Assembly (NCBI RefSeq): GCF_002909485.1 | Contig: NZ_PPXG01000002.1 | Coordinates: forward strand, 248,001-312,000 | Reading direction: 5' to 3' | Length of the DNA: 64,000 nt | Source: Stutzerimonas stutzeri | GTDB taxonomy: Bacteria; Pseudomonadota; Gammaproteobacteria; Pseudomonadales; Pseudomonadaceae | Shown here: positions 1 through 64,000 of the stretch, piece after piece | Numbering within the stretch: position 1 is the stretch's first letter | Layout of the letters: every line of letters begins with the position of its first letter | Notes under the pieces: generated by a model | Database searches by the model: none | What the model saw: only the letters and a program-made list of their open reading frames with translations | Told to the model about the DNA's origin: nothing | Position numbers and translations under genes: made by a program

Positions 1-2
1 GC

Positions 3-1565
3 TCAATATAGATCGCGCCGGTAGCGGCCGGCTTCACGCAGCGCGGCGACCTGCTTTTGACCGAGCAGGCCGTGCAGTAGCGCGTCGACGTCCTCACCCA
101 TGCCCTTGAGGCTACCGCATACAAGCAGGCTTGCTCCCCCCTCGATCCAACTGCGCAACTCATCGGCCGCGTCGCGTAGCAGATGCTGCACGTAGACAGG
201 CTGAGCCTGATCTCGGGAAAAGGCCAGGTCGAGGCGGGCCAGATGGCCGCTACGCTGCCAGGCGCATAGTTCGCTCTCGAAGAACATGTCACAGGCGGCA
301 CTGCGTTCGCCGAACAGCAGCCAGTGGCCATGCTGCCCCAACTGCTGGCGCTCGTGCAGGTGGGCGCGCAGGCCGGCCAGACCGGTGCCGTTACCGATCA
401 GGATCAGTGGACCACTGTCGGCCTCCAGGCGAAAGGCCGGGTTGGCGCGGATGCGCAGGTCAATAGCAGCACCCAGCGTCGCGTGCTGGCAAAGCCAGCC
501 GGAACCCAGACCGAGATTGCCCACGGCATCCTGCTGCAGGCGTACCAGTAGCTCAAGCGCGCCGTCCGCGGGTAGCGAGGCGATCGAATAGTCGCGATGG
601 GGCAGGCGCGGCAGCGCTTGCAGAAGGGCATCGGCGTTCAGCCCGTGCAGGGGCCCCGGATCATCCGGTAGCCGGCAGCGCGCCAGCTGCTCGATCAGCG
701 ATTGACCCTCGCTGAGGATTTGTTGGCCTTCCAGTTCGAGCGCTCGTAGCAGCGCGGCGACCTTCTCAGGCGGCTGGCAGGGGCCTATTTCCGCGATATC
801 GCCGGCCTGCCAGTTGGGCAGTGGCACATCGGCCGGGGGGCGCAGCTGCAGGTGGAAAGCCGGGCGCCCCTGACTGCCGGGGTTCAGGCAATGCCGTGCC
901 TCCAGGCGCCAGCTCTGGTAGGCCGGCGCCTGCCAATCGGCGAAGTCTCGCTGACCCGCCAACAGGCCGAGCTGCTGCTGCCACTGGCGCAGTACGGTGG
1001 GATCGCAACGGTCGGCCTCGAGGCGGTCGAACAGCGGTCGAGCGCCGAGACGCTGCAGCTGGCTGTCCAGGCGATGGGCGAAACCGCAGAACTGCGGGTA
1101 ATGGCTGTCGCCTAGACCCAGCAGGGCGTAGTCGATCTGGCCCAGATCAATGCGAACGCCGTCCAGCCAGCGTTGGAAGCGGGCGGCATGGTCTGGCGCT
1201 TCGCCTTCTCCATAGGTGCTGGCCACCAACAACAAGCGCTGGCGCTTGGCGAGTCGCTCCGACGTCAGTGTGTCGATTGGCACGGCCTGGGCTTCAATAC
1301 CTGCCATGCGGAGCTGGCCCGCGCTGCGTTCGGCGATTTCGCGCGCCTGGCCGCCCTGGCTGGCGTAAGCGACCCAGAGTTCGCCGGTTTGGCTGAAGTC
1401 CGCACGTGGCTTGCGACTGAGAAAGCAGACGCCCAGCCAGGCGAGTACGGTCAGGCCAGCGCTGATCTCCCGTGGAGGTTGCAGCCACAGCAGCGCGCCA
1501 GCCAGCACCAGGCAGGCGAGCACGGGCCAGTAGCGCTGAAAGAGTGGGGTGGGTGAGGGTGTCAT
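3..1565 (-). CDS. Membrane-anchored CysJ-like flavoprotein reductase
   Basis: About 520 aa from ATG 1565; an in-frame TTG at 1577 would add four residues. Two hydrophobic segments lie in the first ~50 residues. A flavodoxin (FMN) domain follows at about 64-196, with a YASQGG phosphate loop and an ASTYGEGEAP stretch. An FAD domain carries RDYS at 324-327, and an NADPH domain carries LIGNGTGLAG near 390. This is the layout of the sulfite reductase alpha subunit, but no hemoprotein partner lies nearby. It is the last gene of a minus-strand cluster with a TonB receptor and a PepSY membrane protein. I infer that it feeds NADPH electrons to the PepSY protein for ferric-siderophore reduction. The stop codon lies at the very edge of the window. 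Confidence 0.85.
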   Translation of the reverse strand: MTPSPTPLFQRYWPVLACLVLAGALLWLQPPREISAGLTVLAWLGVCFLSRKPRADFSQTGELWVAYASQGGQAREIAERSAGQLRMAGIEAQAVPIDTLTSERLAKRQRLLLVASTYGEGEAPDHAARFQRWLDGVRIDLGQIDYALLGLGDSHYPQFCGFAHRLDSQLQRLGARPLFDRLEADRCDPTVLRQWQQQLGLLAGQRDFADWQAPAYQSWRLEARHCLNPGSQGRPAFHLQLRPPADVPLPNWQAGDIAEIGPCQPPEKVAALLRALELEGQQILSEGQSLIEQLARCRLPDDPGPLHGLNADALLQALPRLPHRDYSIASLPADGALELLVRLQQDAVGNLGLGSGWLCQHATLGAAIDLRIRANPAFRLEADSGPLILIGNGTGLAGLRAHLHERQQLGQHGHWLLFGERSAACDMFFESELCAWQRSGHLARLDLAFSRDQAQPVYVQHLLRDAADELRSWIEGGASLLVCGSLKGMGEDVDALLHGLLGQKQVAALREAGRYRRDLY

Positions 1566-1653
1566 GGTATCCAGCAATCAGCTGTAGCTCGGATGCAGTC
1601 CGGAATGGTCGCGACGACCATCTCCAGACTGCATCGAGTTACAGGTGCAAGGC

Positions 1654-2526
1654 TCAGGGTGCCAGCACTTCCAGAGTGGCGCTGTAGCTTGCGCGGCGCT
1701 CGGTGGCCGGCTTGCTCACGCCCTTGTCGGTAGTCAGTTCGGCCTCCAGCCAGTACATGCCGGCTTCAGGCCAGGTGATGCTGACCTTGCCGTCGGCATC
1801 GGTCTTGGCGTTGATCTCGCCCAGTTCGTCGCGATAGCGGTTGCCGCCCGGGATGACGCTGATCTCGATATCCGCAGCCGGTTTGCCGTCGAGCAGGAAA
1901 ATGAACTCGGCCGCCTCACCCGCAAACAGGTCGTTGGGGTGGGTGACAGGCTTGAGCTCCAGACCCACGCCGGTCGGTGCGAGGACTTCGGTAGTGGGCG
2001 CGCCGGAGGTCACGAATACTTCCATGCGGCTGTTGGTCTGGCTGACCTTGAGACCTTCTGCCTTGGCCGGGACGTCCTTGGCAAAGCTTTCGGCGGAACC
2101 CATCCAGCGGCGTGTCTCGCCCTTTTCCTTCCAGCTGGCAAACAGACCGCTGTTTGCGACCGCCAGCTTGTACGTTCCCTTCTGGCTCAGCTGCACGTCG
2201 AAGGTGCTGCGGTAACGGCCAACAGCGCCGTTCTGGGCGGATGCCTTCGAGCCGTCCGGCGCGATGATCTGCAACTCCGGCGTTGGGCGGCGCATGCCTG
2301 GCGGGCCGCCCGCAGGTGCCTGAGCCGCTTCGCCGATGCCCTTGAGGCGCATCGGAACGTGCTCGAAGTAGAACAAGTCGTTGGAGACGGCGGCGTCGAC
2401 GGTGATCCAAGGCTCTTCACCGGATAGCACCGTTGCCGAGGGCAGCATCCAGGCGCGGTGGGCCTGAGCCGAAAGCGGCAGGCAGACGGCGAGGGCCAGT
2501 GCGGTCCATTTGATGACGGGTTTCAT
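1654..2526 (-). CDS. DUF4198 periplasmic protein
   Basis: 290 aa. Start ATG 2526 has an AGGA about 8 nt upstream; an ATG at 2544 overlaps the previous stop but lacks a good site. The signal peptide probably ends at SAQA before HRAWMLPS. The HRAWMLPS opening followed by an Ig-like beta-rich body is typical of DUF4198, a family often found beside metal-uptake genes (NikM-like). The C-terminal part resembles a carboxypeptidase-regulatory or transthyretin-like fold (DADGKVSITWPEAGMYWLEA). It lies between DUF2271 and the flavoprotein in the iron cluster. Its exact role is unknown; a periplasmic metal or siderophore accessory function is inferred from context. Confidence 0.8.
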   Translation of the reverse strand: MKPVIKWTALALAVCLPLSAQAHRAWMLPSATVLSGEEPWITVDAAVSNDLFYFEHVPMRLKGIGEAAQAPAGGPPGMRRPTPELQIIAPDGSKASAQNGAVGRYRSTFDVQLSQKGTYKLAVANSGLFASWKEKGETRRWMGSAESFAKDVPAKAEGLKVSQTNSRMEVFVTSGAPTTEVLAPTGVGLELKPVTHPNDLFAGEAAEFIFLLDGKPAADIEISVIPGGNRYRDELGEINAKTDADGKVSITWPEAGMYWLEAELTTDKGVSKPATERRASYSATLEVLAP

Positions 2527-2540
2527 GGCGTGCTTCCTGT

Positions 2541-3050
2541 TCATTGGGTCAGGGTGAGGGTGATTGCGCCCAGCTCACTCTTGCCCTGGGCTTGATGGTT
2601 GGTGTTCTGCGTGGGAGGCCAGCTGAACGGAACGCGCAGCAGCTCGCGGCCGCCGACTTCGCGGGCCGCTTCGACCACCAGGCGGTATTCGCCAGCTTCC
2701 AGCGTCTTCAGGGGCGCCTGCTGATCCGAGAACTTCAGCGAGTGGCTGCCTACAGCGCGGGTGGCGCCGCTGACGCCATCGACCGGCATTTCCAGGCTGC
2801 GGCCGCTACGGCGCCACCATTGGCGCAGGTCCTTGAGCCATTTCTCACCTTCCTTGTCCTTGAGCTTGGTGTCGTACCACACCGCCAGGTTGGCAACATG
2901 GCTCTGATCCGGGCGCTCCAGCCAGATGGCGACGTAGGGGCGGTGGTACTCGGCGACATCCAAACGGGGAATTTCCACATCCAGCTGCATGTCCGCCGCG
3001 TATAGCGGGGCGCTAAGCAGGGTGAGGGGCAACAACAGGCGTTTACGCAT
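2541..3050 (-). CDS. DUF2271 periplasmic protein
   Basis: 169 aa, with AGGA just before ATG 3050. The signal peptide ends near LYAA. The body matches DUF2271: LDVEIPRLDVAEYHRPYVA, the IWLERPDQSHVANLAVWYD stretch and the W-rich KDLRQWWRRSGRS segment. Members usually sit beside PepSY proteins and DUF4198 genes in iron-uptake loci, as here. It starts 9 nt after the PepSY gene ends and its stop overlaps the first possible start of the DUF4198 gene, so translation is probably coupled. The biochemical function is not known. Confidence 0.8.
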   Translation of the reverse strand: MRKRLLLPLTLLSAPLYAADMQLDVEIPRLDVAEYHRPYVAIWLERPDQSHVANLAVWYDTKLKDKEGEKWLKDLRQWWRRSGRSLEMPVDGVSGATRAVGSHSLKFSDQQAPLKTLEAGEYRLVVEAAREVGGRELLRVPFSWPPTQNTNHQAQGKSELGAITLTLTQ

Positions 3051-3059
3051 GGGCAGTCC

Positions 3060-3653
3060 TTAATGAATGAAAAGCAGCGCCAGCAGCAGCGGAATCACCA
3101 GCCCCAGGCCAACCAGCGGCCAGGTAGTGGGACGATTGCTGGCGTGACGATGCAGAAGCAGCAGACCGGTGAGGCTGAACACCACACAGGCAACGGCAAA
3201 GAAGTCGATGAACCAGCTCCAGGCTTCGCCGGTATGGCGGCCTTTGTGCAGGTCGTTGAAATAGGCGATCCACCCGCGGTCGGTCGATTCGTATTCCAAC
3301 TCGCCGCTTTCCAGGCTCAGGCTCAGCCAGGCGTCGCCGCCGGGACGGGGCAGGGCGACATAGAGTTCGCCATCGCTCCACTCGGCGTCACGACCGGCCA
3401 GTCGTTGGTCCAGGGTATGTTCCAGCCATTGCTGCAGCTCGGCAGGCAAGCCGTCCTCTGGGGCGTCGGCCTGCAAACGGCTGAGCAACGACTCGGGCAA
3501 CTGTCCGCCGCGGGTTTCCACCAGCGGTTTGCTTTCGATCTGCCCAGCATGGTTGAGCGTGATGCCGGTTACCGAGAACAACAGCATGCCGACCAGGCAC
3601 AGGGCAGAACTGATCCAGTGCCATTGGCGCAGAGTGCCGAGCCAGAAATGCAT
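3060..3653 (-). CDS. PepSY-associated transmembrane protein
   Basis: 197 aa, AAGGA 5 nt before ATG 3653. There is an N-terminal membrane helix with flanking histidines (RQWHWISSALCLVG ... TLNHAG), a periplasmic PepSY-like region of about 100 residues, and then FNDLHKGRHTGEAWSWFIDF leading into two further helices with an LLLLHRHA motif. Paired histidines in such helices are candidate heme b ligands. Related proteins such as FoxB reduce ferric siderophores at the inner membrane. Placed directly after a TonB receptor and upstream of a CysJ-like flavoprotein, it is the likely transmembrane electron carrier of the cluster. Heme binding is inferred. Confidence 0.8.
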   Translation of the reverse strand: MHFWLGTLRQWHWISSALCLVGMLLFSVTGITLNHAGQIESKPLVETRGGQLPESLLSRLQADAPEDGLPAELQQWLEHTLDQRLAGRDAEWSDGELYVALPRPGGDAWLSLSLESGELEYESTDRGWIAYFNDLHKGRHTGEAWSWFIDFFAVACVVFSLTGLLLLHRHASNRPTTWPLVGLGLVIPLLLALLFIH

Positions 3654-3770
3654 GGTGGTCCTTGTCGTGCTGTGGGGTGGGCGAATTCTAGGGTGCCTGA
3701 CGGCGGCGATGCTAAAGATTTACAAACAGCATACATTCGCGTTTTGCTCGCGATCCGCAATGTGCGAGAA

Positions 3771-3796
3771 ACAACGAAGCCGGGATACTCCCGGCT
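3771..3796 (-). terminator. Hairpin after TonB receptor gene
   Basis: Perfect 8-bp stem AGCCGGGA/TCCCGGCT with a 3-nt loop at 3778-3796, followed on the minus strand by a T-rich stretch. It lies 19 nt past the receptor stop and before the PepSY gene, so it may terminate or attenuate transcription between the two. Confidence 0.55.
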
Positions 3797-3814
3797 CGTT
3801 TGGGCGCCTACGGA

Positions 3815-6046
3815 TTAGAAGGTGAAGTTGGCGGAGAGCCAGAGGCGACGACCTTCTTCCAGGGTGCCGCTGGTGGCAGCCGCCGACTGGATGTAGTCGG
3901 AGGCCCACCCCGTCGTGCCTGTGTTGGTGGTGTAGTAAGTGCCCTCGGTAAAGTCCTTGTCGAAAAGGTTGTAGATAGTTGCGTTGAAGGTGACGTTTTC
4001 CGAGGCTTTGAATGAGCCGCCAAGGTGGAACACTTCGTACGCTTTCAAATCTCCTGCAGCGTCATAAAGTGCCTGGTTTGCTGCCGTCAGGTTTTCGTAG
4101 CGATCAGTGAAGCGCGTCCGCTCGTCCCGGTACTCACCCTTGAACCATAGGTTCAGACGGTCTGTGGTCTGCCAGCTGAGCCGTGCATGAAGCATATGTT
4201 CTGGTGTGTTTGTCAGCGGGGCGCCTTTGTTTGCACCACTCTTTTGTTCGCTATCGGTGTAGGTGTAGTTCATGGCCAGCGCCCAGGCCGGTGCGAACTC
4301 CCAGCGCCCCGCCAGTTCAAGGCCTTGGGTAACGGCTTCGTCGACATTTACGCTTTGGGCGAAGGAATCTTGCGTAAAACCGCTGCCGAAGCTGACGCAA
4401 CCCGGCTGGTTGGGATTGGTTGCAGAGAAGCAGTTAGCGATCGGCGTTCCATCATCGATCTTGTCGTCGAACTTGTTATGGAACACGGTCGCGTTTGCAC
4501 TGAAGCCGCTGAGGTTGTCGAAGTAGACGCCGAGTTCGGTATTGGTGGTGATTTCCGGATCCAGATCCGGGCTGCCAACCGTGATGACCGCGCCCTGGCT
4601 GGTGACGCCGCTGATACCGTCGTGAAGCTGATTCAGCGTTGGCGTTTTGTATCCGCGGCTGACGCCACCTTTCATCGTCCAATTGTCATTGGTATTCCAG
4701 ACCAGATAAGCGCGTGGACTGATGTGGCCACCGAACGCCTCATGGTCTTCATAGCGAGCGCCCAGCGTCAAAGCCAGGTCATGACGTAGACGCCACTCGT
4801 CTTCGACGAACATCGCCCAGGACTTCTGCTGGAAATCGTCGTCGGCAATGCCGTCCGTGACCTTGGCATCCCAGTATTGCCCCCCAACAGTGAGTATGTG
4901 CGACTCCCCAACCGGGCTGACCAGTTTGGTATCGAGGATCAGGTCGGTGGATTTCAGCTCGCGGTCATCGCCGATGACGATCGATGGGTAGCCGGTGTAG
5001 GAGTTGCCGATAGGCGTACCAGGAATCGTGCGGCCGATGGTTTCGGTGGTGGTGTGCGTCAGGCTGCTATCCAGAGTGCCGAAACTGAAGCGCCCCGTGT
5101 GGCTAAGGGCAAACTGGTCGCGCTCGAAGCGCAGTTCGTCAGCATATCCGTTGGCTTTGGTCGGTGCGTCTACGGTGCAGCCATCAGTGGCGCTGCCGCC
5201 GTTTTTACCGTCGAGATTTCCTAACTGACAGTCGTCGTTATTGTAAACCTGACGGCCGCGCTCGAAATCCAGGGAGATGTCATGCGCTTCGTCAGGGGTA
5301 AGCGTTAGGCGGGCGCCGAGCACATGGTTGCGCCCCTCTACAGGTGAGGCCCCACGCTTGCTGACAGGGCTGTCATTATCGAAAGACAAATCAGACTCGG
5401 CGCGATCATACAAACTGCCCCGAACAGCGAGTCCGAGCAAGTTGTCAATGAGAGGGCCGCTGGCATAAAGGCTAGTGTTGCTGGTGTCGCCGTAATCTCG
5501 ATTTTCCTGGAAAGTATGGTCCAGGCTGACCGACGCGCCCCATTCTTTCGCGACTTTCTTGGTAATGATATTGACCACGCCGCCCATCGCATCCGACCCG
5601 TAGAGGGTCGACATTGGGCCGCGGATTACTTCGATCCGTTCAATGGCCGACATCGGGGGCATGAAACTCGTGGACGTTTCGTTGAAGCCGTTAGGGGTGA
5701 CGTTGCCAGCGGTGTTCTGCCGACGCCCGTCAATCAGGATCAATGTATAGTCGCTAGGCATGCCACGAATGCTGATATTCAGCCCGCCGGTCTTGCCTGT
5801 GCCCTGGCGGATATCGATGCCTTCCACGTCGTCCAATGCCTGCGCCAGATTGCTATAGCGCTTCTGCTGCATATCCTGCTGGCTGATGACACTGATGCTG
5901 GCAGGCGCCTCGGTGATCTTCTGTTCGAAGCCAGAGGCACTGACGACCATGTTCTGAAGTGCGACCGGTTCAGTCTGAGCGAAAGCCGTAAAACTGCAGC
6001 CAATCATGGCGCAGGACAGTGCGGTACGTGCGAAGGGGATAGACAT
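3815..6046 (-). CDS. TonB-dependent siderophore receptor (CirA/FepA type)
   Basis: 743 aa. Start ATG 6046 is chosen because AAGGAG lies 6 nt upstream and a signal peptide follows (MSIPFARTALSCAMIGC ... FAQ). The candidate TonB box is near LQNMVVSASG. A plug domain (ISVISQQDMQQKRYSNLAQAL, IERIEVIRGPMSTLYGSDAMGGVVNIITKK) is followed by a 22-strand-type barrel with the SRGYKTPTLNQL motif, ending in the usual terminal phenylalanine (SANFTF). The family imports ferric siderophores, mostly catecholates, across the outer membrane using TonB energy. A Fur-like site lies just upstream and the accessory reductase genes follow. The ligand cannot be read from the sequence. Confidence 0.93.
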   Translation of the reverse strand: MSIPFARTALSCAMIGCSFTAFAQTEPVALQNMVVSASGFEQKITEAPASISVISQQDMQQKRYSNLAQALDDVEGIDIRQGTGKTGGLNISIRGMPSDYTLILIDGRRQNTAGNVTPNGFNETSTSFMPPMSAIERIEVIRGPMSTLYGSDAMGGVVNIITKKVAKEWGASVSLDHTFQENRDYGDTSNTSLYASGPLIDNLLGLAVRGSLYDRAESDLSFDNDSPVSKRGASPVEGRNHVLGARLTLTPDEAHDISLDFERGRQVYNNDDCQLGNLDGKNGGSATDGCTVDAPTKANGYADELRFERDQFALSHTGRFSFGTLDSSLTHTTTETIGRTIPGTPIGNSYTGYPSIVIGDDRELKSTDLILDTKLVSPVGESHILTVGGQYWDAKVTDGIADDDFQQKSWAMFVEDEWRLRHDLALTLGARYEDHEAFGGHISPRAYLVWNTNDNWTMKGGVSRGYKTPTLNQLHDGISGVTSQGAVITVGSPDLDPEITTNTELGVYFDNLSGFSANATVFHNKFDDKIDDGTPIANCFSATNPNQPGCVSFGSGFTQDSFAQSVNVDEAVTQGLELAGRWEFAPAWALAMNYTYTDSEQKSGANKGAPLTNTPEHMLHARLSWQTTDRLNLWFKGEYRDERTRFTDRYENLTAANQALYDAAGDLKAYEVFHLGGSFKASENVTFNATIYNLFDKDFTEGTYYTTNTGTTGWASDYIQSAAATSGTLEEGRRLWLSANFTF

Positions 6047-6081
6047 GCGGGCTCCTTGTGGCCGTCTCGTTGGCGCCCGCA

Positions 6082-6096
6082 TGATAATCATTCGTA
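6082..6096 (-). promoter_or_regulatory. Candidate Fur box for iron cluster
   Basis: TGATAAT-C-ATTCGTA fits the 7-1-7 Fur pattern: the left half-site is perfect and the right matches 4 of 7. It sits about 36 nt upstream of the receptor ATG in an AT-rich stretch. Iron repression of the downstream cluster is inferred. Confidence 0.6.
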
Positions 6097-6200
6097 AACG
6101 AGAATTTATGTTTCTCTTCAGTTGCTTCTCATATCGTCAGGTGAAATGGGCGCAAGGCCTTATGCCGCTTGGCTCGCGGTGTTGTAAGAATATATTTCAA

Positions 6201-6236
6201 GGCCGTGCGCAGCTGCGATTTGCAGCCGCTACGGCC
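6201..6236 (-). terminator. Hairpin terminator after SIMPL gene
   Basis: Outer stem GGCCGT/ACGGCC encloses an inner GCTGC/GCAGC stem with a 5-nt loop, 14 nt past the SIMPL stop. On the minus strand it is followed by an AT-rich run. It would separate the SIMPL gene from the iron cluster. Confidence 0.5.
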
Positions 6237-6249
6237 CCAAATAGCTAGA

Positions 6250-6954
6250 TCAGCGCATCTGCACTTCGATGACGCCATCGGCGCTGATCGTAACCTGGCG
6301 GCTGCCGGCCTCGATTTCCGGAATGGGTGCCGATTCCATCATGTCCATTTTCATCGCGCTTTGACGCATGACGGGCTGAAAGCCGCCGCCGTTGAGGTTC
6401 AGGCTCACCAGCTTGTAGCCGCTGCCGCCAAGCGCTTCGGTAGCAAGCTGGGCGCGAGCCTGGAATGCAGCGACTGCTTCCTTGAGCAAGGCGTCCTCGT
6501 TCTGTTTGCGGATCGGATCGGAGACGCTGAAATGCATGCTGCTCATTTTCAGGCTTTTCATCAGCTCGGCGGTGAGCTTCGACAGGCTGGCGAAGTTGCT
6601 GCTTTCGAGGCGCAATTCGGCGCGCTCTCGCCAGCCGGTGATCTGCTGGCCTTTATCGTCATAGACCGGATAGCTGTTGCGGCTGCCCTGGCTGATGATC
6701 ACGTCCTTGTTCTGGCGGGCGCTTTGCAGCGCCTGGTTCAGTGTGTTGGTCGTCTGTGCTGCGAGCTGGGAAGGGTCGCTGTGCTGTGCTTCGCTATAAA
6801 GCGTGACGTGCATCCGGTCATGGGCAACTTCGGTGCTGACCTCGGCGCGCAGGGCGACCTGGTTGTAGCGGGCATCCTCGGCGAGGGCGTTCAGGCTGGT
6901 GAGGCTCGCAGCAATTACCAGAAAGGCGGCGCTGCGGAAGAAAGAGTGCTGCAT
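6250..6954 (-). CDS. SIMPL (DUF541) periplasmic protein
   Basis: 234 aa. Start ATG 6954 has AAGGA 8 nt upstream and a clear signal peptide ending NALA before EDARYN. The body matches the SIMPL/DUF541 family (YggE/BP26-like): VALRAEVSTEVAHDRMHVTL, the Q-rich helix AAQTTNTLNQALQSA, the GQQITGWRERAELRLESSNF region and a YKLVSLNLNGGG stretch. Family members are periplasmic or outer-membrane proteins linked to oxidative stress or ring-shaped assemblies; their function is not settled. It is transcribed away from roxS and is probably monocistronic. Confidence 0.88.
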   Translation of the reverse strand: MQHSFFRSAAFLVIAASLTSLNALAEDARYNQVALRAEVSTEVAHDRMHVTLYSEAQHSDPSQLAAQTTNTLNQALQSARQNKDVIISQGSRNSYPVYDDKGQQITGWRERAELRLESSNFASLSKLTAELMKSLKMSSMHFSVSDPIRKQNEDALLKEAVAAFQARAQLATEALGGSGYKLVSLNLNGGGFQPVMRQSAMKMDMMESAPIPEIEAGSRQVTISADGVIEVQMR

Positions 6955-7082
6955 AAAGGAGGTCCTTGGCGACGGCACCGGTACGGTGCGATAGCGCAAG
7001 ACTCTACATCGCGACGGCGAATGTGTGCAGCTGTCTGTGCGTCGAGTTGCCGCATTTCAGGCAGGTCGGCAAACGGCTTGGT

Positions 7083-7088
7083 TATACT
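7083..7088 (+). promoter_or_regulatory. Candidate -10 box of roxS
   Basis: TATACT lies 23 nt before the roxS ATG. No convincing -35 hexamer is seen at the right spacing. Confidence 0.3.
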
Positions 7089-7110
7089 CCGCCGAATTGT
7101 TGGAGACTCC

Positions 7111-8364
7111 ATGTACGCATCCGTCCCGCTGTTGTCTGCCAGCCGGCAGAACCTTCGGCTTCTGACTCTTATACGCATCGTGGTGCTGGCTGCGCAGTCC
7201 GGCGCCGTGGGCGTGGCTTATGCAACCAAGTTGTTGACGCTGCCGTGGCTCGCGCTGGGCATTACGCTGGCCGTTTCGGCTGTGCTTTGTCTGGGCACCG
7301 CGTTGCGGTTGCGTGGCCCTTGGCCCGTTACCGAGCTTGAGTATGCCGTCCATTTGGGCTGCGATCTGATGATCCACAGCGCGCTGCTGTATTACTCGGG
7401 TGGCTCGACCAACCCCTTCGTCTCCTATTACCTCGTGCCGCTCACCATCGCCGCAGCAACCCTTCCGTGGCTGTATTCCATCGTGCTCTCCGGCTTGGCG
7501 CTACTGGGTTACACGCTGATGCTGGTCTGGTACGACCCACTTACTCTGCCGCCCTTCGAGCGAGCGACGCTGCAGGTCTACGGCATGTGGCTGAGTTTCG
7601 CGCTGGCGGCCGCGCTGATCACGTTCTTCGTCGCGCGCATGGCCGAACAGCTGCGCCGTCAGGAACAGCAGCAGGCCCAGCGCCGCGAGGAAAGCATGCG
7701 CGATCAGCAACTGCTCGCCGTGGCTACGCAAGCTGCCGGCGCCGCGCATGAGCTGGGTACTCCGTTGGCAACCATGAGTGTGCTGCTCAAGGAGTTGCGC
7801 CAGGAATACAAGGATCCGCAGCTGAGCGAGGATCTCGGCCTGTTGCAGTCGCAGGTCCAGCTGTGCAAGGAGAGCTTGCGACAGCTGGTCCGCGCTGCCG
7901 AGGCTGATCGTCGCCAAGCGGTGGTCGAGCAGACTGCTCGCGAGTGGGTCGACTCGGTGCTGCAGCGCTGGCACCTGATGCGCCCGGAGGCGACTTTCCG
8001 TTTTCATTGCGTCGGTTTAGGTAGCCCGCCCCGTTTGATGCCGCCAGCTGACCTCAGTCAGTCGTTGCTCAACCTGTTGAACAATGCCACCGACGCCAGT
8101 CCCGAGGATCTGGATATACGCCTCGACTGGGACGCGCAGTGGATCAGGCTGACCATTCGCGACCACGGGGCTGGGGTGCCGCTGGCCATTGCCGAACAGA
8201 TCGGCAGACCCTTCATCACCACCAAAGGCAAAGGTTTCGGCCTTGGTCTGTTTCTCAGTCAAGCCAGCGTCACGCGCGCTGGTGGCACAGTGAAGCTCTA
8301 CAATCACGAAGAAGGTGGCACACTGACCGAACTGCGCCTGCCGCATGGCTCGGTGCGCCCCTGA
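7111..8364 (+). CDS. roxS: Redox sensor histidine kinase RoxS (RegB/PrrB family)
   Basis: 417 aa; ATG 7111 is preceded by TTGGAG. An in-frame opening further upstream is non-coding read-through. Six membrane helices occupy about 20-190. The quinone-binding heptapeptide GGSTNPF is at 97-103, the phospho-acceptor His is H213 in AAHELGTPLATM, and C252 in VQLCKESL corresponds to the redox-active cysteine of RegB. The ATPase domain has LLNLLNNATDAS and GLGLFLSQA. RegB-type kinases sense quinone and redox state and control respiratory and redox genes; in Pseudomonas RoxSR acts on cyanide-insensitive oxidase and other targets. The response regulator gene follows at 34 nt. Confidence 0.93.
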   Translation: MYASVPLLSASRQNLRLLTLIRIVVLAAQSGAVGVAYATKLLTLPWLALGITLAVSAVLCLGTALRLRGPWPVTELEYAVHLGCDLMIHSALLYYSGGSTNPFVSYYLVPLTIAAATLPWLYSIVLSGLALLGYTLMLVWYDPLTLPPFERATLQVYGMWLSFALAAALITFFVARMAEQLRRQEQQQAQRREESMRDQQLLAVATQAAGAAHELGTPLATMSVLLKELRQEYKDPQLSEDLGLLQSQVQLCKESLRQLVRAAEADRRQAVVEQTAREWVDSVLQRWHLMRPEATFRFHCVGLGSPPRLMPPADLSQSLLNLLNNATDASPEDLDIRLDWDAQWIRLTIRDHGAGVPLAIAEQIGRPFITTKGKGFGLGLFLSQASVTRAGGTVKLYNHEEGGTLTELRLPHGSVRP

Positions 8365-8397
8365 TCCCGATCGTGAACAATGCGAGGAAATGCACAG

Positions 8398-8958
8398 ATG
8401 ACCGACGAGTTGCAGCAAGAGGGCGAAGAACAACCTCATCTGCTGTTGGTGGATGACGATCCGACGTTCACCCGGGTGATGGCTCGTGCCATGAGCCGCC
8501 GTGGCCTGCAGGTCAGCATCGCCGGTTCGGCCGAGGAGGGCCTGGCCCTGGCCAAGCAGGATATCCCCGACTATGCAGTGCTTGATCTTAAAATGGAGGG
8601 TGACTCGGGCCTGGTGCTGCTGCCCAAGCTGCTTGAACTGGATCCGGAGATGCGCGTGTTGATCCTGACCGGCTACTCCAGCATCGCCACCGCGGTGGAA
8701 GCGATCAAGCGTGGTGCTTGCAATTACCTGTGCAAGCCTGCTGACGCCGATGATGTGCTGGCGGCGCTGCTGTCGCAGCATGCCGATCTTGACAGCCTGG
8801 TGCCGGAAAATCCGATGTCTGTCGATCGCCTGCAGTGGGAACACATCCAGCGGGTGCTCAGCGAGCACGATGGCAACATTTCCGCTACCGCGCGTGCCCT
8901 GGGCATGCACCGGCGGACGTTGCAGCGCAAGCTGCAGAAACGTCCGGTAAGACGCTAG
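8398..8958 (+). CDS. roxR: Response regulator RoxR (RegA/PrrA family)
   Basis: 186 aa from ATG 8398, with GAGGAAA upstream; an alternative ATG lies at 8380. The receiver domain has the acidic pair in LLVDDDPTF and the phospho-acceptor D63 in AVLDLKMEGDSGL, then a short linker and a Fis-type helix-turn-helix (GNISATARALGMHRRTLQRKL) at the end. This layout is that of RegA/PrrA/RoxR. It receives phosphate from RoxS and controls redox-responsive genes. It forms an operon with roxS. Confidence 0.93.
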   Translation: MTDELQQEGEEQPHLLLVDDDPTFTRVMARAMSRRGLQVSIAGSAEEGLALAKQDIPDYAVLDLKMEGDSGLVLLPKLLELDPEMRVLILTGYSSIATAVEAIKRGACNYLCKPADADDVLAALLSQHADLDSLVPENPMSVDRLQWEHIQRVLSEHDGNISATARALGMHRRTLQRKLQKRPVRR

Positions 8959-9066
8959 GGCTGCGGTATGGTTTCGCGGGGCCGAGCGCCGTACTGACAC
9001 GGCGGTTGAGCCCTCGCGCGGCTCATGCTTTATGCTTGCGTCTCCCGTAGTTGCAGGCGTTTTTTC

Positions 9067-10008
9067 ATGCTCCCCCTAGTACTGCAGACCCTGAGCGTGA
9101 CCGCGCCAGTGTTTGCCATGCTTTTTCTCGGCGTTGCGCTCATGCGCCTACGCTGGATCGACTCGGCGTTCGTCCACACTGCCTCATCGCTAGTGTTCAA
9201 GGGCACCATGCCCACGCTGCTGTTCATCTCCATCATCAAGGCCGACCTGACTACGGCCCTGCAACCTGCGCTGCTGCTCTATTTCGTTCTTGCCACGATA
9301 GCAACCTTCATCGTGGCCTGGCTCTGGTCCCTATGGCGCTGCCCGGCATCCGACCGCGGCGTGTATGTTCAGGGCGCTTTTCGTGGCAATAACGGAATCG
9401 TCGGTCTGGCGCTGGCCACCAGCCTCTACGGTGACTACGGTCTGTCGGTTGGCGGTGTGCTCGCGGGCGTGGTGATTCTGGTCTACAACAGCCTGTCGGC
9501 AATGGTGCTCGCCATCTACAGTCCAGATGGACAGGTTGGAGCGAAGGACATTCTGCTCAGCATTTTGCGCAATCCGTTGATCATCGGTGTTGTGGCGGCT
9601 GTGCCATTTGCCTACTGGGAAATCGCCTTGCCGGGTTGGCTGATGACCTCGGGTCAGTACTTCGCGCAAATGACCCTGCCGCTGGCGCTGATTTGCATCG
9701 GCGCCACGCTATCACTGGATGCGTTGCGCAAGAGCAGTGGCAGCGCGCTAAGTTCTAGCCTGATGAAGATGGTCTGGTTGCCCGCCCTCGCGACTCTGGG
9801 GGCTTGGGCTTTCGGCTTTCGGGATGCAGAGTTGGGTATTCTCTTTCTCTACTTTGCCAGCCCAACGGCCGCTGCTAGCTTCGTCATGGCGCGTGCGGTC
9901 AATTCAAACCATCAGCTTGCCGCCACAATCATCGTCATCACCACGCTGATGGCGGCACTGAGCATCAACGCCGGCCTGTTCCTGCTGGGTTGGTTGGGCT
10001 GGATCTAG
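9067..10008 (+). CDS. AEC family transporter
   Basis: 313 aa from ATG 9067 (MLPLVLQTLSVTAPVFAML). About ten hydrophobic helices are arranged in two five-helix halves. The matches GNNGIVGLALATSLYGDYG in the first half and LPLALICIGATLSLDAL in the second are typical of the auxin efflux carrier (AEC) superfamily. Bacterial members export or import organic acids such as malate or malonate; the substrate here is unknown. The ribosome site is weak. It lies 108 nt after roxR on the same strand but is probably a separate unit. Confidence 0.85.
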   Translation: MLPLVLQTLSVTAPVFAMLFLGVALMRLRWIDSAFVHTASSLVFKGTMPTLLFISIIKADLTTALQPALLLYFVLATIATFIVAWLWSLWRCPASDRGVYVQGAFRGNNGIVGLALATSLYGDYGLSVGGVLAGVVILVYNSLSAMVLAIYSPDGQVGAKDILLSILRNPLIIGVVAAVPFAYWEIALPGWLMTSGQYFAQMTLPLALICIGATLSLDALRKSSGSALSSSLMKMVWLPALATLGAWAFGFRDAELGILFLYFASPTAAASFVMARAVNSNHQLAATIIVITTLMAALSINAGLFLLGWLGWI

Positions 10009-10203
10009 CTCAGGGGGCTGCTAGCAGGTCCCTGCCGTTCGTCGCCAATGTGATCGAAATCGGCTTTGCGGCTTAAGAATGGGAGCGCGATGGTCGTAAT
10101 CGGTCATCAGGCCTCAGAAAAAAAAGTCCGTTTCGGTCACATTGCCCTGGACGATCAACGGCTTGCCTGTGAGGCAGCCGCTCTGTGTTCTAGGGAATCA
10201 CTC

Positions 10204-11187
10204 ATGGCATTTTTCACACCTTCGAGCCGCTCGCTGACGCGTGACGACATTCGCGTCGTCAACCTGCGTCGGCTCGCGGCGCCGGGTTTTGCTCTGGTGC
10301 TGGTACTGAGTTTGGGTAGTTTCGCTGGGGGTGTCTGGGTCGGTAGCGATCTGCGTGGCCAGCCTACAGCTACCCATGAGGACGCAACGGCGTTTGAAGA
10401 AGAGGGCCGGTTTGCCATCGCTCGCGTTGGTGAGGTGGTAGGTCGCTTGAAATCCCTTGAGTCCGATTTGCTCGCGCTACAACAGATGATGGACGACCAG
10501 CGCGTCCTGCATGGCCAGCTGTCAGCGCTGGATCCAACGCTGCTGCCGGTCCTGGCGCCAGACCGGGTTGCACGCACTGGTGCGGGGCAGGGCGGCGCCC
10601 TGTTGCCGCCCAGAGGGTGTTCGGGGGAGCTGTTGGTAGACGCCGGGTCTGCGACACTTGCAGACCTGCAGCATAGCGAGAGCTCAGCGCGCTGCATGCG
10701 CGTGATGCTGGATAGTTTGATGCAGCGAGTCGCCGAGCGTAATGCGGCGCTCATGGCGATCCCCTCCCGGCGGCCCGTGGGCGAGGCTCGGCTGGGGTCG
10801 GCATTTGGCAACCGCATCGATCCGTTTCGTAAGCAGCTAGCGTTCCATTCGGGAGTCGACTTCGCGCTGAAGAGTGGCTCGGATGTTGTCGCTGCAGCGG
10901 GAGGCCGGGTGCGTTTTGCCGGCTACCGCGGTGCCTACGGCAATCTGGTGGAAATCGATCACGGCAATCGTCTGGTCACCCGCTACGCACACCTGTCGCG
11001 ACTGGATGTGCGCCAGGGCGACGTGGTGACGCCGGAGCAGCGGATCGGGACAGTGGGCTCCACGGGGCGGTCCACCGGGCCACATCTGCATTTCGAAGTG
11101 CTGCACAAGGGGCGTTTCGTCGACCCGCAGCGCTTCCTCGCCCTGGGGGATCTGGAGCGCGTCGGCGATGACTTGGCTGAGGACTAA
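10204..11187 (+). CDS. M23 family metallopeptidase (LytM type)
   Basis: 327 aa. ATG 10204 has AGGGAA at the right distance; the frame stays open 46 codons upstream but that part looks non-coding. One membrane helix near residues 27-50 (LVLVLSLGSFAGGVWVG) is followed by a coiled-coil periplasmic region and a C-terminal LytM domain: the zinc-ligand motif HSGVDFAL, VEIDHGNRLVTRYAHLS and PHLHFEVLHKGRFVDP. All expected zinc and catalytic histidines are visible. It probably cleaves peptidoglycan cross-bridges. It overlaps the next gene and is followed by a bactofilin, an arrangement known from cell-shape modules such as CcmA/Csd1 of Helicobacter. Confidence 0.92.
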   Translation: MAFFTPSSRSLTRDDIRVVNLRRLAAPGFALVLVLSLGSFAGGVWVGSDLRGQPTATHEDATAFEEEGRFAIARVGEVVGRLKSLESDLLALQQMMDDQRVLHGQLSALDPTLLPVLAPDRVARTGAGQGGALLPPRGCSGELLVDAGSATLADLQHSESSARCMRVMLDSLMQRVAERNAALMAIPSRRPVGEARLGSAFGNRIDPFRKQLAFHSGVDFALKSGSDVVAAAGGRVRFAGYRGAYGNLVEIDHGNRLVTRYAHLSRLDVRQGDVVTPEQRIGTVGSTGRSTGPHLHFEVLHKGRFVDPQRFLALGDLERVGDDLAED

Positions 11188-11524
11188 GCGCCCCTCCACC
11201 CGTGAGCTGGTTCGCGCCGAACACCGCTTGCAAGCTGGCCGCCGTGCACGCACTGGACACTGGATCATCGTGGGGCTGCTCTGTGTGATTGGTGCACTGC
11301 TTTATCTGCGCGACCACGAGCGCAGTGATCATGTGCAGCGGCTCGAAGCAATGGCTCGCGAGACATCGACGCTCAAGGCTGCATTGGAGCACAGCCGCCT
11401 GCAGCGTCAGGAAACCCAGGCCACTGAGGAGCAGTTGCTCAGGCGTATCGCCACGCTTTCAGCACAAGTCGAGCGGCTGCAGACCGACCTGGCCTTCTTC
11501 CGGCAGCAGAAGAAAGCCCGTTAA
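11168..11524 (+). CDS. Small coiled-coil inner-membrane protein of bactofilin operon
   Basis: 118 aa starting at ATG 11168, overlapping the M23 gene by 20 nt. A basic cytoplasmic N-terminus (about residues 1-30) leads to one membrane helix (WIIVGLLCVIGALLYL), then a roughly 70-residue heptad-rich coiled coil ending QQKKAR. I do not recognise a named family. Its position between a LytM peptidase and a bactofilin, with overlapping and short (13 nt) spacing, suggests that it links the cytoplasmic bactofilin polymer to the periplasmic peptidase. That role is inference. Confidence 0.75.
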   Translation: MTWLRTKRPSTRELVRAEHRLQAGRRARTGHWIIVGLLCVIGALLYLRDHERSDHVQRLEAMARETSTLKAALEHSRLQRQETQATEEQLLRRIATLSAQVERLQTDLAFFRQQKKAR

Positions 11525-11537
11525 TTTTTTGGAGTAG

Positions 11538-11966
11538 ATGATGTTCAACAAGAAGAAGCAGGTGTCTGGCGTCACCATCGATCAGTTTTCCAGCTTGATC
11601 TCCGGAAATCTGTCGCTGGTGGGGGATGTCACCTTCGAGGAAGGGCTCAAGGTCAGCGGCGAAGTGTGCGGCAACGTCTGCCACAAGCCAGGCACTCACA
11701 GCCTGCTAGCGCTGAGTGCCGAGGGAAGGATCGAAGGAAATGTCACCAGCTACGATGCGCTGATCGACGGCACCATCGTTGGGGATCTGGTGGTCGAACA
11801 CCTTCTTGAGCTGCATTCCAATGCGCGCGTGCGCGGCAATATCCGCTATCGCCAACTAAGCATGGAAAATGGCGCAGTGGTCGACGGCGCCCTCAATCGT
11901 ATGAGTGACGAAGAAGAGACCGCCCAGGTGTTCGAGTTGCCACGCCCGCAGGTGTGCGAGGGCTGA
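11538..11966 (+). CDS. Bactofilin (polymer-forming cytoskeletal protein)
   Basis: 142 aa, or 141 if the second ATG is used; GGAG lies 7 nt upstream. After a short N-terminal tail (MMFNKKKQVSGVTIDQF) comes the DUF583 beta-helix: repeating GNLSLVGDVTFEEGLKVSGEVCGNV-type turns, then GRIEGNVTSYDALIDGTIVGDL and ARVRGNIRYRQLSMENGAVVDG. Bactofilins polymerise into nucleotide-free filaments at the membrane and position wall enzymes. The upstream M23 gene supports such a partnership. The acidic C-terminal tail is about 20 residues. Confidence 0.92.
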   Translation: MMFNKKKQVSGVTIDQFSSLISGNLSLVGDVTFEEGLKVSGEVCGNVCHKPGTHSLLALSAEGRIEGNVTSYDALIDGTIVGDLVVEHLLELHSNARVRGNIRYRQLSMENGAVVDGALNRMSDEEETAQVFELPRPQVCEG

Positions 11967-12005
11967 AGTGCAGGGGGGAGCCAGTAAGGCCCGCCCCTGA
12001 GTCAC

Positions 12006-13091
12006 TTAGCGCTGAGTTTTCCAGGCGCTACCGGTAATGACCAACAGCGTGATTGCGGTAAGCGGCAGCGCGTAGCCCAGCATCGCGTCGCCGAAGGTTT
12101 CGGCGAATGGTCGACCGGTGCTGGCGAGCACGAGGTAAAGCGTATACGCCACGTAATAGGCCACGAACAGTGCGCCTTCCCAACGATTGATGCTGTAGCC
12201 GGCGAAGAAGATCGGCAGGCAGGCAAACGCCACTGCAATCATCACTGGGAAGTCGAATGCCAGTGCATTGGGCGATATGGCGATAGCCTGCGGTGATACG
12301 AGCGAAGCCAGGCCAAGTACGCAGAGCAGGTTGAAAATGTTGCTGCCGACGATATTGCCCACGGCGATGTCGCGCTCGCCACGAAACGCCGCCATGATCG
12401 AGGTGGCCAATTCCGGCAGTGATGTGCCGATAGCGATAACGGTCAGACCAATGACCAGCTCCGACAGGCCGAGCGCGCGGGCCAATGATACAGCGCCCTC
12501 GACAAGGAAGTTGGAGCCCACCACCAGCAGCACGAGGCCGCCTAGCACTAGCCCGGCATTGATCAGCCCTGCATACGGCTTGGCGGGCTCGTTCAGGCCG
12601 AACTCCTTGGCGAATTCGTCGTCAGCATCGGCCGCTTTCTCACGGCGGCTGCTGATGATCAGAAACAGCGTGTAGACCACTACAGCCGTGAACAGCAATG
12701 CGCCATCGAAGCGGCTTAGCTCGCCGTCCCAGGCCAGCGCAAAGGTGACCAGGCTGGCGCCGATCATGATCGGCACGTCCAGGCGGATCAGCTGACGCGA
12801 CACCACCAGGGGTGCAACCAGCGCCGTCATGCCGAGAATCAGCAGCACGTTGGCGATGTTGCTACCCAGCACGTTGCCAATTGCGATGTCGCCGCTGCCA
12901 TTAAGCGAGGCCTGTACGCTGACCGCTGTTTCCGGCGCGCTGGTACCGAAGGCGACTACGGTAAGGCCGATGACCAGAGGCGAGATACCAAACTGGGCCG
13001 CTAGCTTGCCCGCGCCGCGCACCAGCACCTCCGCACCAGCGACGAGTAGCACAAGGCCGGCAATGAGGTAAACGAATGTCATCAGGGTCAC
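12006..13091 (-). CDS. Calcium/sodium antiporter (CaCA family), copy A
   Basis: 361 aa. GTG 13091 is the likely start: GGAG lies 9 nt upstream and the paralogue next door begins at the same place and has the same length; an ATG lies three codons in. The two inverted halves each carry the alpha repeat: GLTVVAFGTSAPETAVS with NVLGSNIANV in the first, GLTVIAIGTSLPELATS with NIVGSNIFNLL in the second. The acidic residues in these motifs bind cations. Family members such as YrbG exchange Ca2+ for Na+ or H+ at the inner membrane. It is very similar to the gene upstream at 13129-14214. Confidence 0.92.
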   Translation of the reverse strand: MTLMTFVYLIAGLVLLVAGAEVLVRGAGKLAAQFGISPLVIGLTVVAFGTSAPETAVSVQASLNGSGDIAIGNVLGSNIANVLLILGMTALVAPLVVSRQLIRLDVPIMIGASLVTFALAWDGELSRFDGALLFTAVVVYTLFLIISSRREKAADADDEFAKEFGLNEPAKPYAGLINAGLVLGGLVLLVVGSNFLVEGAVSLARALGLSELVIGLTVIAIGTSLPELATSIMAAFRGERDIAVGNIVGSNIFNLLCVLGLASLVSPQAIAISPNALAFDFPVMIAVAFACLPIFFAGYSINRWEGALFVAYYVAYTLYLVLASTGRPFAETFGDAMLGYALPLTAITLLVITGSAWKTQR

Positions 13092-13128
13092 GATGTGTCG
13101 CTCCGGAAGGGGGAGTAATAGGGGGTGG

Positions 13129-14214
13129 TTAGCGCTGGCGTTGCCAGGCGCGCAGGAAGATCACCAAAAGCGTGACAGCCGTCAAGGGGAACGCGAACCA
13201 GAGCATTGCGTCGCGCAGCAACTCGATGGCGCCCAGCCCTGTGGCGAACATCACCAGATACAGTGTGTAGGCCAGGTAGTAGGCGAAGAACAGCAGGCCT
13301 TCCCAGCGTTGAATGCAGTAGCCGGAAAAGAAAATCGGCAGGCAGGCGACGAACACGGCCAACATCACCGGGAAGTCGAAAGACTGGGCGTTCGGCGAGA
13401 TGGACAGCCCCTCCGCAGCCACCGCGGCACCTGCCCCCAAAACGAGCAGTAGATTGAATATACAGCTGCCGACGATGTTGCCGACCGCAATGTCGCGCTC
13501 GCCCCTGATCACGGCTAGAACCGAGGTCGCCAGCTCCGGCATCGAAGTGCCGATCGCTACCACTGTAAGGCCGATAACCAGCTCTGACAGTCCCAGTGCT
13601 CGGGCCAGGCCAACCGCACCTTCGATCAGCAGGTTTGAGCCGCCAACCAAAAGGCCTAGGCCCAGTACGATCAGCAACAGCTGAAGCACCCAGGCATAGG
13701 GCTTGGCGGCAGGGTCCGGTCCGAACTCGGTATCGAACTCGTCGACACCTGGCCCCGGTTGTTCGCGCTTGCTGGCGATTACCAGAAACAGCGTGTAGCC
13801 AAGCAGGGCGACAAGCAACAGGATGCCGTCCAGTCGGCTGATACTGCCATTCCAGGCCAGGCCGTAGCACAGTAGGCCGGCACCAATCATTACCGGGACG
13901 TCCAGGCGTATCAGCTGTCGGGATACCACCAGTGGTGCGATAAGCGCGGAAAGGCCGAGGATCAGCAGGATATTGGCAATGTTGCTGCCGATCACATTAC
14001 CAACAGCTATGTCACCGCTGCCATTCAGCGACGCCTGCACGCTGACGGCTGTTTCCGGTGCGCTGGTGCCGAAGGCGACCACCGTCAGCCCGATGATCAG
14101 GGGTGGGATACCGAAGCGGCTGGCCAGTTTAGCGGCACCGCGCACCAGCGCTTCGGCACCGACGACGAGTAAAACCAGGCCGCCGATAAGGTAGGCGAAC
14201 GTAATCAGCGACAT
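13129..14214 (-). CDS. Calcium/sodium antiporter (CaCA family), copy B
   Basis: 361 aa from ATG 14214. The architecture is that of copy A: GLTVVAFGTSAPETAVSVQ and NVIGSNIANILL in half one, GLTVVAIGTSMPELATS and NIVGSCIFNLLL in half two. In half two the usual NIVGSNIFN asparagine is replaced by cysteine (SCIFN), which copy A does not show, so the two may differ in ion handling. The copies are head-to-tail, 37 nt apart, and clearly arose by tandem duplication. The central loop differs most between them. Confidence 0.92.
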   Translation of the reverse strand: MSLITFAYLIGGLVLLVVGAEALVRGAAKLASRFGIPPLIIGLTVVAFGTSAPETAVSVQASLNGSGDIAVGNVIGSNIANILLILGLSALIAPLVVSRQLIRLDVPVMIGAGLLCYGLAWNGSISRLDGILLLVALLGYTLFLVIASKREQPGPGVDEFDTEFGPDPAAKPYAWVLQLLLIVLGLGLLVGGSNLLIEGAVGLARALGLSELVIGLTVVAIGTSMPELATSVLAVIRGERDIAVGNIVGSCIFNLLLVLGAGAAVAAEGLSISPNAQSFDFPVMLAVFVACLPIFFSGYCIQRWEGLLFFAYYLAYTLYLVMFATGLGAIELLRDAMLWFAFPLTAVTLLVIFLRAWQRQR

Positions 14215-14277
14215 GCGGGCGATCCTGTTGGTGCTGTAGCGCCGCGCGCGACTCGGGCCTTCACTGTTGGTGCCTGC

Positions 14278-14682
14278 TCATTCATGGAGGGTTTCAATTC
14301 GTACCCGGGCCACGCCACTCTGGAGCATGTCCAGTTGTGCCGCCGCTGCGCGGGAGAGATCGATGATACGACCGCGACGAAATGGCCCCCGGTCGTTGAT
14401 TCGTACCACCACTTGCTTGCCATTTTGCTCGTTGGTTACCCGAACACGGGTACCGAATGGCAGGCTGCGATGGGCTGCGACCAGCGCGTTCTGATCATGG
14501 GTTTCGCCATTTGCGGTGCGTTGGCCGTGGTGCATTCGCGCGTAATAGGAAGCCTTGCCGCTCTGACTGAAACGATCCTGAGTGGTAGGAGGTGCCTTGG
14601 TTGGCTGCGTCGCTTGGCGATCGGCGCAGCCGCTGACGATAAGGGTCAGAAACAGCAGGGCAGTGAGGCGTGTCAGGCGCAT
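14278..14682 (-). CDS. Short RlpA-type septal lytic transglycosylase lipoprotein
   Basis: 134 aa. ATG 14682 has AAGGA 8 nt upstream; a TTG two codons earlier is also possible. The lipobox is LIVSGC, so the protein is probably lipid-anchored. The double-psi beta-barrel of RlpA follows at once: [58 protein letters not shown]. The conserved aspartate of NDRGPF is present. No C-terminal SPOR domain follows, unlike full-length RlpA, so it probably does not bind denuded septal glycan by itself. A full RlpA may exist elsewhere. Confidence 0.9.
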
Positions 14683-14780
14683 GAACAATCCTTCCGTTGG
14701 GTCGATCGCTGAGTCGGCGATGGCCCGCGGCAGAGGTTGCGCAGTTCTGGCAGTGCCGAGAGCAGTGGAGTGGCGATGTT

Positions 14781-14806
14781 CGCGGTTGCAGTAATCTGCA
14801 ACCGCG
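14781..14806 (-). terminator. Perfect hairpin after gatB
   Basis: 11-bp perfect stem CGCGGTTGCAG/CTGCAACCGCG with a 4-nt loop, 18 nt past the gatB stop. No clear U-tract follows, so it could be a weak terminator or a 3'-end stabilising hairpin for gatCAB mRNA. Confidence 0.5.
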
Positions 14807-14823
14807 CAGGGCCATCGTTCAGC

Positions 14824-16269
14824 TTAGCCTTCGAGCTTTTTCTTCAGCAGTTGGTTCACCTGGCCGGGGTTGGCCTTGCCCTTGGACGCCTTCATCGCCT
14901 GGCCGACGAAGAAGCCGAACATCTTGCCGCGTTTGGCTTCGTCGCTGGCACGATACTGTTCGACTTGCTCGGCATTCGCTGCCAGCACTTCGTCCAGCAT
15001 TGCCTCGATGGCGCCGGAGTCGGTGACCTGCTTGAGGCCTTTCTGCTCAATGATCTCGTCGGCAGAGCCTTCACCAGCGGCCATGGCCTCGAAGACCATC
15101 TTGGCGATCTTGCCGCTGATGGTGTCGTCCTTGATGCGCAGGATCATGCCGCCCAGCTGCTCGGCAGACACCGGCGACTGTTCGATTTCCAGCCCTTCCT
15201 TGTTGAGCAGGCTGGACAGCTCGCCCATTACCCAGTTGGCGGCCAGCTTGGCATCGCCGCAGGTGGCATTGACCTGTTCGAAGTAGTCGGCCATCTCGCG
15301 ACTGGCGGCCAGCACCGTGGCGTCATAGGCCGACAGGCCGAACTCGCGCTCGAAGCGTTCGCGCTTCTGTACCGGCAGCTCCGACAGGCTGGCGCGCACT
15401 TCGTCGAGGAAGCTCTGCTCGATCACCACCGGCAGCAGGTCAGGGCAGGGGAAGTAGCGATAGTCGTTGGCTTCTTCCTTGCTGCGCATGGAGCGCGTCT
15501 CGTCCTTGTTCGGGTCGTACAGACGCGTTTCCTGTACCACTTTGCCGCCATCTTCGATCAGCTCGATCTGCCGCTGTACCTCATGGTTGATCGCCTTTTC
15601 GATGAAGCGGAACGAGTTGACGTTCTTGATCTCGGCACGGGTACCAAACTCCGCCTGGCCTTTCGGCCGCACCGAGACGTTGCAGTCGCAGCGCAACGAG
15701 CCTTCGGCCATGTTGCCGTCGCAGATGCCGAGGTAGCGCACCAGGGCGTGGACCGCCTTGACGTAGGCGACCGCTTCCTTGGCCGAGCGGATGTCCGGCT
15801 CGGAGACGATCTCCAGCAGCGGGGTGCCGGCGCGGTTCAGGTCGATACCGCTCATGCCGTGGAAGTCTTCGTGCAGGCTCTTGCCGGCGTCCTCTTCCAG
15901 GTGCGCGCGGGTGATGCCGATGCGGCGGGTGCTGCCATCTTCCAGGGTGATGTCCAGATGACCCTTGCCGACGATGGGATGATCCATCTGGCTGGTCTGG
16001 TAACCCTTGGGCAGGTCAGGGTAGAAGTAGTTCTTGCGCGCGAAGACGTTCTTCGGCGCGATCTCGGCGTCGATCGCCAGGCCGAACTTGCAGGCCATCC
16101 GAACGGCTTCGGCGTTGAGCACCGGCAGGGTGCCGGGCATGCCGAGGTCGACCAGGCTGGCCTGGGTGTTGGGCTCGGCACCAAAGGTGGTGGCGCTGCC
16201 GGAAAAGATCTTCGACTGGGTCGCGAGCTGTGCGTGAATCTCCAGCCCGATCACGGTTTCCCATTGCAT
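14824..16269 (-). CDS. gatB: Asp-tRNA(Asn)/Glu-tRNA(Gln) amidotransferase subunit B
   Basis: 481 aa from ATG 16269, with GAGGAG upstream. It opens [15 protein letters not shown] and has [15 protein letters not shown], the [18 protein letters not shown] region, [24 protein letters not shown] and the C-terminal YqeY-like helical domain ending [10 protein letters not shown]. GatB binds the mischarged tRNA and carries the kinase site that activates the aspartyl or glutamyl ester. It is the last gene of gatC-gatA-gatB, 11 nt after gatA. The length agrees with the family. Confidence 0.97.
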
Positions 16270-16280
16270 CTTCAATCTCC

Positions 16281-17732
16281 TCAGAATCCGGTCGGGGCGC
16301 GCATGTGCCAATCGGTGACTTGTTGATACTGGTGCGCCACATTGAGCAGGCGCGCTTCCTGGAAGTACGGCGCCAACAGTTGCACGCCCACCGGCAGGCC
16401 ATCGATGAAGCCGGCCGGCATCGACAGGCCCGGAATGCCCGCCAGGTTGGCGGTGATGGTGTAGATGTCTTCCAGGTAGGCGGAAACCGGATCGGCGTTC
16501 TTCTCGCCCAGCTTCCAGGCCAGGTTCGGCGTGGTCGGGCCGAGGATCACGTCGACCTGCTCGAAGGCCGCGACGAAGTCCTGCTTGATCAGGCGACGGA
16601 TTTTCTGCGCCTTCAGATAGTAGGCATCGTAGTAGCCGGCCGACAGCGCATAGGTGCCCACCATGATGCGTCGCTTGACCTCGTCGCCGAAGCCTTCGGC
16701 CCGCGAGCGCTTGTAGAGATCGGTGAGGTCGACCGGGTTCTCGCAGCGATAGCCGAAGCGCACGCCATCGAAACGCGAGAGGTTGGAAGAGGCCTCGGCC
16801 GGCGCGATCACGTAATAGGAAGGGATCGCATGCTGCATGTTCGGCAGGCTGATTTCCTTGACCGTGGCGCCGAGCTTCTTCAGCTCCTCGACGGATGCCA
16901 TGACGGCGTCAGCGATCTTCGGATCGAGGCCGGCGCCGAAATACTCCTTCGGCAGACCGATGCGCAGGCCAGTGAGCGGTTGGCTAAGGGCGGTGAGGTA
17001 GTCGTCCAGCGGCTGGTCGACGCTGGTGGAGTCCTTGGCATCGAAGCCGGCCATTGCCGACAGCAGCAGCGCGCAGTCTTCGGCCGTGCGTGCCATCGGG
17101 CCGCCCTGATCGAGACTCGAGGCGTAGGCCACCATGCCCCAGCGCGATACGCGGCCGTAGGTGGGCTTGAGGCCGGTGAGGTTGGTCAGCGCGGCAGGCT
17201 GGCGGATCGAGCCGCCAGTGTCGGTGCCGGTCGCGGCAGGCAGCAGTCGTGCGGCGATGGCTGCGGCGGAACCACCGGAGGAACCGCCGGGTACGCGGGA
17301 CAGGTCCCAGGGGTTCTTCACTGGGCCGTAATAGCTCGACTCGTTGGCCGAGCCCATGGCGAATTCGTCCATGTTCAACTTGCCCAGGGTGACCATGCCG
17401 GCGGCGCCGAGCTTTTCAACCACGGTTGCGTCGTACGGGGCTTTGAAGCTGTCGAGAATTTTCGAGCCGCAGCTGGTGCGAATGCCCTGGGTGCAGAACA
17501 GGTCCTTGTGGCCGATAGGTGCACCGAGTAACGCGCCGTTCTCGCCAGCGGCACGACGTGCGTCGGCTGCTTTGGCCTGCTCGATGGCGAGTTCATCGGT
17601 GACGCTGATGAAGGCGTTGAGCTGCGGGTCGAGCTGCGCGATGCGAGTCAGCAGGGTGCGCGTCAGTTCCTCGGCGGAGAAACGCTTTTCGGCAAGGTTG
17701 CGGGCGATCTCGGCAAGCGTCAGGTTGTGCAT
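16281..17732 (-). CDS. gatA: Asp-tRNA(Asn)/Glu-tRNA(Gln) amidotransferase subunit A
   Basis: 483 aa from ATG 17732 ([19 protein letters not shown]), with AAGGA upstream. This is the amidase-signature family: K76 in GHKDLF, the cis-serine S151 in GGSSGGS and nucleophile S175 in [13 protein letters not shown] form the Ser-cisSer-Lys triad. GatA releases ammonia from glutamine and channels it to GatB. It lies between gatC and gatB in a tight operon, with 14 nt between gatC and gatA. Confidence 0.97.
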
Positions 17733-17746
17733 GTCGTTGTCCTTCA

Positions 17747-18034
17747 TCACTCGATCACTCGCGGGACCAGATAAAGGCCTTCTTCCACGGCGGGTGCGAT
17801 GGCCTGGAAGGCTTCGCGCTGGTTGGTTTCGGTGACCACGTCGGCGCGCAGGCGCTGGGTGGTTTCCAGCGGGTGAGCCAGCGGCTCGATGCCGGTGGTG
17901 TCGACCGCTTGCATGCGATCGATCAAGCCGAGGATATTGTTGAGGGTCTCGGTAGTGCGGGGCAGGTCGGCTTCAGACAGGCCCAGGCGGGCCAGGTGAG
18001 CGATCTTTTCCACCTCGGTGCGTTCAAGCGCCAT
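17747..18034 (-). CDS. gatC: Asp-tRNA(Asn)/Glu-tRNA(Gln) amidotransferase subunit C
   Basis: 95 aa from ATG 18034: [20 protein letters not shown], then [25 protein letters not shown], ending [11 protein letters not shown], all GatC signatures. GatC wraps around the GatA-GatB interface and stabilises the enzyme. It is the first gene of the operon; GGAGAT lies 6 nt before the start. The operon diverges from mreB. Confidence 0.96.
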
Positions 18035-19387
<1,353 letters not shown>

Positions 19388-19409
19388 GCGTGACGCTCAA
19401 GTGCTCATC

Positions 19410-19448
19410 ACAAGCCGAAAGATCCGGTAGCGCCGGCTTTCGGCTTGT
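19410..19448 (+). terminator. Perfect hairpin between mreB and mreC
   Basis: A 12-bp perfect stem ACAAGCCGAAAG/CTTTCGGCTTGT has an inner CCGG/CCGG helix in the loop. It begins 22 nt after the mreB stop and lies 39 nt before mreC. No U-tract follows (CGCGTTTAG), so it may act as a partial attenuator or RNA-stabilising element that keeps MreB above MreC and MreD. Confidence 0.55.
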
Positions 19449-19487
19449 CGCGTTTAGTCTGTAGCTTTCAGTCGTGAGGACGTTGCA

Positions 19488-20480
19488 ATCAAGCCGCTAT
19501 TTGCCAAAGGACCTTTACTCGGTGTTCGCCTGTTGGTGTTCGTCGTGCTTTGTGTCGTGCTGATGGTGGTGGATGCGCGTTTCGAGGCGCTGAAGACGGT
19601 ACGCAGCCAGATGGGCCTGGTGCTGACCCCCTTCTACTTGGTGGGCGAGATGCCAGGGCGCATATGGAGAATGGCGACCGAGCAGATCGCCAGCAGCAAC
19701 AGCTTGATGGCTGAAAACGAGAAGCTAAAGGCCGAGGCGCTTTTGATGCAGCGCCGCTTACAGCGTCTCGCCATGCTTACCGAGCAGAACGTACGGTTGC
19801 GCGAGCTGCTCAATTCGGCGGCTCTGGTCGACGATAAGGTGATCGTCTCTGAGCTGATCGGCCTGGATCCGAATCCTTTCACCCATCGCATCCTGATCGA
19901 TAAGGGCGAAAAGGACGGCGTTTTCATGGGGCAGCCGGTGCTAGATGCCAGCGGTTTGATGGGGCAGGTGGTCGAGGTGTTGCCTTACGCTGCCCGCGTG
20001 CTGCTGCTGACCGACGTCACCCATAGCATTCCGGTCCAGGTCACGCGTAATGGCCTGCGCGCGATCGCCGTGGGTACCGGGAATCCGGATTATCTGGAGC
20101 TGCGCCACGTTGCTGAAACCGCCGACGTCAAGGCCGGCGACCTGCTGGTCAGCTCCGGACTCGGTCAGCGTTTCCCCAGCGGTTATCCGGTCGCTCAAGT
20201 GACCGAAGTGGTACATGGCTCCGGGCAGCCGTTTGCCATTGTTCGCGCGGTGCCGACGGCCATGCTCAATCGCAGCCGTTATCTGATGTTGGTGTTCAGC
20301 GACTCGCGGACGCCGGAAGAGCGGGCGGCTGCAGCAGCAGAAGCGCAGGCCGATGCGGATCAGAAGGCTGCTTCAGAGGGCACAGGCGTGACCACGCCGC
20401 CTGCTGGGGCTGAAGTCGATGACGCGGGTCAGTCGCCCGCTGTCGCGCCGCAAGCGCCGACCTCGGAGGTGGTGCAATGA
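19488..20480 (+). CDS. mreC: Rod shape-determining protein MreC, apparent ATC start
   Basis: 330 aa if read from ATC 19488. The in-frame region is open only from 19458 and holds no ATG, GTG or TTG before TTG 19533. Yet codons 19491 onward encode KPLFAKGPLLGVRLL, matching the E. coli MreC start MKPIFSRGPSLQIRL, with ATC exactly where Met belongs and GAGGA 7 nt upstream. A membrane helix (about 13-30), a coiled coil (about 70-110) and the MreC beta domains follow (DPNPFTHRILIDKGEKDGV, LVSSGLGQRFPSGYPVA). MreC links MreB to wall synthases. The C-terminal tail is Ala/Pro-rich. If ATC is not used, the first canonical start is TTG 19533, which would cut into the conserved N-terminus. Confidence 0.9.
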   Translation: MKPLFAKGPLLGVRLLVFVVLCVVLMVVDARFEALKTVRSQMGLVLTPFYLVGEMPGRIWRMATEQIASSNSLMAENEKLKAEALLMQRRLQRLAMLTEQNVRLRELLNSAALVDDKVIVSELIGLDPNPFTHRILIDKGEKDGVFMGQPVLDASGLMGQVVEVLPYAARVLLLTDVTHSIPVQVTRNGLRAIAVGTGNPDYLELRHVAETADVKAGDLLVSSGLGQRFPSGYPVAQVTEVVHGSGQPFAIVRAVPTAMLNRSRYLMLVFSDSRTPEERAAAAAEAQADADQKAASEGTGVTTPPAGAEVDDAGQSPAVAPQAPTSEVVQ

Positions 20481-20965
20481 TCAGCGGTCGCTCGAACAAT
20501 GGTTGGGTTATCTGGTTCAGCCTGACGGTTGCCTTGCTGCTCAGCGTTGCGCCAATGCCCGGCAATGCGGAGCTCGCTCGTCCGCTGTGGCTGGGCTTGG
20601 TCATTGCGTTCTGGTCCCTTTCGCTCCCGCATCGGGGTGGCTTAGGCGCTGCCTTTTGTTTCGGGCTCGCTCAGGACGTACTTGCCGGTACGTTGTTCGG
20701 CCAGAGCGCTCTGCCTTTGATCCTGATTGCCTTCCTGGTGTTGAGCCTGCAGCAGCGTCTGCGCATGTTTCCATTGTGGCAACAGAGCATGGTGCTGCTG
20801 GTGATTCTCGGCCTCGCGCAGCTGGTTCAGCTTTGGCTCAATACCTTGACCGGCAATCGGCCGCCGACGCTGCTTTTTCTGGTGCCGGTTCCTGTCAGTG
20901 CCCTGCTTTGGCCATGGGTATTCGTTGCGCTGCAGGGGCTGCGCCAGCGATTCGCCGTTTACTGA
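20477..20965 (+). CDS. mreD: Rod shape-determining protein MreD
   Basis: 162 aa; the ATGA overlap with mreC implies coupled translation. Five hydrophobic helices run through the protein. The family-typical segment GLAQDVLAGTLFGQSALPLIL is followed by LVLSLQQRLRMFPLWQQ. MreD is an inner-membrane partner of MreC in the elongasome. It ends the mreBCD cluster; the unknown coiled-coil gene starts about 190 nt later. Confidence 0.95.
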   Translation: MISGRSNNGWVIWFSLTVALLLSVAPMPGNAELARPLWLGLVIAFWSLSLPHRGGLGAAFCFGLAQDVLAGTLFGQSALPLILIAFLVLSLQQRLRMFPLWQQSMVLLVILGLAQLVQLWLNTLTGNRPPTLLFLVPVPVSALLWPWVFVALQGLRQRFAVY

Positions 20966-21153
20966 GCTTTTTTCGGCCAGCGTGTCGCCCTCTAAATTTC
21001 GTCTATAAGACCTTTTCGCTAGTGTGGTTTTGTGTGGCCCGGCACGGCTTGCGCCTTGATGCTCCGAGCTGTTTCTGAAATCATGTTGCCAGCATGGCCT
21101 TCAGCCATTACTGGTTTCTGTTTCAGAAAACGATAAGCACAACAGCACGGGCG

Positions 21154-22305
21154 ATGAGTATGGAAGCTGGCATCTCGATTTTTTCCACGCCGCAAGGCTC
21201 TCGTAGTGCTCGGGCAGTGGTAGCTGCTGGCGCCCTCGGATCGTTGTTGGTAACGCTGCTCATCGGTAGTGCCTATTCACAGGCTGATAGCGCTCCCCAA
21301 ACACCTCGGCTGGCTAAATTATCGTCTCCCGACCCGCTCGCCACTTCCGGGGCTGCAGAAGCGCCTGTCGATTCGCCTCGCGCCGAACAACTGGCAAACA
21401 AGATCGCTGAGCTCGATGCCATTCTTCTGGAGAAGCACAAGCTTGAGGATGCATTGCGTGTTGAGAAGAGCGAGCTGGCTGCCATTGAGTTACAGCTTGC
21501 AAACACCAAGAAACTGATTCGGCTGGAAGTCGACGACTTTCTCGGACAGAGTGCCGAGCGCAAGCGACTCGATGATCTGCTGGATGAGCACAAGCGCAGC
21601 GCCGATGCCGCCGCAGCCGTCAGCGAGCGTGTCGATGTACTGGAAAAGGACTTGGGTAGTCAGCACTTGAAGTTCTCGCTCGCCGCTCGCGATGTCGAGC
21701 GCCTCAAGTCTCAACTGGCTGCCGAGATTCGCGAGAGCAACAGCAAGAAAATCCAGGCCATTGCCCGCAAGTTGGACAAGACCATCCGCTTCGAGCAGGC
21801 CATCTCGTTCCGTTGCTCGGCCAGCAAGAGCCTTGCAGCTTGTCTGGCCGAGCACGGTAGTCAGGGGCAGATGTCGCAATGGGTGCTGGACAACTACCAG
21901 CGCGAGCTGGCCGAGGATATTCGTGAGCAGGTTGCCGATCTTGCGCTGGATACCGCTTGGTACCGTTTCCGAACCCGCACAGACTTCGCGCAGGCCAGCA
22001 TGAGCCTGGATGGCACCGTAAACGCGCAGATGAATGTCGAAGCCACCATCACCGCGAAAAAGATGATGCCGTGCGCGATTCTCGATGTGCCCTATGAGCA
22101 ATGCGACAGCAAGACGCATTCGCTGATCGTGCGCAGCAACAAGTACGACGATCAGGTCCGCATCAATGACCAGGAGCACGGTGCAACGCCGGTGTCGCTG
22201 GTGCTCGATAGCGGCGTTTACGATATTCAGGTCACCTCCGGTGGCGTGACGCAGAAGCGTACGCTGTCGCTCAAGGGTGACCAGGTGCTCAACTTCAAGT
22301 TCTGA
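21154..22305 (+). CDS. Unknown membrane-anchored coiled-coil protein
   Basis: 383 aa from ATG 21154 (MSMEAGISIFSTPQGSRS); an ATG at 21094 would add 20 residues but neither start has a strong ribosome site. One hydrophobic helix at about 25-40 (AGALGSLLVTLLIGSA) acts as anchor or signal. A long acidic and basic coiled coil runs through about 70-210, then a region with two cysteine-containing segments (ISFRCSASKSLAACLAE, CAILDVPYEQC). The C-terminus is beta-rich and PEGA-like (GATPVSLVLDSGVYDIQVTSGG). I do not recognise a named family. Its place after mreBCD suggests an envelope role, but spacing does not prove an operon. Confidence 0.75.
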   Translation: MSMEAGISIFSTPQGSRSARAVVAAGALGSLLVTLLIGSAYSQADSAPQTPRLAKLSSPDPLATSGAAEAPVDSPRAEQLANKIAELDAILLEKHKLEDALRVEKSELAAIELQLANTKKLIRLEVDDFLGQSAERKRLDDLLDEHKRSADAAAAVSERVDVLEKDLGSQHLKFSLAARDVERLKSQLAAEIRESNSKKIQAIARKLDKTIRFEQAISFRCSASKSLAACLAEHGSQGQMSQWVLDNYQRELAEDIREQVADLALDTAWYRFRTRTDFAQASMSLDGTVNAQMNVEATITAKKMMPCAILDVPYEQCDSKTHSLIVRSNKYDDQVRINDQEHGATPVSLVLDSGVYDIQVTSGGVTQKRTLSLKGDQVLNFKF

Positions 22306-22403
22306 TCCTATGGTCTGGCGTCTCTTGCGCGCCCGACCTTTGTGCCTTCCTCGACGTGCCCGGATATGCGACGCTGTCGTTTATTTTTCGTTGAGGATCG
22401 GCC

Positions 22404-22994
22404 ATGGGCGCATTGTTTCTTGCCTCGGCTTCACCCCGTCGCCGCGAACTGCTTGCGCAGATAGGCGTCCCTTTTTCCCTGCTTGACGTATCAGTCGACG
22501 AGACGCCGTCGCCGACCGAGTCCCCTGAGGCATACGTCGAGCGCGTTGCCCGGGACAAGGCACTTGCTGGTCTGGCGGGCATAGGCGAGGGCGACAGTTA
22601 TGTGCTGGGCGCCGATACCAGCGTGGTGCTGGACCAGCGCATTCTTGGCAAGCCGGTGGATCGTGCAGATGGATTGGCCATGCTGGCTGCCTTGTCCGGA
22701 CGTACGCATCGAGTCATGACTGCAGTAGCGCTGGCTAGCCGGACGGCGTGCGAGGTGCGCGTGGTCATCAGCGAAGTGACGTTCCGCACCATCGAAGAGG
22801 CCGAGGCAGAACGTTATTGGGACAGTGGCGAGCCGCAGGACAAGGCGGGCGGTTACGCCATTCAGGGCTGGGGCGCGGTGTTCGTCAGCCAGTTACACGG
22901 CAGCTATTCGGCAGTGGTTGGCCTGCCGCTGTGTGAAACAGCGCAGCTCGTCGACGCGTTCGGCCTGCCGCGTTGGACCAAAGGCTCACGCTAG
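22404..22994 (+). CDS. maf: Maf family nucleotide pyrophosphatase (YhdE type)
   Basis: 196 aa, GAGGATCGGCC before ATG 22404. Signatures: [16 protein letters not shown] at the N-terminus, [13 protein letters not shown] with the catalytic aspartate, RAGL-like [20 protein letters not shown], and [13 protein letters not shown]. Maf/YhdE proteins hydrolyse dTTP, UTP and modified pyrimidine nucleotides. The next gene is rng, an order (mreBCD - maf - rng - yhdP - tldD) shared by many gammaproteobacteria. Confidence 0.95.
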
Positions 22995-23080
22995 AGCCTG
23001 TGGCTTCGGCACGCTTGCCGGTTAGAATCGACCCCAACGATCAGCTAGCGCTGCACATCAAGCCACCGCCGAGAACAATA

Positions 23081-24538
23081 ATGAGCGAAGAAATCCTGAT
23101 GAACATCACCCCCATGGAGTCGCGGGTGGCGGTGGTGGAGAACGGTGTTCTGCAGGAGGTGCACGTCGAGCGTACGCAGCGCCGCGGCATCGTCGGCAAC
23201 ATTTACAAAGGCAAGGTGGTCAGGGTGCTGCCCGGTATGCAAGCGGCGTTCGTCGATATCGGGCTGGATCGCGCTGCGTTTATCCATGCTTCGGAGATTT
23301 CTTCCCGCGAAGGCAATGCCGTCGAGCCGATCAACGCCCTGGTGCATGAAGGGCAAAGCCTGGTGGTACAAGTCACCAAAGACCCCATCGGCACCAAGGG
23401 CGCGCGGCTGACTACACAGCTGTCGATCCCGTCGCGCTACCTGGTCTACATGCCGCGCACCAGCCATGTCGGAATCTCCCTGCGTATCGAGGATGAAGCC
23501 GAGCGCGAGCGACTCAAGCAGGTAGTGGCCGAATGCGTGGCGGCAGAAGGCATCCAGGAAGCCGGTGGTTTTATTCTGCGTACCGCGGCAGAGGGCGCTG
23601 GTAGCGATGAAATTCTCATGGATATCCGCTATCTGCGCCGTTTGTGGGAACAGATCGCGAGCCAGATAAAGACTGTCGCAGCGCCGACGGTAATCTACGA
23701 AGACTTGTCGTTGGCGATGCGCACCTTGCGCGATCTGGTCAACCCACGAATCGAGAAGATCCGCATCGATTCACGTGAGAATTTCCAGAAGGTCACGCAG
23801 TTTGTCGGCGAACTCATGCCGGAGCTGGGCGATCGCCTGGAGCACTATCCGGGCGAGCGCCCGATCTTCGATCTCTATGGCGTCGAGGATGAGATTCAAA
23901 AGGCCCTTGATCGCAAGGTCATGCTCAAGTCGGGCGGGTATCTGATCATCGACCCGGCCGAGGCGATGACCACCATCGACGTCAACACCGGTGCTTTCGT
24001 CGGCCACCGCACGCTGGAAGAAACCATTTTCAAGACCAACCTCGAGTCGGCCACCGCCATTGCCCGGCAGCTCAGGCTGCGCAATCTGGGCGGTATCATC
24101 ATCATCGACTTCATCGACATGGAAGACGAAGAGCACCGTCGGCAGGTCCTGCGCACGCTGGAAAAGCAGCTCGAACGCGATCACGCCAAGACCAATATCA
24201 TCGGCATCACCGAACTCGGTCTGGTGCAGATGACCCGCAAGCGCACCCGCGAGAGCCTTGAACAGATACTGTGCGAGCCGTGCATGTGCTGCCAGGGGCG
24301 GGGCAAACTGAAGACTCCGGAAACCGTTTGCTACGAGATCTTCCGGGAAATCCTGCGCGAGGCCCGGGCTTATCAGGCTGAGGGCTATCGGGTGCTGGCG
24401 AACCAGAAAGTGATCGATCGTCTGCTGGACGAGGAGTCGGGCAACGTCGCGGATCTGGAGGCCTTCATCGGTCGCTCGATCAAGTTTCAGGTGGAAAGCA
24501 TGTACTCGCAGGAACAGTACGACGTGGTGTTGCTCTGA
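23081..24538 (+). CDS. rng: Ribonuclease G
   Basis: 485 aa from ATG 23081 (MSEEILMNITPMESRVAVVE); the frame is open further upstream but this start fits the family. An S1 RNA-binding domain (KGKVVRVLPGMQAAFVDIGLDRAAF) occupies about 35-120. The catalytic aspartates lie in the two blocks TTIDVNTGAFVG and IIIIDFIDMEDEE. The zinc-link cysteines are CEPCMCC. RNase G trims the 5' end of 16S rRNA and decays some mRNAs. Length and motifs are those of RNase G, without the RNase E scaffold tail. yhdP follows at 49 nt. Confidence 0.96.
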   Translation: MSEEILMNITPMESRVAVVENGVLQEVHVERTQRRGIVGNIYKGKVVRVLPGMQAAFVDIGLDRAAFIHASEISSREGNAVEPINALVHEGQSLVVQVTKDPIGTKGARLTTQLSIPSRYLVYMPRTSHVGISLRIEDEAERERLKQVVAECVAAEGIQEAGGFILRTAAEGAGSDEILMDIRYLRRLWEQIASQIKTVAAPTVIYEDLSLAMRTLRDLVNPRIEKIRIDSRENFQKVTQFVGELMPELGDRLEHYPGERPIFDLYGVEDEIQKALDRKVMLKSGGYLIIDPAEAMTTIDVNTGAFVGHRTLEETIFKTNLESATAIARQLRLRNLGGIIIIDFIDMEDEEHRRQVLRTLEKQLERDHAKTNIIGITELGLVQMTRKRTRESLEQILCEPCMCCQGRGKLKTPETVCYEIFREILREARAYQAEGYRVLANQKVIDRLLDEESGNVADLEAFIGRSIKFQVESMYSQEQYDVVLL

Positions 24539-24587
24539 ACAGAGGTAGACCAGGCCGCAAGTGCCGGGATGACCGGAGCGCCTCCAC

Positions 24588-27500
24588 ATGAATCGTCTCG
24601 CTGCCTTCCTCGTTACGCTGTCGCGCCAGTTGCTCTGGATGGGCGCGCTTGGGCTGATTTTAGCCGCGTTGTACGTCAGCCTAGGGCGGCAATTGGTACC
24701 TCTGGTTGCCGAGTACCGTGCAGACGTCGAGGACAAGGCGCGTCAGGCTCTCGATATGCCAGTGACTCTGGGCCGCCTCGAAGGCGAATGGCAGGGCTTT
24801 GCCCCGCGCCTGCTGGCGCACGATGTATTGCTCGGTGAGGGCGATAGCGCAATGCGACTGGACCAGATCGCGCTCAAGCCCGATCTTGCCGCCAGCCTCT
24901 GGGCCCGTGAGCTGCGGCTGGACTCGCTCGAGTTCGGCGGTGTGCATCTGTCGCTGGTCGAGGACGCAGAAGGCAAATGGCGGGTGAAGGGGCTGCCGGA
25001 GCGAGCCGAACAACCGCCGCCCGATCCGCAGAAGATTCTTGCCGCACTGCAACAGGTGCGGGGGCTGGCTTTGCATGATAGTCAGATCACTTTGGAACCC
25101 TTTGCTGAGACGCCGCTGACCCTGAGCTACACCAATCTGAATCTGCGCGTTGACGGCGAGCGACTGAGGCTTGATGGGCGCAGTGTGCTACCCGATGGAC
25201 AGCCGTTGGCTGGTCGTATGCAGGTCCGTGTGCAGCCGCGGCATTGGCAGCAGGCCGAGGCGCAGATTTACCTCAGTCTGCCGCAGAGTGATTGGGCTGC
25301 ATGGTTGCCGCGACGGTTGACGGCCGACTGGCATTTGCAAACGTTGCAAATGGGCGGCGAGGTTTGGGGGCGCTGGAGCAAACAGCGGCTTGAGCGCGCC
25401 GTGCTGCGTTTGAACGCTCCGCTGTTAAGCGCGACCTATGCCGATCGCGCCCCTTTACAGGTCGAGGATCTGGCAGTCGAGGCGTACGTCGATCATGCCG
25501 AGCAAGGCTACCGATTGCTGTTCGATGGGCTGGCCTTCGATCTTGATGGCGAGCGCTGGGGCGATGCGCGAATTCAGTTGCAGCAGGATCAGGCCCGGCA
25601 ACACTGGCAATTGCAGGCTGACCGGTTGGGTGTCGCGCCGATCGCCACGCTCGTTCGTGCGCTTGCGCCGCTACCGCCGGCAGCAGGCGAGGCGCTGGCG
25701 GCACTGCGGCCCAGCGGAACAGTGCGCAATCTTCGGTTGGACTACTACCGCGAGATGGCATCGCCTCAGCAACTGCAGTTTGCGGCCAATCTGGATCGCA
25801 TCAGCTTCGGGGCACACAACTGGATTCCGGCGGTAGGCAATGCCAGTGGCAGCATTCAGGGCGATCTGGGCAGTGGCGAACTACGCTTGGACAGCAAGGA
25901 TTTCAGCCTGCAGCTGGCGCCGTTGTATCCCGAGCCCTGGCAATATCGGCACGGTGCAGGTCGCCTGACCTGGAAGCTTGACGAGCAGGCCTTCACCTTG
26001 GCAGCGCCCTATCTGCGCGTCGATGGCGAGGAAGGCCGGATCGCAGGGGATTTCCTGATCCGCCTGCCGCGTGATCCGACGGCAGAAGACTATATGGACC
26101 TGCGCGTCGGCTTGAGCGAGGGTGATGCACGCTACACCGAAAAATACCTGCCGACACGCTCGCCGGCTTTGAGCCCCGCGCTGACTACCTGGCTAAAAGA
26201 GGCGATTCGCGGCGGTACCGTCGAACAGGGTTACTTCCAGTACCAGGGAGCACTGAACAAGAACGCTTCAGACAGCGCGCGCAGCCTGAGCCTGTACTTC
26301 AAAGTGCGTGATGCCGAGTTGGCCTTCCAGCCAGGCTGGCCGGTGCTGCGGCAGGGGCGCGGCGAGGTCTTGATTGAGGACAGCGGCGTTCGCGTACGAC
26401 TTGCCGAGGGTCGGATTCTGGATAGCCGCGTATATGACGCGACTGCGGACATCCCCCGTGCAGGTAGCGACAAGGTGCCGATATTGGCGGTGAAAGGGCA
26501 GGTCTCTAGCAGCCTTGCCGACGCGCTGAAGCTGTTGCAGGAAGCGCCTATAGGCACCGATGAAATCTTTGCCGGCTGGCAGGGGCAGGGGAGTCTGCAG
26601 GGCGCGCTGGATCTACAGATTCCGCTGGGCAAGGGCACGCCGCGAGTGGCAGTGGATTTCTCCAGCGACGGCGCATCGCTGCGGATCCTGGAGCCGTTGC
26701 TCGATCTGGAAGGGCTCAGCGGTAAATTTCGCTACGACACTGCGCGAGGGTTGAGTGCAGAGGATATTCAGGGACGCCTGTTCGGCCGTCCCGTGAGAGG
26801 CAAGGCCGTGGCGACGGGGTCGGCAGGCAAGCCGGCCTCACGCATAGAAGCGCGCGGCGCCGTGGGGCTAAAGCGCCTGGTTGAGTGGCTGGAGGCTGAG
26901 CAGCCTTTGCCTGCCAGCGGCGAGCTGCCCTATCAGCTGCGCCTGGATCTGGCGGGTGAGAGCAGTCAGCTGCAGATCGACTCCTCGTTACAGGGGCTGC
27001 GTATCGATCTGCCCGCACCGTTCGGCAAGGCGGCCAGCGTACGCCGTGACACCACATTGCGCATGTCCCTGCAGGGTACGGAGCGGCGCTATGGCGTCAG
27101 GCACGGTGAGCTTGCCGCTCTAGCTTTCGCGGCGCCTCCAGGGGCCATGGCGCAAGGGCGCGGTGAGCTACGTCTTGGAGGCGGCGCGGCCAATCTTCCC
27201 GGGCGTGCGGGATTGTATGTGAGGGGGCGTCTGCCTGAACTCGACTGGAAAGCCTGGCAGGCAGTGCTGGACCGGTACGGCAGCGGCGACCCACAGCAGG
27301 CCACTGGATCCTTACTGCGCCAGGTGCAAGTCGATATCGACCGTTTCAATGGTTTCGGCACCCGCGTTGCTGATCTGGGCGTAAATCTGCAGCGCATCAC
27401 TGGTGCCTGGGAACTGGGCTTGCGCAGTACGACCATCAATGGTGCGGTGCGTCTGCCAGACGCTGCAGGCGCTACCATCGTCGCGGATCTGGCGCTGCTG

Positions 27501-28391
27501 CGCTTGCCTGCTGCGAAGGCCGGCGAAGCAGCGCCATCTGCGCATGTCGATCCACTGGCCGATGTGGACCCGCAGAGTCTGCCATCGATGGATATCGCTA
27601 TCAGGCAAGTCTTCCGGGGCGACGACCTTCTCGGTGCAGGGGCGTTAAAGCTACGCCCAACCAGTGCGGGTGTGGAGTTCCGCGATATTGCACTCGACCT
27701 CAAGGGGCTGAAGGTCGGCGGCAACGGCGGCTGGCAGGACGGCTCAACCTGGTACAAGGGCCGCCTGGAGGGCCGCAACCTGGCGGACGTGTTGCTTGCA
27801 TGGGGCTTCGCACCATCGGTCACCAGCGATAGCTTCCGCTTGGACGTGGATGGGCGGTGGCCAGGTTCGCCGGCCTCGTTCGCCATGGCACGCTATACCG
27901 GCAGCATGCAGCCACGGTTGCGCAAGGGGCAGTTCGTCGAGATCGATGGTAGCAGCCAGGCCCTGCGCGTGTTCGGCGTGCTGAATTTCAATTCGATCGG
28001 GCGCCGCTTGCGGCTGGATTTTTCCGATCTGTTCAGCAAGGGCTTCAGCTATGACCGGCTGGATGGGAGCCTGAAGGGCAATGCTGGCGTATTCATAACA
28101 GGTGAGCCGATTACCGTCAGCGGGCCGTCCAGCAATCTGGAGCTCAATGGCAAGCTGGATATGGCGCGCGACGAGGTCGACGCCAAGTTGCTTGTGACAC
28201 TGCCAATCAGCAACAACCTGCCTCTGGCAGCCCTGATCGTCGGTGCACCCGCCATCGGTGGGGCGCTGTTCATTGCGGATAAGCTGCTTGGCGACCGAGT
28301 AGCGCGTTTCGCTACCGTGCAGTACGACGTCAAGGGCCCATGGCAGTCGCCAAAGATCAGCTTCGACAAGCCATTCGAGAAGCCCAACTGA
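24588..28391 (+). CDS. yhdP: YhdP family AsmA-like phospholipid transport protein
   Basis: 1267 aa. The N-terminal membrane helix (LSRQLLWMGALGLILAALYV) is followed by a very long beta-rich periplasmic region of the AsmA/DUF3971 type and a C-terminal AsmA_2 region: FSKGFSYDRLDGSLKGNAGVF, then VDAKLLVTLPISNNLPLAALIVG and ADKLLGDRVARFATVQYDVKGPW. YhdP, TamB and YdbH form bridge-like grooves that carry phospholipids to the outer membrane in E. coli. The gene sits between rng and a nitrilase-family gene as in E. coli yhdP. Size agrees with the family. Confidence 0.94.
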   Translation: MNRLAAFLVTLSRQLLWMGALGLILAALYVSLGRQLVPLVAEYRADVEDKARQALDMPVTLGRLEGEWQGFAPRLLAHDVLLGEGDSAMRLDQIALKPDLAASLWARELRLDSLEFGGVHLSLVEDAEGKWRVKGLPERAEQPPPDPQKILAALQQVRGLALHDSQITLEPFAETPLTLSYTNLNLRVDGERLRLDGRSVLPDGQPLAGRMQVRVQPRHWQQAEAQIYLSLPQSDWAAWLPRRLTADWHLQTLQMGGEVWGRWSKQRLERAVLRLNAPLLSATYADRAPLQVEDLAVEAYVDHAEQGYRLLFDGLAFDLDGERWGDARIQLQQDQARQHWQLQADRLGVAPIATLVRALAPLPPAAGEALAALRPSGTVRNLRLDYYREMASPQQLQFAANLDRISFGAHNWIPAVGNASGSIQGDLGSGELRLDSKDFSLQLAPLYPEPWQYRHGAGRLTWKLDEQAFTLAAPYLRVDGEEGRIAGDFLIRLPRDPTAEDYMDLRVGLSEGDARYTEKYLPTRSPALSPALTTWLKEAIRGGTVEQGYFQYQGALNKNASDSARSLSLYFKVRDAELAFQPGWPVLRQGRGEVLIEDSGVRVRLAEGRILDSRVYDATADIPRAGSDKVPILAVKGQVSSSLADALKLLQEAPIGTDEIFAGWQGQGSLQGALDLQIPLGKGTPRVAVDFSSDGASLRILEPLLDLEGLSGKFRYDTARGLSAEDIQGRLFGRPVRGKAVATGSAGKPASRIEARGAVGLKRLVEWLEAEQPLPASGELPYQLRLDLAGESSQLQIDSSLQGLRIDLPAPFGKAASVRRDTTLRMSLQGTERRYGVRHGELAALAFAAPPGAMAQGRGELRLGGGAANLPGRAGLYVRGRLPELDWKAWQAVLDRYGSGDPQQATGSLLRQVQVDIDRFNGFGTRVADLGVNLQRITGAWELGLRSTTINGAVRLPDAAGATIVADLALLRLPAAKAGEAAPSAHVDPLADVDPQSLPSMDIAIRQVFRGDDLLGAGALKLRPTSAGVEFRDIALDLKGLKVGGNGGWQDGSTWYKGRLEGRNLADVLLAWGFAPSVTSDSFRLDVDGRWPGSPASFAMARYTGSMQPRLRKGQFVEIDGSSQALRVFGVLNFNSIGRRLRLDFSDLFSKGFSYDRLDGSLKGNAGVFITGEPITVSGPSSNLELNGKLDMARDEVDAKLLVTLPISNNLPLAALIVGAPAIGGALFIADKLLGDRVARFATVQYDVKGPWQSPKISFDKPFEKPN

Positions 28392-28435
28392 TCCATGATT
28401 GTCCTCGGACCTTGCCTTTTACCAGTGGGGATTGC

Positions 28436-29281
28436 ATGTCCTTAGCCGTGATCCAGATGGTCAGTCAGACTGATGTTGCACTTAACTTGCGCCGTGCACG
28501 GCACCTGCTCGAGCAGGCCGCAGAGACAGGCGCACGGTTGGCCGTGCTGCCAGAAAACTTTGCTGCAATTGGCCATAAAGATCCGGCGCTACTCGGGCGC
28601 ACTGAGGCGACAGGCGAGGGACCGATTCTGCCTTGGTTGAAACGCACTGCCCGTGACCTCAGGTTATGGATAGTCGCCGGCACCATCCCGTTACCGCCCG
28701 AAGACAATCCGCAGGGCAGGCCGAATGCCTGCTCGCTGCTGTTCGATGATCAAGGGCAGCGGGTCGCGCGTTATGACAAGTTGCATCTGTTCGATGCGGA
28801 CGTAGCCGACAGCCGCGCCCATTACCGCGAGTCCGATGACTATGCGGCGGGGCAGCAATTGGTTGTAGCCGACACACCGGTCGGTCGACTCGGTCTGACC
28901 GTGTGCTATGACCTGCGCTTCGCCGAGCTATATACGGCGCTACGCACAGCGGGTGCAGAGTTGATCAGCGTGCCGTCGGCGTTCACCACGGTGACCGGTG
29001 AAGCGCATTGGGAGATCCTGATTCGTGCCCGTGCCATCGAGACACAATGCTATATCCTGGCCGCCGCACAGGGCGGCGAGCATCCCGGCAGTCGCCTCAC
29101 CTACGGCCATTCGTCTATCGTGGACCCATGGGGTCGGTTGTTATGTGAGCAGGCAACCGGCGAAGCGAGCTTGGTTGCACTGCGAGATGCGGACGAACAG
29201 GCTGCCATCCGGCAGCGCATGCCGGTGCAGCGTCACCGCCGATTTTCCGTACCGTGCCTGGTCACGGACCGTTTGGAGTGA
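28436..29281 (+). CDS. Carbon-nitrogen hydrolase (Nit1/YbeM-like amidase)
   Basis: 281 aa; ATG 28436 is preceded by GGGGA. The Glu-Lys-Cys triad is visible: E40 in LAVLPENF, K115 in RYDKLHLFD and C157 in [10 protein letters not shown]. The body ([31 protein letters not shown]) matches Nit1-type enzymes, which in characterised cases deaminate damaged glutathione (dGSH); that activity is inferred here. It lies between yhdP and tldD with 2 nt before the tldD start, so these are co-transcribed. Confidence 0.92.
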
Positions 29282-29283
29282 AT

Positions 29284-30726
29284 ATGAGTGAACTGTTGTT
29301 ACCCGTCACCGAGCGACTGCTGACCCCCGGCGGCCTGGGTATCGATGATCTACCTGGCCTGCTGGGAGAACTGGCTGGCCCCGGCGTAGATGCGGCGGAC
29401 CTGTACTTTCAGGATCAGGTCTCCGAGTCCTGGGTGCTGGAAGATGGCATCGTCAAGGAAGGTGGCTTCCACCTGGAGCAGGGCGTCGGTGTTCGCGCGC
29501 TGTCCGGCGAGAAGACCGGCTTCGCCTATAGCAATGCCATCACTGCCGATGCGTTGCGCCAGGCGGCCCAGGCTGCGCGCTCGATCGCGCGCAGTGGTCA
29601 GCAAGGCGAGGTCAAGGTGCTGTCCAGAGCGGCGTTCGCGCCGCTGTATAGCCAGGATAATCCGCTCGACGGGTTAACCCGTGCCGAAAAGGTCGAGCTG
29701 CTAAAGCGCATCGACGTTGCCACGCGCGCGTTGGACCCTCGCATAAAACAAGTCACTGTGAGCCTGGCCGGCGTCTGGGAACACATTCTGGTTGCCGGTA
29801 TGGATGGCGGCATGGCGACAGATATCCGTCCGCTGGTGCGCTTCAACGTCAGCGTGATCGTCGAGCAGAACGGTCGGCGTGAGCGCGGCGGGCATGGTGG
29901 CGGTGGTCGTACTGGCTATCAGCACTTTCTCAGCGAAGACCGGGCGATGGGCTATGCGCGCGAGGCGCTGCGCCAGGCGCTGGTCAATCTCGAGGCGGTC
30001 CCCGCGCCTGCAGGCTCCTTGCCTGTGGTGCTCGGCCCCGGTTGGTCCGGTGTATTGCTGCACGAGGCAGTTGGCCATGGCCTGGAAGGCGATTTCAATC
30101 GCAAGGGCAGCTCGGCTTACAGTGGACAGATAGGCCAGCAAGTGGCGTCCAAGCTTTGCACTATTGTTGATGATGGCACCCTGGCGGATCGACGGGGCTC
30201 GCTCAGCGTCGATGACGAAGGCACACCGACCCAATGCACCACGCTAATCGAGAACGGCATTCTCAAGGGTTACATCCAAGACAAGCTAAACGCCCGGCTG
30301 ATGGGCGTCGCGCCGACCGGTAACGGCCGCCGCGAGTCTTACGCGCATCTACCGATGCCGCGCATGACCAACACTTACATGCTGGCCGGCGAAAGCGATC
30401 CGCAAGAAATCATTCGTTCGGTGAAAAAGGGCATCTACTGCGCCAGCCTAGGTGGTGGTCAGGTCGATATCACCAGCGGCAAGTTCGTGTTTTCCACCAG
30501 CGAGGCGTATCTGATCGAGGATGGCAAGATCACTGCGCCGGTCAAAGGGGCGACGCTGATCGGTAACGGGCCCGAGGTGATGAACCGGGTCTCGATGGTC
30601 GGTAACGACCTCGCCCTGGATAGCGGTGTCGGTACCTGCGGCAAGGATGGGCAGTCAGTGCCGGTTGGTGTTGGCCAGCCAACGCTGAAGATCGACGAGA
30701 TTACCGTAGGCGGAACGGGTGCTTGA
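29284..30726 (+). CDS. tldD: Metalloprotease TldD
   Basis: 480 aa from ATG 29284, with GGAGTG just upstream inside the end of the nitrilase gene. The zinc motif [12 protein letters not shown] is the HExxxH of TldD. Other matches are [24 protein letters not shown] and the C-terminal [25 protein letters not shown]. TldD forms a heterodimer with PmbA/TldE that degrades unfolded peptides and matures some peptide products (microcin B17, CcdA decay). pmbA lies about 700 nt further on, past the oppositely oriented darP. Confidence 0.96.
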
Positions 30727-30810
30727 AGCATCGGCAGACGCCAGGCCGCAAGCGCCAAGAGGAAGCAGGGGGATCCTTATTCACTCTTGTAGCTTGTGGC
30801 GGCGTTAGCG

Positions 30811-31332
30811 TCAGCGCAGTCCGCGTTTGGCTTCGTCCAGCTCGCGGATGTACTTGAAGATTTTGCGGCTCGCAGCTGGCGGTTTGTTACGTGCCGCCTC
30901 GTGCTGGGCGTGACGGATCAGCCCGCGTAGGTGCTGGCGGTCGGTCTCGGAGTATTCGGCAACGAAAGCTTCGAGGGTGGCGTCGTCGCCTCCGATGAGG
31001 CGGTCGCGCCAGCGTTCTAGTGCGTGGAAGCGTTCGTTGTACTGGCGTGTCGATGCGTCGAGCTGATCGACCAGCGCCAGGATGGCATCGACATCCTGGT
31101 CGCGCATCAGCTTGCCGATGTACTGGATGTGTCGTTTGCGGGCGATGTGTGCCTTGTGCTTCGGCGCGTCGGCCAATGCTTTTTGCAGCGCATCGCTCAG
31201 CGGCAGGCGGGCAATCAGGTCAGGCTTGAGCGTGGTCAGGCGCTCACCGAGCTCCTGTAGAGCATGCAGCTCGCGCTTGACCTGGGTTTTGCTTTTTTCG
31301 TCGAAATCTTCGGCGTCGGAGTGTTCAGACAT
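30811..31332 (-). CDS. darP: Ribosome-associated protein DarP (YjgA)
   Basis: 173 aa from ATG 31332. It is a DUF615 family protein: [20 protein letters not shown], then [43 protein letters not shown] and a basic C-terminus ([18 protein letters not shown]). It is largely helical and highly charged. DarP binds late 50S precursors and helps their maturation. It is convergent with tldD and divergent from pmbA, an arrangement common in gammaproteobacteria. Confidence 0.94.
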
Positions 31333-31444
31333 GGGGGTGGTCCACTAGGAGATGCCGCCATGATAACAGCAGCCCTGGCAGCAGGCTCCAGAGGAGCGGC
31401 GCCAGGTTGCAACTTGATTCGATTGCAGTGGTTTGGGAGTGCTT

Positions 31445-32791
31445 ATGAGTGAAGTAGAGGGCATCGGCCCGCACGCGCTGCCCGGTTTGCGCGAGAAGGT
31501 CGAGCGCATCATCGAGGAAGCGCGTCGGCAGGGCGCCAGCGCCAGTGAGGTTTCGGTCTCCATGGAGCAGGGATTGTCGACCACGGTGCGCCAAGGCGAG
31601 GTGGAGACTGTCGAGTTCAACCGCGACCAGGGATTTGGCATCACGCTCTATGTCGGTCAGAGCAAAGGAACGGCGAGCACGACAGGCAGCGGCGACGATG
31701 CCATACGTGAAACCGTGGCAGCGGCGCTGGCCATTGCCAAGCACGCCTCAGAAGACGAGTTCGCGGGGCTTGCCGATGCGGCCCTGATGGCTCGCGAACT
31801 GCCCGATCTGGACCTCTACCACCCCTGGGCCATCACGCCCGAGCAGGCGATCGAGCAGGCGCTTAGCTGTGAAAGCGCCGCCTTCGAGGTCGATCAGCGT
31901 ATCCGTAATGCCGATGGTACCAGCCTCAATACACATCAAGGCTGTCGCGCCTATGGCAACAGCAACGGATTCATCGGTGGCTACAGCAGCAGCCGGCATA
32001 GCTTGAGTTGCGTGATGATTGCCGAGAGCGATGGCCAGATGCAGCGCGATTACTTCTATGACGTGAATCGAATCGGTGAGGCGCTGCTTGATCCCCAGGC
32101 TATCGGTCGCCGCGCGGCCGAACGTGCCGTGCGGCGCTTGGGCGCACGCCCGATACCTACCTGCGACGTGCCGGTGCTTTTTGCCTCCGAGCTTGCGACT
32201 GGCCTGTTCGGTCATTTCATTGCGGCCATATCCGGCGGCAACCTATACCGTAAATCCTCCTACCTGGAGGACGCCCTTGGGCAGACGCTATTTCCTGAAT
32301 GGCTAAGCCTGGACGAGCGTCCGCACATTCCTCGTGCACTTGGTAGCGCTGGCTATGACGGAGACGGCCTGGCGACCTATGCCAAGCCGTTCGTGGAGAA
32401 CGGCCGTTTGCTGTCCTATGTGCTATCGACCTATTCGGGGCGCAAGTTGGGCATGCCGAGTACGGCCAATGCCGGGGGGGTACACAACCTGCACGTCAGC
32501 CATGGCGATGAGGATCAGGCTGCTCTGATTCGTCGCATGGGGCGGGGGTTGCTGGTCACCGAGTTGATGGGGCAGGGGTTGAATTTGGTGACTGGTGATT
32601 ACTCCCGCGGTGCTGGCGGCTACTGGGTAGAAAACGGCGAAATCCAGTTCCCGGTGCAGGAGGTGACCATCGCCGGCAACCTGCGCGACATGTTCCGCCA
32701 GATTGTCGCTGTCGGCTGTGATATCGAGACGCGCAGCAACGTGCGTACCGGCTCGGTGCTGATCGAGCGGATGATGGTCGCGGGCAAGTGA
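31445..32791 (+). CDS. pmbA: Metalloprotease accessory subunit PmbA (TldE)
   Basis: 448 aa from ATG 31445, with GGGAGTG upstream. It is homologous to TldD but lacks the HExxxH zinc motif. The family blocks are IEEARRQGASASEVSVS, VEFNRDQGFGITLYVGQ, GCRAYGNSNGFIGGYSSSRHSLSC, YRKSSYLEDALGQTLFPE and the C-terminal QGLNLVTGDYSRGAGGYWVENG. It forms the non-catalytic half of the TldD-TldE protease. It ends facing ptsO. Confidence 0.95.
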   Translation: MSEVEGIGPHALPGLREKVERIIEEARRQGASASEVSVSMEQGLSTTVRQGEVETVEFNRDQGFGITLYVGQSKGTASTTGSGDDAIRETVAAALAIAKHASEDEFAGLADAALMARELPDLDLYHPWAITPEQAIEQALSCESAAFEVDQRIRNADGTSLNTHQGCRAYGNSNGFIGGYSSSRHSLSCVMIAESDGQMQRDYFYDVNRIGEALLDPQAIGRRAAERAVRRLGARPIPTCDVPVLFASELATGLFGHFIAAISGGNLYRKSSYLEDALGQTLFPEWLSLDERPHIPRALGSAGYDGDGLATYAKPFVENGRLLSYVLSTYSGRKLGMPSTANAGGVHNLHVSHGDEDQAALIRRMGRGLLVTELMGQGLNLVTGDYSRGAGGYWVENGEIQFPVQEVTIAGNLRDMFRQIVAVGCDIETRSNVRTGSVLIERMMVAGK

Positions 32792-32802
32792 CGCATACCG
32801 CG

Positions 32803-32829
32803 CGGCGCGACCGGAGACGGTCTGCGCCG
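32803..32829. terminator. Hairpin between convergent pmbA and ptsO
   Basis: Stem CGGCGCGACCG/CGGTCTGCGCCG with one bulged base and a GAGA loop, between the two converging genes. No long U-run on either side; it may serve as a bidirectional terminator. Confidence 0.35.
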
Positions 32830-32843
32830 GCGTGGTGAGGTGC

Positions 32844-33116
32844 TTACTCGCCTTCTTCGAAGTAATCGTCGATCAGCGCGACCAATGCATTGAGTGCATC
32901 GTCTTCCTGCTCACCTTCTGTGTGTAGATGCACCGTGCTGCCTTTGCTCGCAGCCAGCATCATGACGGCCATGATGCTCTTGCCGTCCACCAGCGTCGCC
33001 GGGCAGCGACCTACGCGGATGGTGCACGGGTACTGATTGGCGACACCGACGAACTTGGCGGCTGCGCGGGCGTGCAGGCCGAGTTTATTGATGATGGTGA
33101 CTTCGCGGGCGGGCAT
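32844..33116 (-). CDS. ptsO: Nitrogen-PTS HPr-like phosphocarrier NPr
   Basis: 90 aa. HPr fold with the phospho-histidine H15 in NKLGLHARAA and the conserved serine S47 in DGKSIMAVM. It relays phosphate from PtsP (EINtr, not in the window) to PtsN. The C-terminus is acidic (DDYFEEGE). It is the last gene of the rpoN block, 14 nt after rapZ, as in other Pseudomonas. Confidence 0.95.
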   Translation of the reverse strand: MPAREVTIINKLGLHARAAAKFVGVANQYPCTIRVGRCPATLVDGKSIMAVMMLAASKGSTVHLHTEGEQEDDALNALVALIDDYFEEGE

Positions 33117-33130
33117 GGGTGCAGGTATTC

Positions 33131-33988
33131 CTAAGCGAGGTCCCGGTGGCGGACCTGCAAGTTCTTCAGCGGCTCTTTTAGCGCCTGACCCAGGCGTTCA
33201 GCCAGGTAGACCGAGCGATGATGGCCCCCGGTGCAGCCGATGGCGATGGTGACGTAGGCCCGGTTGCTGGCGGCAAAGCGCGGCAACCATTTGCTTAGAT
33301 AGCCGTGGATGTCCTGAAACATCTCCTCCACGTCAGGCTGAGCAGCCAGATAGTCGACGACAGGCTGGTCGAGCCCGGAGAAGTCGCGCAGCTCGGCCTT
33401 CCAGTACGGATTCGGCAGACAGCGCACGTCGAATACCAGGTCGGCGTCCACAGGCATGCCTCGTTTGAAGCCGAACGACTCGATGAGAAAGGCTGTGCCC
33501 GGTTCGGGCTTGTTGAGCAGGCGCAGCTTTAGCATGTCGCGAAGCTGATACAGGTTCAGGTGCGTGGTATCGATCTTCAAGTCGGCATGATCGATGATCG
33601 TCGCCAGCAACAACTCTTCGTCATGGATCGCTTCGGCCAGAGAGCGGTTCTCGTTGGTCAGCGGGTGGCGCCGGCGGGTTTCCGAAAAACGCTTGAGCAA
33701 GGTTTCGTCGTCGGCGTCCAGATAAAGCACGTCGCACAGGATGTGCTTCGCACGCACCTCCGCGAGTAGTTCCGGGAATCGCTGCAGCTGGCTGGGAAGG
33801 TTGCGCGCATCGATCGATACGGCGACCTGCGGGTGCAATAACTCGGTATGCAGCAGGGCGCGTTCGGCGAGCTCGGGTAGCAACCCGGCGGGCAGGTTAT
33901 CGATGCAATAGAAGCCATTGTCCTCGAGCACGTTCAGCGCGGTGCTTTTGCCTGAGCCCGAGCGTCCACTGACGATGATCAGCCGCAT
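33131..33988 (-). CDS. rapZ: RNase adapter / nucleotide-binding protein RapZ
   Basis: 285 aa. Walker [10 protein letters not shown] at 8-16, then [46 protein letters not shown] and the C-terminal regulatory part with [17 protein letters not shown]. In E. coli RapZ delivers the sRNA GlmZ to RNase E and senses glucosamine-6-phosphate. In Pseudomonas the target is not established. Its position between ptsN and ptsO is conserved. Confidence 0.95.
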
Positions 33989-34003
33989 CTGGTGCCCATT
34001 GCG

Positions 34004-34468
34004 CTAAGCCCCATTCTGCACGTCAACCACTACCTGGTAGAGGTGCTGATTGCTCGTCGCCTGGCGCAGCCGTTGGCGTACGTCTTCGCGGTCGAGCATG
34101 CTGGCGATCTGGCGTAGCAGTTCGAGGTGCTCGTCTGTAGCTGCCTCTGGGACCAGCAGCACGAATAGCAAATCCACCGGCGCGCCGTCGATGGCATCGA
34201 AATCCACCGGGGTTTCCAGACGCAGGACGGCGCTCAGCGGTGCGTTGCAGCCGACCATGCGGCAGTGCGGGATGGCAATGCCGTTGCCGAAGCCGGTGGA
34301 ACCGAGCTTCTCGCGGGCAATCAGGCTTTCGAAGATGGTCTGGGAATCGAGGTCGATGAGGTCCTGGGCGATCACCTTGGCGATCTGCTCCAGGACGCGT
34401 TTCTTGCTACCGCCCGGGACGTTCACCAGTGAACGTCCGGGGGTCAGGATGTTTTCGAGTCGGATCAT
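34004..34468 (-). CDS. ptsN: Nitrogen-regulatory PTS EIIA component PtsN
   Basis: 154 aa. EIIA(Ntr) fold; the phospho-histidine is H68 in GNGIAIPHCRM. Other blocks: VLEQIAKVIAQDLIDLD, LIAREKLGSTGFG and VDLLFVLLVPEAATDEHLELL. It is the end acceptor of the PtsP-PtsO-PtsN chain, which senses the nitrogen state and controls potassium transport and carbon storage. It lies 6 nt after hpf. Confidence 0.95.
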   Translation of the reverse strand: MIRLENILTPGRSLVNVPGGSKKRVLEQIAKVIAQDLIDLDSQTIFESLIAREKLGSTGFGNGIAIPHCRMVGCNAPLSAVLRLETPVDFDAIDGAPVDLLFVLLVPEAATDEHLELLRQIASMLDREDVRQRLRQATSNQHLYQVVVDVQNGA

Positions 34469-34474
34469 AGTGAG

Positions 34475-34783
34475 TCAGCGGGTGACGGCGCCCTGAGTGT
34501 GGTCGAGCTGCTTTTCCTTGTGCTTGATCAGCTGACGATCAAGCTTGTCGGCGAGCAGGTCGATGGCAGCGTACATGTCTTCGTGTTCGGCGATGGCCAC
34601 TACTTCGCGGCCGGCGACGTGCAGGGTTGCTTCGGCTTTCTGCTTGAGCTTCTCGACCTGGAGAATCACCTGGACACTGATGATGCGGTCGAAATGACGG
34701 GCAAGACGCTCGAATTTCTCCTCGATGTAGTCACGCAGGGCGTCGGTTACTTCCAGATGAACACCGCTGATCTTGACTTGCAT
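34475..34783 (-). CDS. hpf: Ribosome hibernation promoting factor (short form)
   Basis: 102 aa; ATG 34783 has AAAGGAG upstream. The frame is open further but that part is not conserved coding. Matches: MQVKISGVHLEVTDALRDYI, EEKFERLARHFDRIISVQVIL, ATLHVAGREVVAIAEHEDMYAAIDLLADKL. Short HPF binds the 30S and promotes 100S dimers in stationary phase together with RMF. It sits between rpoN and ptsN as usual. Confidence 0.95.
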   Translation of the reverse strand: MQVKISGVHLEVTDALRDYIEEKFERLARHFDRIISVQVILQVEKLKQKAEATLHVAGREVVAIAEHEDMYAAIDLLADKLDRQLIKHKEKQLDHTQGAVTR

Positions 34784-34857
34784 ACTGCTATCTCCTTTGC
34801 CTAGTGCGAAGAGCAGGTTGGTAGGCCTGCCGCCGGGACAGTTGGACCAGTGGCCGA

Positions 34858-36366
34858 TCACAGCAATCGTTTGCGCTCGCTGGACGGTGCGATACCGAGT
34901 GACTCCCGATACTTTGCAACGGTACGACGGGCCACCTGGATGCCCTGCGCTTCCAGTAAACCAGCGATCTTGCTGTCGCTCAACGGCTTTTTCTGGTTTT
35001 CCGCGGCGACCAGCTTCTTGATGATTGCGCGAATCGCAGTAGATGAACACTCGCCACCTTCGGCGGTGCTGACGTGGCTGGAAAAGAAGTACTTGAGTTC
35101 GTAGATACCGCGCGGCGTGTGCATGTATTTCTGCGTAGTCACGCGAGAAATGGTCGACTCGTGCATACCCACCGCCTCGGCGATGTCATGCAGCACCAGC
35201 GGCTTCATCGCCTCGTCGCCGTGCTCGAGGAATGCGCGCTGGTGCTCGACGATCTGGGTGGCGACCTTCATCAGCGTTTCGTTGCGGCTGAGCAGGCTTT
35301 TGATGAACCAGCGCGCTTCCTGCAGCTGGTTGCGCATGAAGGTGTTGTCGGCGCTGGAGTCGGCGCGTTTGACGAAGCCGGCGTACTGCGCATTGACGCG
35401 TAGTTTCGGCATCGCCTCCTGATTCAGCTCAACTAGCCAACGATCATTGTGCTTGCGCACGATCACATCGGGCACCACGTATTCCGGTTCGCTCGCCTCG
35501 ATCTGCGAGCCGGGGCGGGGGTTCAGGCTCTGAATCAGCTCGATGACCTGGCGCAGCTCGTCTTCCTTGATCTTCATTCGGCGCATCAGCAGGCCGTAGT
35601 CACGGCTGCCGAGTATGTCCAGATGATCACTGACCAGCCGCTGCGCCTCGCTCAACCAGGCGGTTCGCTCGGGGAGCTGACGCAGTTGCAGCAGCAGGCA
35701 CTCGCGCAGGTCGCGCGCGCCGATGCCGGCTGGTTCGAACTGCTGAATGCGCCGCAAGACGACCTCGACCTCGTCGAGCTCGATTTCCAGCTCCGGGTCG
35801 AAGGAGTCGACGATTTCCTGCAGTGTCTCTTCGAGATAGCCCTGATCGTTGATGCAGTCGATCAGGGTGGCCGCGATCAGGCGGTCGGTATCGCTCATTG
35901 GCGCGAGGTTGAGCTGCCACAGCAGGTGGCTTTGCAGGCTGATGCCAGTCGACGTGCGGCTGGTGAAGTCCCACTCGTCGTCATCGTTGCTGGGTAGGCT
36001 GCTGGCGCTGGTCTGATAGATATCTTCCCAGGCAGTGTCTACCGGCAGCTCGCTGGGAATGCGCTCGCCCCAGTCGCCGTCTTCAAGGCTCTCGGCGCTG
36101 TGGGAGGGTTCCTCGTAGGTGCTTTCCTGGCTGCTGCTTTTCTCAGCGCCGGATTCGCCCGGCCGTTCGGCAGCTTCGGCCATGGGGTCGGCGTTGTCGA
36201 AGTCGTCACCGTCTTCTTCCCGCTCGAGCATGGGATTGGAATCCAGTGCCTCCTGGATCTCCTGTTGCAGATCGAGGGTGGATAACTGGAGGAGCCGTAT
36301 GGCCTGTTGCAGCTGCGGTGTCATCGTCAGCTGCTGGCCCATCTTCAGGACTAGCGATGGTTTCAT
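34858..36366 (-). CDS. rpoN: RNA polymerase sigma-54 factor
   Basis: 502 aa. Region I is Q/L-rich ([40 protein letters not shown]). An acidic region II follows, then the core-binding domain and the helix-turn-helix ([20 protein letters not shown]). The RpoN box [10 protein letters not shown] is near the C-terminus. It reads -24/-12 promoters with enhancer-binding proteins. In this window the pilA upstream region holds an excellent -24/-12 site. A TATAAT lies 82 nt upstream of the ATG. Confidence 0.97.
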
Positions 36367-36447
36367 GGCAGAGGACTTCGAACCTTAAATGCCGGCGCAA
36401 CCGCGCCCATTCCGACATGCGACGCGCCAGGCGCCGACAGAAAGCAA

Positions 36448-36453
36448 ATTATA
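36448..36453 (-). promoter_or_regulatory. Candidate -10 box of rpoN
   Basis: A perfect TATAAT on the minus strand in the lptB-rpoN gap, with an expected 5' leader of about 75 nt. The -35 region (GGCAAA at 17 nt) is poor. Confidence 0.4.
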
Positions 36454-36512
36454 TGCCTGCCGATGAAGCCTTTGCCTAGAGCCGATTTGCCGAGCCGTGC
36501 AAAAAAACTGTC

Positions 36513-37238
36513 TTACAGCCGGAATTCGTGGCCCAGATAGACTTCCTTGACCAGTTGATTGCTCAGGATAGTCTCGGCATCGCCTTCAGCGATCAGCTGC
36601 CCGTCGTTGACGATATAGGCGGTTTCGCAGATATCGAGTGTCTCGCGGACGTTGTGATCGGTGATCAGAACGCCAATGCCCTTGGCCTTGAGATGGTGGA
36701 TGATTTGCTTGATGTCGCCTACGGAGATAGGGTCGACGCCGGCGAAGGGCTCATCAAGCAGGATGAACTTAGGTGCGGTAGCCAGTGCGCGGGCGATTTC
36801 CACGCGGCGCCGTTCGCCGCCGGACAGGCTCATGCCGAGGCTGTCACGGATATGGTTGATGTGGAATTCCTGCAGCAACCCTTCCAGAGCCTGCTGGCGG
36901 CCGCTGCGGTCTAGATCCTTGCGTGTCTCGAGAATCGCCATGATGTTGTCGGCAACCGAGAGCTTGCGGAAAATGGACGCTTCCTGCGGTAAATAACCGA
37001 TCCCGGCCCGTGCACGGCCGTGCATTGGCAAATGGGTAACGTCGTTCTGATCGATCAGAACCCGGCCTTGATCGGCGTTGACCAGGCCGACGATCATGTA
37101 GAAGCAGGTGGTCTTGCCGGCACCATTAGGGCCGAGAAGGCCGACGATCTGCCCACTTTCGATGGAAAGACTGACGTCCCGGACGACCTGGCGACTCTTG
37201 TAGCTCTTGGCCAAATGCTGAGCTTTTAGAACTGCCAT
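36513..37238 (-). CDS. lptB: LPS export ABC transporter ATPase LptB
   Basis: 241 aa. Walker [10 protein letters not shown], signature [15 protein letters not shown], Walker [14 protein letters not shown] and the switch histidine in LITDHNV. LptB2FG extracts LPS from the inner membrane; the permeases LptFG are not in this window. The start overlaps the lptA stop by 1 nt (TAATG). Confidence 0.97.
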
Positions 37239-37783
37239 TATTCGGATTGCTCCGCAGCCGCTTCCTTCTTGCGCGGCTGGATGACCATATCCACGCGTGG
37301 ACGTGGTGTGGTCACGTCGGCATTGGTGGCGCGGCCGGCGTTCACGATTTGCCGACGGGTGTCGTAGACGATCTTCTCACCTTCGAAGGTGTTGCCTTCC
37401 TGAACGACCTTGGCCTGATCGATGAGTACGATGCGCTCGTTGGCGGCGAAATACTGGATGGTCAGGCCGTAGGCTTTGACGATTTCCTTGTCCACCGCAG
37501 GCTTCTGTTCGTAATAGGCAGGCTTGCCGATAGAGGTGAAAACCTCGACGTCACCGCTGCTGTTCTGAGTGATGGTCACCGTATCGCCGGTGATCTTCAT
37601 CGTGCCCTGGGTGATGACTACGTCACCGCGGTAAACCGCTACGCCTTGTCGGTCGTCCAGTTCGGCGGAATCGGCCTGTACGCGGATTGGCTGTTCACGA
37701 TCCTCGGGAAGCGCCCAGGCGCTGGCGCCAAGCCAGAATGCGCTCAAACCGAGCAGGAGGGGGAGAGTCTTAACGCAGCTCAT
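37238..37783 (-). CDS. lptA: LPS transport periplasmic protein LptA
   Basis: 181 aa. The signal peptide ends GASAWA before LPEDRE. The OstA-like beta-jellyroll is evident: [33 protein letters not shown]-type repeats, [10 protein letters not shown] and [20 protein letters not shown]. LptA oligomerises to bridge LptC and LptD across the periplasm. The start overlaps lptC by 14 nt. Confidence 0.95.
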
Positions 37784-38342
37784 GCTGGCCTCTTACGTTG
37801 GACAGCAGGAGCATCCTGCCGTCATCCATGTACGCTTTCATGCCGGTCGCTGTGGTCACGCCATTGGCGGCCTCGATTCTAACGGCTTGGTTTGTCTCGG
37901 CATAATCCTTCTCCGGCCAGACCGTTAGCCGGCTGGTGGTAAGGATCGTCGGTCGGCCTTTGGCATCGGTGCGCTCGACTCTGACCTTATCGATCAGCAA
38001 GACTTCGTCGCCCTCTGCCGACACTTCACCGCGTTCGCTGCGCACATGCCAGGGCAGGTCTGTGCCGCGGTAGGACATCAGGTCGGGTTTGGTCAGCAGG
38101 CTGACGTCGCTGGCCTTGATGTGTTCGAGTTTGTCCGCTTTCAGCTCGTAGTTGAGCTTGCCGTCGGGTTGGTATTGCACCGTGCGCGAGTTGATTACGT
38201 AGAAATCGACATCCGGCGTATCACTGCTGGCAACGGGAGGCTGCTGCATGAAGCTTTCCGGGCGGATATTCCAGTAGCCAACTGCGACCAATAAGGCGGC
38301 GACCAAGGTCAGCAGGGCGGCGAAGCGCAGTTTGCGAAGCAT
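37770..38342 (-). CDS. lptC: LPS export protein LptC
   Basis: 190 aa. One N-terminal membrane helix (FAALLTLVAALLVAVGYW) is followed by a periplasmic beta-jellyroll (VDFYVINSRTVQYQPDGKLN, YRGTDLPWHVRSERGEVS, YAETNQAVRIEAANGVTTATG). LptC receives LPS from LptB2FG and passes it to LptA. It lies 8 nt after kdsC. Confidence 0.95.
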   Translation of the reverse strand: MLRKLRFAALLTLVAALLVAVGYWNIRPESFMQQPPVASSDTPDVDFYVINSRTVQYQPDGKLNYELKADKLEHIKASDVSLLTKPDLMSYRGTDLPWHVRSERGEVSAEGDEVLLIDKVRVERTDAKGRPTILTTSRLTVWPEKDYAETNQAVRIEAANGVTTATGMKAYMDDGRMLLLSNVRGQHELR

Positions 38343-38350
38343 CCAGACCT

Positions 38351-38875
38351 CTACAGGTAAGCGTTTTGCGCTGCAGCCAGGGTGCCCTGGGCGCGCATGA
38401 TCAACTCGCAGAACTCGCGCGCCGCACCCTCGCCACCGCGTGCCTGTGTCACACCGTGGGCGTGTTCGCGCACGAAGCCGTCGGCGCTGGCGACCGCCAT
38501 GCCAAGGCCGACGCGGCGAATCACAGGCAGGTCGGGAAGGTCGTCACCAAGATAAGCCACTTCAGAGTAGCTTAGCCCGAGCTCGGCCAGCAGCTCGTCG
38601 AGCACTACCAGCTTGTCTTCGCGGCCTTGATATAGATGCTGTATGCCCAGATTCTGCGCCCGACGCTCCACCACTGGGGTTTTGCGTCCGCTGATAATGG
38701 CGGTGCTTACGCCTGAGTTGATCAGCATCTTTATGCCGTGGCCGTCCAGCGTATTGAACGTCTTGAACTCGCTGCCGTCGGTCAGAAAGTACAGGCGACC
38801 GTCGGTGAGTACGCCATCGACATCGAAAATGGCCAGACGGATGTCCCGGGCCCGTTGTAGTAGCTGTTCGTGCAT
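38351..38875 (-). CDS. kdsC: 3-deoxy-D-manno-octulosonate-8-phosphate phosphatase
   Basis: 174 aa from ATG 38875, which shares one base with the kdsD stop (TGATG); a GTG one codon earlier is also possible. HAD type: nucleophile and acid aspartates in IFDVDGVLTDG (D18, D20), TAIISGRKTPVVERRA, and VAYLGDDLPDLPVIRRVG. It releases KDO from KDO-8-phosphate for the LPS core. It is short, as expected for the C0 HAD subclass that tetramerises. Confidence 0.95.
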   Translation of the reverse strand: MHEQLLQRARDIRLAIFDVDGVLTDGRLYFLTDGSEFKTFNTLDGHGIKMLINSGVSTAIISGRKTPVVERRAQNLGIQHLYQGREDKLVVLDELLAELGLSYSEVAYLGDDLPDLPVIRRVGLGMAVASADGFVREHAHGVTQARGGEGAAREFCELIMRAQGTLAAAQNAYL

Positions 38876-39849
38876 CACATGACTCCTGCGCGAAGCAAAT
38901 CGTGCATGTTCAGTGCTCCAACCGGCATCTGTTGATCGTCGATCACCACCAGCGAACTGATCTTGTGGTCTTCCATGATCTTCAGCGCTTCGGCGGCAAG
39001 CATTTCGGCGTTAGCGGTCTTGCCGTGTACGGTCATCACCTCGTCGATGCTGGTTTGGCGTACGTCAACACCCTTGTCGAGCGCTCGGCGCAGGTCGCCA
39101 TCAGTGAAGATTCCGGCCAGCCTCCCGTCGGCTTCGACAATGACGGTCATGCCCAGTCCTTTTTCAGTCATCTCCAGCAGCGCGTCACGTAGCGAGGTGC
39201 CGCGGGCGATTTTCGGCAGACGCTCGCCGGTGTGCATGACATGTTCGACCTTGAGGAGCAGACGACGGCCCAGCGCGCCGCCGGGATGAGAAAAGGCGAA
39301 GTCCTCGGCGGTGAATCCACGCGCCTCAAGCAGCGCGATGGCCAATGCATCACCCAGCACAAGGCTGACCGTGGTGGAGGAGGTAGGCGCGAGATTCAGT
39401 GGGCAGGCTTCGATCGCCACGCTGGCGTCCAGATTGACCGCTGCCGCCTTGGCCAGTACCGAGGCTGGATTTCCGGTCATGCTGACCAGGGTGATGCCCA
39501 GTCGCTTGATCAGCGGTAACAGGGTGACAATTTCGCTGGTTGAGCCTGAATTGGACAGGGCCAACACCACGTCATCTTGGGTGATCATGCCCATGTCGCC
39601 GTGGCTGGCTTCTGCCGGGTGCACGAAGAAAGCCGCGGTTCCGGTGCTGGCTAGGGTTGCGGCAATCTTGCGCCCGACGTGGCCTGACTTGCCCATGCCA
39701 ACCACGACGACACGGCCCTTGCAGCTGAGAATGAGTTCGCAGGCCTTCACAAAGGAGGAATCGATACGTGCGTTCAACTGCTCAACGGCCTCGACTTCAA
39801 GGCGGATGGTGCGCTGCGCGGTTTCGATCAACTGGCTGCTCTGGCTCAT
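38875..39849 (-). CDS. kdsD: Arabinose-5-phosphate isomerase KdsD
   Basis: 324 aa. An N-terminal SIS domain (GRVVVVGMGKSGHVGRKIAA, STGTAAFFVHPAEASHGDMG, ALSNSGSTSEIVTLLP) is followed by two CBS domains (LRDALLEMTEKGLGMTVIVE and EALKIMEDHKISSLVVID). It converts ribulose-5-phosphate to arabinose-5-phosphate, the first step to KDO. It is the first gene of the kdsD-kdsC-lptCAB block and diverges from mlaF. Confidence 0.96.
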   Translation of the reverse strand: MSQSSQLIETAQRTIRLEVEAVEQLNARIDSSFVKACELILSCKGRVVVVGMGKSGHVGRKIAATLASTGTAAFFVHPAEASHGDMGMITQDDVVLALSNSGSTSEIVTLLPLIKRLGITLVSMTGNPASVLAKAAAVNLDASVAIEACPLNLAPTSSTTVSLVLGDALAIALLEARGFTAEDFAFSHPGGALGRRLLLKVEHVMHTGERLPKIARGTSLRDALLEMTEKGLGMTVIVEADGRLAGIFTDGDLRRALDKGVDVRQTSIDEVMTVHGKTANAEMLAAEALKIMEDHKISSLVVIDDQQMPVGALNMHDLLRAGVM

Positions 39850-40017
39850 AACTGGCGAGGTCGTCCGATTAAAAGGCGGCGATTATAGCGAGAATCCGCT
39901 ACGCGCTCATGGAAAATGTCCGCGCAACGTCTGCTGCCGTCCATTCGCTTTTCAACAGTGCTGGCTGAACCTCGGCTGAACGGTACATGGCTAGTCATCT
40001 GCTGAAACGCTCATCAG

Positions 40018-40046
40018 TTGGGCGGCTTGGGGGGCAGTGCTATAGT
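40018..40046 (+). promoter_or_regulatory. Candidate sigma-70 promoter of mla operon
   Basis: TTGGGC, a 17-nt spacer, TATAGT in the 281-nt kdsD-mlaF gap, 85 nt before the mlaF start. Confidence 0.45.
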
Positions 40047-40130
40047 GCGCCGCCGAAAACGGTCATGGCAGAAAGTATCCCGACGGCATCGGGAGCCGTC
40101 TGTTACGCAGACTGCATGCAAGGAGACCAG

Positions 40131-40946
40131 ATGAGCGCCTGCAACGACTACGCCGTCGAGCTGAAGGGAGTGACCTTCAAGCGCGGTGAGCGCAGTATTT
40201 TCGAGAATGTCGACATCACCATCCCGCGAGGGAAGGTAACGGCCATCATGGGGCCGTCCGGGTGTGGCAAGACGACTCTGCTGCGGCTTATCGCCGCTCA
40301 ACTGATGCCTGCCCAGGGAGAAGTCTGGGTGGCTGGGAACAATTTGCCGAGCCTCTCGCGTAGCGAGCTGTTCGATATGCGCAAACAGATGGGCGTGTTG
40401 TTTCAGAGTGGCGCGCTGTTTACCGACCTCGACGTGTTCGAGAACGTCGCGTTTCCGCTACGTGTGCACACCAAGCTGTCAGGCGAGATGATTCGCGACA
40501 TCGTGCTGATGAAGTTGCAGGCGGTGGGTCTGCGTGGTGCCATCGAGCTTATGCCCGATGAGCTTTCCGGAGGTATGAAGCGGCGTGTCGCGCTGGCGCG
40601 GGCTATTGCTCTGGATCCGCAAATCCTTATGTATGACGAGCCGTTTGCCGGACAGGATCCGATTGCGATGGGCGTTCTGGTGCGCCTGATTCGGTTGCTC
40701 AATGACGCGCTTGGCATCACCAGCATCGTGGTATCTCACGATCTCGCCGAAACCGCGTCCATTGCCGACTACATCTATGTGGTAGGCGACGCCCAGGTAC
40801 TCGGGCAGGGTACGCCGGCCGAGTTGATGAAGTCGGACAATCCGCGCATTCGGCAATTCATGAAAGGCGAGGCCGATGGGCCGGTACCCTTCCACTTTCC
40901 TGCGCCGGCCTATGCCGACGATCTGCTGAGAGGCACCGATGCGTAA
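40131..40946 (+). CDS. mlaF: Phospholipid ABC transporter ATPase MlaF
   Basis: 271 aa from ATG 40131, preceded by AAGGAGACCAG; upstream in-frame codons look non-coding. Walker [12 protein letters not shown], signature [15 protein letters not shown], Walker [14 protein letters not shown], switch [14 protein letters not shown]. With MlaE, MlaD and MlaB it drives phospholipid movement between membranes to keep the outer leaflet free of phospholipid. It overlaps mlaE by 8 nt. Confidence 0.96.
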
Positions 40947-41736
40947 GCGTTCCTTGTTGGATCGGATCGCCCTGTTGGGTCGCGCCGGTCTGGATGTGTT
41001 GGCGGCCCTGGGGCGCTCGACCATATTCCTCGTGCATGTTTTGTTTGGTCGCAGCGCGCTACATAACGGCTTTTCGCTGCTAGTCAAGCAGCTGTATTCG
41101 GTTGGCGTGCTGTCGCTGGCGATTGTCGTGGTCTCTGGCATCTTCATCGGCATGGTGCTTGCGCTGCAGGGCTACAGCATACTTAGCAGCTACGGTTCGG
41201 AGCAGGCGGTTGGGCAGATGGTCGCTCTGACCTTGTTGCGCGAGCTCGGGCCGGTGGTCACTGCGCTGCTATTTGCTGGGCGTGCCGGCTCGGCGCTGGC
41301 GGCCGAGATCGGCAACATGAAATCCACCGAACAGCTCTCGAGCCTGGAGATGATTGGTGTCGACCCGCTCAAGTACATCATCGCGCCGCGCCTGTGGGCC
41401 GGTTTCATTTCGCTGCCGCTGCTGACCCTGATTTTCAACGTCGTTGGGATCTGGGGCGGGGCGATGGTCGCGGTGCAGTGGCTGGGGGTCTATGAAGGCT
41501 CGTTCTGGGCCAACATGCAAAACAGTGTCGACTTCAGTTCGGATGTGCTCAACGGCGTGATCAAAAGCGTGGTGTTCGCGTTGGTGGTTACGTGGATTGC
41601 TGTATTTCAAGGCTATGACTGCGAGCCGACCTCCGAGGGAATCAGTCGTGCCACCACCCGGACCGTCGTGTACGCCTCGCTGGCGGTGCTCGGCCTCGAT
41701 TTCATTTTGACCGCGTTGATGTTTGGAGATTTCTGA
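40939..41736 (+). CDS. mlaE: Phospholipid ABC transporter permease MlaE
   Basis: 265 aa with five to six hydrophobic helices. Signature segments: [64 protein letters not shown] and the C-terminal [20 protein letters not shown]. It is the membrane subunit of the Mla transporter. The stop shares a base with the mlaD start. Confidence 0.96.
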
Positions 41737-42194
41737 TGCGTATTCGCACACTGGAAATAGGCGTCGGCCTGTTCCTGCTTGCCGGCCTGCTGGCCTTGTT
41801 GCTGCTGTCGCTGCGCGTCAGCGGACTGACCGTCGGCAATGCCGACACGTATAAGCTGTATGCCTATTTCGACAATATTGCCGGTTTGACTGTCCGATCC
41901 AAGGTGACCATGGCCGGCGTTACGATCGGCAAGGTCACAGCGATCGATCTGGATCGCGACAGCTATACCGGACGAGTGACGCTGGAAATCCAACAGGACG
42001 TGAAAATCCTGCCGGCCGATTCGACCGCCTCGATTCTCACTGCCGGGCTGCTTGGCGAGAAGTACATCGGTATCAGTGTCGGCGGTGAGGATGAATTGTT
42101 GGCGGATGGTGACACCATTCAGGACACCCAGTCCTCGCTGGTGCTTGAGGACCTGATCGGCAAATTCTTGCTCAACTCGGTTAATAAAGATTAA
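41736..42194 (+). CDS. mlaD: Phospholipid-binding MCE protein MlaD
   Basis: 152 aa. One N-terminal helix (IGVGLFLLAGLLALLLLSL) is followed by one MCE domain (YKLYAYFDNIAGLTVRSKVTMAGVTIG spans it, with ADSTASILTAGLLGEKYIGI). It forms the hexameric ring on the periplasmic face of MlaFE. No further tail; length fits MlaD. Confidence 0.95.
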   Translation: MRIRTLEIGVGLFLLAGLLALLLLSLRVSGLTVGNADTYKLYAYFDNIAGLTVRSKVTMAGVTIGKVTAIDLDRDSYTGRVTLEIQQDVKILPADSTASILTAGLLGEKYIGISVGGEDELLADGDTIQDTQSSLVLEDLIGKFLLNSVNKD

Positions 42195-42205
42195 AGGAGA
42201 TGCTC

Positions 42206-42853
42206 ATGATGACTGCCTTGCGTCGTGGCCTGCTGATTCTGCTGGCTGTACTGCCCATGTTCTCCCACGCTGCGCTGACCGCCCATCAGGTCATTCAGAA
42301 AACCACCGATGAGCTGCTGGCGGACCTGAAGGACAATAAGGAGCAGTACCGTAATGATCCTGCGGCTTTCTATGACTCGTTAAACGAGATTCTTGGGCCG
42401 GTGGTCGATGCCGAAGGCATCTCGCGCAGCATTATGACGGTGAAATACTCGCGTAATGCTTCGCCGGAGCAGATCGCGCGCTTCCAGGAAAACTTCAAAC
42501 GTAGCCTGATGCAGTTCTATGGCAATGCGCTGCTGGAGTACAACAACCAACAGATTCGTGTGTTGGCACCAAGCGGCAAGCAGGACGACAAACGCACCAG
42601 CGTTGGAATGGAAGTGGTTGGGCGGCAGGGTGAGACTTATCCGGTGTCCTACACCATGGTCAAGGATGGCGAGTGGCGCGTGCGCAACGTGATCATCAAT
42701 GGCATCAACATCGGCAAGCTGTTCCGCGATCAGTTTGCCGACTCCATGCAGCGCAACGGCGGTGATCTGGACAAGACCATCGATGGTTGGGCTGAAGTGG
42801 TGGCGCGCGCCAAGGACACCGAGGCTGGACAGCAGGCTGTCGGCGATGAGTGA
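42206..42853 (+). CDS. mlaC: Periplasmic phospholipid carrier MlaC
   Basis: 215 aa from ATG 42206, chosen because AAAGGAG lies 6 nt upstream; an ATG at 42200 is too close to that site. The signal peptide ends FSHA before ALTAHQ. MlaC/Ttg2D fold: VIQKTTDELLADLKDNKEQY, NASPEQIARFQENFKRSLMQFYG, and VSYTMVKDGEWRVRNVIINGINIG. It ferries phospholipid between MlaA and MlaFEDB. It overlaps mlaB by 8 nt. Confidence 0.95.
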   Translation: MMTALRRGLLILLAVLPMFSHAALTAHQVIQKTTDELLADLKDNKEQYRNDPAAFYDSLNEILGPVVDAEGISRSIMTVKYSRNASPEQIARFQENFKRSLMQFYGNALLEYNNQQIRVLAPSGKQDDKRTSVGMEVVGRQGETYPVSYTMVKDGEWRVRNVIINGINIGKLFRDQFADSMQRNGGDLDKTIDGWAEVVARAKDTEAGQQAVGDE

Positions 42854-43160
42854 GACGCGAATCGAGCGCGTTGCCGAAGGCGAGTTACGCCTGATTGGTG
42901 TGCTGGACTACCAGACCGGCCCTGCTCTGCGAGAGGCTGGGCGGGCGTTGATAGCCGCCAGTCGTACGCCGTTGACGCTGGATTGCTCGTCGGTCGAGCG
43001 CTCCAGTAGCGTTGGTCTCTCGTTGCTGCTGGCGTTCATGCGTGACGCCAAGGCTGCTGGTGTCGATTTGCGCGTCAGCGCGTTACCTGAAGAGATGGAA
43101 AAGATTGCCAAGGTGTCCGGCTTGCTGGATATCCTTCCGCTGGAAGCAATTCACGCTTAA
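42846..43160 (+). CDS. mlaB: STAS-domain subunit MlaB
   Basis: 104 aa starting inside the end of mlaC. STAS fold: ELRLIGVLDYQTGPALREAG, TLDCSSVERSSSVGLSLLLAFMR and the central serine-rich loop. It binds MlaF and stabilises the ABC transporter. It closes the mlaFEDCB set. Confidence 0.93.
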   Translation: MSETRIERVAEGELRLIGVLDYQTGPALREAGRALIAASRTPLTLDCSSVERSSSVGLSLLLAFMRDAKAAGVDLRVSALPEEMEKIAKVSGLLDILPLEAIHA

Positions 43161-43171
43161 AGGACGGCTGT

Positions 43172-43660
43172 ATGAAACTGCGCTGGGCGGAAGAGCTGCG
43201 CGATAGCGTGCACGAACTGGCCGAATCGCTGGGCAACCTGCTGGTGGAGAGCTTCCACTACCTGGCGCTGTTTGCGATCGGCGCGGTCACGGCCTGGGCC
43301 GCGGTCATGGCCTTTCTCGGCATGGTCGAGAAGGGGCATATCACGGTCGATGACATCCTGCTGCTGTTCATCTACCTAGAGCTGGGTGCAATGGTCGGGA
43401 TTTACTTCAAGACCAACCACATGCCGGTTCGCTTCCTCATCTACGTAGCGATTACCGCGCTGACGCGTCTGCTGATCTCCGACGTTTCTCACCACCACCG
43501 TCCTGATATGGGTGTGGTCTATATCTCCGGTGCAATCCTGCTGTTGGCGTTGGCCATTCTTGTGGTGCGCTTTGCCTCCTCACGATTCCCTGCAGTGCAG
43601 AGCGATAGCGGCCGGTCTCGCCAGCGCAGCCGAGACCAAGGCGCCGAGACGCTTGATTGA
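43172..43660 (+). CDS. PsiE family membrane protein
   Basis: 162 aa, 11 nt after mlaB. Four hydrophobic helices: YLALFAIGAVTAWAAVMAFL, ILLLFIYLELGAMVGIYF, VRFLIYVAITALTRLLI and VVYISGAILLLALAILVV. The EL-GAMVGIYFKTNHMPVRFLIYVAITALTR region is typical of the phosphate-starvation-inducible PsiE family, whose function is unknown. It follows mlaB so closely that it may be transcribed with the Mla genes; it precedes a likely promoter for ibaG. Confidence 0.85.
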   Translation: MKLRWAEELRDSVHELAESLGNLLVESFHYLALFAIGAVTAWAAVMAFLGMVEKGHITVDDILLLFIYLELGAMVGIYFKTNHMPVRFLIYVAITALTRLLISDVSHHHRPDMGVVYISGAILLLALAILVVRFASSRFPAVQSDSGRSRQRSRDQGAETLD

Positions 43661-43691
43661 GACGCCTGTGTCGGATCGACGAGGTTCGGGG

Positions 43692-43720
43692 TTCGCAGCC
43701 TCCGGCCTTTTTTGTATGAT
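43692..43720 (+). promoter_or_regulatory. Candidate sigma-70 promoter of ibaG-murA
   Basis: TTCGCA, a 17-nt spacer, TATGAT, 40 nt before ibaG. A T-run precedes the -10 box. Confidence 0.4.
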
Positions 43721-43759
43721 GACCGGCCCGTGCGCGTCCTGCGCCGATCGAGGTTGAAC

Positions 43760-45368
<1,609 letters not shown>

Positions 45369-45444
45369 GTTTCGCAAGACGGATGGCTAGCGGGCCCTCG
45401 TTTTTGCCGAGGGTCCTTCCCAGTTCCCAAAGGAAATGTGTTCC

Positions 45445-46077
45445 ATGCTCACCATCGCCCTGTCCAAAGGCCGCATTCTCGACGATACCCTGCCGCTGCT
45501 CGCCGCGGCCGGCATCGTGCCCACCGAGAACCCGGACAAGAGCCGCAAGCTGATCATTCCGACCACCCAGGACGATGTGCGTCTGCTGATCGTCCGTGCC
45601 ACCGACGTTCCCACCTATGTTGAGCATGGCGCAGCCGATCTCGGCGTTGCCGGCAAGGACGTGCTGATGGAGTACGGCGGTCAGGGGTTGTACGAGCCGC
45701 TCGATTTGCGCATCGCCAATTGCAAGCTGATGACTGCTGGCAAGGTCGGCGCGCCGGAGCCTAAAGGCCGCTTGCGCGTCGCCACCAAGTTCGTCAACGT
45801 CGCCAAACGTTACTACGCCGAGCAGGGGCGTCAGGTCGATATCATCAAGCTGTACGGCTCCATGGAACTCGCTCCGCTGGTGGGGCTGGCAGACAAGATC
45901 ATCGACGTGGTCGACACCGGCAATACGCTGCGGGCCAACGGTCTGGAGCCCCAGGAGCTGATCGCTCACATCAGTTCCCGCCTGGTAGTGAATAAGGCTT
46001 CCATGAAAATGCAGCATGGGCGTATCCAGGCGCTGATTGATACTCTGCACGCGGCCGTCCAACAGCATCAGCATTGA
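45445..46077 (+). CDS. hisG: ATP phosphoribosyltransferase, short form
   Basis: 210 aa from ATG 45445, with AAAGGAAA upstream; an ATG at 45436 sits too near. Short-form His[49 protein letters not shown], and [19 protein letters not shown]. It lacks the C-terminal regulatory domain of long HisG, so it needs HisZ, which is not in the window. It starts histidine synthesis. Confidence 0.96.
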
Positions 46078-46128
46078 TGAATCTCGCGGTCGCCACCGCG
46101 CCTGTCTATCCGTGCCATAGCTGAAATT

Positions 46129-46214
46129 CTCAGGTGCCCGCACGGTGGGCTTGATATTCTAGCGGCGCCTGAGAGCCCGGCCTGCGCTTCGTGCCGTTGC
46201 AATGAAGCAGGCCG
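46129..46214 (+). other. Two stem-loops in hisG-hisD spacer
   Basis: First stem CTCAGGTGCC/GGCGCCTGAG (one G-U pair; 46129-46138 with 46164-46173), second stem CGGCCTGC/GCAGGCCG (46178-46185 with 46207-46214). They fill the 169-nt gap between hisG and hisD. No leader peptide rich in histidine codons was seen, so their role is unknown. Confidence 0.45.
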
Positions 46215-46246
46215 CTTCCGATGCCTAGCCAACCATGAGGCCCGCT

Positions 46247-47557
46247 ATGACCGCTCCCTCCGCCATTCGCCGACTCAACGCTGCCGATGCCGATTTCGCA
46301 CGTCATCTGGATCATCTGTTGAGCTGGGAAAGCGTTTCCGACGATGGCGTAAACGAGCGAGTGCTGGAGATCATCAAGGCTGTGCGCGAGCGCGGCGATG
46401 CTGCGCTGGTCGAGCTAACCCAGCGCTTCGATGGACTACAGGTCGCCTCCATGGCTGATCTGATCCTGCCGCGCGCACGGCTGGAGCAGGCCCTCGAGCG
46501 CATCACCCCTGAGCAGCGCGAGGCCCTCGAAGTTGCTGCCGAGCGGGTGCGCAGCTATCACGAGCGGCAGAAACAGGACTCCTGGACCTATACCGAGGCC
46601 GATGGCACGGTGCTGGGGCAGAAAGTCACCCCGCTGGACCGCGCCGGTCTCTATGTGCCGGGCGGCAAGGCATCCTATCCGTCGTCGGTGCTTATGAACG
46701 CCATCCCTGCCAAGGTTGCTGGTGTGCCGGAGGTGGTCATGGTGGTGCCCACTCCGCGCGGCGAACTCAATGAGTTGGTGCTGGCCGCAGCCTGTATAGC
46801 CGGTGTCGATCGGGTGTTTACCATCGGTGGTGCACAGGCGGTCGCGGCGCTGGCCTACGGTACCGAGAGCGTGCCGCCGGTGGACAAGATCGTCGGCCCG
46901 GGCAACATCTATGTTGCTACTGCCAAGCGTCACGTATTCGGCAAGGTCGGTATCGACATGATTGCCGGGCCGTCGGAGATCCTGGTGGTCTGTGACGGCC
47001 AGACCGATCCTGACTGGATCGCCATGGACTTGTTCTCCCAGGCCGAGCATGACGAGGATGCCCAGTCGATCCTGGTCAGCCCTGACGCCGAATTTCTTGA
47101 TCGAGTTGCCGAAAGCATTACCCGCCTGCTGCCGACCTTGGAGCGTGCCGATATTGCCCGCATTTCCATCGAAGGTCGCGGTGCGCTGATTCAGGTGGCT
47201 GACATGCAGCAGGCCATCGACGTGGCCAATCGCATCGCGCCGGAGCACTTGGAGTTGTCCGTCGCTGAGCCGGAGCAGTGGCTGCCGCAGATTCGTCATG
47301 CGGGCGCCATCTTCATGGGGCGCTACACCGCCGAGGCGCTGGGTGATTACTGCGCTGGGCCCAACCACGTGTTGCCGACCTCCGGAACAGCACGCTTTTC
47401 CTCGCCGCTGGGCGTGTATGACTTCCAGAAGCGTTCGTCGATCATCAATTGCTCGGCCGAGGGTGCCTCTACGTTGGGCAAGGTGGCGTCGGTCCTTGCG
47501 CGCGGCGAGTCGCTCACGGCTCATGCCCGCAGCGCCGAGTACCGCATCAAGAACTAA
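46247..47557 (+). CDS. hisD: Histidinol dehydrogenase
   Basis: 436 aa from ATG 46247 with GAGG upstream; an ATG at 46235 is also in frame. Matches: [68 protein letters not shown] and [19 protein letters not shown]. Zinc and catalytic Glu/His residues lie in the last two blocks. It oxidises histidinol to histidine in the last two steps of the pathway. Confidence 0.97.
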
Positions 47558-47670
47558 CGTCTGGGACTTTGAGTGGGCAGCGTCGTTGACCACTTAAGCC
47601 TATTCGAATGGCGGAAGCGTCGATATTTCCGTCTACGGCAAACCGATCACATTCAAGGAGAGAAGGGCAG

Positions 47671-48717
47671 ATGAGCAAATTCTGGAGCCCTTTCGTCAAG
47701 GACCTGGTGCCCTACGTGCCGGGTGAGCAGCCGAAGCTGAGCAAGCTGGTCAAGCTCAATACCAACGAGAACCCTTATGGTCCTTCCCCGCGCGCAATTG
47801 CCGCGATGCAGGCGGAGCTCAACGACAACCTGCGGCTGTATCCGGATCCCAACGGCGAGCGCCTTAAGCAGGCTGTGGCTGAGTATTATGCGGTGCAGCC
47901 GAATCAGGTGTTTGTCGGTAACGGCTCGGATGAAGTCCTCGCCCACGCTTTCCATGGCTTGTTTCAGCACGATGGCCCGCTTCTCTTTCCGGATGTGAGC
48001 TACAGCTTTTACCCGGTCTACTGCGGGCTTTACGGCATCGAATACGAAGCAGTCGCACTGAACCCGCAGTTCCAGATCGAGGTGGCGGACTACAACCGTC
48101 CGAATGCCGGCATTATCTTCCCCAATCCAAATGCGCCGACCGGGTGCCTGCTTGCGCTTGAGGCGATCGAACAGTTGCTTAAGGCGAATACTGAATCCGT
48201 CGTGCTGGTCGATGAGGCCTATGTTGATTTTGGTGGCGAGTCAGCCATTGCTCTGATCGATCGTTATCCGAATTTGCTGGTGACGCAGACGCTGTCTAAG
48301 TCGCGCTCGTTGGCCGGGCTTCGCGTAGGGCTCGCGGTTGGTCACCCAGACCTGATTGAGGCCTTGGAGCGAATCAAGAACAGCTTCAACTCGTACCCGC
48401 TGGATCGCGTTGCCATTGCGGGTGCCGCTGCAGCGTTCGAGGATCGCGCGTATTTCCAGCAGACCTGTCAGCAGGTCATCGAAAGTCGTGAAGCAGTAGT
48501 GAACGCCATGCAGGGCCTGGGTTTTGAGGTGCTGCCGTCGGCGGCGAACTTCATTTTCACGCGCCACCCGCAGCGCGATGCGGCAACCATCGCTGCCAGT
48601 CTGCGCGAGCAGGGCGTAATCGTGCGGCACTTCAAGCAGCCGCGGATCGAGCAATTTCTGCGCATCACCATCGGCACGCCGGAGCAGAATCAGGCGCTGT
48701 TGGCCGCACTCGGCTAG
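47671..48717 (+). CDS. hisC: Histidinol-phosphate aminotransferase
   Basis: 348 aa from ATG 47671 with AAGGAG further upstream. PLP fold type [54 protein letters not shown] and the PLP lysine in [16 protein letters not shown]. It converts imidazole-acetol phosphate to histidinol phosphate. It completes the hisG-hisD-hisC run and converges with algW. Confidence 0.96.
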
Positions 48718-48796
48718 CGCCGGCTGTGCTTCCTGCTGTTGTTTCTCGGCGAAGACGCGCTGCGGTTGCGCGTCGGTCGTCAGCGCTATGAGCTCG

Positions 48797-49954
48797 CTAT
48801 TTCGGTGCGGCGTTTACCGGCGGCCGCATACCGACTTCGGCGGTTAGAGTCAGCGGTTTGCCGTTGCGCAGGATGTCGATGTCGATTTTCTCGCCTGGGC
48901 GTGCGCGGGCCACCTGATTCATCGAACTGCGCCCATCGGCCGATTGCACTCGGTCAATGCTCAGAATCAGATCTCCAGGCTGGAGTCCTGCGCGGGCTGC
49001 GGGGCCATCGCGGTATACGCCGGCCACGACGATGCCCGGGCGACCTTCCTGACCAAAGGATTCGGCGAGCTCCTGGGTTAGCGACTGTACTTCCACGCCC
49101 AGCCAGCCGCGGATCACCTGGCCGTGCTCGATGATCGATTTCATCACTTCCAGCGCAAGCTTCACCGGGATCGCGAAACCGATGCCCTGGGACCCGCCAG
49201 ACTCGGAAATGATGGCAGTGTTGATGCCGATCAAATTACCGCCTGCATCTACCAATGCACCGCCCGAGTTGCCACGATTGATGGCGGCATCGGTCTGGAT
49301 GAAGTCTTCGTATGTGTTCAGGCCCAGCTGATTGCGGCCGGTTGCACTGATGATGCCCATGGTGACGGTCTGTCCGACGCCGAACGGGTTGCCAATGGCT
49401 AGCGTAACGTCGCCCACGCGTATGCGATCAGAATGACCGACAGTGATGACTGGAAGGTCGGCCAGATCGATCTTCAGTACCGCGAGGTCAGTTTCCGGGT
49501 CGCTGCCGATCACGCGGGCCAGGGTCTCCCGCCCGTCCTTGAGTGCCACGACGATCTGCTCGGCGTTGGCAGTCACATGGTTGTTGGTCAGCAGGTAGCC
49601 CTCGGAACTCATGATCACCGCCGAGCCGAGGCTCGACTCCATGCGCCGTTGCCTGGGCAGGTTGTCGCTGAAAAAGCGTTGGAATAACGGATCTTTGGAT
49701 AGCGGCGCCTGTTGCTCGGCCTTCTCGATGACCTTGGTGGTATAGAGGTTGGCAACTGCCGGCGCGGCGCCGGCTACCGCGTTGGCATAGGAGTGCGGTC
49801 CCTGCTGCGGCGCTGCTGCCACCAGCGGCGCCTGTTGCAGGCCGATGTCGTGTTCCTTGATGCCCACCAGATGTGGGTAACGCTGGATGATCAGCAGGGC
49901 TACGAGCAAGCCGACCAGCAACGGCCAGCCGAGGAAACGCAGGGCATTGAACAT
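48797..49954 (-). CDS. algW: Regulated-proteolysis serine protease AlgW (DegS type)
   Basis: 385 aa. One N-terminal membrane anchor (FLGWPLLVGLLVALLII) is followed by a trypsin-like domain with H126 (LLTNNHVTAN), D156 (DPETDLAVLKI) and S230 (NRGNSGGALVD), then a single PDZ domain (about 275-375: GWLGVEVQSL, AGLQPGDLILSIDR). In Pseudomonas AlgW cleaves the anti-sigma factor MucA on envelope stress to release AlgU. Its place after hisC is conserved in the genus. Confidence 0.95.
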   Translation of the reverse strand: MFNALRFLGWPLLVGLLVALLIIQRYPHLVGIKEHDIGLQQAPLVAAAPQQGPHSYANAVAGAAPAVANLYTTKVIEKAEQQAPLSKDPLFQRFFSDNLPRQRRMESSLGSAVIMSSEGYLLTNNHVTANAEQIVVALKDGRETLARVIGSDPETDLAVLKIDLADLPVITVGHSDRIRVGDVTLAIGNPFGVGQTVTMGIISATGRNQLGLNTYEDFIQTDAAINRGNSGGALVDAGGNLIGINTAIISESGGSQGIGFAIPVKLALEVMKSIIEHGQVIRGWLGVEVQSLTQELAESFGQEGRPGIVVAGVYRDGPAARAGLQPGDLILSIDRVQSADGRSSMNQVARARPGEKIDIDILRNGKPLTLTAEVGMRPPVNAAPK

Positions 49955-50010
49955 CGCACAAGGGTCCGGACAGAGTTGCGGGCGCGGGAAGTGGCCCTTA
50001 AGGTGGCGGC

Positions 50011-50042
50011 ATTATACGAAGCTGCAACTGAAATGCAGCTTC
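50011..50042 (-). promoter_or_regulatory. Divergent algW/Nif3 promoter with inverted repeat
   Basis: TATAAT on the minus strand (50011-50016) beside a perfect 9-bp inverted repeat GAAGCTGCA/TGCAGCTTC with a 7-nt gap (50018-50042). The repeat covers the expected spacer and -35 of algW and could be an operator. Confidence 0.4.
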
Positions 50043-50116
50043 ATGCTTGCATGATTTGCCGCGACCGTTAACCGAGAAATTCATCGGGCCGTGTCGCATT
50101 GACCAAGAGGTTTCCC

Positions 50117-50875
50117 ATGACTGTTGCGCTCACCACCGTGGTTCAGGAAGCAGATCGTTATCTGGATGCCGCCAGGATCTCCGATTACTGCCCCAACGGC
50201 CTGCAAGTGGAGGGACGGCAGCAGGTGGCGCGAATCGTCAGCGGTGTGACGGCCAGCCAGGCGTTGCTGGATGCGGCCGTCGAGGCGCGGGCAGATGTGG
50301 TGCTGGTACACCACGGTTATTTCTGGAAGAACGAGGATGCGCGCATTGTCGGCATGAAGCAGCGGCGTCTGAAAACGCTGCTTAGCAACGATGTCAGTCT
50401 GCTGGCCTACCACCTGCCGCTCGATGTCCATCCAGAGGTTGGTAACAATATCCGGTTGGGGCAACTGCTGGGGTTAACTGCAGAGGGGCCGCTGGAGCCG
50501 GGAAATCCGCGCTCGGTGGGTTTAGTAGGGTCGCTGAGTGAGCCTATGTCACCGATGGATTTCATGCGCCGGATACAGCAGGTGCTCGGGCGCCAGCCGC
50601 TGATGGTTGAAGGCAATGGCCTGATTCAGCGGGTTGCCTGGTGTACCGGTGGCGCTCAGGGCTATATCGAACAGGCAGTGGCGGCCGGGGTGGATGCCTA
50701 CGTCACTGGAGAAATCTCCGAGCCCACGGCACATATCGCGCGCGAGAATGGCCTGAGCTTCTACGCGGCTGGCCACCATGCCACCGAGCGTTACGGAGTT
50801 CGGGCCCTGGGGGAGTACCTCGCCAACCGATTCGGCATTGAGCACCAGTTCATCGATTGCCCCAATCCGGCCTAG
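50117..50875 (+). CDS. Nif3-like dinuclear metal protein
   Basis: 252 aa from ATG 50117, with AAGAGG upstream. Metal-ligand histidines are visible in VVLVHHGYFW and in the C-terminal AAGHHATERYGVRALGEYL; DYCPNGLQVEG and LAYHLPLDVHPEVGNN are family blocks. Nif3/YbgI proteins form toroidal hexamers with two metal ions per subunit. A GTP cyclohydrolase-like role has been suggested for some; the function remains unsettled. Confidence 0.92.
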   Translation: MTVALTTVVQEADRYLDAARISDYCPNGLQVEGRQQVARIVSGVTASQALLDAAVEARADVVLVHHGYFWKNEDARIVGMKQRRLKTLLSNDVSLLAYHLPLDVHPEVGNNIRLGQLLGLTAEGPLEPGNPRSVGLVGSLSEPMSPMDFMRRIQQVLGRQPLMVEGNGLIQRVAWCTGGAQGYIEQAVAAGVDAYVTGEISEPTAHIARENGLSFYAAGHHATERYGVRALGEYLANRFGIEHQFIDCPNPA

Positions 50876-50963
50876 CGCGCAGGGGCAGCCAGTGACCAGC
50901 AAGCATGGTGTGCGATAGGCGGGCAGCATTCTTCGAGGGCTGCTACTCGATATAAATCTATAG

Positions 50964-50979
50964 CTTTTAGATCTAAAAG
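50964..50979. promoter_or_regulatory. 16-bp perfect palindrome before cysD
   Basis: CTTTTAGATCTAAAAG is fully self-complementary and sits in an AT-rich patch 87 nt before cysD. A candidate -10 box TAGAAT lies at 50990-50995, so the palindrome overlaps the expected -35. It could be an operator; CysB is the family's usual regulator but its sites are not usually strict palindromes. Confidence 0.5.
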
Positions 50980-51065
50980 GCGGCCTGATTAGAATGGAAG
51001 GTCGTGCTAGAGTTGCGCCCATTCCACGGCCGGCCGGCCGTCCATCTGCCAAATCGTGAGTAGCC

Positions 51066-51983
51066 ATGGTCGACAAACTGACGCATCTGAAACAGCTGGA
51101 GGCGGAAAGCATCCATATCATTCGTGAGGTCGCTGCAGAGTTCGGCAACCCGGTGATGCTGTATTCCATTGGCAAAGATTCGGCCGTAATGCTGCACCTG
51201 GCGCGCAAGGCCTTCTTCCCTGGCAAGCTGCCGTTCCCGGTGCTGCATGTCGACACGCGCTGGAAATTCCAGGAGATGTACAGCTTCCGCACCAAGATGG
51301 TGGAGGAGATGGGGCTTGAGCTGATCACGCACATCAACCCTGAGGGCGTGGCGCAGGATATGAATCCCTTCACCTACGGCAGTGCCAAGCACACCGATGT
51401 CATGAAGACCGAAGGACTCAAGCAGGCGCTGGACAAGTACGGCTTCGACGCTGCCTTCGGTGGTGCCCGTCGCGACGAGGAAAAATCCCGCGCCAAGGAA
51501 CGTGTCTACTCCTTCCGTGACAGCAAGCACCGCTGGGATCCGAAGAACCAGCGCCCTGAGCTGTGGAATCTCTACAACGGCAAGGTCAAGAAGGGCGAGT
51601 CGATCCGCGTGTTCCCGCTCTCCAACTGGACTGAGTTGGACATCTGGCAATACATCTACCTCGAGCAGATCCCGATCGTGCCGCTGTACTTCGCTGCCGA
51701 GCGGGAAGTCATCGAGAAGAACGGCACGCTGATCATGATCGACGATGAGCGGATTCTCGAGCACCTCACCGATGAGGAAAAAGGGCGCATCGAAAAACGC
51801 ATGGTCCGCTTCCGCACCCTCGGCTGCTACCCGCTCACCGGTGCGGTCGAGTCGACCGCGACCAGCCTGCCGGAAATCATCCAGGAGATGCTCCTGACCC
51901 GTACTTCCGAACGTCAGGGGCGCGTCATCGACCATGACGCCACCGGCTCGATGGAAGAAAAGAAACGCCAGGGTTATTTCTAA
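51066..51983 (+). CDS. cysD: Sulfate adenylyltransferase subunit 2
   Basis: 305 aa from ATG 51066. PAPS-reductase/ATP-PPase fold: PP-loop [40 protein letters not shown], and the C-terminal RKRQGY-like tail ([10 protein letters not shown]). It forms the ATP-sulfurylase with the GTPase CysN, making APS from sulfate and ATP. The cysNC fusion follows at 11 nt, so the two are co-transcribed. Confidence 0.97.
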
Positions 51984-51994
51984 GGAAACGCATC

Positions 51995-53893
51995 ATGAGT
52001 CACCAATCCGAACTGATCAGCGAGGACATCCTCGCCTACCTGGCGCAACACGAGCGCAAGGAACTCCTGCGTTTCCTGACCTGCGGCAACGTCGATGACG
52101 GCAAGAGCACGCTGATCGGCCGTCTGCTGCACGACTCGAAGATGATCTACGAAGATCACCTCGAAGCGATCACCCGCGACTCCAAGAAGGTCGGTACCAC
52201 TGGCGAAGACGTCGACCTGGCGCTGCTGGTTGACGGCCTGCAGGCTGAGCGCGAGCAGGGCATCACCATCGATGTGGCCTACCGTTACTTCAGCACCGCC
52301 AAGCGCAAATTCATCATTGCCGACACGCCAGGCCACGAGCAGTACACGCGCAACATGGCGACCGGTGCATCGACCTGCGACCTGGCGATCATTCTGGTTG
52401 ATGCCCGTTACGGCGTGCAGACCCAGACCAAGCGCCACAGCTTCATCACCTCGTTGCTGGGCATCAAGCATATCGTCGTCGCCATCAACAAGATGGACCT
52501 GATGAACTTCGATCAGGACGTGTTCGAGAAGATCAAGGCCGACTATCTGGCATTTGCCGATCGCATCGAACTCAAGCCGTCGTCTCTGCACTTTGTGCCG
52601 ATGTCGGCGCTGAAGGGCGACAACGTGGTCAATCGCAGCGAACGTGCGCCTTGGTATGAGGGGCAGTCGCTGATGGAGATTCTCGAGAGCGTTGAGATCG
52701 CCGGCGACCGTAACTTCGATGACCTGCGCTTCCCGGTGCAGTACGTCAACCGCCCGAATCTGAACTTCCGCGGCTTCGCCGGCACCTTGGCCAGCGGTAT
52801 CGTGCGCAAGGGTGACGAAATCGCTGTGCTGCCGTCCGGCAAGACCAGCCGGGTGAAGTCCATCGTCACCTTCGATGGCGAGCTCGAGCAGGCGACGCCG
52901 GGTGAAGCCGTCACCCTGACGCTGGAAGACGAAATCGATGTCTCGCGCGGCGACATGCTGGTACATGCGGACAGTCGCCCACGTATCGCCGACAGCTTCG
53001 AGGCAATGCTGGTGTGGATGGGCGAAGAGCCGATGCTGCCGGGCAAAAAGTACGACATCAAGCGTGCCACCAGCTACGTGCCGGGCTCGATTGCCAGCAT
53101 CGCCCACAAGGTGGATGTGAATACGCTGGAGAAGGGCGCTGCGAGCAGTCTGCAGCTCAACGAGATCGGTAAGGTCAAGGTCAGCCTGGATGCGCCTATC
53201 GCGCTCGATGGCTACGCGCAGAACCGCACCACCGGTGCCTTTATCGTCATTGATCGCCTCACCAATGGCACCGTCGGCGCCGGCATGATCATCGCCGAAC
53301 CGGTTGCCCATGGATCGGGCGGTCATCACGGTGCGCTGGCGCACGTGTCTACCGAAGATCGCGCCACTCGCTTCGGCCAACAACCGGCGACCGTGCTGTT
53401 TACCGGGCTTTCTGGCGCTGGCAAGAGCACGCTGGCTTATGCGGTGGAGCGCAAGCTGTTCGATATGGGCCGCGCGGTTTACGTCCTCGACGGCCAGAAC
53501 CTTCGCCACGACCTCAACAAAGGCCTACCGCAGGACCGTGCCGGCCGCACCGAAAACTGGCGCCGCGCCGCTCATGTTGCCCGGCAGTTCAATGAGGCGG
53601 GTCTGATCACTCTGGCCGCGTTCGTCGCGCCAGACACCGAAGGCCGCGAGCAGGCCAAGGCACTGATTGGCGACGAACGCCTGATCACCGTCTATATCCA
53701 GGCCTCCCCGCAAGCCTGCCGTCAACGCGATCCGCAGGGGTTGTATGCGGCCGGGGGGGATAACATTCCGGGCGAGTCCTTCCCTTACGATGTGCCGGGG
53801 AATGCTGATCTGGTGGTGGACAGCGAAACGTCGTCACTGGACGATGGCGTGAAGATGGTTATGGAGCTGCTGCGTGAGCGTGGCGTTATTTAA
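51995..53893 (+). CDS. cysNC: Fused sulfate adenylyltransferase GTPase / APS kinase
   Basis: 632 aa. An N-terminal translation-factor GTPase has G1 GNVDDGKST (31-39), the [13 protein letters not shown]3 block and NKMDL G4, followed by EF-Tu-like beta domains to about 440. The C-terminal APS kinase has the P-loop GLSGAGKST (471-479), [15 protein letters not shown] and [16 protein letters not shown] hydrolysis by CysN drives APS formation with CysD; the kinase part makes PAPS. The fusion is common in Pseudomonas. Confidence 0.97.
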
Positions 53894-53911
53894 CGCGACC
53901 GTATGACAATA

Positions 53912-53938
53912 AACGTCCTGCTTATGCAGGGCGTTTTT
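53912..53938 (+). terminator. Rho-independent terminator of cysD-cysNC
   Basis: 10-bp stem AACGTCCTGC/GCAGGGCGTT (one G-U pair), TTAT loop and five T, 19 nt after the cysNC stop. Confidence 0.85.
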
Positions 53939-54016
53939 GTTTGAGCACAGTTAGCGGAAGGCGCTTCGCCGATTAGTCTTGCCCAGCGCTCCGGCGATCT
54001 GCGACGCCCTGCCAAC

Positions 54017-54048
54017 GTAGGTTGGATTAGCCGAAGGCGTAATCCGAC
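54017..54048 (+). repeat. REP element A
   Basis: GTAGG head followed by hairpin GGATTAGCC-gaa-GGCGTAATCC, downstream (3') of the RAYT gene. Confidence 0.75.
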
Positions 54049-54098
54049 GTTCAGGGTGGGTGAAGTTGCGGTGTTAGGGAGAAAGGCCGCAGTCGTTT

Positions 54099-54153
54099 CG
54101 CGGCAAACGACGGAAGCGCCTTTGGCGATTCCATCCTACGAAAAGCGACCCGC
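54099..54153 (+). repeat. Direct repeat, left copy (includes REP element B)
   Basis: 55 nt that recur 660 nt away at 54759-54813 with four substitutions. It contains an inverted-orientation REP hairpin (54112-54132) whose CCTAC end (GTAGG on minus) gives the RAYT stop codon at 54136-54138. The last codons of the RAYT gene therefore lie in the repeat. Confidence 0.75.
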
Positions 54154-54690
54154 GATACTGCGGTTATTTCCTGGCACCAAAAGCTTCGGGTCGCCCGCCC
54201 AGTCGGCAGGGTACAGTCCCGCACGAACGTCACGATGAAAACTCGAATAGGGCCAATCCCTTACGCGCCGAACCAGGCCATGCTTGAGCGGGTTGACGTA
54301 TACGTAGTCGACGTGTCGTCTGAAGTCGTCTTCATTACGGATGAAGTGTTCCCAGTAACGGCGCTGCCAGATACCGCGCTCGCCCCTCTGCAGGCGCACT
54401 GCTGACCGATATTCGTCAGGAGGCAACGTGCGGGAGAAGAAAGTTTTGATCAACCGCCAGCGCAGAGGATAGGCCGCGTCACCCGGCGGTAGTGTCCAGA
54501 CACAATGCATATGCTCGGGCAGCACCGCCCAGGCATCAATGGTGAATGGATGGAGCCGATGCACGCGGCGGACTGAAGCCCGTAGCAGGTCGATATGCCG
54601 CACCAGCAGATCGTTGCCGCGGCGCTCCAACAGATTCACAGTGAAAAACCAGCTCGCCCCTGGCGCGAGGGCGCGACGATAGTTAGGCAT
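54136..54690 (-). CDS. REP-associated tyrosine transposase (RAYT)
   Basis: 184 aa from ATG 54690. Y1/HUH signature: H60 and H62 in PEHMHCVW, then WQRRYWEHFIRNEDDFRRH and the catalytic-tyrosine block HVDYVYVNPLKHGLV (Y129 or Y131). RAYTs are single-copy domesticated relatives of IS200/IS605 enzymes that nick and spread REP hairpins. The gene is framed on both sides by REP hairpins and by 55-nt direct repeats, one covering its own stop codon. It looks intact. It sits between cysNC and pilA with no operon partner. Confidence 0.93.
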   Translation of the reverse strand: MPNYRRALAPGASWFFTVNLLERRGNDLLVRHIDLLRASVRRVHRLHPFTIDAWAVLPEHMHCVWTLPPGDAAYPLRWRLIKTFFSRTLPPDEYRSAVRLQRGERGIWQRRYWEHFIRNEDDFRRHVDYVYVNPLKHGLVRRVRDWPYSSFHRDVRAGLYPADWAGDPKLLVPGNNRSIAGRFS

Positions 54691-54758
54691 CCATGCCTCT
54701 CCGACTTTTACGGACCCGAAGTGTAGGCTGGATCAGTTACCGGCGATGTGTGCCAATC

Positions 54759-54813
54759 CGCGGTAAACGACGGAGGCGCCTTCGGCGATTCCATCCTACG
54801 AAAAGCGATCCGC
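54759..54813 (+). repeat. Direct repeat, right copy (includes REP element C)
   Basis: Copy of the 54099-54153 unit, offset exactly 660 nt, four differences. It contains REP hairpin GGAGGCGCCTTCGGCGATTCC-type at 54772-54792 with the CCTACG end at 54795-54800. Confidence 0.75.
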
Positions 54814-54848
54814 AGTATCGCCATACCACGATGCGGTGCCCAGCCGGT

Positions 54849-54877
54849 GTAGGTTGGAATAGCCGAAGGCGTATTCC
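54849..54877 (+). repeat. REP element D
   Basis: GTAGG head then hairpin GGAATAGCC-gaa-GGCGTATTCC, same orientation as element A. Confidence 0.75.
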
Positions 54878-54941
54878 GGCGATCGGGAAGGTCGGAGCGA
54901 TTTCGGTATCTGGGAGACGTGGCCCATCTGCGGGAAACGAT

Positions 54942-54970
54942 GGAAGCGCCTCTGGCGATACCATCCTACG
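54942..54970 (-). repeat. REP element E
   Basis: Inverse-orientation REP: hairpin arms GGAAGCGCC and GGCGATACC followed by ATCCTACG. With element D it forms an inverted pair (BIME-like). Confidence 0.7.
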
Positions 54971-54975
54971 AAACT

Positions 54976-55017
54976 GCAAACTCAACGCCCCGCACAAAGG
55001 CGAGGCGTTGAGTTTGC
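54976..55017. terminator. Perfect 14-bp inverted repeat
   Basis: GCAAACTCAACGCC (54976-54989) pairs perfectly with 55004-55017 across a 14-nt loop. No gene ends here and no U-tract is seen beyond a few bases, so it may be a terminator remnant or a transcribed structure of the REP region. Confidence 0.45.
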
Positions 55018-55050
55018 TATAGCGGGTACAGTAGTTTCGCGATGAATGAC

Positions 55051-55078
55051 GGATTACGCTTCGCTAATCCATCGTACG
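55051..55078 (-). repeat. REP element F
   Basis: Hairpin GGATTACGC-TT-CGCTAATCC followed by ATCGTACG, inverse orientation, slightly diverged head (GTACG instead of GTAGG). Confidence 0.6.
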
Positions 55079-55145
55079 AATCGATCCGCCGTACCGCGGT
55101 TACGAATCGATCCGCCTTACCGTGTTGGCCATGTGAGCCGATGCA

Positions 55146-55183
55146 GAAAAAACAGAACCCTGCCGTGTCAGGGTAGGGTTCTG
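55146..55183 (-). terminator. Rho-independent terminator of pilA
   Basis: On the minus strand a 12-bp stem (CAGAACCCTACC/GGCAGGGTTCTG with one wobble) is followed by six T, about 70 nt past the pilA stop. Confidence 0.85.
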
Positions 55184-55254
55184 GGTTCCGGTCAGGCGTT
55201 GTGTATAACCGCGCGGATTGCACCCCGCCATACAGGCTACAGGGCTCAGCGCAA

Positions 55255-55704
55255 TCAGCTACCTGTGCAATTCTTGGGAAGGAACTTTTGCTTGATCTGT
55301 GTGCTCGCGCACGTCCAAGTAAATGCGCCAGTGAGACCAGCTAGTGTCGGCGGGGTCAGAGTGACGGCTTTCCCTGCTATATCTGCTCCTACAACGCCGG
55401 CAGCAGCCATGGTGATAGTAATGACGCCAGTGCTTTCAGTAACAGCGGCAGATCCGTACTGACCAGTAATTGTTGCGATTCCGAGATCGGTCAAATCAGC
55501 CGTAGCTGGGTAAGCGCCGTTTGACTGAGCGAATTCAGCAATAGCTGTTTTTGCTGCGGCGGTCATCGTAAACGCTTCAGACATTTGAGCGCGCTGGGTG
55601 TAATCCTGATACTGCGGAATCGCCACAGCAGCCAAAATACCGATAATCGCCACAACGATCATCAATTCGATCAGGGTAAAACCCTTTTGCATCTGAGCTT
55701 TCAT
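55255..55704 (-). CDS. pilA: Type IV major pilin PilA
   Basis: 149 aa from ATG 55704, with AAAGGAG 7 nt upstream. The leader MKAQMQKG is cut before [27 protein letters not shown], with Glu5 of the mature protein present. The mature part is about 141 aa, with the C-terminal disulfide loop [15 protein letters not shown]. It forms the pilus fibre for twitching, adhesion and, in P. stutzeri, DNA uptake. It has its own sigma-54 promoter and diverges from pilBCD. The low-complexity Ala/Thr-rich middle is typical of group IV-type stutzeri pilins; grouping is inference. Confidence 0.95.
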
Positions 55705-55750
55705 GTGATTCTCCTTTAATGTGTTAAGGCTATGAGCCTAGCGGAGATAA

Positions 55751-55766
55751 AGCAGTTGGCGTGCCA
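55751..55766 (-). promoter_or_regulatory. Sigma-54 promoter of pilA
   Basis: TGGCACGCCAACTGCT on the minus strand matches the -24/-12 consensus TGGCAC-N5-TTGC except one base, with exact GG-N10-GC spacing. Start of transcription is expected near 55740, giving a 5' leader of roughly 35 nt. PilR-type activation is inferred; pilSR are not in the window. Confidence 0.85.
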
Positions 55767-55889
55767 GATTGCCCCTCGGCAAAAGTCGAGCGTCGCAGAG
55801 TGTGATGGACTTCAATGCTTGTGCGCCTTTCTGAGGGCTAGCTCTGCTGGCAGAGAGCAAAGCGCATCGATCCTGTGAGAGAGGAGCGT

Positions 55890-55904
55890 TGGCACGTACC
55901 GCGC
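55890..55904 (+). promoter_or_regulatory. Weak sigma-54-like site upstream of pilB
   Basis: TGGCACGTACCGCGC has a perfect -24 element and GG-N10-GC spacing but lacks the TT of the -12 box. It lies 113 nt before pilB. Confidence 0.3.
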
Positions 55905-56016
55905 ATTGGTTAACCGCTGGGGCGTTATGTGACCAATAGCGGCACTCTGCGTCGCGCATGTTTGCAGTCGAAGGCTTTCGCGCTATAAGGCGGGCTTAGA
56001 ACAAGGCGAGGCCCTT

Positions 56017-57720
56017 ATGAGCGAGAACATTTCTCTATCCGGACTGGCACGGCAGATGGTTGGTGCTGGTGTGCTAGACGAGAGAACGGCGCAGCAGGCA
56101 CAGGCTCAGGCGCTGCGCAGCAAAACACCCTTTGTCACTTATGTTGTTCAGAATAAGTTGGCCAAGGGGCGTGCCATTGCGGAGCTTGCTTTCGAACAAT
56201 TTGGTGTGGCATTACTGGACCTTGGGGCGCTGGATAAGGAGGCGCTGCCCAAGGAGCTGGTTAGCGAGAAGTTGGCGAAGCTGCATCGCGTGCTCCCCCT
56301 TTCCAAGCGTGGAACCAAGCTGTTCATCGCTATCTCCGACCCTGCGAATCATCAGTCGATTGCTGATATCCAGTTCAGCACCGGGCTTTCGATCGAGCCG
56401 ATCCTGGTAGAAGACGATAAGCTCGGTGAGGCAATCGACAAGCTATACGACAATGGTGCTACCGGACTGGAGGATTTGGGTGATGTCGATCTGGATGGCG
56501 TAGATGTCGAGTCGGTCACTGATGATGCTAAGGGCGATGAAACGGGCGAGGCTGCAGACGATGCGCCCGTGGTTCGTTTTGTCAACAAAATGCTGCTCGA
56601 CGCCATTCGTGGGGGGGCTTCCGACCTACATTTCGAGCCTTATGAGAAGGCGTTTCGCGTGCGGCTTCGTACCGATGGCATTCTGCATGAGGTCGCGCGG
56701 CCGCCGATCCAGCTGGCTCCGAGAATTTCTGCGCGACTCAAGGTGATGGCGGGGCTGGACATTTCTGAACGCCGCAAGCCGCAGGATGGCCGTATCAAGA
56801 TGAAGCTGTCCAAGAACAAGGCCATCGATTTTCGCGTCAATACCCTACCCACGTTGTGGGGCGAGAAGATCGTGATGCGAATCCTTGATCCTTCAAGTGC
56901 TCAAATGGGTATTGATGCGCTGGGTTATGAAGAGGATCAAAAAGAGCTTTATATGAATGCCCTGAAGCAACCGCAGGGCATGATTCTGGTAACCGGCCCA
57001 ACCGGGTCCGGCAAAACAGTATCGCTTTATACCGGCCTGAATATCCTCAATACGGTCGATGTGAATATCTCGACCGCAGAAGATCCTGTAGAGATCAACC
57101 TTGAGGGTATCAACCAGGTCAACGTCAATCCTCGTCAGGGGATGGACTTCTCCCAAGCGCTGCGCGCATTTCTGCGTCAGGATCCGGACATCATCATGGT
57201 GGGTGAGATCCGCGATCTGGAGACCGCTGAGATTGCTATCAAGGCGGCGCAGACGGGACACATGGTCATGTCGACTCTTCATACCAACAGCGCTGCAGAA
57301 ACCCTGACCCGTCTTCGCAATATGGGCGTGGCCGCATTCAATATTGCGACCTCGGTTAATCTGATCATTGCGCAGCGACTGGCACGCAAACTTTGCAACA
57401 GTTGCAAAAAAGAAGTGGAGTTGCCTCGCGAGGCCATGTTGGAAGAGGGTTTCCCTGCCGATAAGATCGGAACCTTCAAAATTTACGGCCCGATAGGCTG
57501 TGAAAATTGCAAAGGCGGATACAAAGGCCGTGTTGGTATTTATGAAGTGGTTAAAAACACGCCGGCACTGGCCAGGATTATCATGGAAGACGGCAACTCC
57601 ATCGACATTTCCACCCAGATGCGTAAAGACGGCTTCAACGATCTGCGTGCTTCGGCTCTTGTTAAAGCCATGCAGGGCGTGACCAGCCTGGAAGAAGTGA
57701 ATCGGGTGACCAAGGACTAA
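56017..57720 (+). CDS. pilB: Type IV pilus extension ATPase PilB
   Basis: 567 aa. An N-terminal MshEN/GSPII_E_N domain (about 1-150) leads to the secretion ATPase: Walker A GPTGSGKT at 327-334, Asp box and Walker B DIIMVGEIRDLETAE with E397, the His box HMVMSTLHTNSAAETL, and a zinc tetracysteine (CNSCKKE ... CENCKGG). It powers pilus assembly at the inner-membrane base. It is followed by pilC at 1 nt. Confidence 0.97.
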   Translation: MSENISLSGLARQMVGAGVLDERTAQQAQAQALRSKTPFVTYVVQNKLAKGRAIAELAFEQFGVALLDLGALDKEALPKELVSEKLAKLHRVLPLSKRGTKLFIAISDPANHQSIADIQFSTGLSIEPILVEDDKLGEAIDKLYDNGATGLEDLGDVDLDGVDVESVTDDAKGDETGEAADDAPVVRFVNKMLLDAIRGGASDLHFEPYEKAFRVRLRTDGILHEVARPPIQLAPRISARLKVMAGLDISERRKPQDGRIKMKLSKNKAIDFRVNTLPTLWGEKIVMRILDPSSAQMGIDALGYEEDQKELYMNALKQPQGMILVTGPTGSGKTVSLYTGLNILNTVDVNISTAEDPVEINLEGINQVNVNPRQGMDFSQALRAFLRQDPDIIMVGEIRDLETAEIAIKAAQTGHMVMSTLHTNSAAETLTRLRNMGVAAFNIATSVNLIIAQRLARKLCNSCKKEVELPREAMLEEGFPADKIGTFKIYGPIGCENCKGGYKGRVGIYEVVKNTPALARIIMEDGNSIDISTQMRKDGFNDLRASALVKAMQGVTSLEEVNRVTKD

Positions 57721-57721
57721 C

Positions 57722-58939
57722 ATGGCGCAGAAAGCGATAAAGACCAGTGTGTTCACCTGGGAAGGGACGAACAGGCAGGGCGCAAAGATCAAAGGCGAGC
57801 TGAGCGGCGTCAGCCCTGCGCTGGTAAAGGCGCAGCTGCGCAAGCAGGGTGTCAACCCGCAGAAGGTGCGCAAAAAGTCGGTTTCACTGTTCAGTGCTGG
57901 CAAGAAGATCAAGCCGATGGACATCGCCTTGTTTACGCGGCAGATGGCGACCATGATGAAAGCCGGCGTTCCGCTGCTCCAGTCGTTCGACATCATCGGC
58001 GAGGGCTTCGACAACCCGAACATGCGCAAGCTGGTGGATGACCTGAAGCAGGATGTCGCGGCGGGTAACAGTTTCGCCAGCGCGCTGCGCAGGCAGCCCA
58101 AATACTTTGACGACCTGTATTGCAACCTGGTCGATTCCGGTGAGCAATCTGGTTCGCTGGAAACCCTGCTGGATCGTGTCGCGACCTATAAGGAAAAAAC
58201 CGAGGCACTGAAGGCCAAGATCAAAAAAGCGATGAATTACCCCATCGCAGTCGTTCTGGTTGCGATCATCGTGTCGGCGATTTTGCTGATCAAGGTGGTC
58301 CCGCAGTTTCAGGATGTTTTTTCCAACTTTGGTGCGGAGCTACCTGCATTCACCTTGTTTGTGATTGGCATATCTGAAGCTCTGCAGGCGTGGTGGCATT
58401 TGGTGCTGCTTGCCATGGTTGGCGCTGCGTACGCCTTCAAAACTGCTCACGGCAAGTCCGAACGCTTTCGTAACTCGTTTGACCGATTCCTGCTCAAGAT
58501 GCCGATTGTGGGGGATATCCTCTATAAATCTGCCGTTGCGCGTTTCGCCCGTACCCTGGCTACTACTTTTGCCGCAGGCGTGCCGTTAGTGGACGCGTTG
58601 GACTCGGTGGCGGGCGCGACAGGCAACGTGGTTTTCCGTAATGCCACGATGAAGGTCAAGAGTGATGTCTCCAGCGGTATGCAGTTGAATTTCTCCATGC
58701 GCACGACCGGCACCTTTCCCAGTATGGCGATCCAGATGACCGCCATTGGCGAGGAGTCGGGTTCGCTGGATGAAATGCTGGCCAAGGTTGCTACTTTCTA
58801 TGAAGACGAGGTCGACAATATGGTTGACGGCCTGACTAGTCTGATGGAGCCGCTAATCATGGCAGTGCTGGGCGTGCTGGTCGGTGGTTTGATCATCGCC
58901 ATGTACCTCCCCATCTTCCAATTGGGTGCTGTTGTTTAA
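57722..58939 (+). CDS. pilC: Type IV pilus platform protein PilC
   Basis: 405 aa. Two GSPII_F domains: FTRQMATMMKAGVPLLQSFDI ... SLETLLDRVATYKEKTEALK, and FARTLATTFAAGVPLVDALDS ... MTAIGEESGSLDEMLAKVA. Three membrane helices, the last near the C-terminus (MAVLGVLVGGLIIAMYLPIF). It is the inner-membrane platform that couples PilB to pilin polymerisation. pilD starts 2 nt after the stop. Confidence 0.96.
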   Translation: MAQKAIKTSVFTWEGTNRQGAKIKGELSGVSPALVKAQLRKQGVNPQKVRKKSVSLFSAGKKIKPMDIALFTRQMATMMKAGVPLLQSFDIIGEGFDNPNMRKLVDDLKQDVAAGNSFASALRRQPKYFDDLYCNLVDSGEQSGSLETLLDRVATYKEKTEALKAKIKKAMNYPIAVVLVAIIVSAILLIKVVPQFQDVFSNFGAELPAFTLFVIGISEALQAWWHLVLLAMVGAAYAFKTAHGKSERFRNSFDRFLLKMPIVGDILYKSAVARFARTLATTFAAGVPLVDALDSVAGATGNVVFRNATMKVKSDVSSGMQLNFSMRTTGTFPSMAIQMTAIGEESGSLDEMLAKVATFYEDEVDNMVDGLTSLMEPLIMAVLGVLVGGLIIAMYLPIFQLGAVV

Positions 58940-58941
58940 GC

Positions 58942-59811
58942 ATGACTCTGATCGATTATCTGGCCAGCCACGTGCTGGCCTTTGTTTTGTGTGCTGCTTT
59001 GCTTGGTTTGTTGGTTGGCAGCTTTCTCAATGTCGTGATTTACCGCCTGCCGATCATGATGCAGCGCGATTGGCGTATGCAGGCGCGTGAGTATCTGGAG
59101 TACCCACCGGAGCCGGCCGGCGAGCGCTTCAACCTGCTGTTGCCGAACTCGCACTGTCCTCACTGTGATCATAGGATTCGCTCTTGGGAGAACATTCCTT
59201 TAGTCAGCTGGTTGGCCCTGCGCGGCAAATGCTCGGCTTGTCGGGCACCGATCAGCTGCCGTTATCCGTTGGTGGAGCTGGCTTGCGGGCTGTTGTCCGG
59301 GTATGTCGCCTGGCATTTCGGCTTCTCCTGGCAGGCCGGGGCGATGCTGTTGCTGACCTGGGGCTTGTTGGCGATGAGCATGATCGATGTCGATCACCAG
59401 TTGTTGCCTGACGTATTGGTGCTGCCGCTATTGTGGCTCGGTCTTATTCTCAATAACTTCGGTTTGTTCGTGCCGCTGGAAAGTGCGCTATGGGGGGCGG
59501 TAGCGGGGTACCTGAGTCTTTGGTCGGTTTACTGGCTGTTCAAGTTGGTCACCGGCAAGGAGGGCATGGGGTACGGTGACTTCAAGCTGCTAGCGATGCT
59601 CGGTGCGTGGGGCGGGTGGCAGGTTCTACCGCTGACCATCCTGCTGTCCTCGGTAGTTGGCGCTGTGCTCGGTAGCATCCTCTTGCGGATGCAGAAGGCA
59701 GAAAGCAATACGCCAATTCCTTTCGGCCCTTACCTTGCTATCGCAGGATGGATTGCATTGCTGTGGGGTGACTGGATTACCGAAAGCTACTTGCAGTTCG
59801 TACGCTTCTAA
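58942..59811 (+). CDS. pilD: Prepilin leader peptidase / N-methyltransferase PilD
   Basis: 289 aa. The zinc tetracysteine is C72, C75 (HCPHCDHRI), C97, C100 (CSACRAPIS), and the catalytic aspartates are D149 (IDVDHQLLPD) and D213 (GYGDFKLL), the same numbers as in P. aeruginosa PilD. Eight hydrophobic helices. It cuts pilin and type II pseudopilin leaders and methylates the new N-terminus. Confidence 0.97.
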   Translation: MTLIDYLASHVLAFVLCAALLGLLVGSFLNVVIYRLPIMMQRDWRMQAREYLEYPPEPAGERFNLLLPNSHCPHCDHRIRSWENIPLVSWLALRGKCSACRAPISCRYPLVELACGLLSGYVAWHFGFSWQAGAMLLLTWGLLAMSMIDVDHQLLPDVLVLPLLWLGLILNNFGLFVPLESALWGAVAGYLSLWSVYWLFKLVTGKEGMGYGDFKLLAMLGAWGGWQVLPLTILLSSVVGAVLGSILLRMQKAESNTPIPFGPYLAIAGWIALLWGDWITESYLQFVRF

Positions 59812-59968
59812 TCGATCAATGACCGGCTGAGTCAGCTTCTTGCCGGCGGAACTATGATGAGCTTCATGGTGTTACCGTCCTGCGGCGCCTGTGCCGCAGG
59901 CTTGCACTTCGCTTGCTGAGTGGTTACTACTGCGCGTCCTGTTTCTTGGCTAGGGGTGTGGCTGACGG

Positions 59969-60577
59969 ATGAAACCCTGGGTTCTTGGATTGACTGGTGG
60001 TATCGGTAGCGGCAAAACCGCTGTGGCGGATCGGTTCGCCAGCCTGGGTGCGCATGTAGTCGATGCCGACCAGGCGGCGCGCTGGGTGGTTGAGTCTGGT
60101 CGCCCAGCACTGCAGCAGATCGTTGAGCACTTTGGTGAAGATGTTCTGCTGCAGAGCGGTGAGCTGGACCGGGCTACGCTACGTCAGCGGATATTCGACG
60201 ATCCGGCTGAGCGGCAGTGGCTGGAGAAGCTTCTGCATCCCTTGATTCGTGCCGAGGTCGCTCAGCAACTCGCGCTTGCCGATTCTTCTTATGCAATCAT
60301 GGTGTCACCGCTGCTTATCGAGTCCGGGCAGTATCGTCAGGTTGGTCGCGTATTGGTCGTGGATGTACCGGAGTCGCTCCAGATCGCACGCACGACGGCT
60401 CGTGATCAGGCCAGCGAGGAGCAGGTGCGCGCCATTCTCAGCGCTCAGGTTCAGCGTGAAGAGCGCTTGAAGCATGCCGATGATGTGCTTGTGAACGATC
60501 GTGACCTGTCATGGCTTGGGGTGGAGGTCGAGCGTTTGCACCGTTTTTATCTGACATTGCGAGGAGGCCAGGAATGA
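59969..60577 (+). CDS. coaE: Dephospho-CoA kinase
   Basis: 202 aa. P-loop [21 protein letters not shown], then [13 protein letters not shown], the lid-region [23 protein letters not shown] and [26 protein letters not shown]. It makes CoA from dephospho-CoA. It lies 157 nt after pilD and overlaps yacG (ATGA), the usual pilD-coaE-yacG order. Confidence 0.96.
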
Positions 60578-60768
60578 CCGCAACAGTTGAGTGCCCCACT
60601 TGTGGGGCGCCAGTAGAGTGGGGGCCGCAGAGCCCGAATCGGCCATTTTGCTCCGAACGCTGCAAGCTCATTGATCTCGGCGCTTGGGCTGCCGAAGCAC
60701 ATGCCATTCCAGGTAACGAGCTGGAGGATGATGTGTTTTCGGGCGATATGCCCCCGCGTGAGCACTAG
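60574..60768 (+). CDS. yacG: DNA gyrase inhibitor YacG (zinc protein)
   Basis: 64 aa from ATG 60574, with GAGGAGG upstream inside coaE. Zinc ligands in [12 protein letters not shown] and [15 protein letters not shown]. In E. coli YacG binds GyrB and blocks DNA binding. The C-terminal tail is acidic. Confidence 0.95.
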
Positions 60769-60798
60769 GCTCTTTTCGGGCTTCGCGTTTCCTTTTTG

Positions 60799-61479
60799 TT
60801 ACTTCTCTTCTTTCCAAGGCGCTTGCAAGTAACGGCTATGGTTGAAACTTTCCATCCAGTCAGGATAGAAGACGACCAGCGCCGTAATGGCTGTGCCATT
60901 GATAAATGCCTCGGGAAACATTACCAGCCAGATGTATCCGGCAAAGTCGTCTAGCCAGGGCGGCATTGGGTAGCGCCCGTCAAATAGCAGCACACCTAGC
61001 GACGCCAGGATGCATGTCAGTGCTGCGAGGGCCGCTGGGAAGAACCCTGCGAAAAAAATAAACACGAACAGGTTGCGCGGCTGGGCGCGCTCGACTTGGC
61101 GTGCGCAGACGATGGTGACCAGTACCGGAAGCAGAACAAGCAGAACGCCATTCATGCCTAAGGCCGCCAGATGTTGGTGGCCGGTCAATGTCAGGCCGAG
61201 TTGTGCGACCAGTGCTGCAATGATGGCGAGGGGCCAGTCAAGCAGCAGGGTTATGGCTGTCAGTCCAATAAAGTGGAAAGAGAGACCTGAGTCGAAGTCT
61301 CGACGTACCAGCCAGAGCAGGAATATGGATAGCATTGCGCCGAACAGGAGGTGCTGTCGGCGTGTATCACTGAACAATTCCACCCACGGTGCTCGCCATA
61401 CCGCCCAGAGCAAGGCGGTCGAATAAATCAGCCAGCCGAGCAGAAGGCTGGAGGGAGAGAGCAGATGAGCGGCTATCAT
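60799..61479 (-). CDS. CbiM-like energy-coupling-factor permease
   Basis: 226 aa with about six hydrophobic helices. The segments DSGLSFHFIGLTAITLLLDWPLA, LGMNGVLLVLLPVLVTI, FVFIFFAGFFPAALAALTCIL and MFPEAFINGTAITALVVFYPDW resemble the CbiM/ECF permease superfamily. The N-terminus (MIAAHLLSP) is not the metal-binding Met-His start of true cobalt/nickel CbiM, and no CbiN, CbiQ or ATPase gene is near, nor a cobalamin riboswitch in the 67-nt upstream gap. Substrate unknown. Confidence 0.8.
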   Translation of the reverse strand: MIAAHLLSPSSLLLGWLIYSTALLWAVWRAPWVELFSDTRRQHLLFGAMLSIFLLWLVRRDFDSGLSFHFIGLTAITLLLDWPLAIIAALVAQLGLTLTGHQHLAALGMNGVLLVLLPVLVTIVCARQVERAQPRNLFVFIFFAGFFPAALAALTCILASLGVLLFDGRYPMPPWLDDFAGYIWLVMFPEAFINGTAITALVVFYPDWMESFNHSRYLQAPWKEEK

Positions 61480-61546
61480 CTCGTGACTCCTTTGCGGTGG
61501 TCGTGCTGGGTCATTTTCTGCTGAATATTCCCGACTATTGGATCTC

Positions 61547-62584
61547 TCAGGGCGCAGGGTTCGGCTGTCCCGTGTGGATCGCTTCGATCTCCTTCAGCAC
61601 TTCGCCCGACAGTTCTAACTCGATGCTGGAAATGTTTGATTCAAGCTGCTCGAGCGTCGTGGCACCAATGATGTTGCTGGTAACGAAGGGTTGTGCTGTG
61701 ACGTAAGCGAGGGCCATCTGGGCCGGACTCAAGCCGTGTTCGCGAGCTAGAGCGACGTATCGGGAGCAGGCTGCCCTTGCCTGAGGATTGTTATAGCGTG
61801 CGAAGCGTTGAAAAAGCGTAAGGCGTGCATTGGCCGGTCGTGCCCCGTTCTCGTACTTTCCACTCAGCATGCCGAATGCAAGTGGCGAGTAAGCAAGCAG
61901 TCCGCATTGTTCGCGTATGGCGATCTCGGCCAGGCCGACTTCGAAGCTTCGGTTGAGTAAGTTGTATGGGTTCTGTATCGACACGGCGCGCGGCCAGCCA
62001 CGGGAATCGGCCAGCTGCAGATACTTCATTGTGCCCCAGGGTGTTTCGTTTGAAAGGCCGATATGGCGAATCCTGCCGGCTTTAATTTCCTCGTCTAGTA
62101 CCTCCAGGGTTTCTTCAAGCTCTGTGAAATCGCCCTCCTGATGCTGGTAGCCCAGTTGTCCGAAGAAGTTCGTGCTGCGTTCAGGCCAGTGCAGCTGATA
62201 GAGGTCGACCCAGTCCGTCTGGAGCCGGCGGAGGCTGTCGTCCAGCGCAGCGCGAATGTGTTTGCGGTTGAATTTAAGATGGCCATCGCGGATGTGGGTG
62301 ATGCCGTTGCCGGGCCCGGCGATCTTGGTCGCTAAAATCCAATTGGCCCGATCGCCGCGAGCCTTGAGATAGCTGCCAATGCAGCGCTCGGTGGCTGCGT
62401 AGGTTTCCGGGCGCGGAGGGACCGGATACATTTCGGCCGTATCGATAAAATTGATCCCGGCCGCTTTCGCGCGGTCGAGCTGGGTGAATGCTTGGGCTTC
62501 GGTGTTTTGTTCGCCCCATGTCATCGTGCCTAAACAGAGTGCGCTGACGTTCAGGTCGGTGCGGCCTAGTTGGCGATATTGCAT
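61547..62584 (-). CDS. tas: NADP(H)-dependent aldo/keto reductase Tas
   Basis: 345 aa. The AKR tetrad is visible: D48 and Y53 in FIDTAEMYPVPP, K87 in LATKIAG, H132 in YQLHWPERS. The C-terminal NADP-binding part is TAQPFVTSNIIGATTLEQLESN. This matches Tas of E. coli, a member that complements tyrosine auxotrophy under special conditions; the physiological substrate is unknown. Confidence 0.92.
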   Translation of the reverse strand: MQYRQLGRTDLNVSALCLGTMTWGEQNTEAQAFTQLDRAKAAGINFIDTAEMYPVPPRPETYAATERCIGSYLKARGDRANWILATKIAGPGNGITHIRDGHLKFNRKHIRAALDDSLRRLQTDWVDLYQLHWPERSTNFFGQLGYQHQEGDFTELEETLEVLDEEIKAGRIRHIGLSNETPWGTMKYLQLADSRGWPRAVSIQNPYNLLNRSFEVGLAEIAIREQCGLLAYSPLAFGMLSGKYENGARPANARLTLFQRFARYNNPQARAACSRYVALAREHGLSPAQMALAYVTAQPFVTSNIIGATTLEQLESNISSIELELSGEVLKEIEAIHTGQPNPAP

Positions 62585-63021
62585 GGGGGTACCTCGTGCA
62601 GTAGGGCGAATCGGAGAGCGGGTAGGTTATCGAAGATGGGCGGCTCGTGAGCATGAGAGTGACTGCGTGCATTGAAGTGCCACGTGTGTTCGTTTGAAGC
62701 GTTGGACCGAGCTTCGAGGCTTAAGGGTGCGATAAATTTTCCCTGGGGCGTCCGCCTAGATAAGTGCGTGGAAGTAGTAAATGTCGGTTGCTATTTTTCT
62801 GGTAATCAGGATAATTCCGCAGCCTGTCGCCGGGGATGCCTAGCCCGTCGACGCAAGTCAAAGGTAGGGGATGCCAAGCCTGCCGAATCATTGCCGTAGC
62901 GGACGCGCTGACCCGAGCCCCCGATAGCGTCTGTTTCCGGCTGCCCTGGTCTTGCCAGGGCGAGCACCATTCAGTAAGATTCGCCGTCTTATTTTCAGGG
63001 CGGCCCCTGAGGCTATAACGA
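62585..63021. other. Intergenic region tas - rplM
   Basis: 437 nt with short random open frames only. The right part holds the rplM promoter and a small hairpin; I saw no gene, tRNA or repeat in the rest. Confidence 0.6.
62952..62980 (+). promoter_or_regulatory. Sigma-70 promoter of rplM-rpsI
   Basis: TTGCCA, a 17-nt spacer, TAAGAT, 41 nt before the rplM ATG. An inverted repeat GCCCTGG/CCAGGGC (62943-62961) overlaps the -35 box. Confidence 0.65.
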
Positions 63022-63450
63022 ATGAAGACATTTACTGCTAAACCGGAAACCGTCAAGCGCGACTGGTTCGTCGTCGACGCTGCCGGCCAGACCCTGGGTC
63101 GTCTGGCAACCGAAATCGCTAGCCGCCTGCGTGGCAAGCACAAGCCGGAATACACCCCTCACGTAGATACCGGCGATTACATCGTTGTGATCAATGCTGA
63201 GCAAGTGCGTGTTACTGGTGCCAAGACCACTGACAAGATGTACTACTCTCACTCCGGTTTCCCGGGTGGCATCAAGTCCATCAACTTCGAGAAGTTGATT
63301 GCCAAGGCGCCCGAGCGTGTGATCGAGACCGCGGTCAAAGGCATGCTGCCGAAGAACCCGCTGGGTCGCGACATGTATCGTAAGCTGAAGGTTTACAAGG
63401 GTGCTAGCCATCCTCATACCGCTCAGCAGCCCCAAGAACTGAAGATTTAA
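63022..63450 (+). CDS. rplM: 50S ribosomal protein L13
   Basis: 142 aa: [48 protein letters not shown] and [22 protein letters not shown] are L13 signatures. It binds 23S rRNA early in 50S assembly. rpsI follows at 14 nt. Confidence 0.98.
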
Positions 63451-63464
63451 CGGAATAGTTCATT

Positions 63465-63857
63465 ATGTCGGCGACTCAAAATTACGGCACTGGCCGTCGC
63501 AAGACTGCAACCGCGCGCGTTTTTCTGCGCCCGGGCACTGGCAAGATCTCCATCAACAACCGTGAGCTGGACAACTTCTTCGGCCGCGAAACTGCCCGCA
63601 TGGTAGTTCGCCAGCCTCTGGAGCTGACTGAGACTGTCGAGAAGTTCGACATCTACGTCACTGTTCTGGGTGGTGGTGTAAGTGGTCAGGCTGGTGCAAT
63701 TCGTCACGGTATTACTCGCGCCCTGATTTCGTACGACGAGACGCTGCGTAGCTCGCTGCGTAAGGCTGGCTTCGTTACTCGTGATGCTCGCGAAGTTGAA
63801 CGTAAGAAGGTCGGTCTGCGCAAAGCGCGTAAGCGTCCGCAGTACTCCAAGCGCTAA
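63465..63857 (+). CDS. rpsI: 30S ribosomal protein S9
   Basis: 130 aa: [39 protein letters not shown] and the C-terminal [17 protein letters not shown] whose end reaches the P-site tRNA. It is the second gene of the rplM-rpsI operon. Confidence 0.98.
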
Positions 63858-63874
63858 TTCGCGCTTTCAAAAGA

Positions 63875-63911
63875 AACGCCCAGTTTCGTTCGGAGCTGGG
63901 CGTTTTTTTTT
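63875..63911 (+). terminator. Rho-independent terminator of rplM-rpsI
   Basis: 9-bp stem AACGCCCAG/CTGGGCGTT with a 12-nt loop and a long T-run, 17 nt after rpsI. The remaining 89 nt to the window edge hold no gene. Confidence 0.9.
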
Positions 63912-64000
63912 CTGCTCGTTTTGTGTTGGTGCGACAGTGTGTCGCGCGTCGCTAGGCCAGGTTGTCTGGGGGGAGAGGCTTTGTGACTGGCTATTACCTT

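Follow-up and report, generated by a model that had tools for sequence, protein, structure and literature searches.

The closest described relatives of the locus reported here are an operon of Caulobacter crescentus and a group of PepSY-like flavinylation systems. According to the available text of PMC3751524, the Caulobacter operon, CC3059-CC3063 (CCNA_03155-03159), is regulated by Fur, as judged by lacZ fusions and EMSA, and its expression rises 12- to 51-fold in iron limitation and in the fur mutant. Insertions in the operon impair growth in EDTA (as described in the available parts of PMC12004947 and PMC3751524), and in a Caulobacter zur mutant the expression of CC3060 and CC3061, its DUF2271 and DUF4198 genes, falls. 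Induction by iron limitation is also described in Alteromonas (in the accessible text of PMC7190382). In the parts of Meheust et al. 2021 (PMC8238504) that were available, PepSY-like systems include DUF2271 in 2833 clusters, DUF4198 in 1500, and a TonB receptor in 231; ApbE is found in these clusters "frequently," not always, and is not required; and a role in iron reduction is proposed. The same source describes a DUF2271 protein from A. ursilacus whose flavinylation by ApbE, at the type of site predicted here, was demonstrated. As for DUF4198-type proteins, the available text on IsDUF4198 (PMC12537917) describes metal binding via the N-terminal histidine, with Ni stabilizing the protein most, and the entries for Zcp structures (9MHI-9MHO) list Cu, Zn, and Co.

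The locus described below joins two separate literatures, one on flavinylated DUF2271 reductases and the other on DUF4198 metal proteins with an N-terminal histidine. It also corrects the idea, taken from a first-pass annotation of this DNA, of two DUF proteins without a known role: for DUF2271, that statement is outdated by the published ApbE-flavinylated carrier (PMC8238504), and for DUF4198, by the published metal-binding relatives (PMC12537917), as far as the accessible portions of both papers go.

We assign a probability of roughly 0.75 to the reading of this locus as a PepSY-like/DUF2271 flavinylation system that reduces iron in the periplasm, encoded beside a ferric-catecholate-type receptor. 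In the proposed mechanism, NADPH would donate electrons to an FAD/FMN flavoprotein at the inner face of the cytoplasmic membrane; these would pass to heme in a short PepSY protein and so across the membrane, and from that heme to a covalent FMN at Thr97 of DUF2271. The ApbE whose gene follows nqrF, away from this locus, would attach that FMN. DUF2271 would reduce periplasmic ferric chelates brought by the neighboring receptor and others, and the released metal would probably be held by DUF4198 until import. Heme binding, the direction of electron flow, the contacts between partners, the substrate, and the metal of DUF4198 are the parts of this mechanism that we infer.

Organization and distribution of the locus

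The locus lies in the window, by which we mean the whole 64-kb stretch of DNA that was analyzed; the genome it comes from clusters with Stutzerimonas. Pfam matches bore out the first-pass listing of five genes on one strand, the minus strand, in the order receptor, PepSY, DUF2271, DUF4198, flavoprotein. The features, all on the minus strand, are as follows:

3 to 1565, minus: diflavin reductase (flavodoxin plus NAD-binding module, CysJ-like); Flavodoxin_1 7.7e-27, NAD_binding_1 2.6e-6
1654 to 2526 (start may be 2544), minus: DUF4198 secreted beta-sandwich protein; PF10670 2e-57
2458 to 2460, minus: codon for the His predicted to begin mature DUF4198; AQA/H context, by inspection
2541 to 3050, minus: DUF2271 periplasmic protein, predicted ApbE-flavinylated electron carrier; PF10029 4.6e-53
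2757 to 2780, minus: predicted flavinylation site DGVSGATR, predicted acceptor Thr97; from sequence and alignments
3060 to 3653, minus: PepSY_TM_like_2 membrane protein, candidate heme b electron conduit; PF16357 3.1e-88
3777 to 3797, minus: terminator-like hairpin in the receptor/PepSY gap; 9 pairs, 6 of them G-C
3815 to 6046, minus: TonB-dependent receptor, CirA/CfrA-like (ferric catecholate type); Pfam barrel and plug, NCBIfam, and PDB match
6077 to 6095, minus: Fur-box-like site ACGAATGATTATCATGCGG upstream of the receptor; 12/19 consensus positions

The PepSY, DUF2271, and DUF4198 genes are closely packed, with a 9-base gap between the first two. The DUF2271-DUF4198 junction depends on the start codon taken for DUF4198: with 2544 the two genes overlap by 4 bases, and with 2526 they lie 14 bases apart. 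The flavoprotein probably starts at the ATG at 1565 and the receptor, by inspection, probably at 6046 (MSIPFARTAL...) rather than 6091. Because 161 intergenic bases containing the terminator-like hairpin part the receptor from PepSY, the locus may comprise two transcription units; 8 such hairpins were observed in the region versus 4.4 expected in shuffles.

We compared the locus with three samples: a phylum sample (S1) of 68 loci in 65 genomes, a genus sample (S2) of 13 loci, and a third sample (S3) consisting of the best 80 of at least 585 confirmed candidates. These overlap in some genomes, and their counts are not summed. A narrow DUF2271 profile recovered 55 of the 68 phylum loci found by Pfam, so motif counts in S1 rest on 55; two of the genome analyses took in 41/65 and 19/65 DUF2271 genomes, respectively. 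In the gene-neighborhood survey that had been suggested as a check, DUF4198 accompanied short PepSY in 49/50 (S1), 13/13 (S2), and 79/80 (S3) loci, and the order PepSY-DUF2271-DUF4198 was kept in 45/49, 13/13, and 76/79, respectively.

The receptor and its putative Fur site

The receptor matches the Pfam barrel (2.8e-53) and plug (9.5e-29), scores 685 bits against NF010012 and 558 bits against CfrA in NCBIfam (both under cut-off), and has the colicin I receptor 2hdf as its nearest solved structure (329 bits). It had been called Fur-linked, a claim that the site score by itself did not uphold. The scan used a single-site, 19-base consensus; the score of 12/19 was equaled in 7/40 shuffles of the receptor upstream region, whole-window shuffles scored 12 to 14 of 19, and the receptor promoter did not stand out when the window was scanned. 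The site gains credit because its position recurs across the genus. Within the 250 bases searched upstream, a top-scoring site lay 42 to 62 bases before the start codon in all 15 Stutzerimonas-group loci with a receptor (the 16th, which has no receptor match above 300 bits, was left out), with one tie, L084, where an equal site lies at -32. When 300 bases were searched, an equal-scoring site appeared at -284 in 4 of the 15 loci (L140-L143). In a wider set, 28/63 loci had an upstream Fur-like site whose score no more than 2 of 40 shuffles equaled, and 35/63 had no standout site. Conserved position, not score, suggests that this is a putative Fur target.

A role specific to the ferric siderophore named as target in the first-pass annotation was not borne out: the receptor varies among relatives, and the flavoprotein was undetected near 17 of the 50 short-PepSY loci of the phylum sample. 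This bears on the foremost alternative, a general periplasmic ferric reductase that would accept weakly chelated Fe(III) whatever its way in, with the neighboring receptor as interchangeable cargo. The receptors of 14 genus relatives range from 848 to 1666 bits against the window receptor (self 1708), one of the 16 genus loci has none above 300 bits, and a recognized receptor of either searched kind is nearby in only 34/68 phylum loci; none of the five Caulobacter genes is listed as a receptor in the available descriptions, and insertions in that operon hurt growth in EDTA. Against this, the receptor is upstream of PepSY in 15/16 genus loci, a Fiu-type receptor and a PiuC-type dioxygenase are nearby in 20/68 (S1), 9/13 (S2), and 26/80 (S3) loci, and the search used two query proteins, which other receptor types escape. 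By sequence comparison, the receptor differs across species and the reductase core scarcely changes. We regard the general reductase as a serious competitor but a doubtful one.

Flavoprotein and short PepSY protein

The flavoprotein is, on its domains, a CysJ-like diflavin reductase whose best PDB match is 6efv (E 2.2e-42). Assignment as the CysJ (sulfite reductase) equivalog was rejected, with TIGR01931 scoring 240 bits versus a cut-off of 668. The protein has a single hydrophobic segment, near residue 12, and is probably anchored in the membrane by this hydrophobic N terminus. In all 12 Pfam-scanned fused relatives in DUF2271 loci, PepSY_TM, flavodoxin, and an NAD-binding domain occur in one polypeptide. 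These 12 carry the full-length PepSY family PF03929, not PF16357, and DUF4198 was found at 0/12 of their loci within ~7 kb on either side. We take these fusions to be PiuB-like.

The path from NADPH through the flavoprotein and PepSY to iron, as first annotated, is supported by these domains, by the 12 fused relatives, and by the Fur-regulated Caulobacter operon; the version then drawn lacked the ApbE step. To describe the chain as "full" was too strong, because ApbE lies outside the operon and the host genome has no match to the FeoB_C profile (0/1). One FTR1 permease match was found in that genome.

The PepSY protein had also been described as His-rich, which is fair in a mild sense (9 His in 197 residues). 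Its model (pLDDT 93) has three long helices, at residues 2-34, 143-171, and 177-195. In an alignment of 63 sequences that includes the window protein, His12 and His136 are each conserved in all 63, His35 in 58, and His170 in 46; set A3 comprises 53 sequences (63 matches minus 11 near-duplicates or own, plus the window protein). Heme binding by this protein would be in keeping with its role as a candidate conduit. His170 would lie on the cytoplasmic side if the N terminus is inside, and two hemes are not assured because this residue is absent in 17/63. Against solved structures, the model returned nothing at Foldseek E <= 0.001, and the sequence gave no match better than E 1; the comparison with FoxB was weak (7abw, Z 5.7, rmsd 2.6, 78 residues), under the tool's stated noise level.

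DUF2271 and the source of its flavin

The predicted acceptor column is Thr/Ser in every aligned DUF2271 (55/55 in S1, 13/13 in S2, and 80/80 in S3, samples that overlap). The canonical [ST]GA[ST] motif is relaxed in 30/55, 4/13, and 18/80, respectively. The single ApbE match of the host genome follows nqrF (G000:C26), outside the locus.

These observations bear on an alternative in which DUF2271 is unflavinylated in the host strain and PepSY itself passes electrons to iron, the route suggested for FoxB and VciB. It could draw on the finding of ApbE near 0/13 genus loci and on SAAT or SSAT replacing SGAT in 4/13 genus members; opposing it, the acceptor Thr is retained in 13/13 genus loci, ApbE is found in 65/65 genomes with DUF2271, and a link between motif relaxation and a missing local ApbE found no support. 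Strict/relaxed counts were 15/20 with local ApbE and 10/10 without in S1, and 44/9 with and 18/9 without in S3. We consider direct reduction by PepSY unlikely and retain the flavinylated DUF2271 carrier in the proposed mechanism.

DUF4198 as the probable metal acceptor

A histidine directly follows the predicted signal peptide of DUF4198 (AQA/HRAWM, by inspection), and an N-terminal His is found in 66/66 aligned sequences (own included, L118 judged by eye) and in 79/79 of the named set. An apparent exception in L118 (65/66; 52/53 of S1) was rejected as an alignment artifact, as this protein reads AFAHNAW. Of the DUF4198 references, 64/66 were usable; 48 were used in set A1, and 54 of them were given.

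The model (pLDDT 90) superposed on Zcp 9mhm with Z 19.8 and rmsd 2.9 over 215 residues, and on Ni-DUF4198 9gcb with Z 15.0 and rmsd 4.6 over 209 residues; identity to these proteins is 15-18%. The 9GCB alignment opens at model His23 and chain residue 1, the metal-binding N-terminal His. In IsDUF4198 the second metal ligand is His18; counting along the mature window protein puts a Trp at position 18, and 9GCB was absent from the sequence matches. Retention of the Zcp metal histidines was not supported: at the single position within the aligned stretch that differs between the native and triple-mutant chains, a His in the native, the window protein has no His (by eye), and the other two mutated positions fall outside that stretch.

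DUF4198 is probably the metal acceptor of the reductase, and in the proposed mechanism the metal would be iron. A stronger proposal, which we put forward tentatively and consider somewhat improbable, is that DUF4198 is an obligate ferrous-iron acceptor whose free N-terminal His site captures Fe(II), or a chelate of iron, as reduction yields it and then hands the iron to a non-Feo importer. Were this true, trapping would make NADPH-driven reduction of tight ferric chelates favorable, the presence of DUF4198 with nearly every sampled short-PepSY reductase and with none of the 12 fused ones would be accounted for, and the published Ni and Zn DUF4198-type proteins would be relatives of an iron trap. 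If DUF4198 accepts iron, a single protein would suffice to test where iron goes once it has been reduced in the periplasm.

That the operon serves nickel, zinc, or copper instead of iron is very unlikely: the preference of IsDUF4198 (Ideonella) for Ni, the metals in the Zcp structures, the reported service of the PepSY_TM protein CrpH to copper-dependent oxidases in Bordetella (in the available text), and the Caulobacter zur mutant speak for it, and are outweighed by Fur binding and the 12- to 51-fold induction in Caulobacter (PMC3751524, available text), by induction under iron limitation in Alteromonas (PMC7190382, likewise), by the catecholate type of the receptors and the conserved position of the Fur-like site at the present loci, and by the Ni paper, the sole one among the matches listed to hold both "DUF4198" and "histidine brace," whose available text is without the words DUF2271, PepSY, or siderophore.

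Comparison with known systems

As far as the accessible sources describe them, FoxB, HiuB, and FpvG resemble this locus in having a PepSY-family membrane protein with conserved His that is linked to periplasmic siderophore-iron release, and the FoxB and HiuB genes adjoin TonB receptors, as here (PMC13038864, PMC13001220). Those proteins have at least four TM segments, and DUF2271 is not mentioned in the available text of either paper; the PepSY protein here, unlike them, is half-size with three helices, works with a separate flavoprotein and DUF2271 in our reading, and matches the FoxB fold weakly. The DUF4198 model has the same predicted fold as IsDUF4198 (9GCB; PMC12537917) and Zcp; the metal is Ni in the former and Zn, Cu, or Co in the latter in the available accounts, whereas iron is proposed here. 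The PepSY_TM-flavodoxin-NAD_binding fusions have the same modules near DUF2271, which are unfused in this locus.

Caulobacter CC3059-63 shares with this locus the gene order PepSY, DUF2271, DUF4198, CysJ-like flavoprotein, as far as the available text shows; CC3059 is listed there as a "transporter," and its PepSY identity follows from the description in PMC12004947. Unlike the locus here, the Caulobacter operon contains ApbE and, in the same partial sources, consists of five genes without a receptor, whereas here ApbE is encoded outside the operon and a CirA-like receptor gene lies ahead of PepSY. The published PepSY-like flavinylation systems (PMC8238504, available text) combine a PF03929/PF16357 protein with DUF2271 and DUF4198. 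At the window locus, a PF16357 protein adjoins DUF2271, DUF2271 carries a predicted [S/T]GA[S/T] site, and the cluster is without ApbE; we found no discussion in the accessible portion of PMC8238504 of loci that, like those of Stutzerimonas, are linked to a receptor and have no ApbE nearby. We conclude that the locus is a fresh, largely ordinary member of these published systems.

Organization and distribution of the operon

Pfam and NCBIfam assignments confirmed the five consecutive minus-strand genes that the first-pass annotation had read in this 4.8 Mb genome:

6046-3815, minus strand: TonB receptor, CirA/CfrA-like (Pfam and NCBIfam)
3653-3060, minus strand: PF16357 PepSY protein, 197 residues (Pfam)
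3050-2541, minus strand: DUF2271 protein (Pfam)
2526 or 2544 to 1654, minus strand: DUF4198 protein (Pfam)
1565-3, minus strand: flavoprotein (Pfam and NCBIfam)

Among the matches listed for the receptor, two colicin I receptor structures lead at 329 and 328 bits; none of the remaining nine solved chains exceeds 169 bits. The flavoprotein has a single hydrophobic segment at its N terminus followed by flavodoxin and NAD-binding modules; its top matches among solved structures come from the sulfite reductase flavoprotein and cytochrome P450 reductase groups, and its 240 bits against the NCBIfam CysJ model lie under the 668-bit cut-off. Aligned to these solved relatives, it retains the CysJ residues SRDQ...YVQ, which we take to be contacts to the NADPH phosphate. 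The whole gap between the DUF4198 and flavoprotein genes (window 1566-1653, minus strand) is occupied by an imperfect, REP-type-like inverted repeat, read by eye as ATGCAGTC...GACTGCAT around ATGGTCGTCGCGACCAT.

We used three overlapping sets of loci, whose counts are kept separate and not summed: a phylum sample of 68 loci from 65 genomes (DUF2271 at E <= 1e-10, own locus included, ~7 kb on each side), 13 additional genus loci, and 80 named PepSY loci, the best 80 of at least 585. Neighboring genes were called with custom profiles or with single queries, and absence is to be read as "not detected nearby." DUF2271 was found in 42/56 genomes of the genus, in 65/398 phylum-sample genomes (E <= 1e-10), and in 5/185 of a class sample over the Pfam cut-off (13/185 at E <= 0.001). 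Among the best 80 named loci, the nearest match to the window's PepSY protein is from Stutzerimonas (90% to S. xanthomarina).

DUF2271 as a predicted flavoprotein

The first-pass annotation had given DUF2271 no known job in the electron path, a view that is out of date: a DUF2271 protein is reported onto which its ApbE loads flavin at a [S/T]GA[S/T] site (PMC8238504). The window protein carries DGVSGATR, and in our alignments the acceptor column is Thr or Ser throughout (55/55 phylum-sample, 13/13 genus, and 80/80 best named sequences). The strict tetrad is limited to 25/55, 9/13, and 62/80, respectively, with relaxed forms including SSAT, SAAT, SGPT, and TGPT; therefore, as far as alignments can tell, either these samples follow a more permissive motif than the consensus that was published, or the relaxed variants may be unmodified.

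ApbE was found in all 65/65 phylum-sample genomes, and close to the operon in 33/50 short-PepSY loci of that sample, 0/13 genus loci, and 53/80 best named loci. The window's genome has one match, immediately after nqrF, and this ApbE, encoded elsewhere, would flavinylate DUF2271 in trans. In four fetched sequences (L120, L121, L123, and L124), ApbE and DUF2271 share one open frame of 492-529 residues, and their flavinylation tetrads read ARET, TRPT, SRPT, and SGPT; these are possibly a self-flavinylating form.

The PepSY protein and its proposed coupling to the flavoprotein

An AlphaFold2 model of the PepSY protein (53 sequences, pLDDT 93) has an alpha/beta domain with three long helices around it. 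It matches the FoxB structure 7abw too weakly (Z 5.7) to confirm a FoxB-like fold, and Foldseek against solved structures returned no match at E <= 0.001. Across 63 sequences, the window's among them, His12 and His136 are invariant, while His35 is kept in 58 and His170 in 46; if the N terminus is inside, His35 and His136 would face the periplasm, and His12 and His170 the cytoplasm.

Twelve phylum-sample loci, each of which entered through its DUF2271 match, have a flavoprotein match with the short PepSY protein not detected nearby, and DUF4198 was likewise detected in 0/12 within ~7 kb on each side. In 12/12, Pfam found PepSY_TM, Flavodoxin_1, and NAD_binding_1 fused in one chain, with ApbE nearby in 11/12. 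These fusions are the best computational evidence that electrons of the flavoprotein would pass to the PepSY protein, and they favor that step of the electron path proposed earlier.

DUF4198 as a candidate metal partner

The survey of DUF2271-DUF4198 neighborhoods that the first-pass annotation had called for found DUF4198 in company with the short PepSY protein almost constantly (49/50 phylum-sample, 13/13 genus, and 79/80 best named loci), in the order PepSY-DUF2271-DUF4198 in 45/49, 13/13, and 76/79. The DUF4198 model (pLDDT 90) aligned with Zcp 9mhm at Z 19.8 (rmsd 2.9, 215 residues) and with 9gcb at Z 15.0 (rmsd 4.6, 209 residues), the latter alignment opening with chain residue 1 opposite model residue 23, the His with which the mature protein is predicted to begin. 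This His is present in 66/66 aligned sequences (in one of them, L118, recognized by eye) and in 79/79 from the best named loci; the reported family-wide figure is 79%.

Which metal is bound has more than one candidate. In IsDUF4198, Ni is reported to be bound by the N-terminal His together with His18 (PMC12537917), and Zcp is reported as a gonococcal transcript under zinc and Zur regulation (PMC13343924), pointing to zinc as the metal of that protein. From its context, we infer iron for the DUF4198 of the PepSY operon. DUF4198 paralogues from five genomes that also have DUF2271 (L182-L186) retain the His after the signal peptide and the column-202 His; 5/5 have a gap at the FEH/FNH His (column 62) that is common in the PepSY-linked group.

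Neighboring genes and the wider genome

Immediately outside the left edge of the window, on the strand opposite to the operon, the 5772-9900 region of L002 (a fetched stretch covering that side) encodes a Fiu/PiuA-type catecholate receptor (760.7 bits, exceeding its cut-off of 686), a PiuC/YbiX-type Fe(II) dioxygenase, and an FMN-dependent alpha-hydroxyacid dehydrogenase-like protein under its cut-offs. The receptor and dioxygenase occur near the operon in 20/68 phylum-sample, 9/13 genus, and 26/80 best named loci. Their pairing is already published (PMC12004947); in the excerpts available, that paper makes no mention of their closeness to the DUF2271 reductase. To the right of the operon's receptor are a SIMPL-domain protein (Pfam/NCBIfam) and, at window 7111-8958 on the strand opposite to the receptor, an ActS/RegB-type sensor kinase and ActR/PrrA-type response regulator, both under NCBIfam cut-offs.

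Elsewhere in the genome, six strong PepSY_TM (PF03929) matches (contigs C24, with two, C22, C25, C1, and C27) suggest several reductase or permease routes, and redundancy is therefore likely. Of the candidate iron importers, FTR1 has one match in this genome; FeoB_C has none, and the same FeoB_C model matched in 7/14 controls.

Regulation

The Fur link proposed earlier stood in part: a top-scoring Fur-like site lies at a near-fixed distance before the receptor in 15/15 receptor-bearing genus loci, with ties, and the single-site score in the window is weak. Fur-like sites 5' of the PepSY gene match 9-13 of 19 consensus positions. In Caulobacter, iron limitation and loss of fur are reported to raise CC3059-63 by 12- to 51-fold, a result backed by lacZ fusions and EMSA (PMC3751524), and insertions in the operon reduce fitness in EDTA (PMC12004947). 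Alteromonas relatives increase under iron limitation (PMC7190382). Against an iron-only reading, CC3060 falls to 0.50 and CC3061 to 0.41 in a zur mutant (PMC4176598). Because other iron-linked genes, among them bfd and CC2927-28, also decrease in that list, we take this drop as indirect.

Proposed pathway and relation to known systems

Electrons would run from NADPH to the FAD/FMN of the flavoprotein, then to a putative heme of the PepSY protein, to the predicted covalent FMN of DUF2271, and to a ferric chelate, with DUF4198 capturing the released metal. Judged by redox values, ferric enterobactin is not readily reduced by NADPH at neutral pH. The substrates are therefore more likely to be weaker mono- or bis-catecholates or other loose chelates, and the reaction would benefit from a ferrous trap.

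We conclude that the locus is real, mostly already explained, and a member of a known group. PepSY-like clusters have been reported with DUF2271 (2833) and with DUF4198 (1500), and iron reduction was proposed for them (PMC8238504). This member has a receptor-linked operon, a predicted trans-ApbE arrangement, and DUF4198 as candidate metal partner; Caulobacter CC3059-63 is the equivalent operon.
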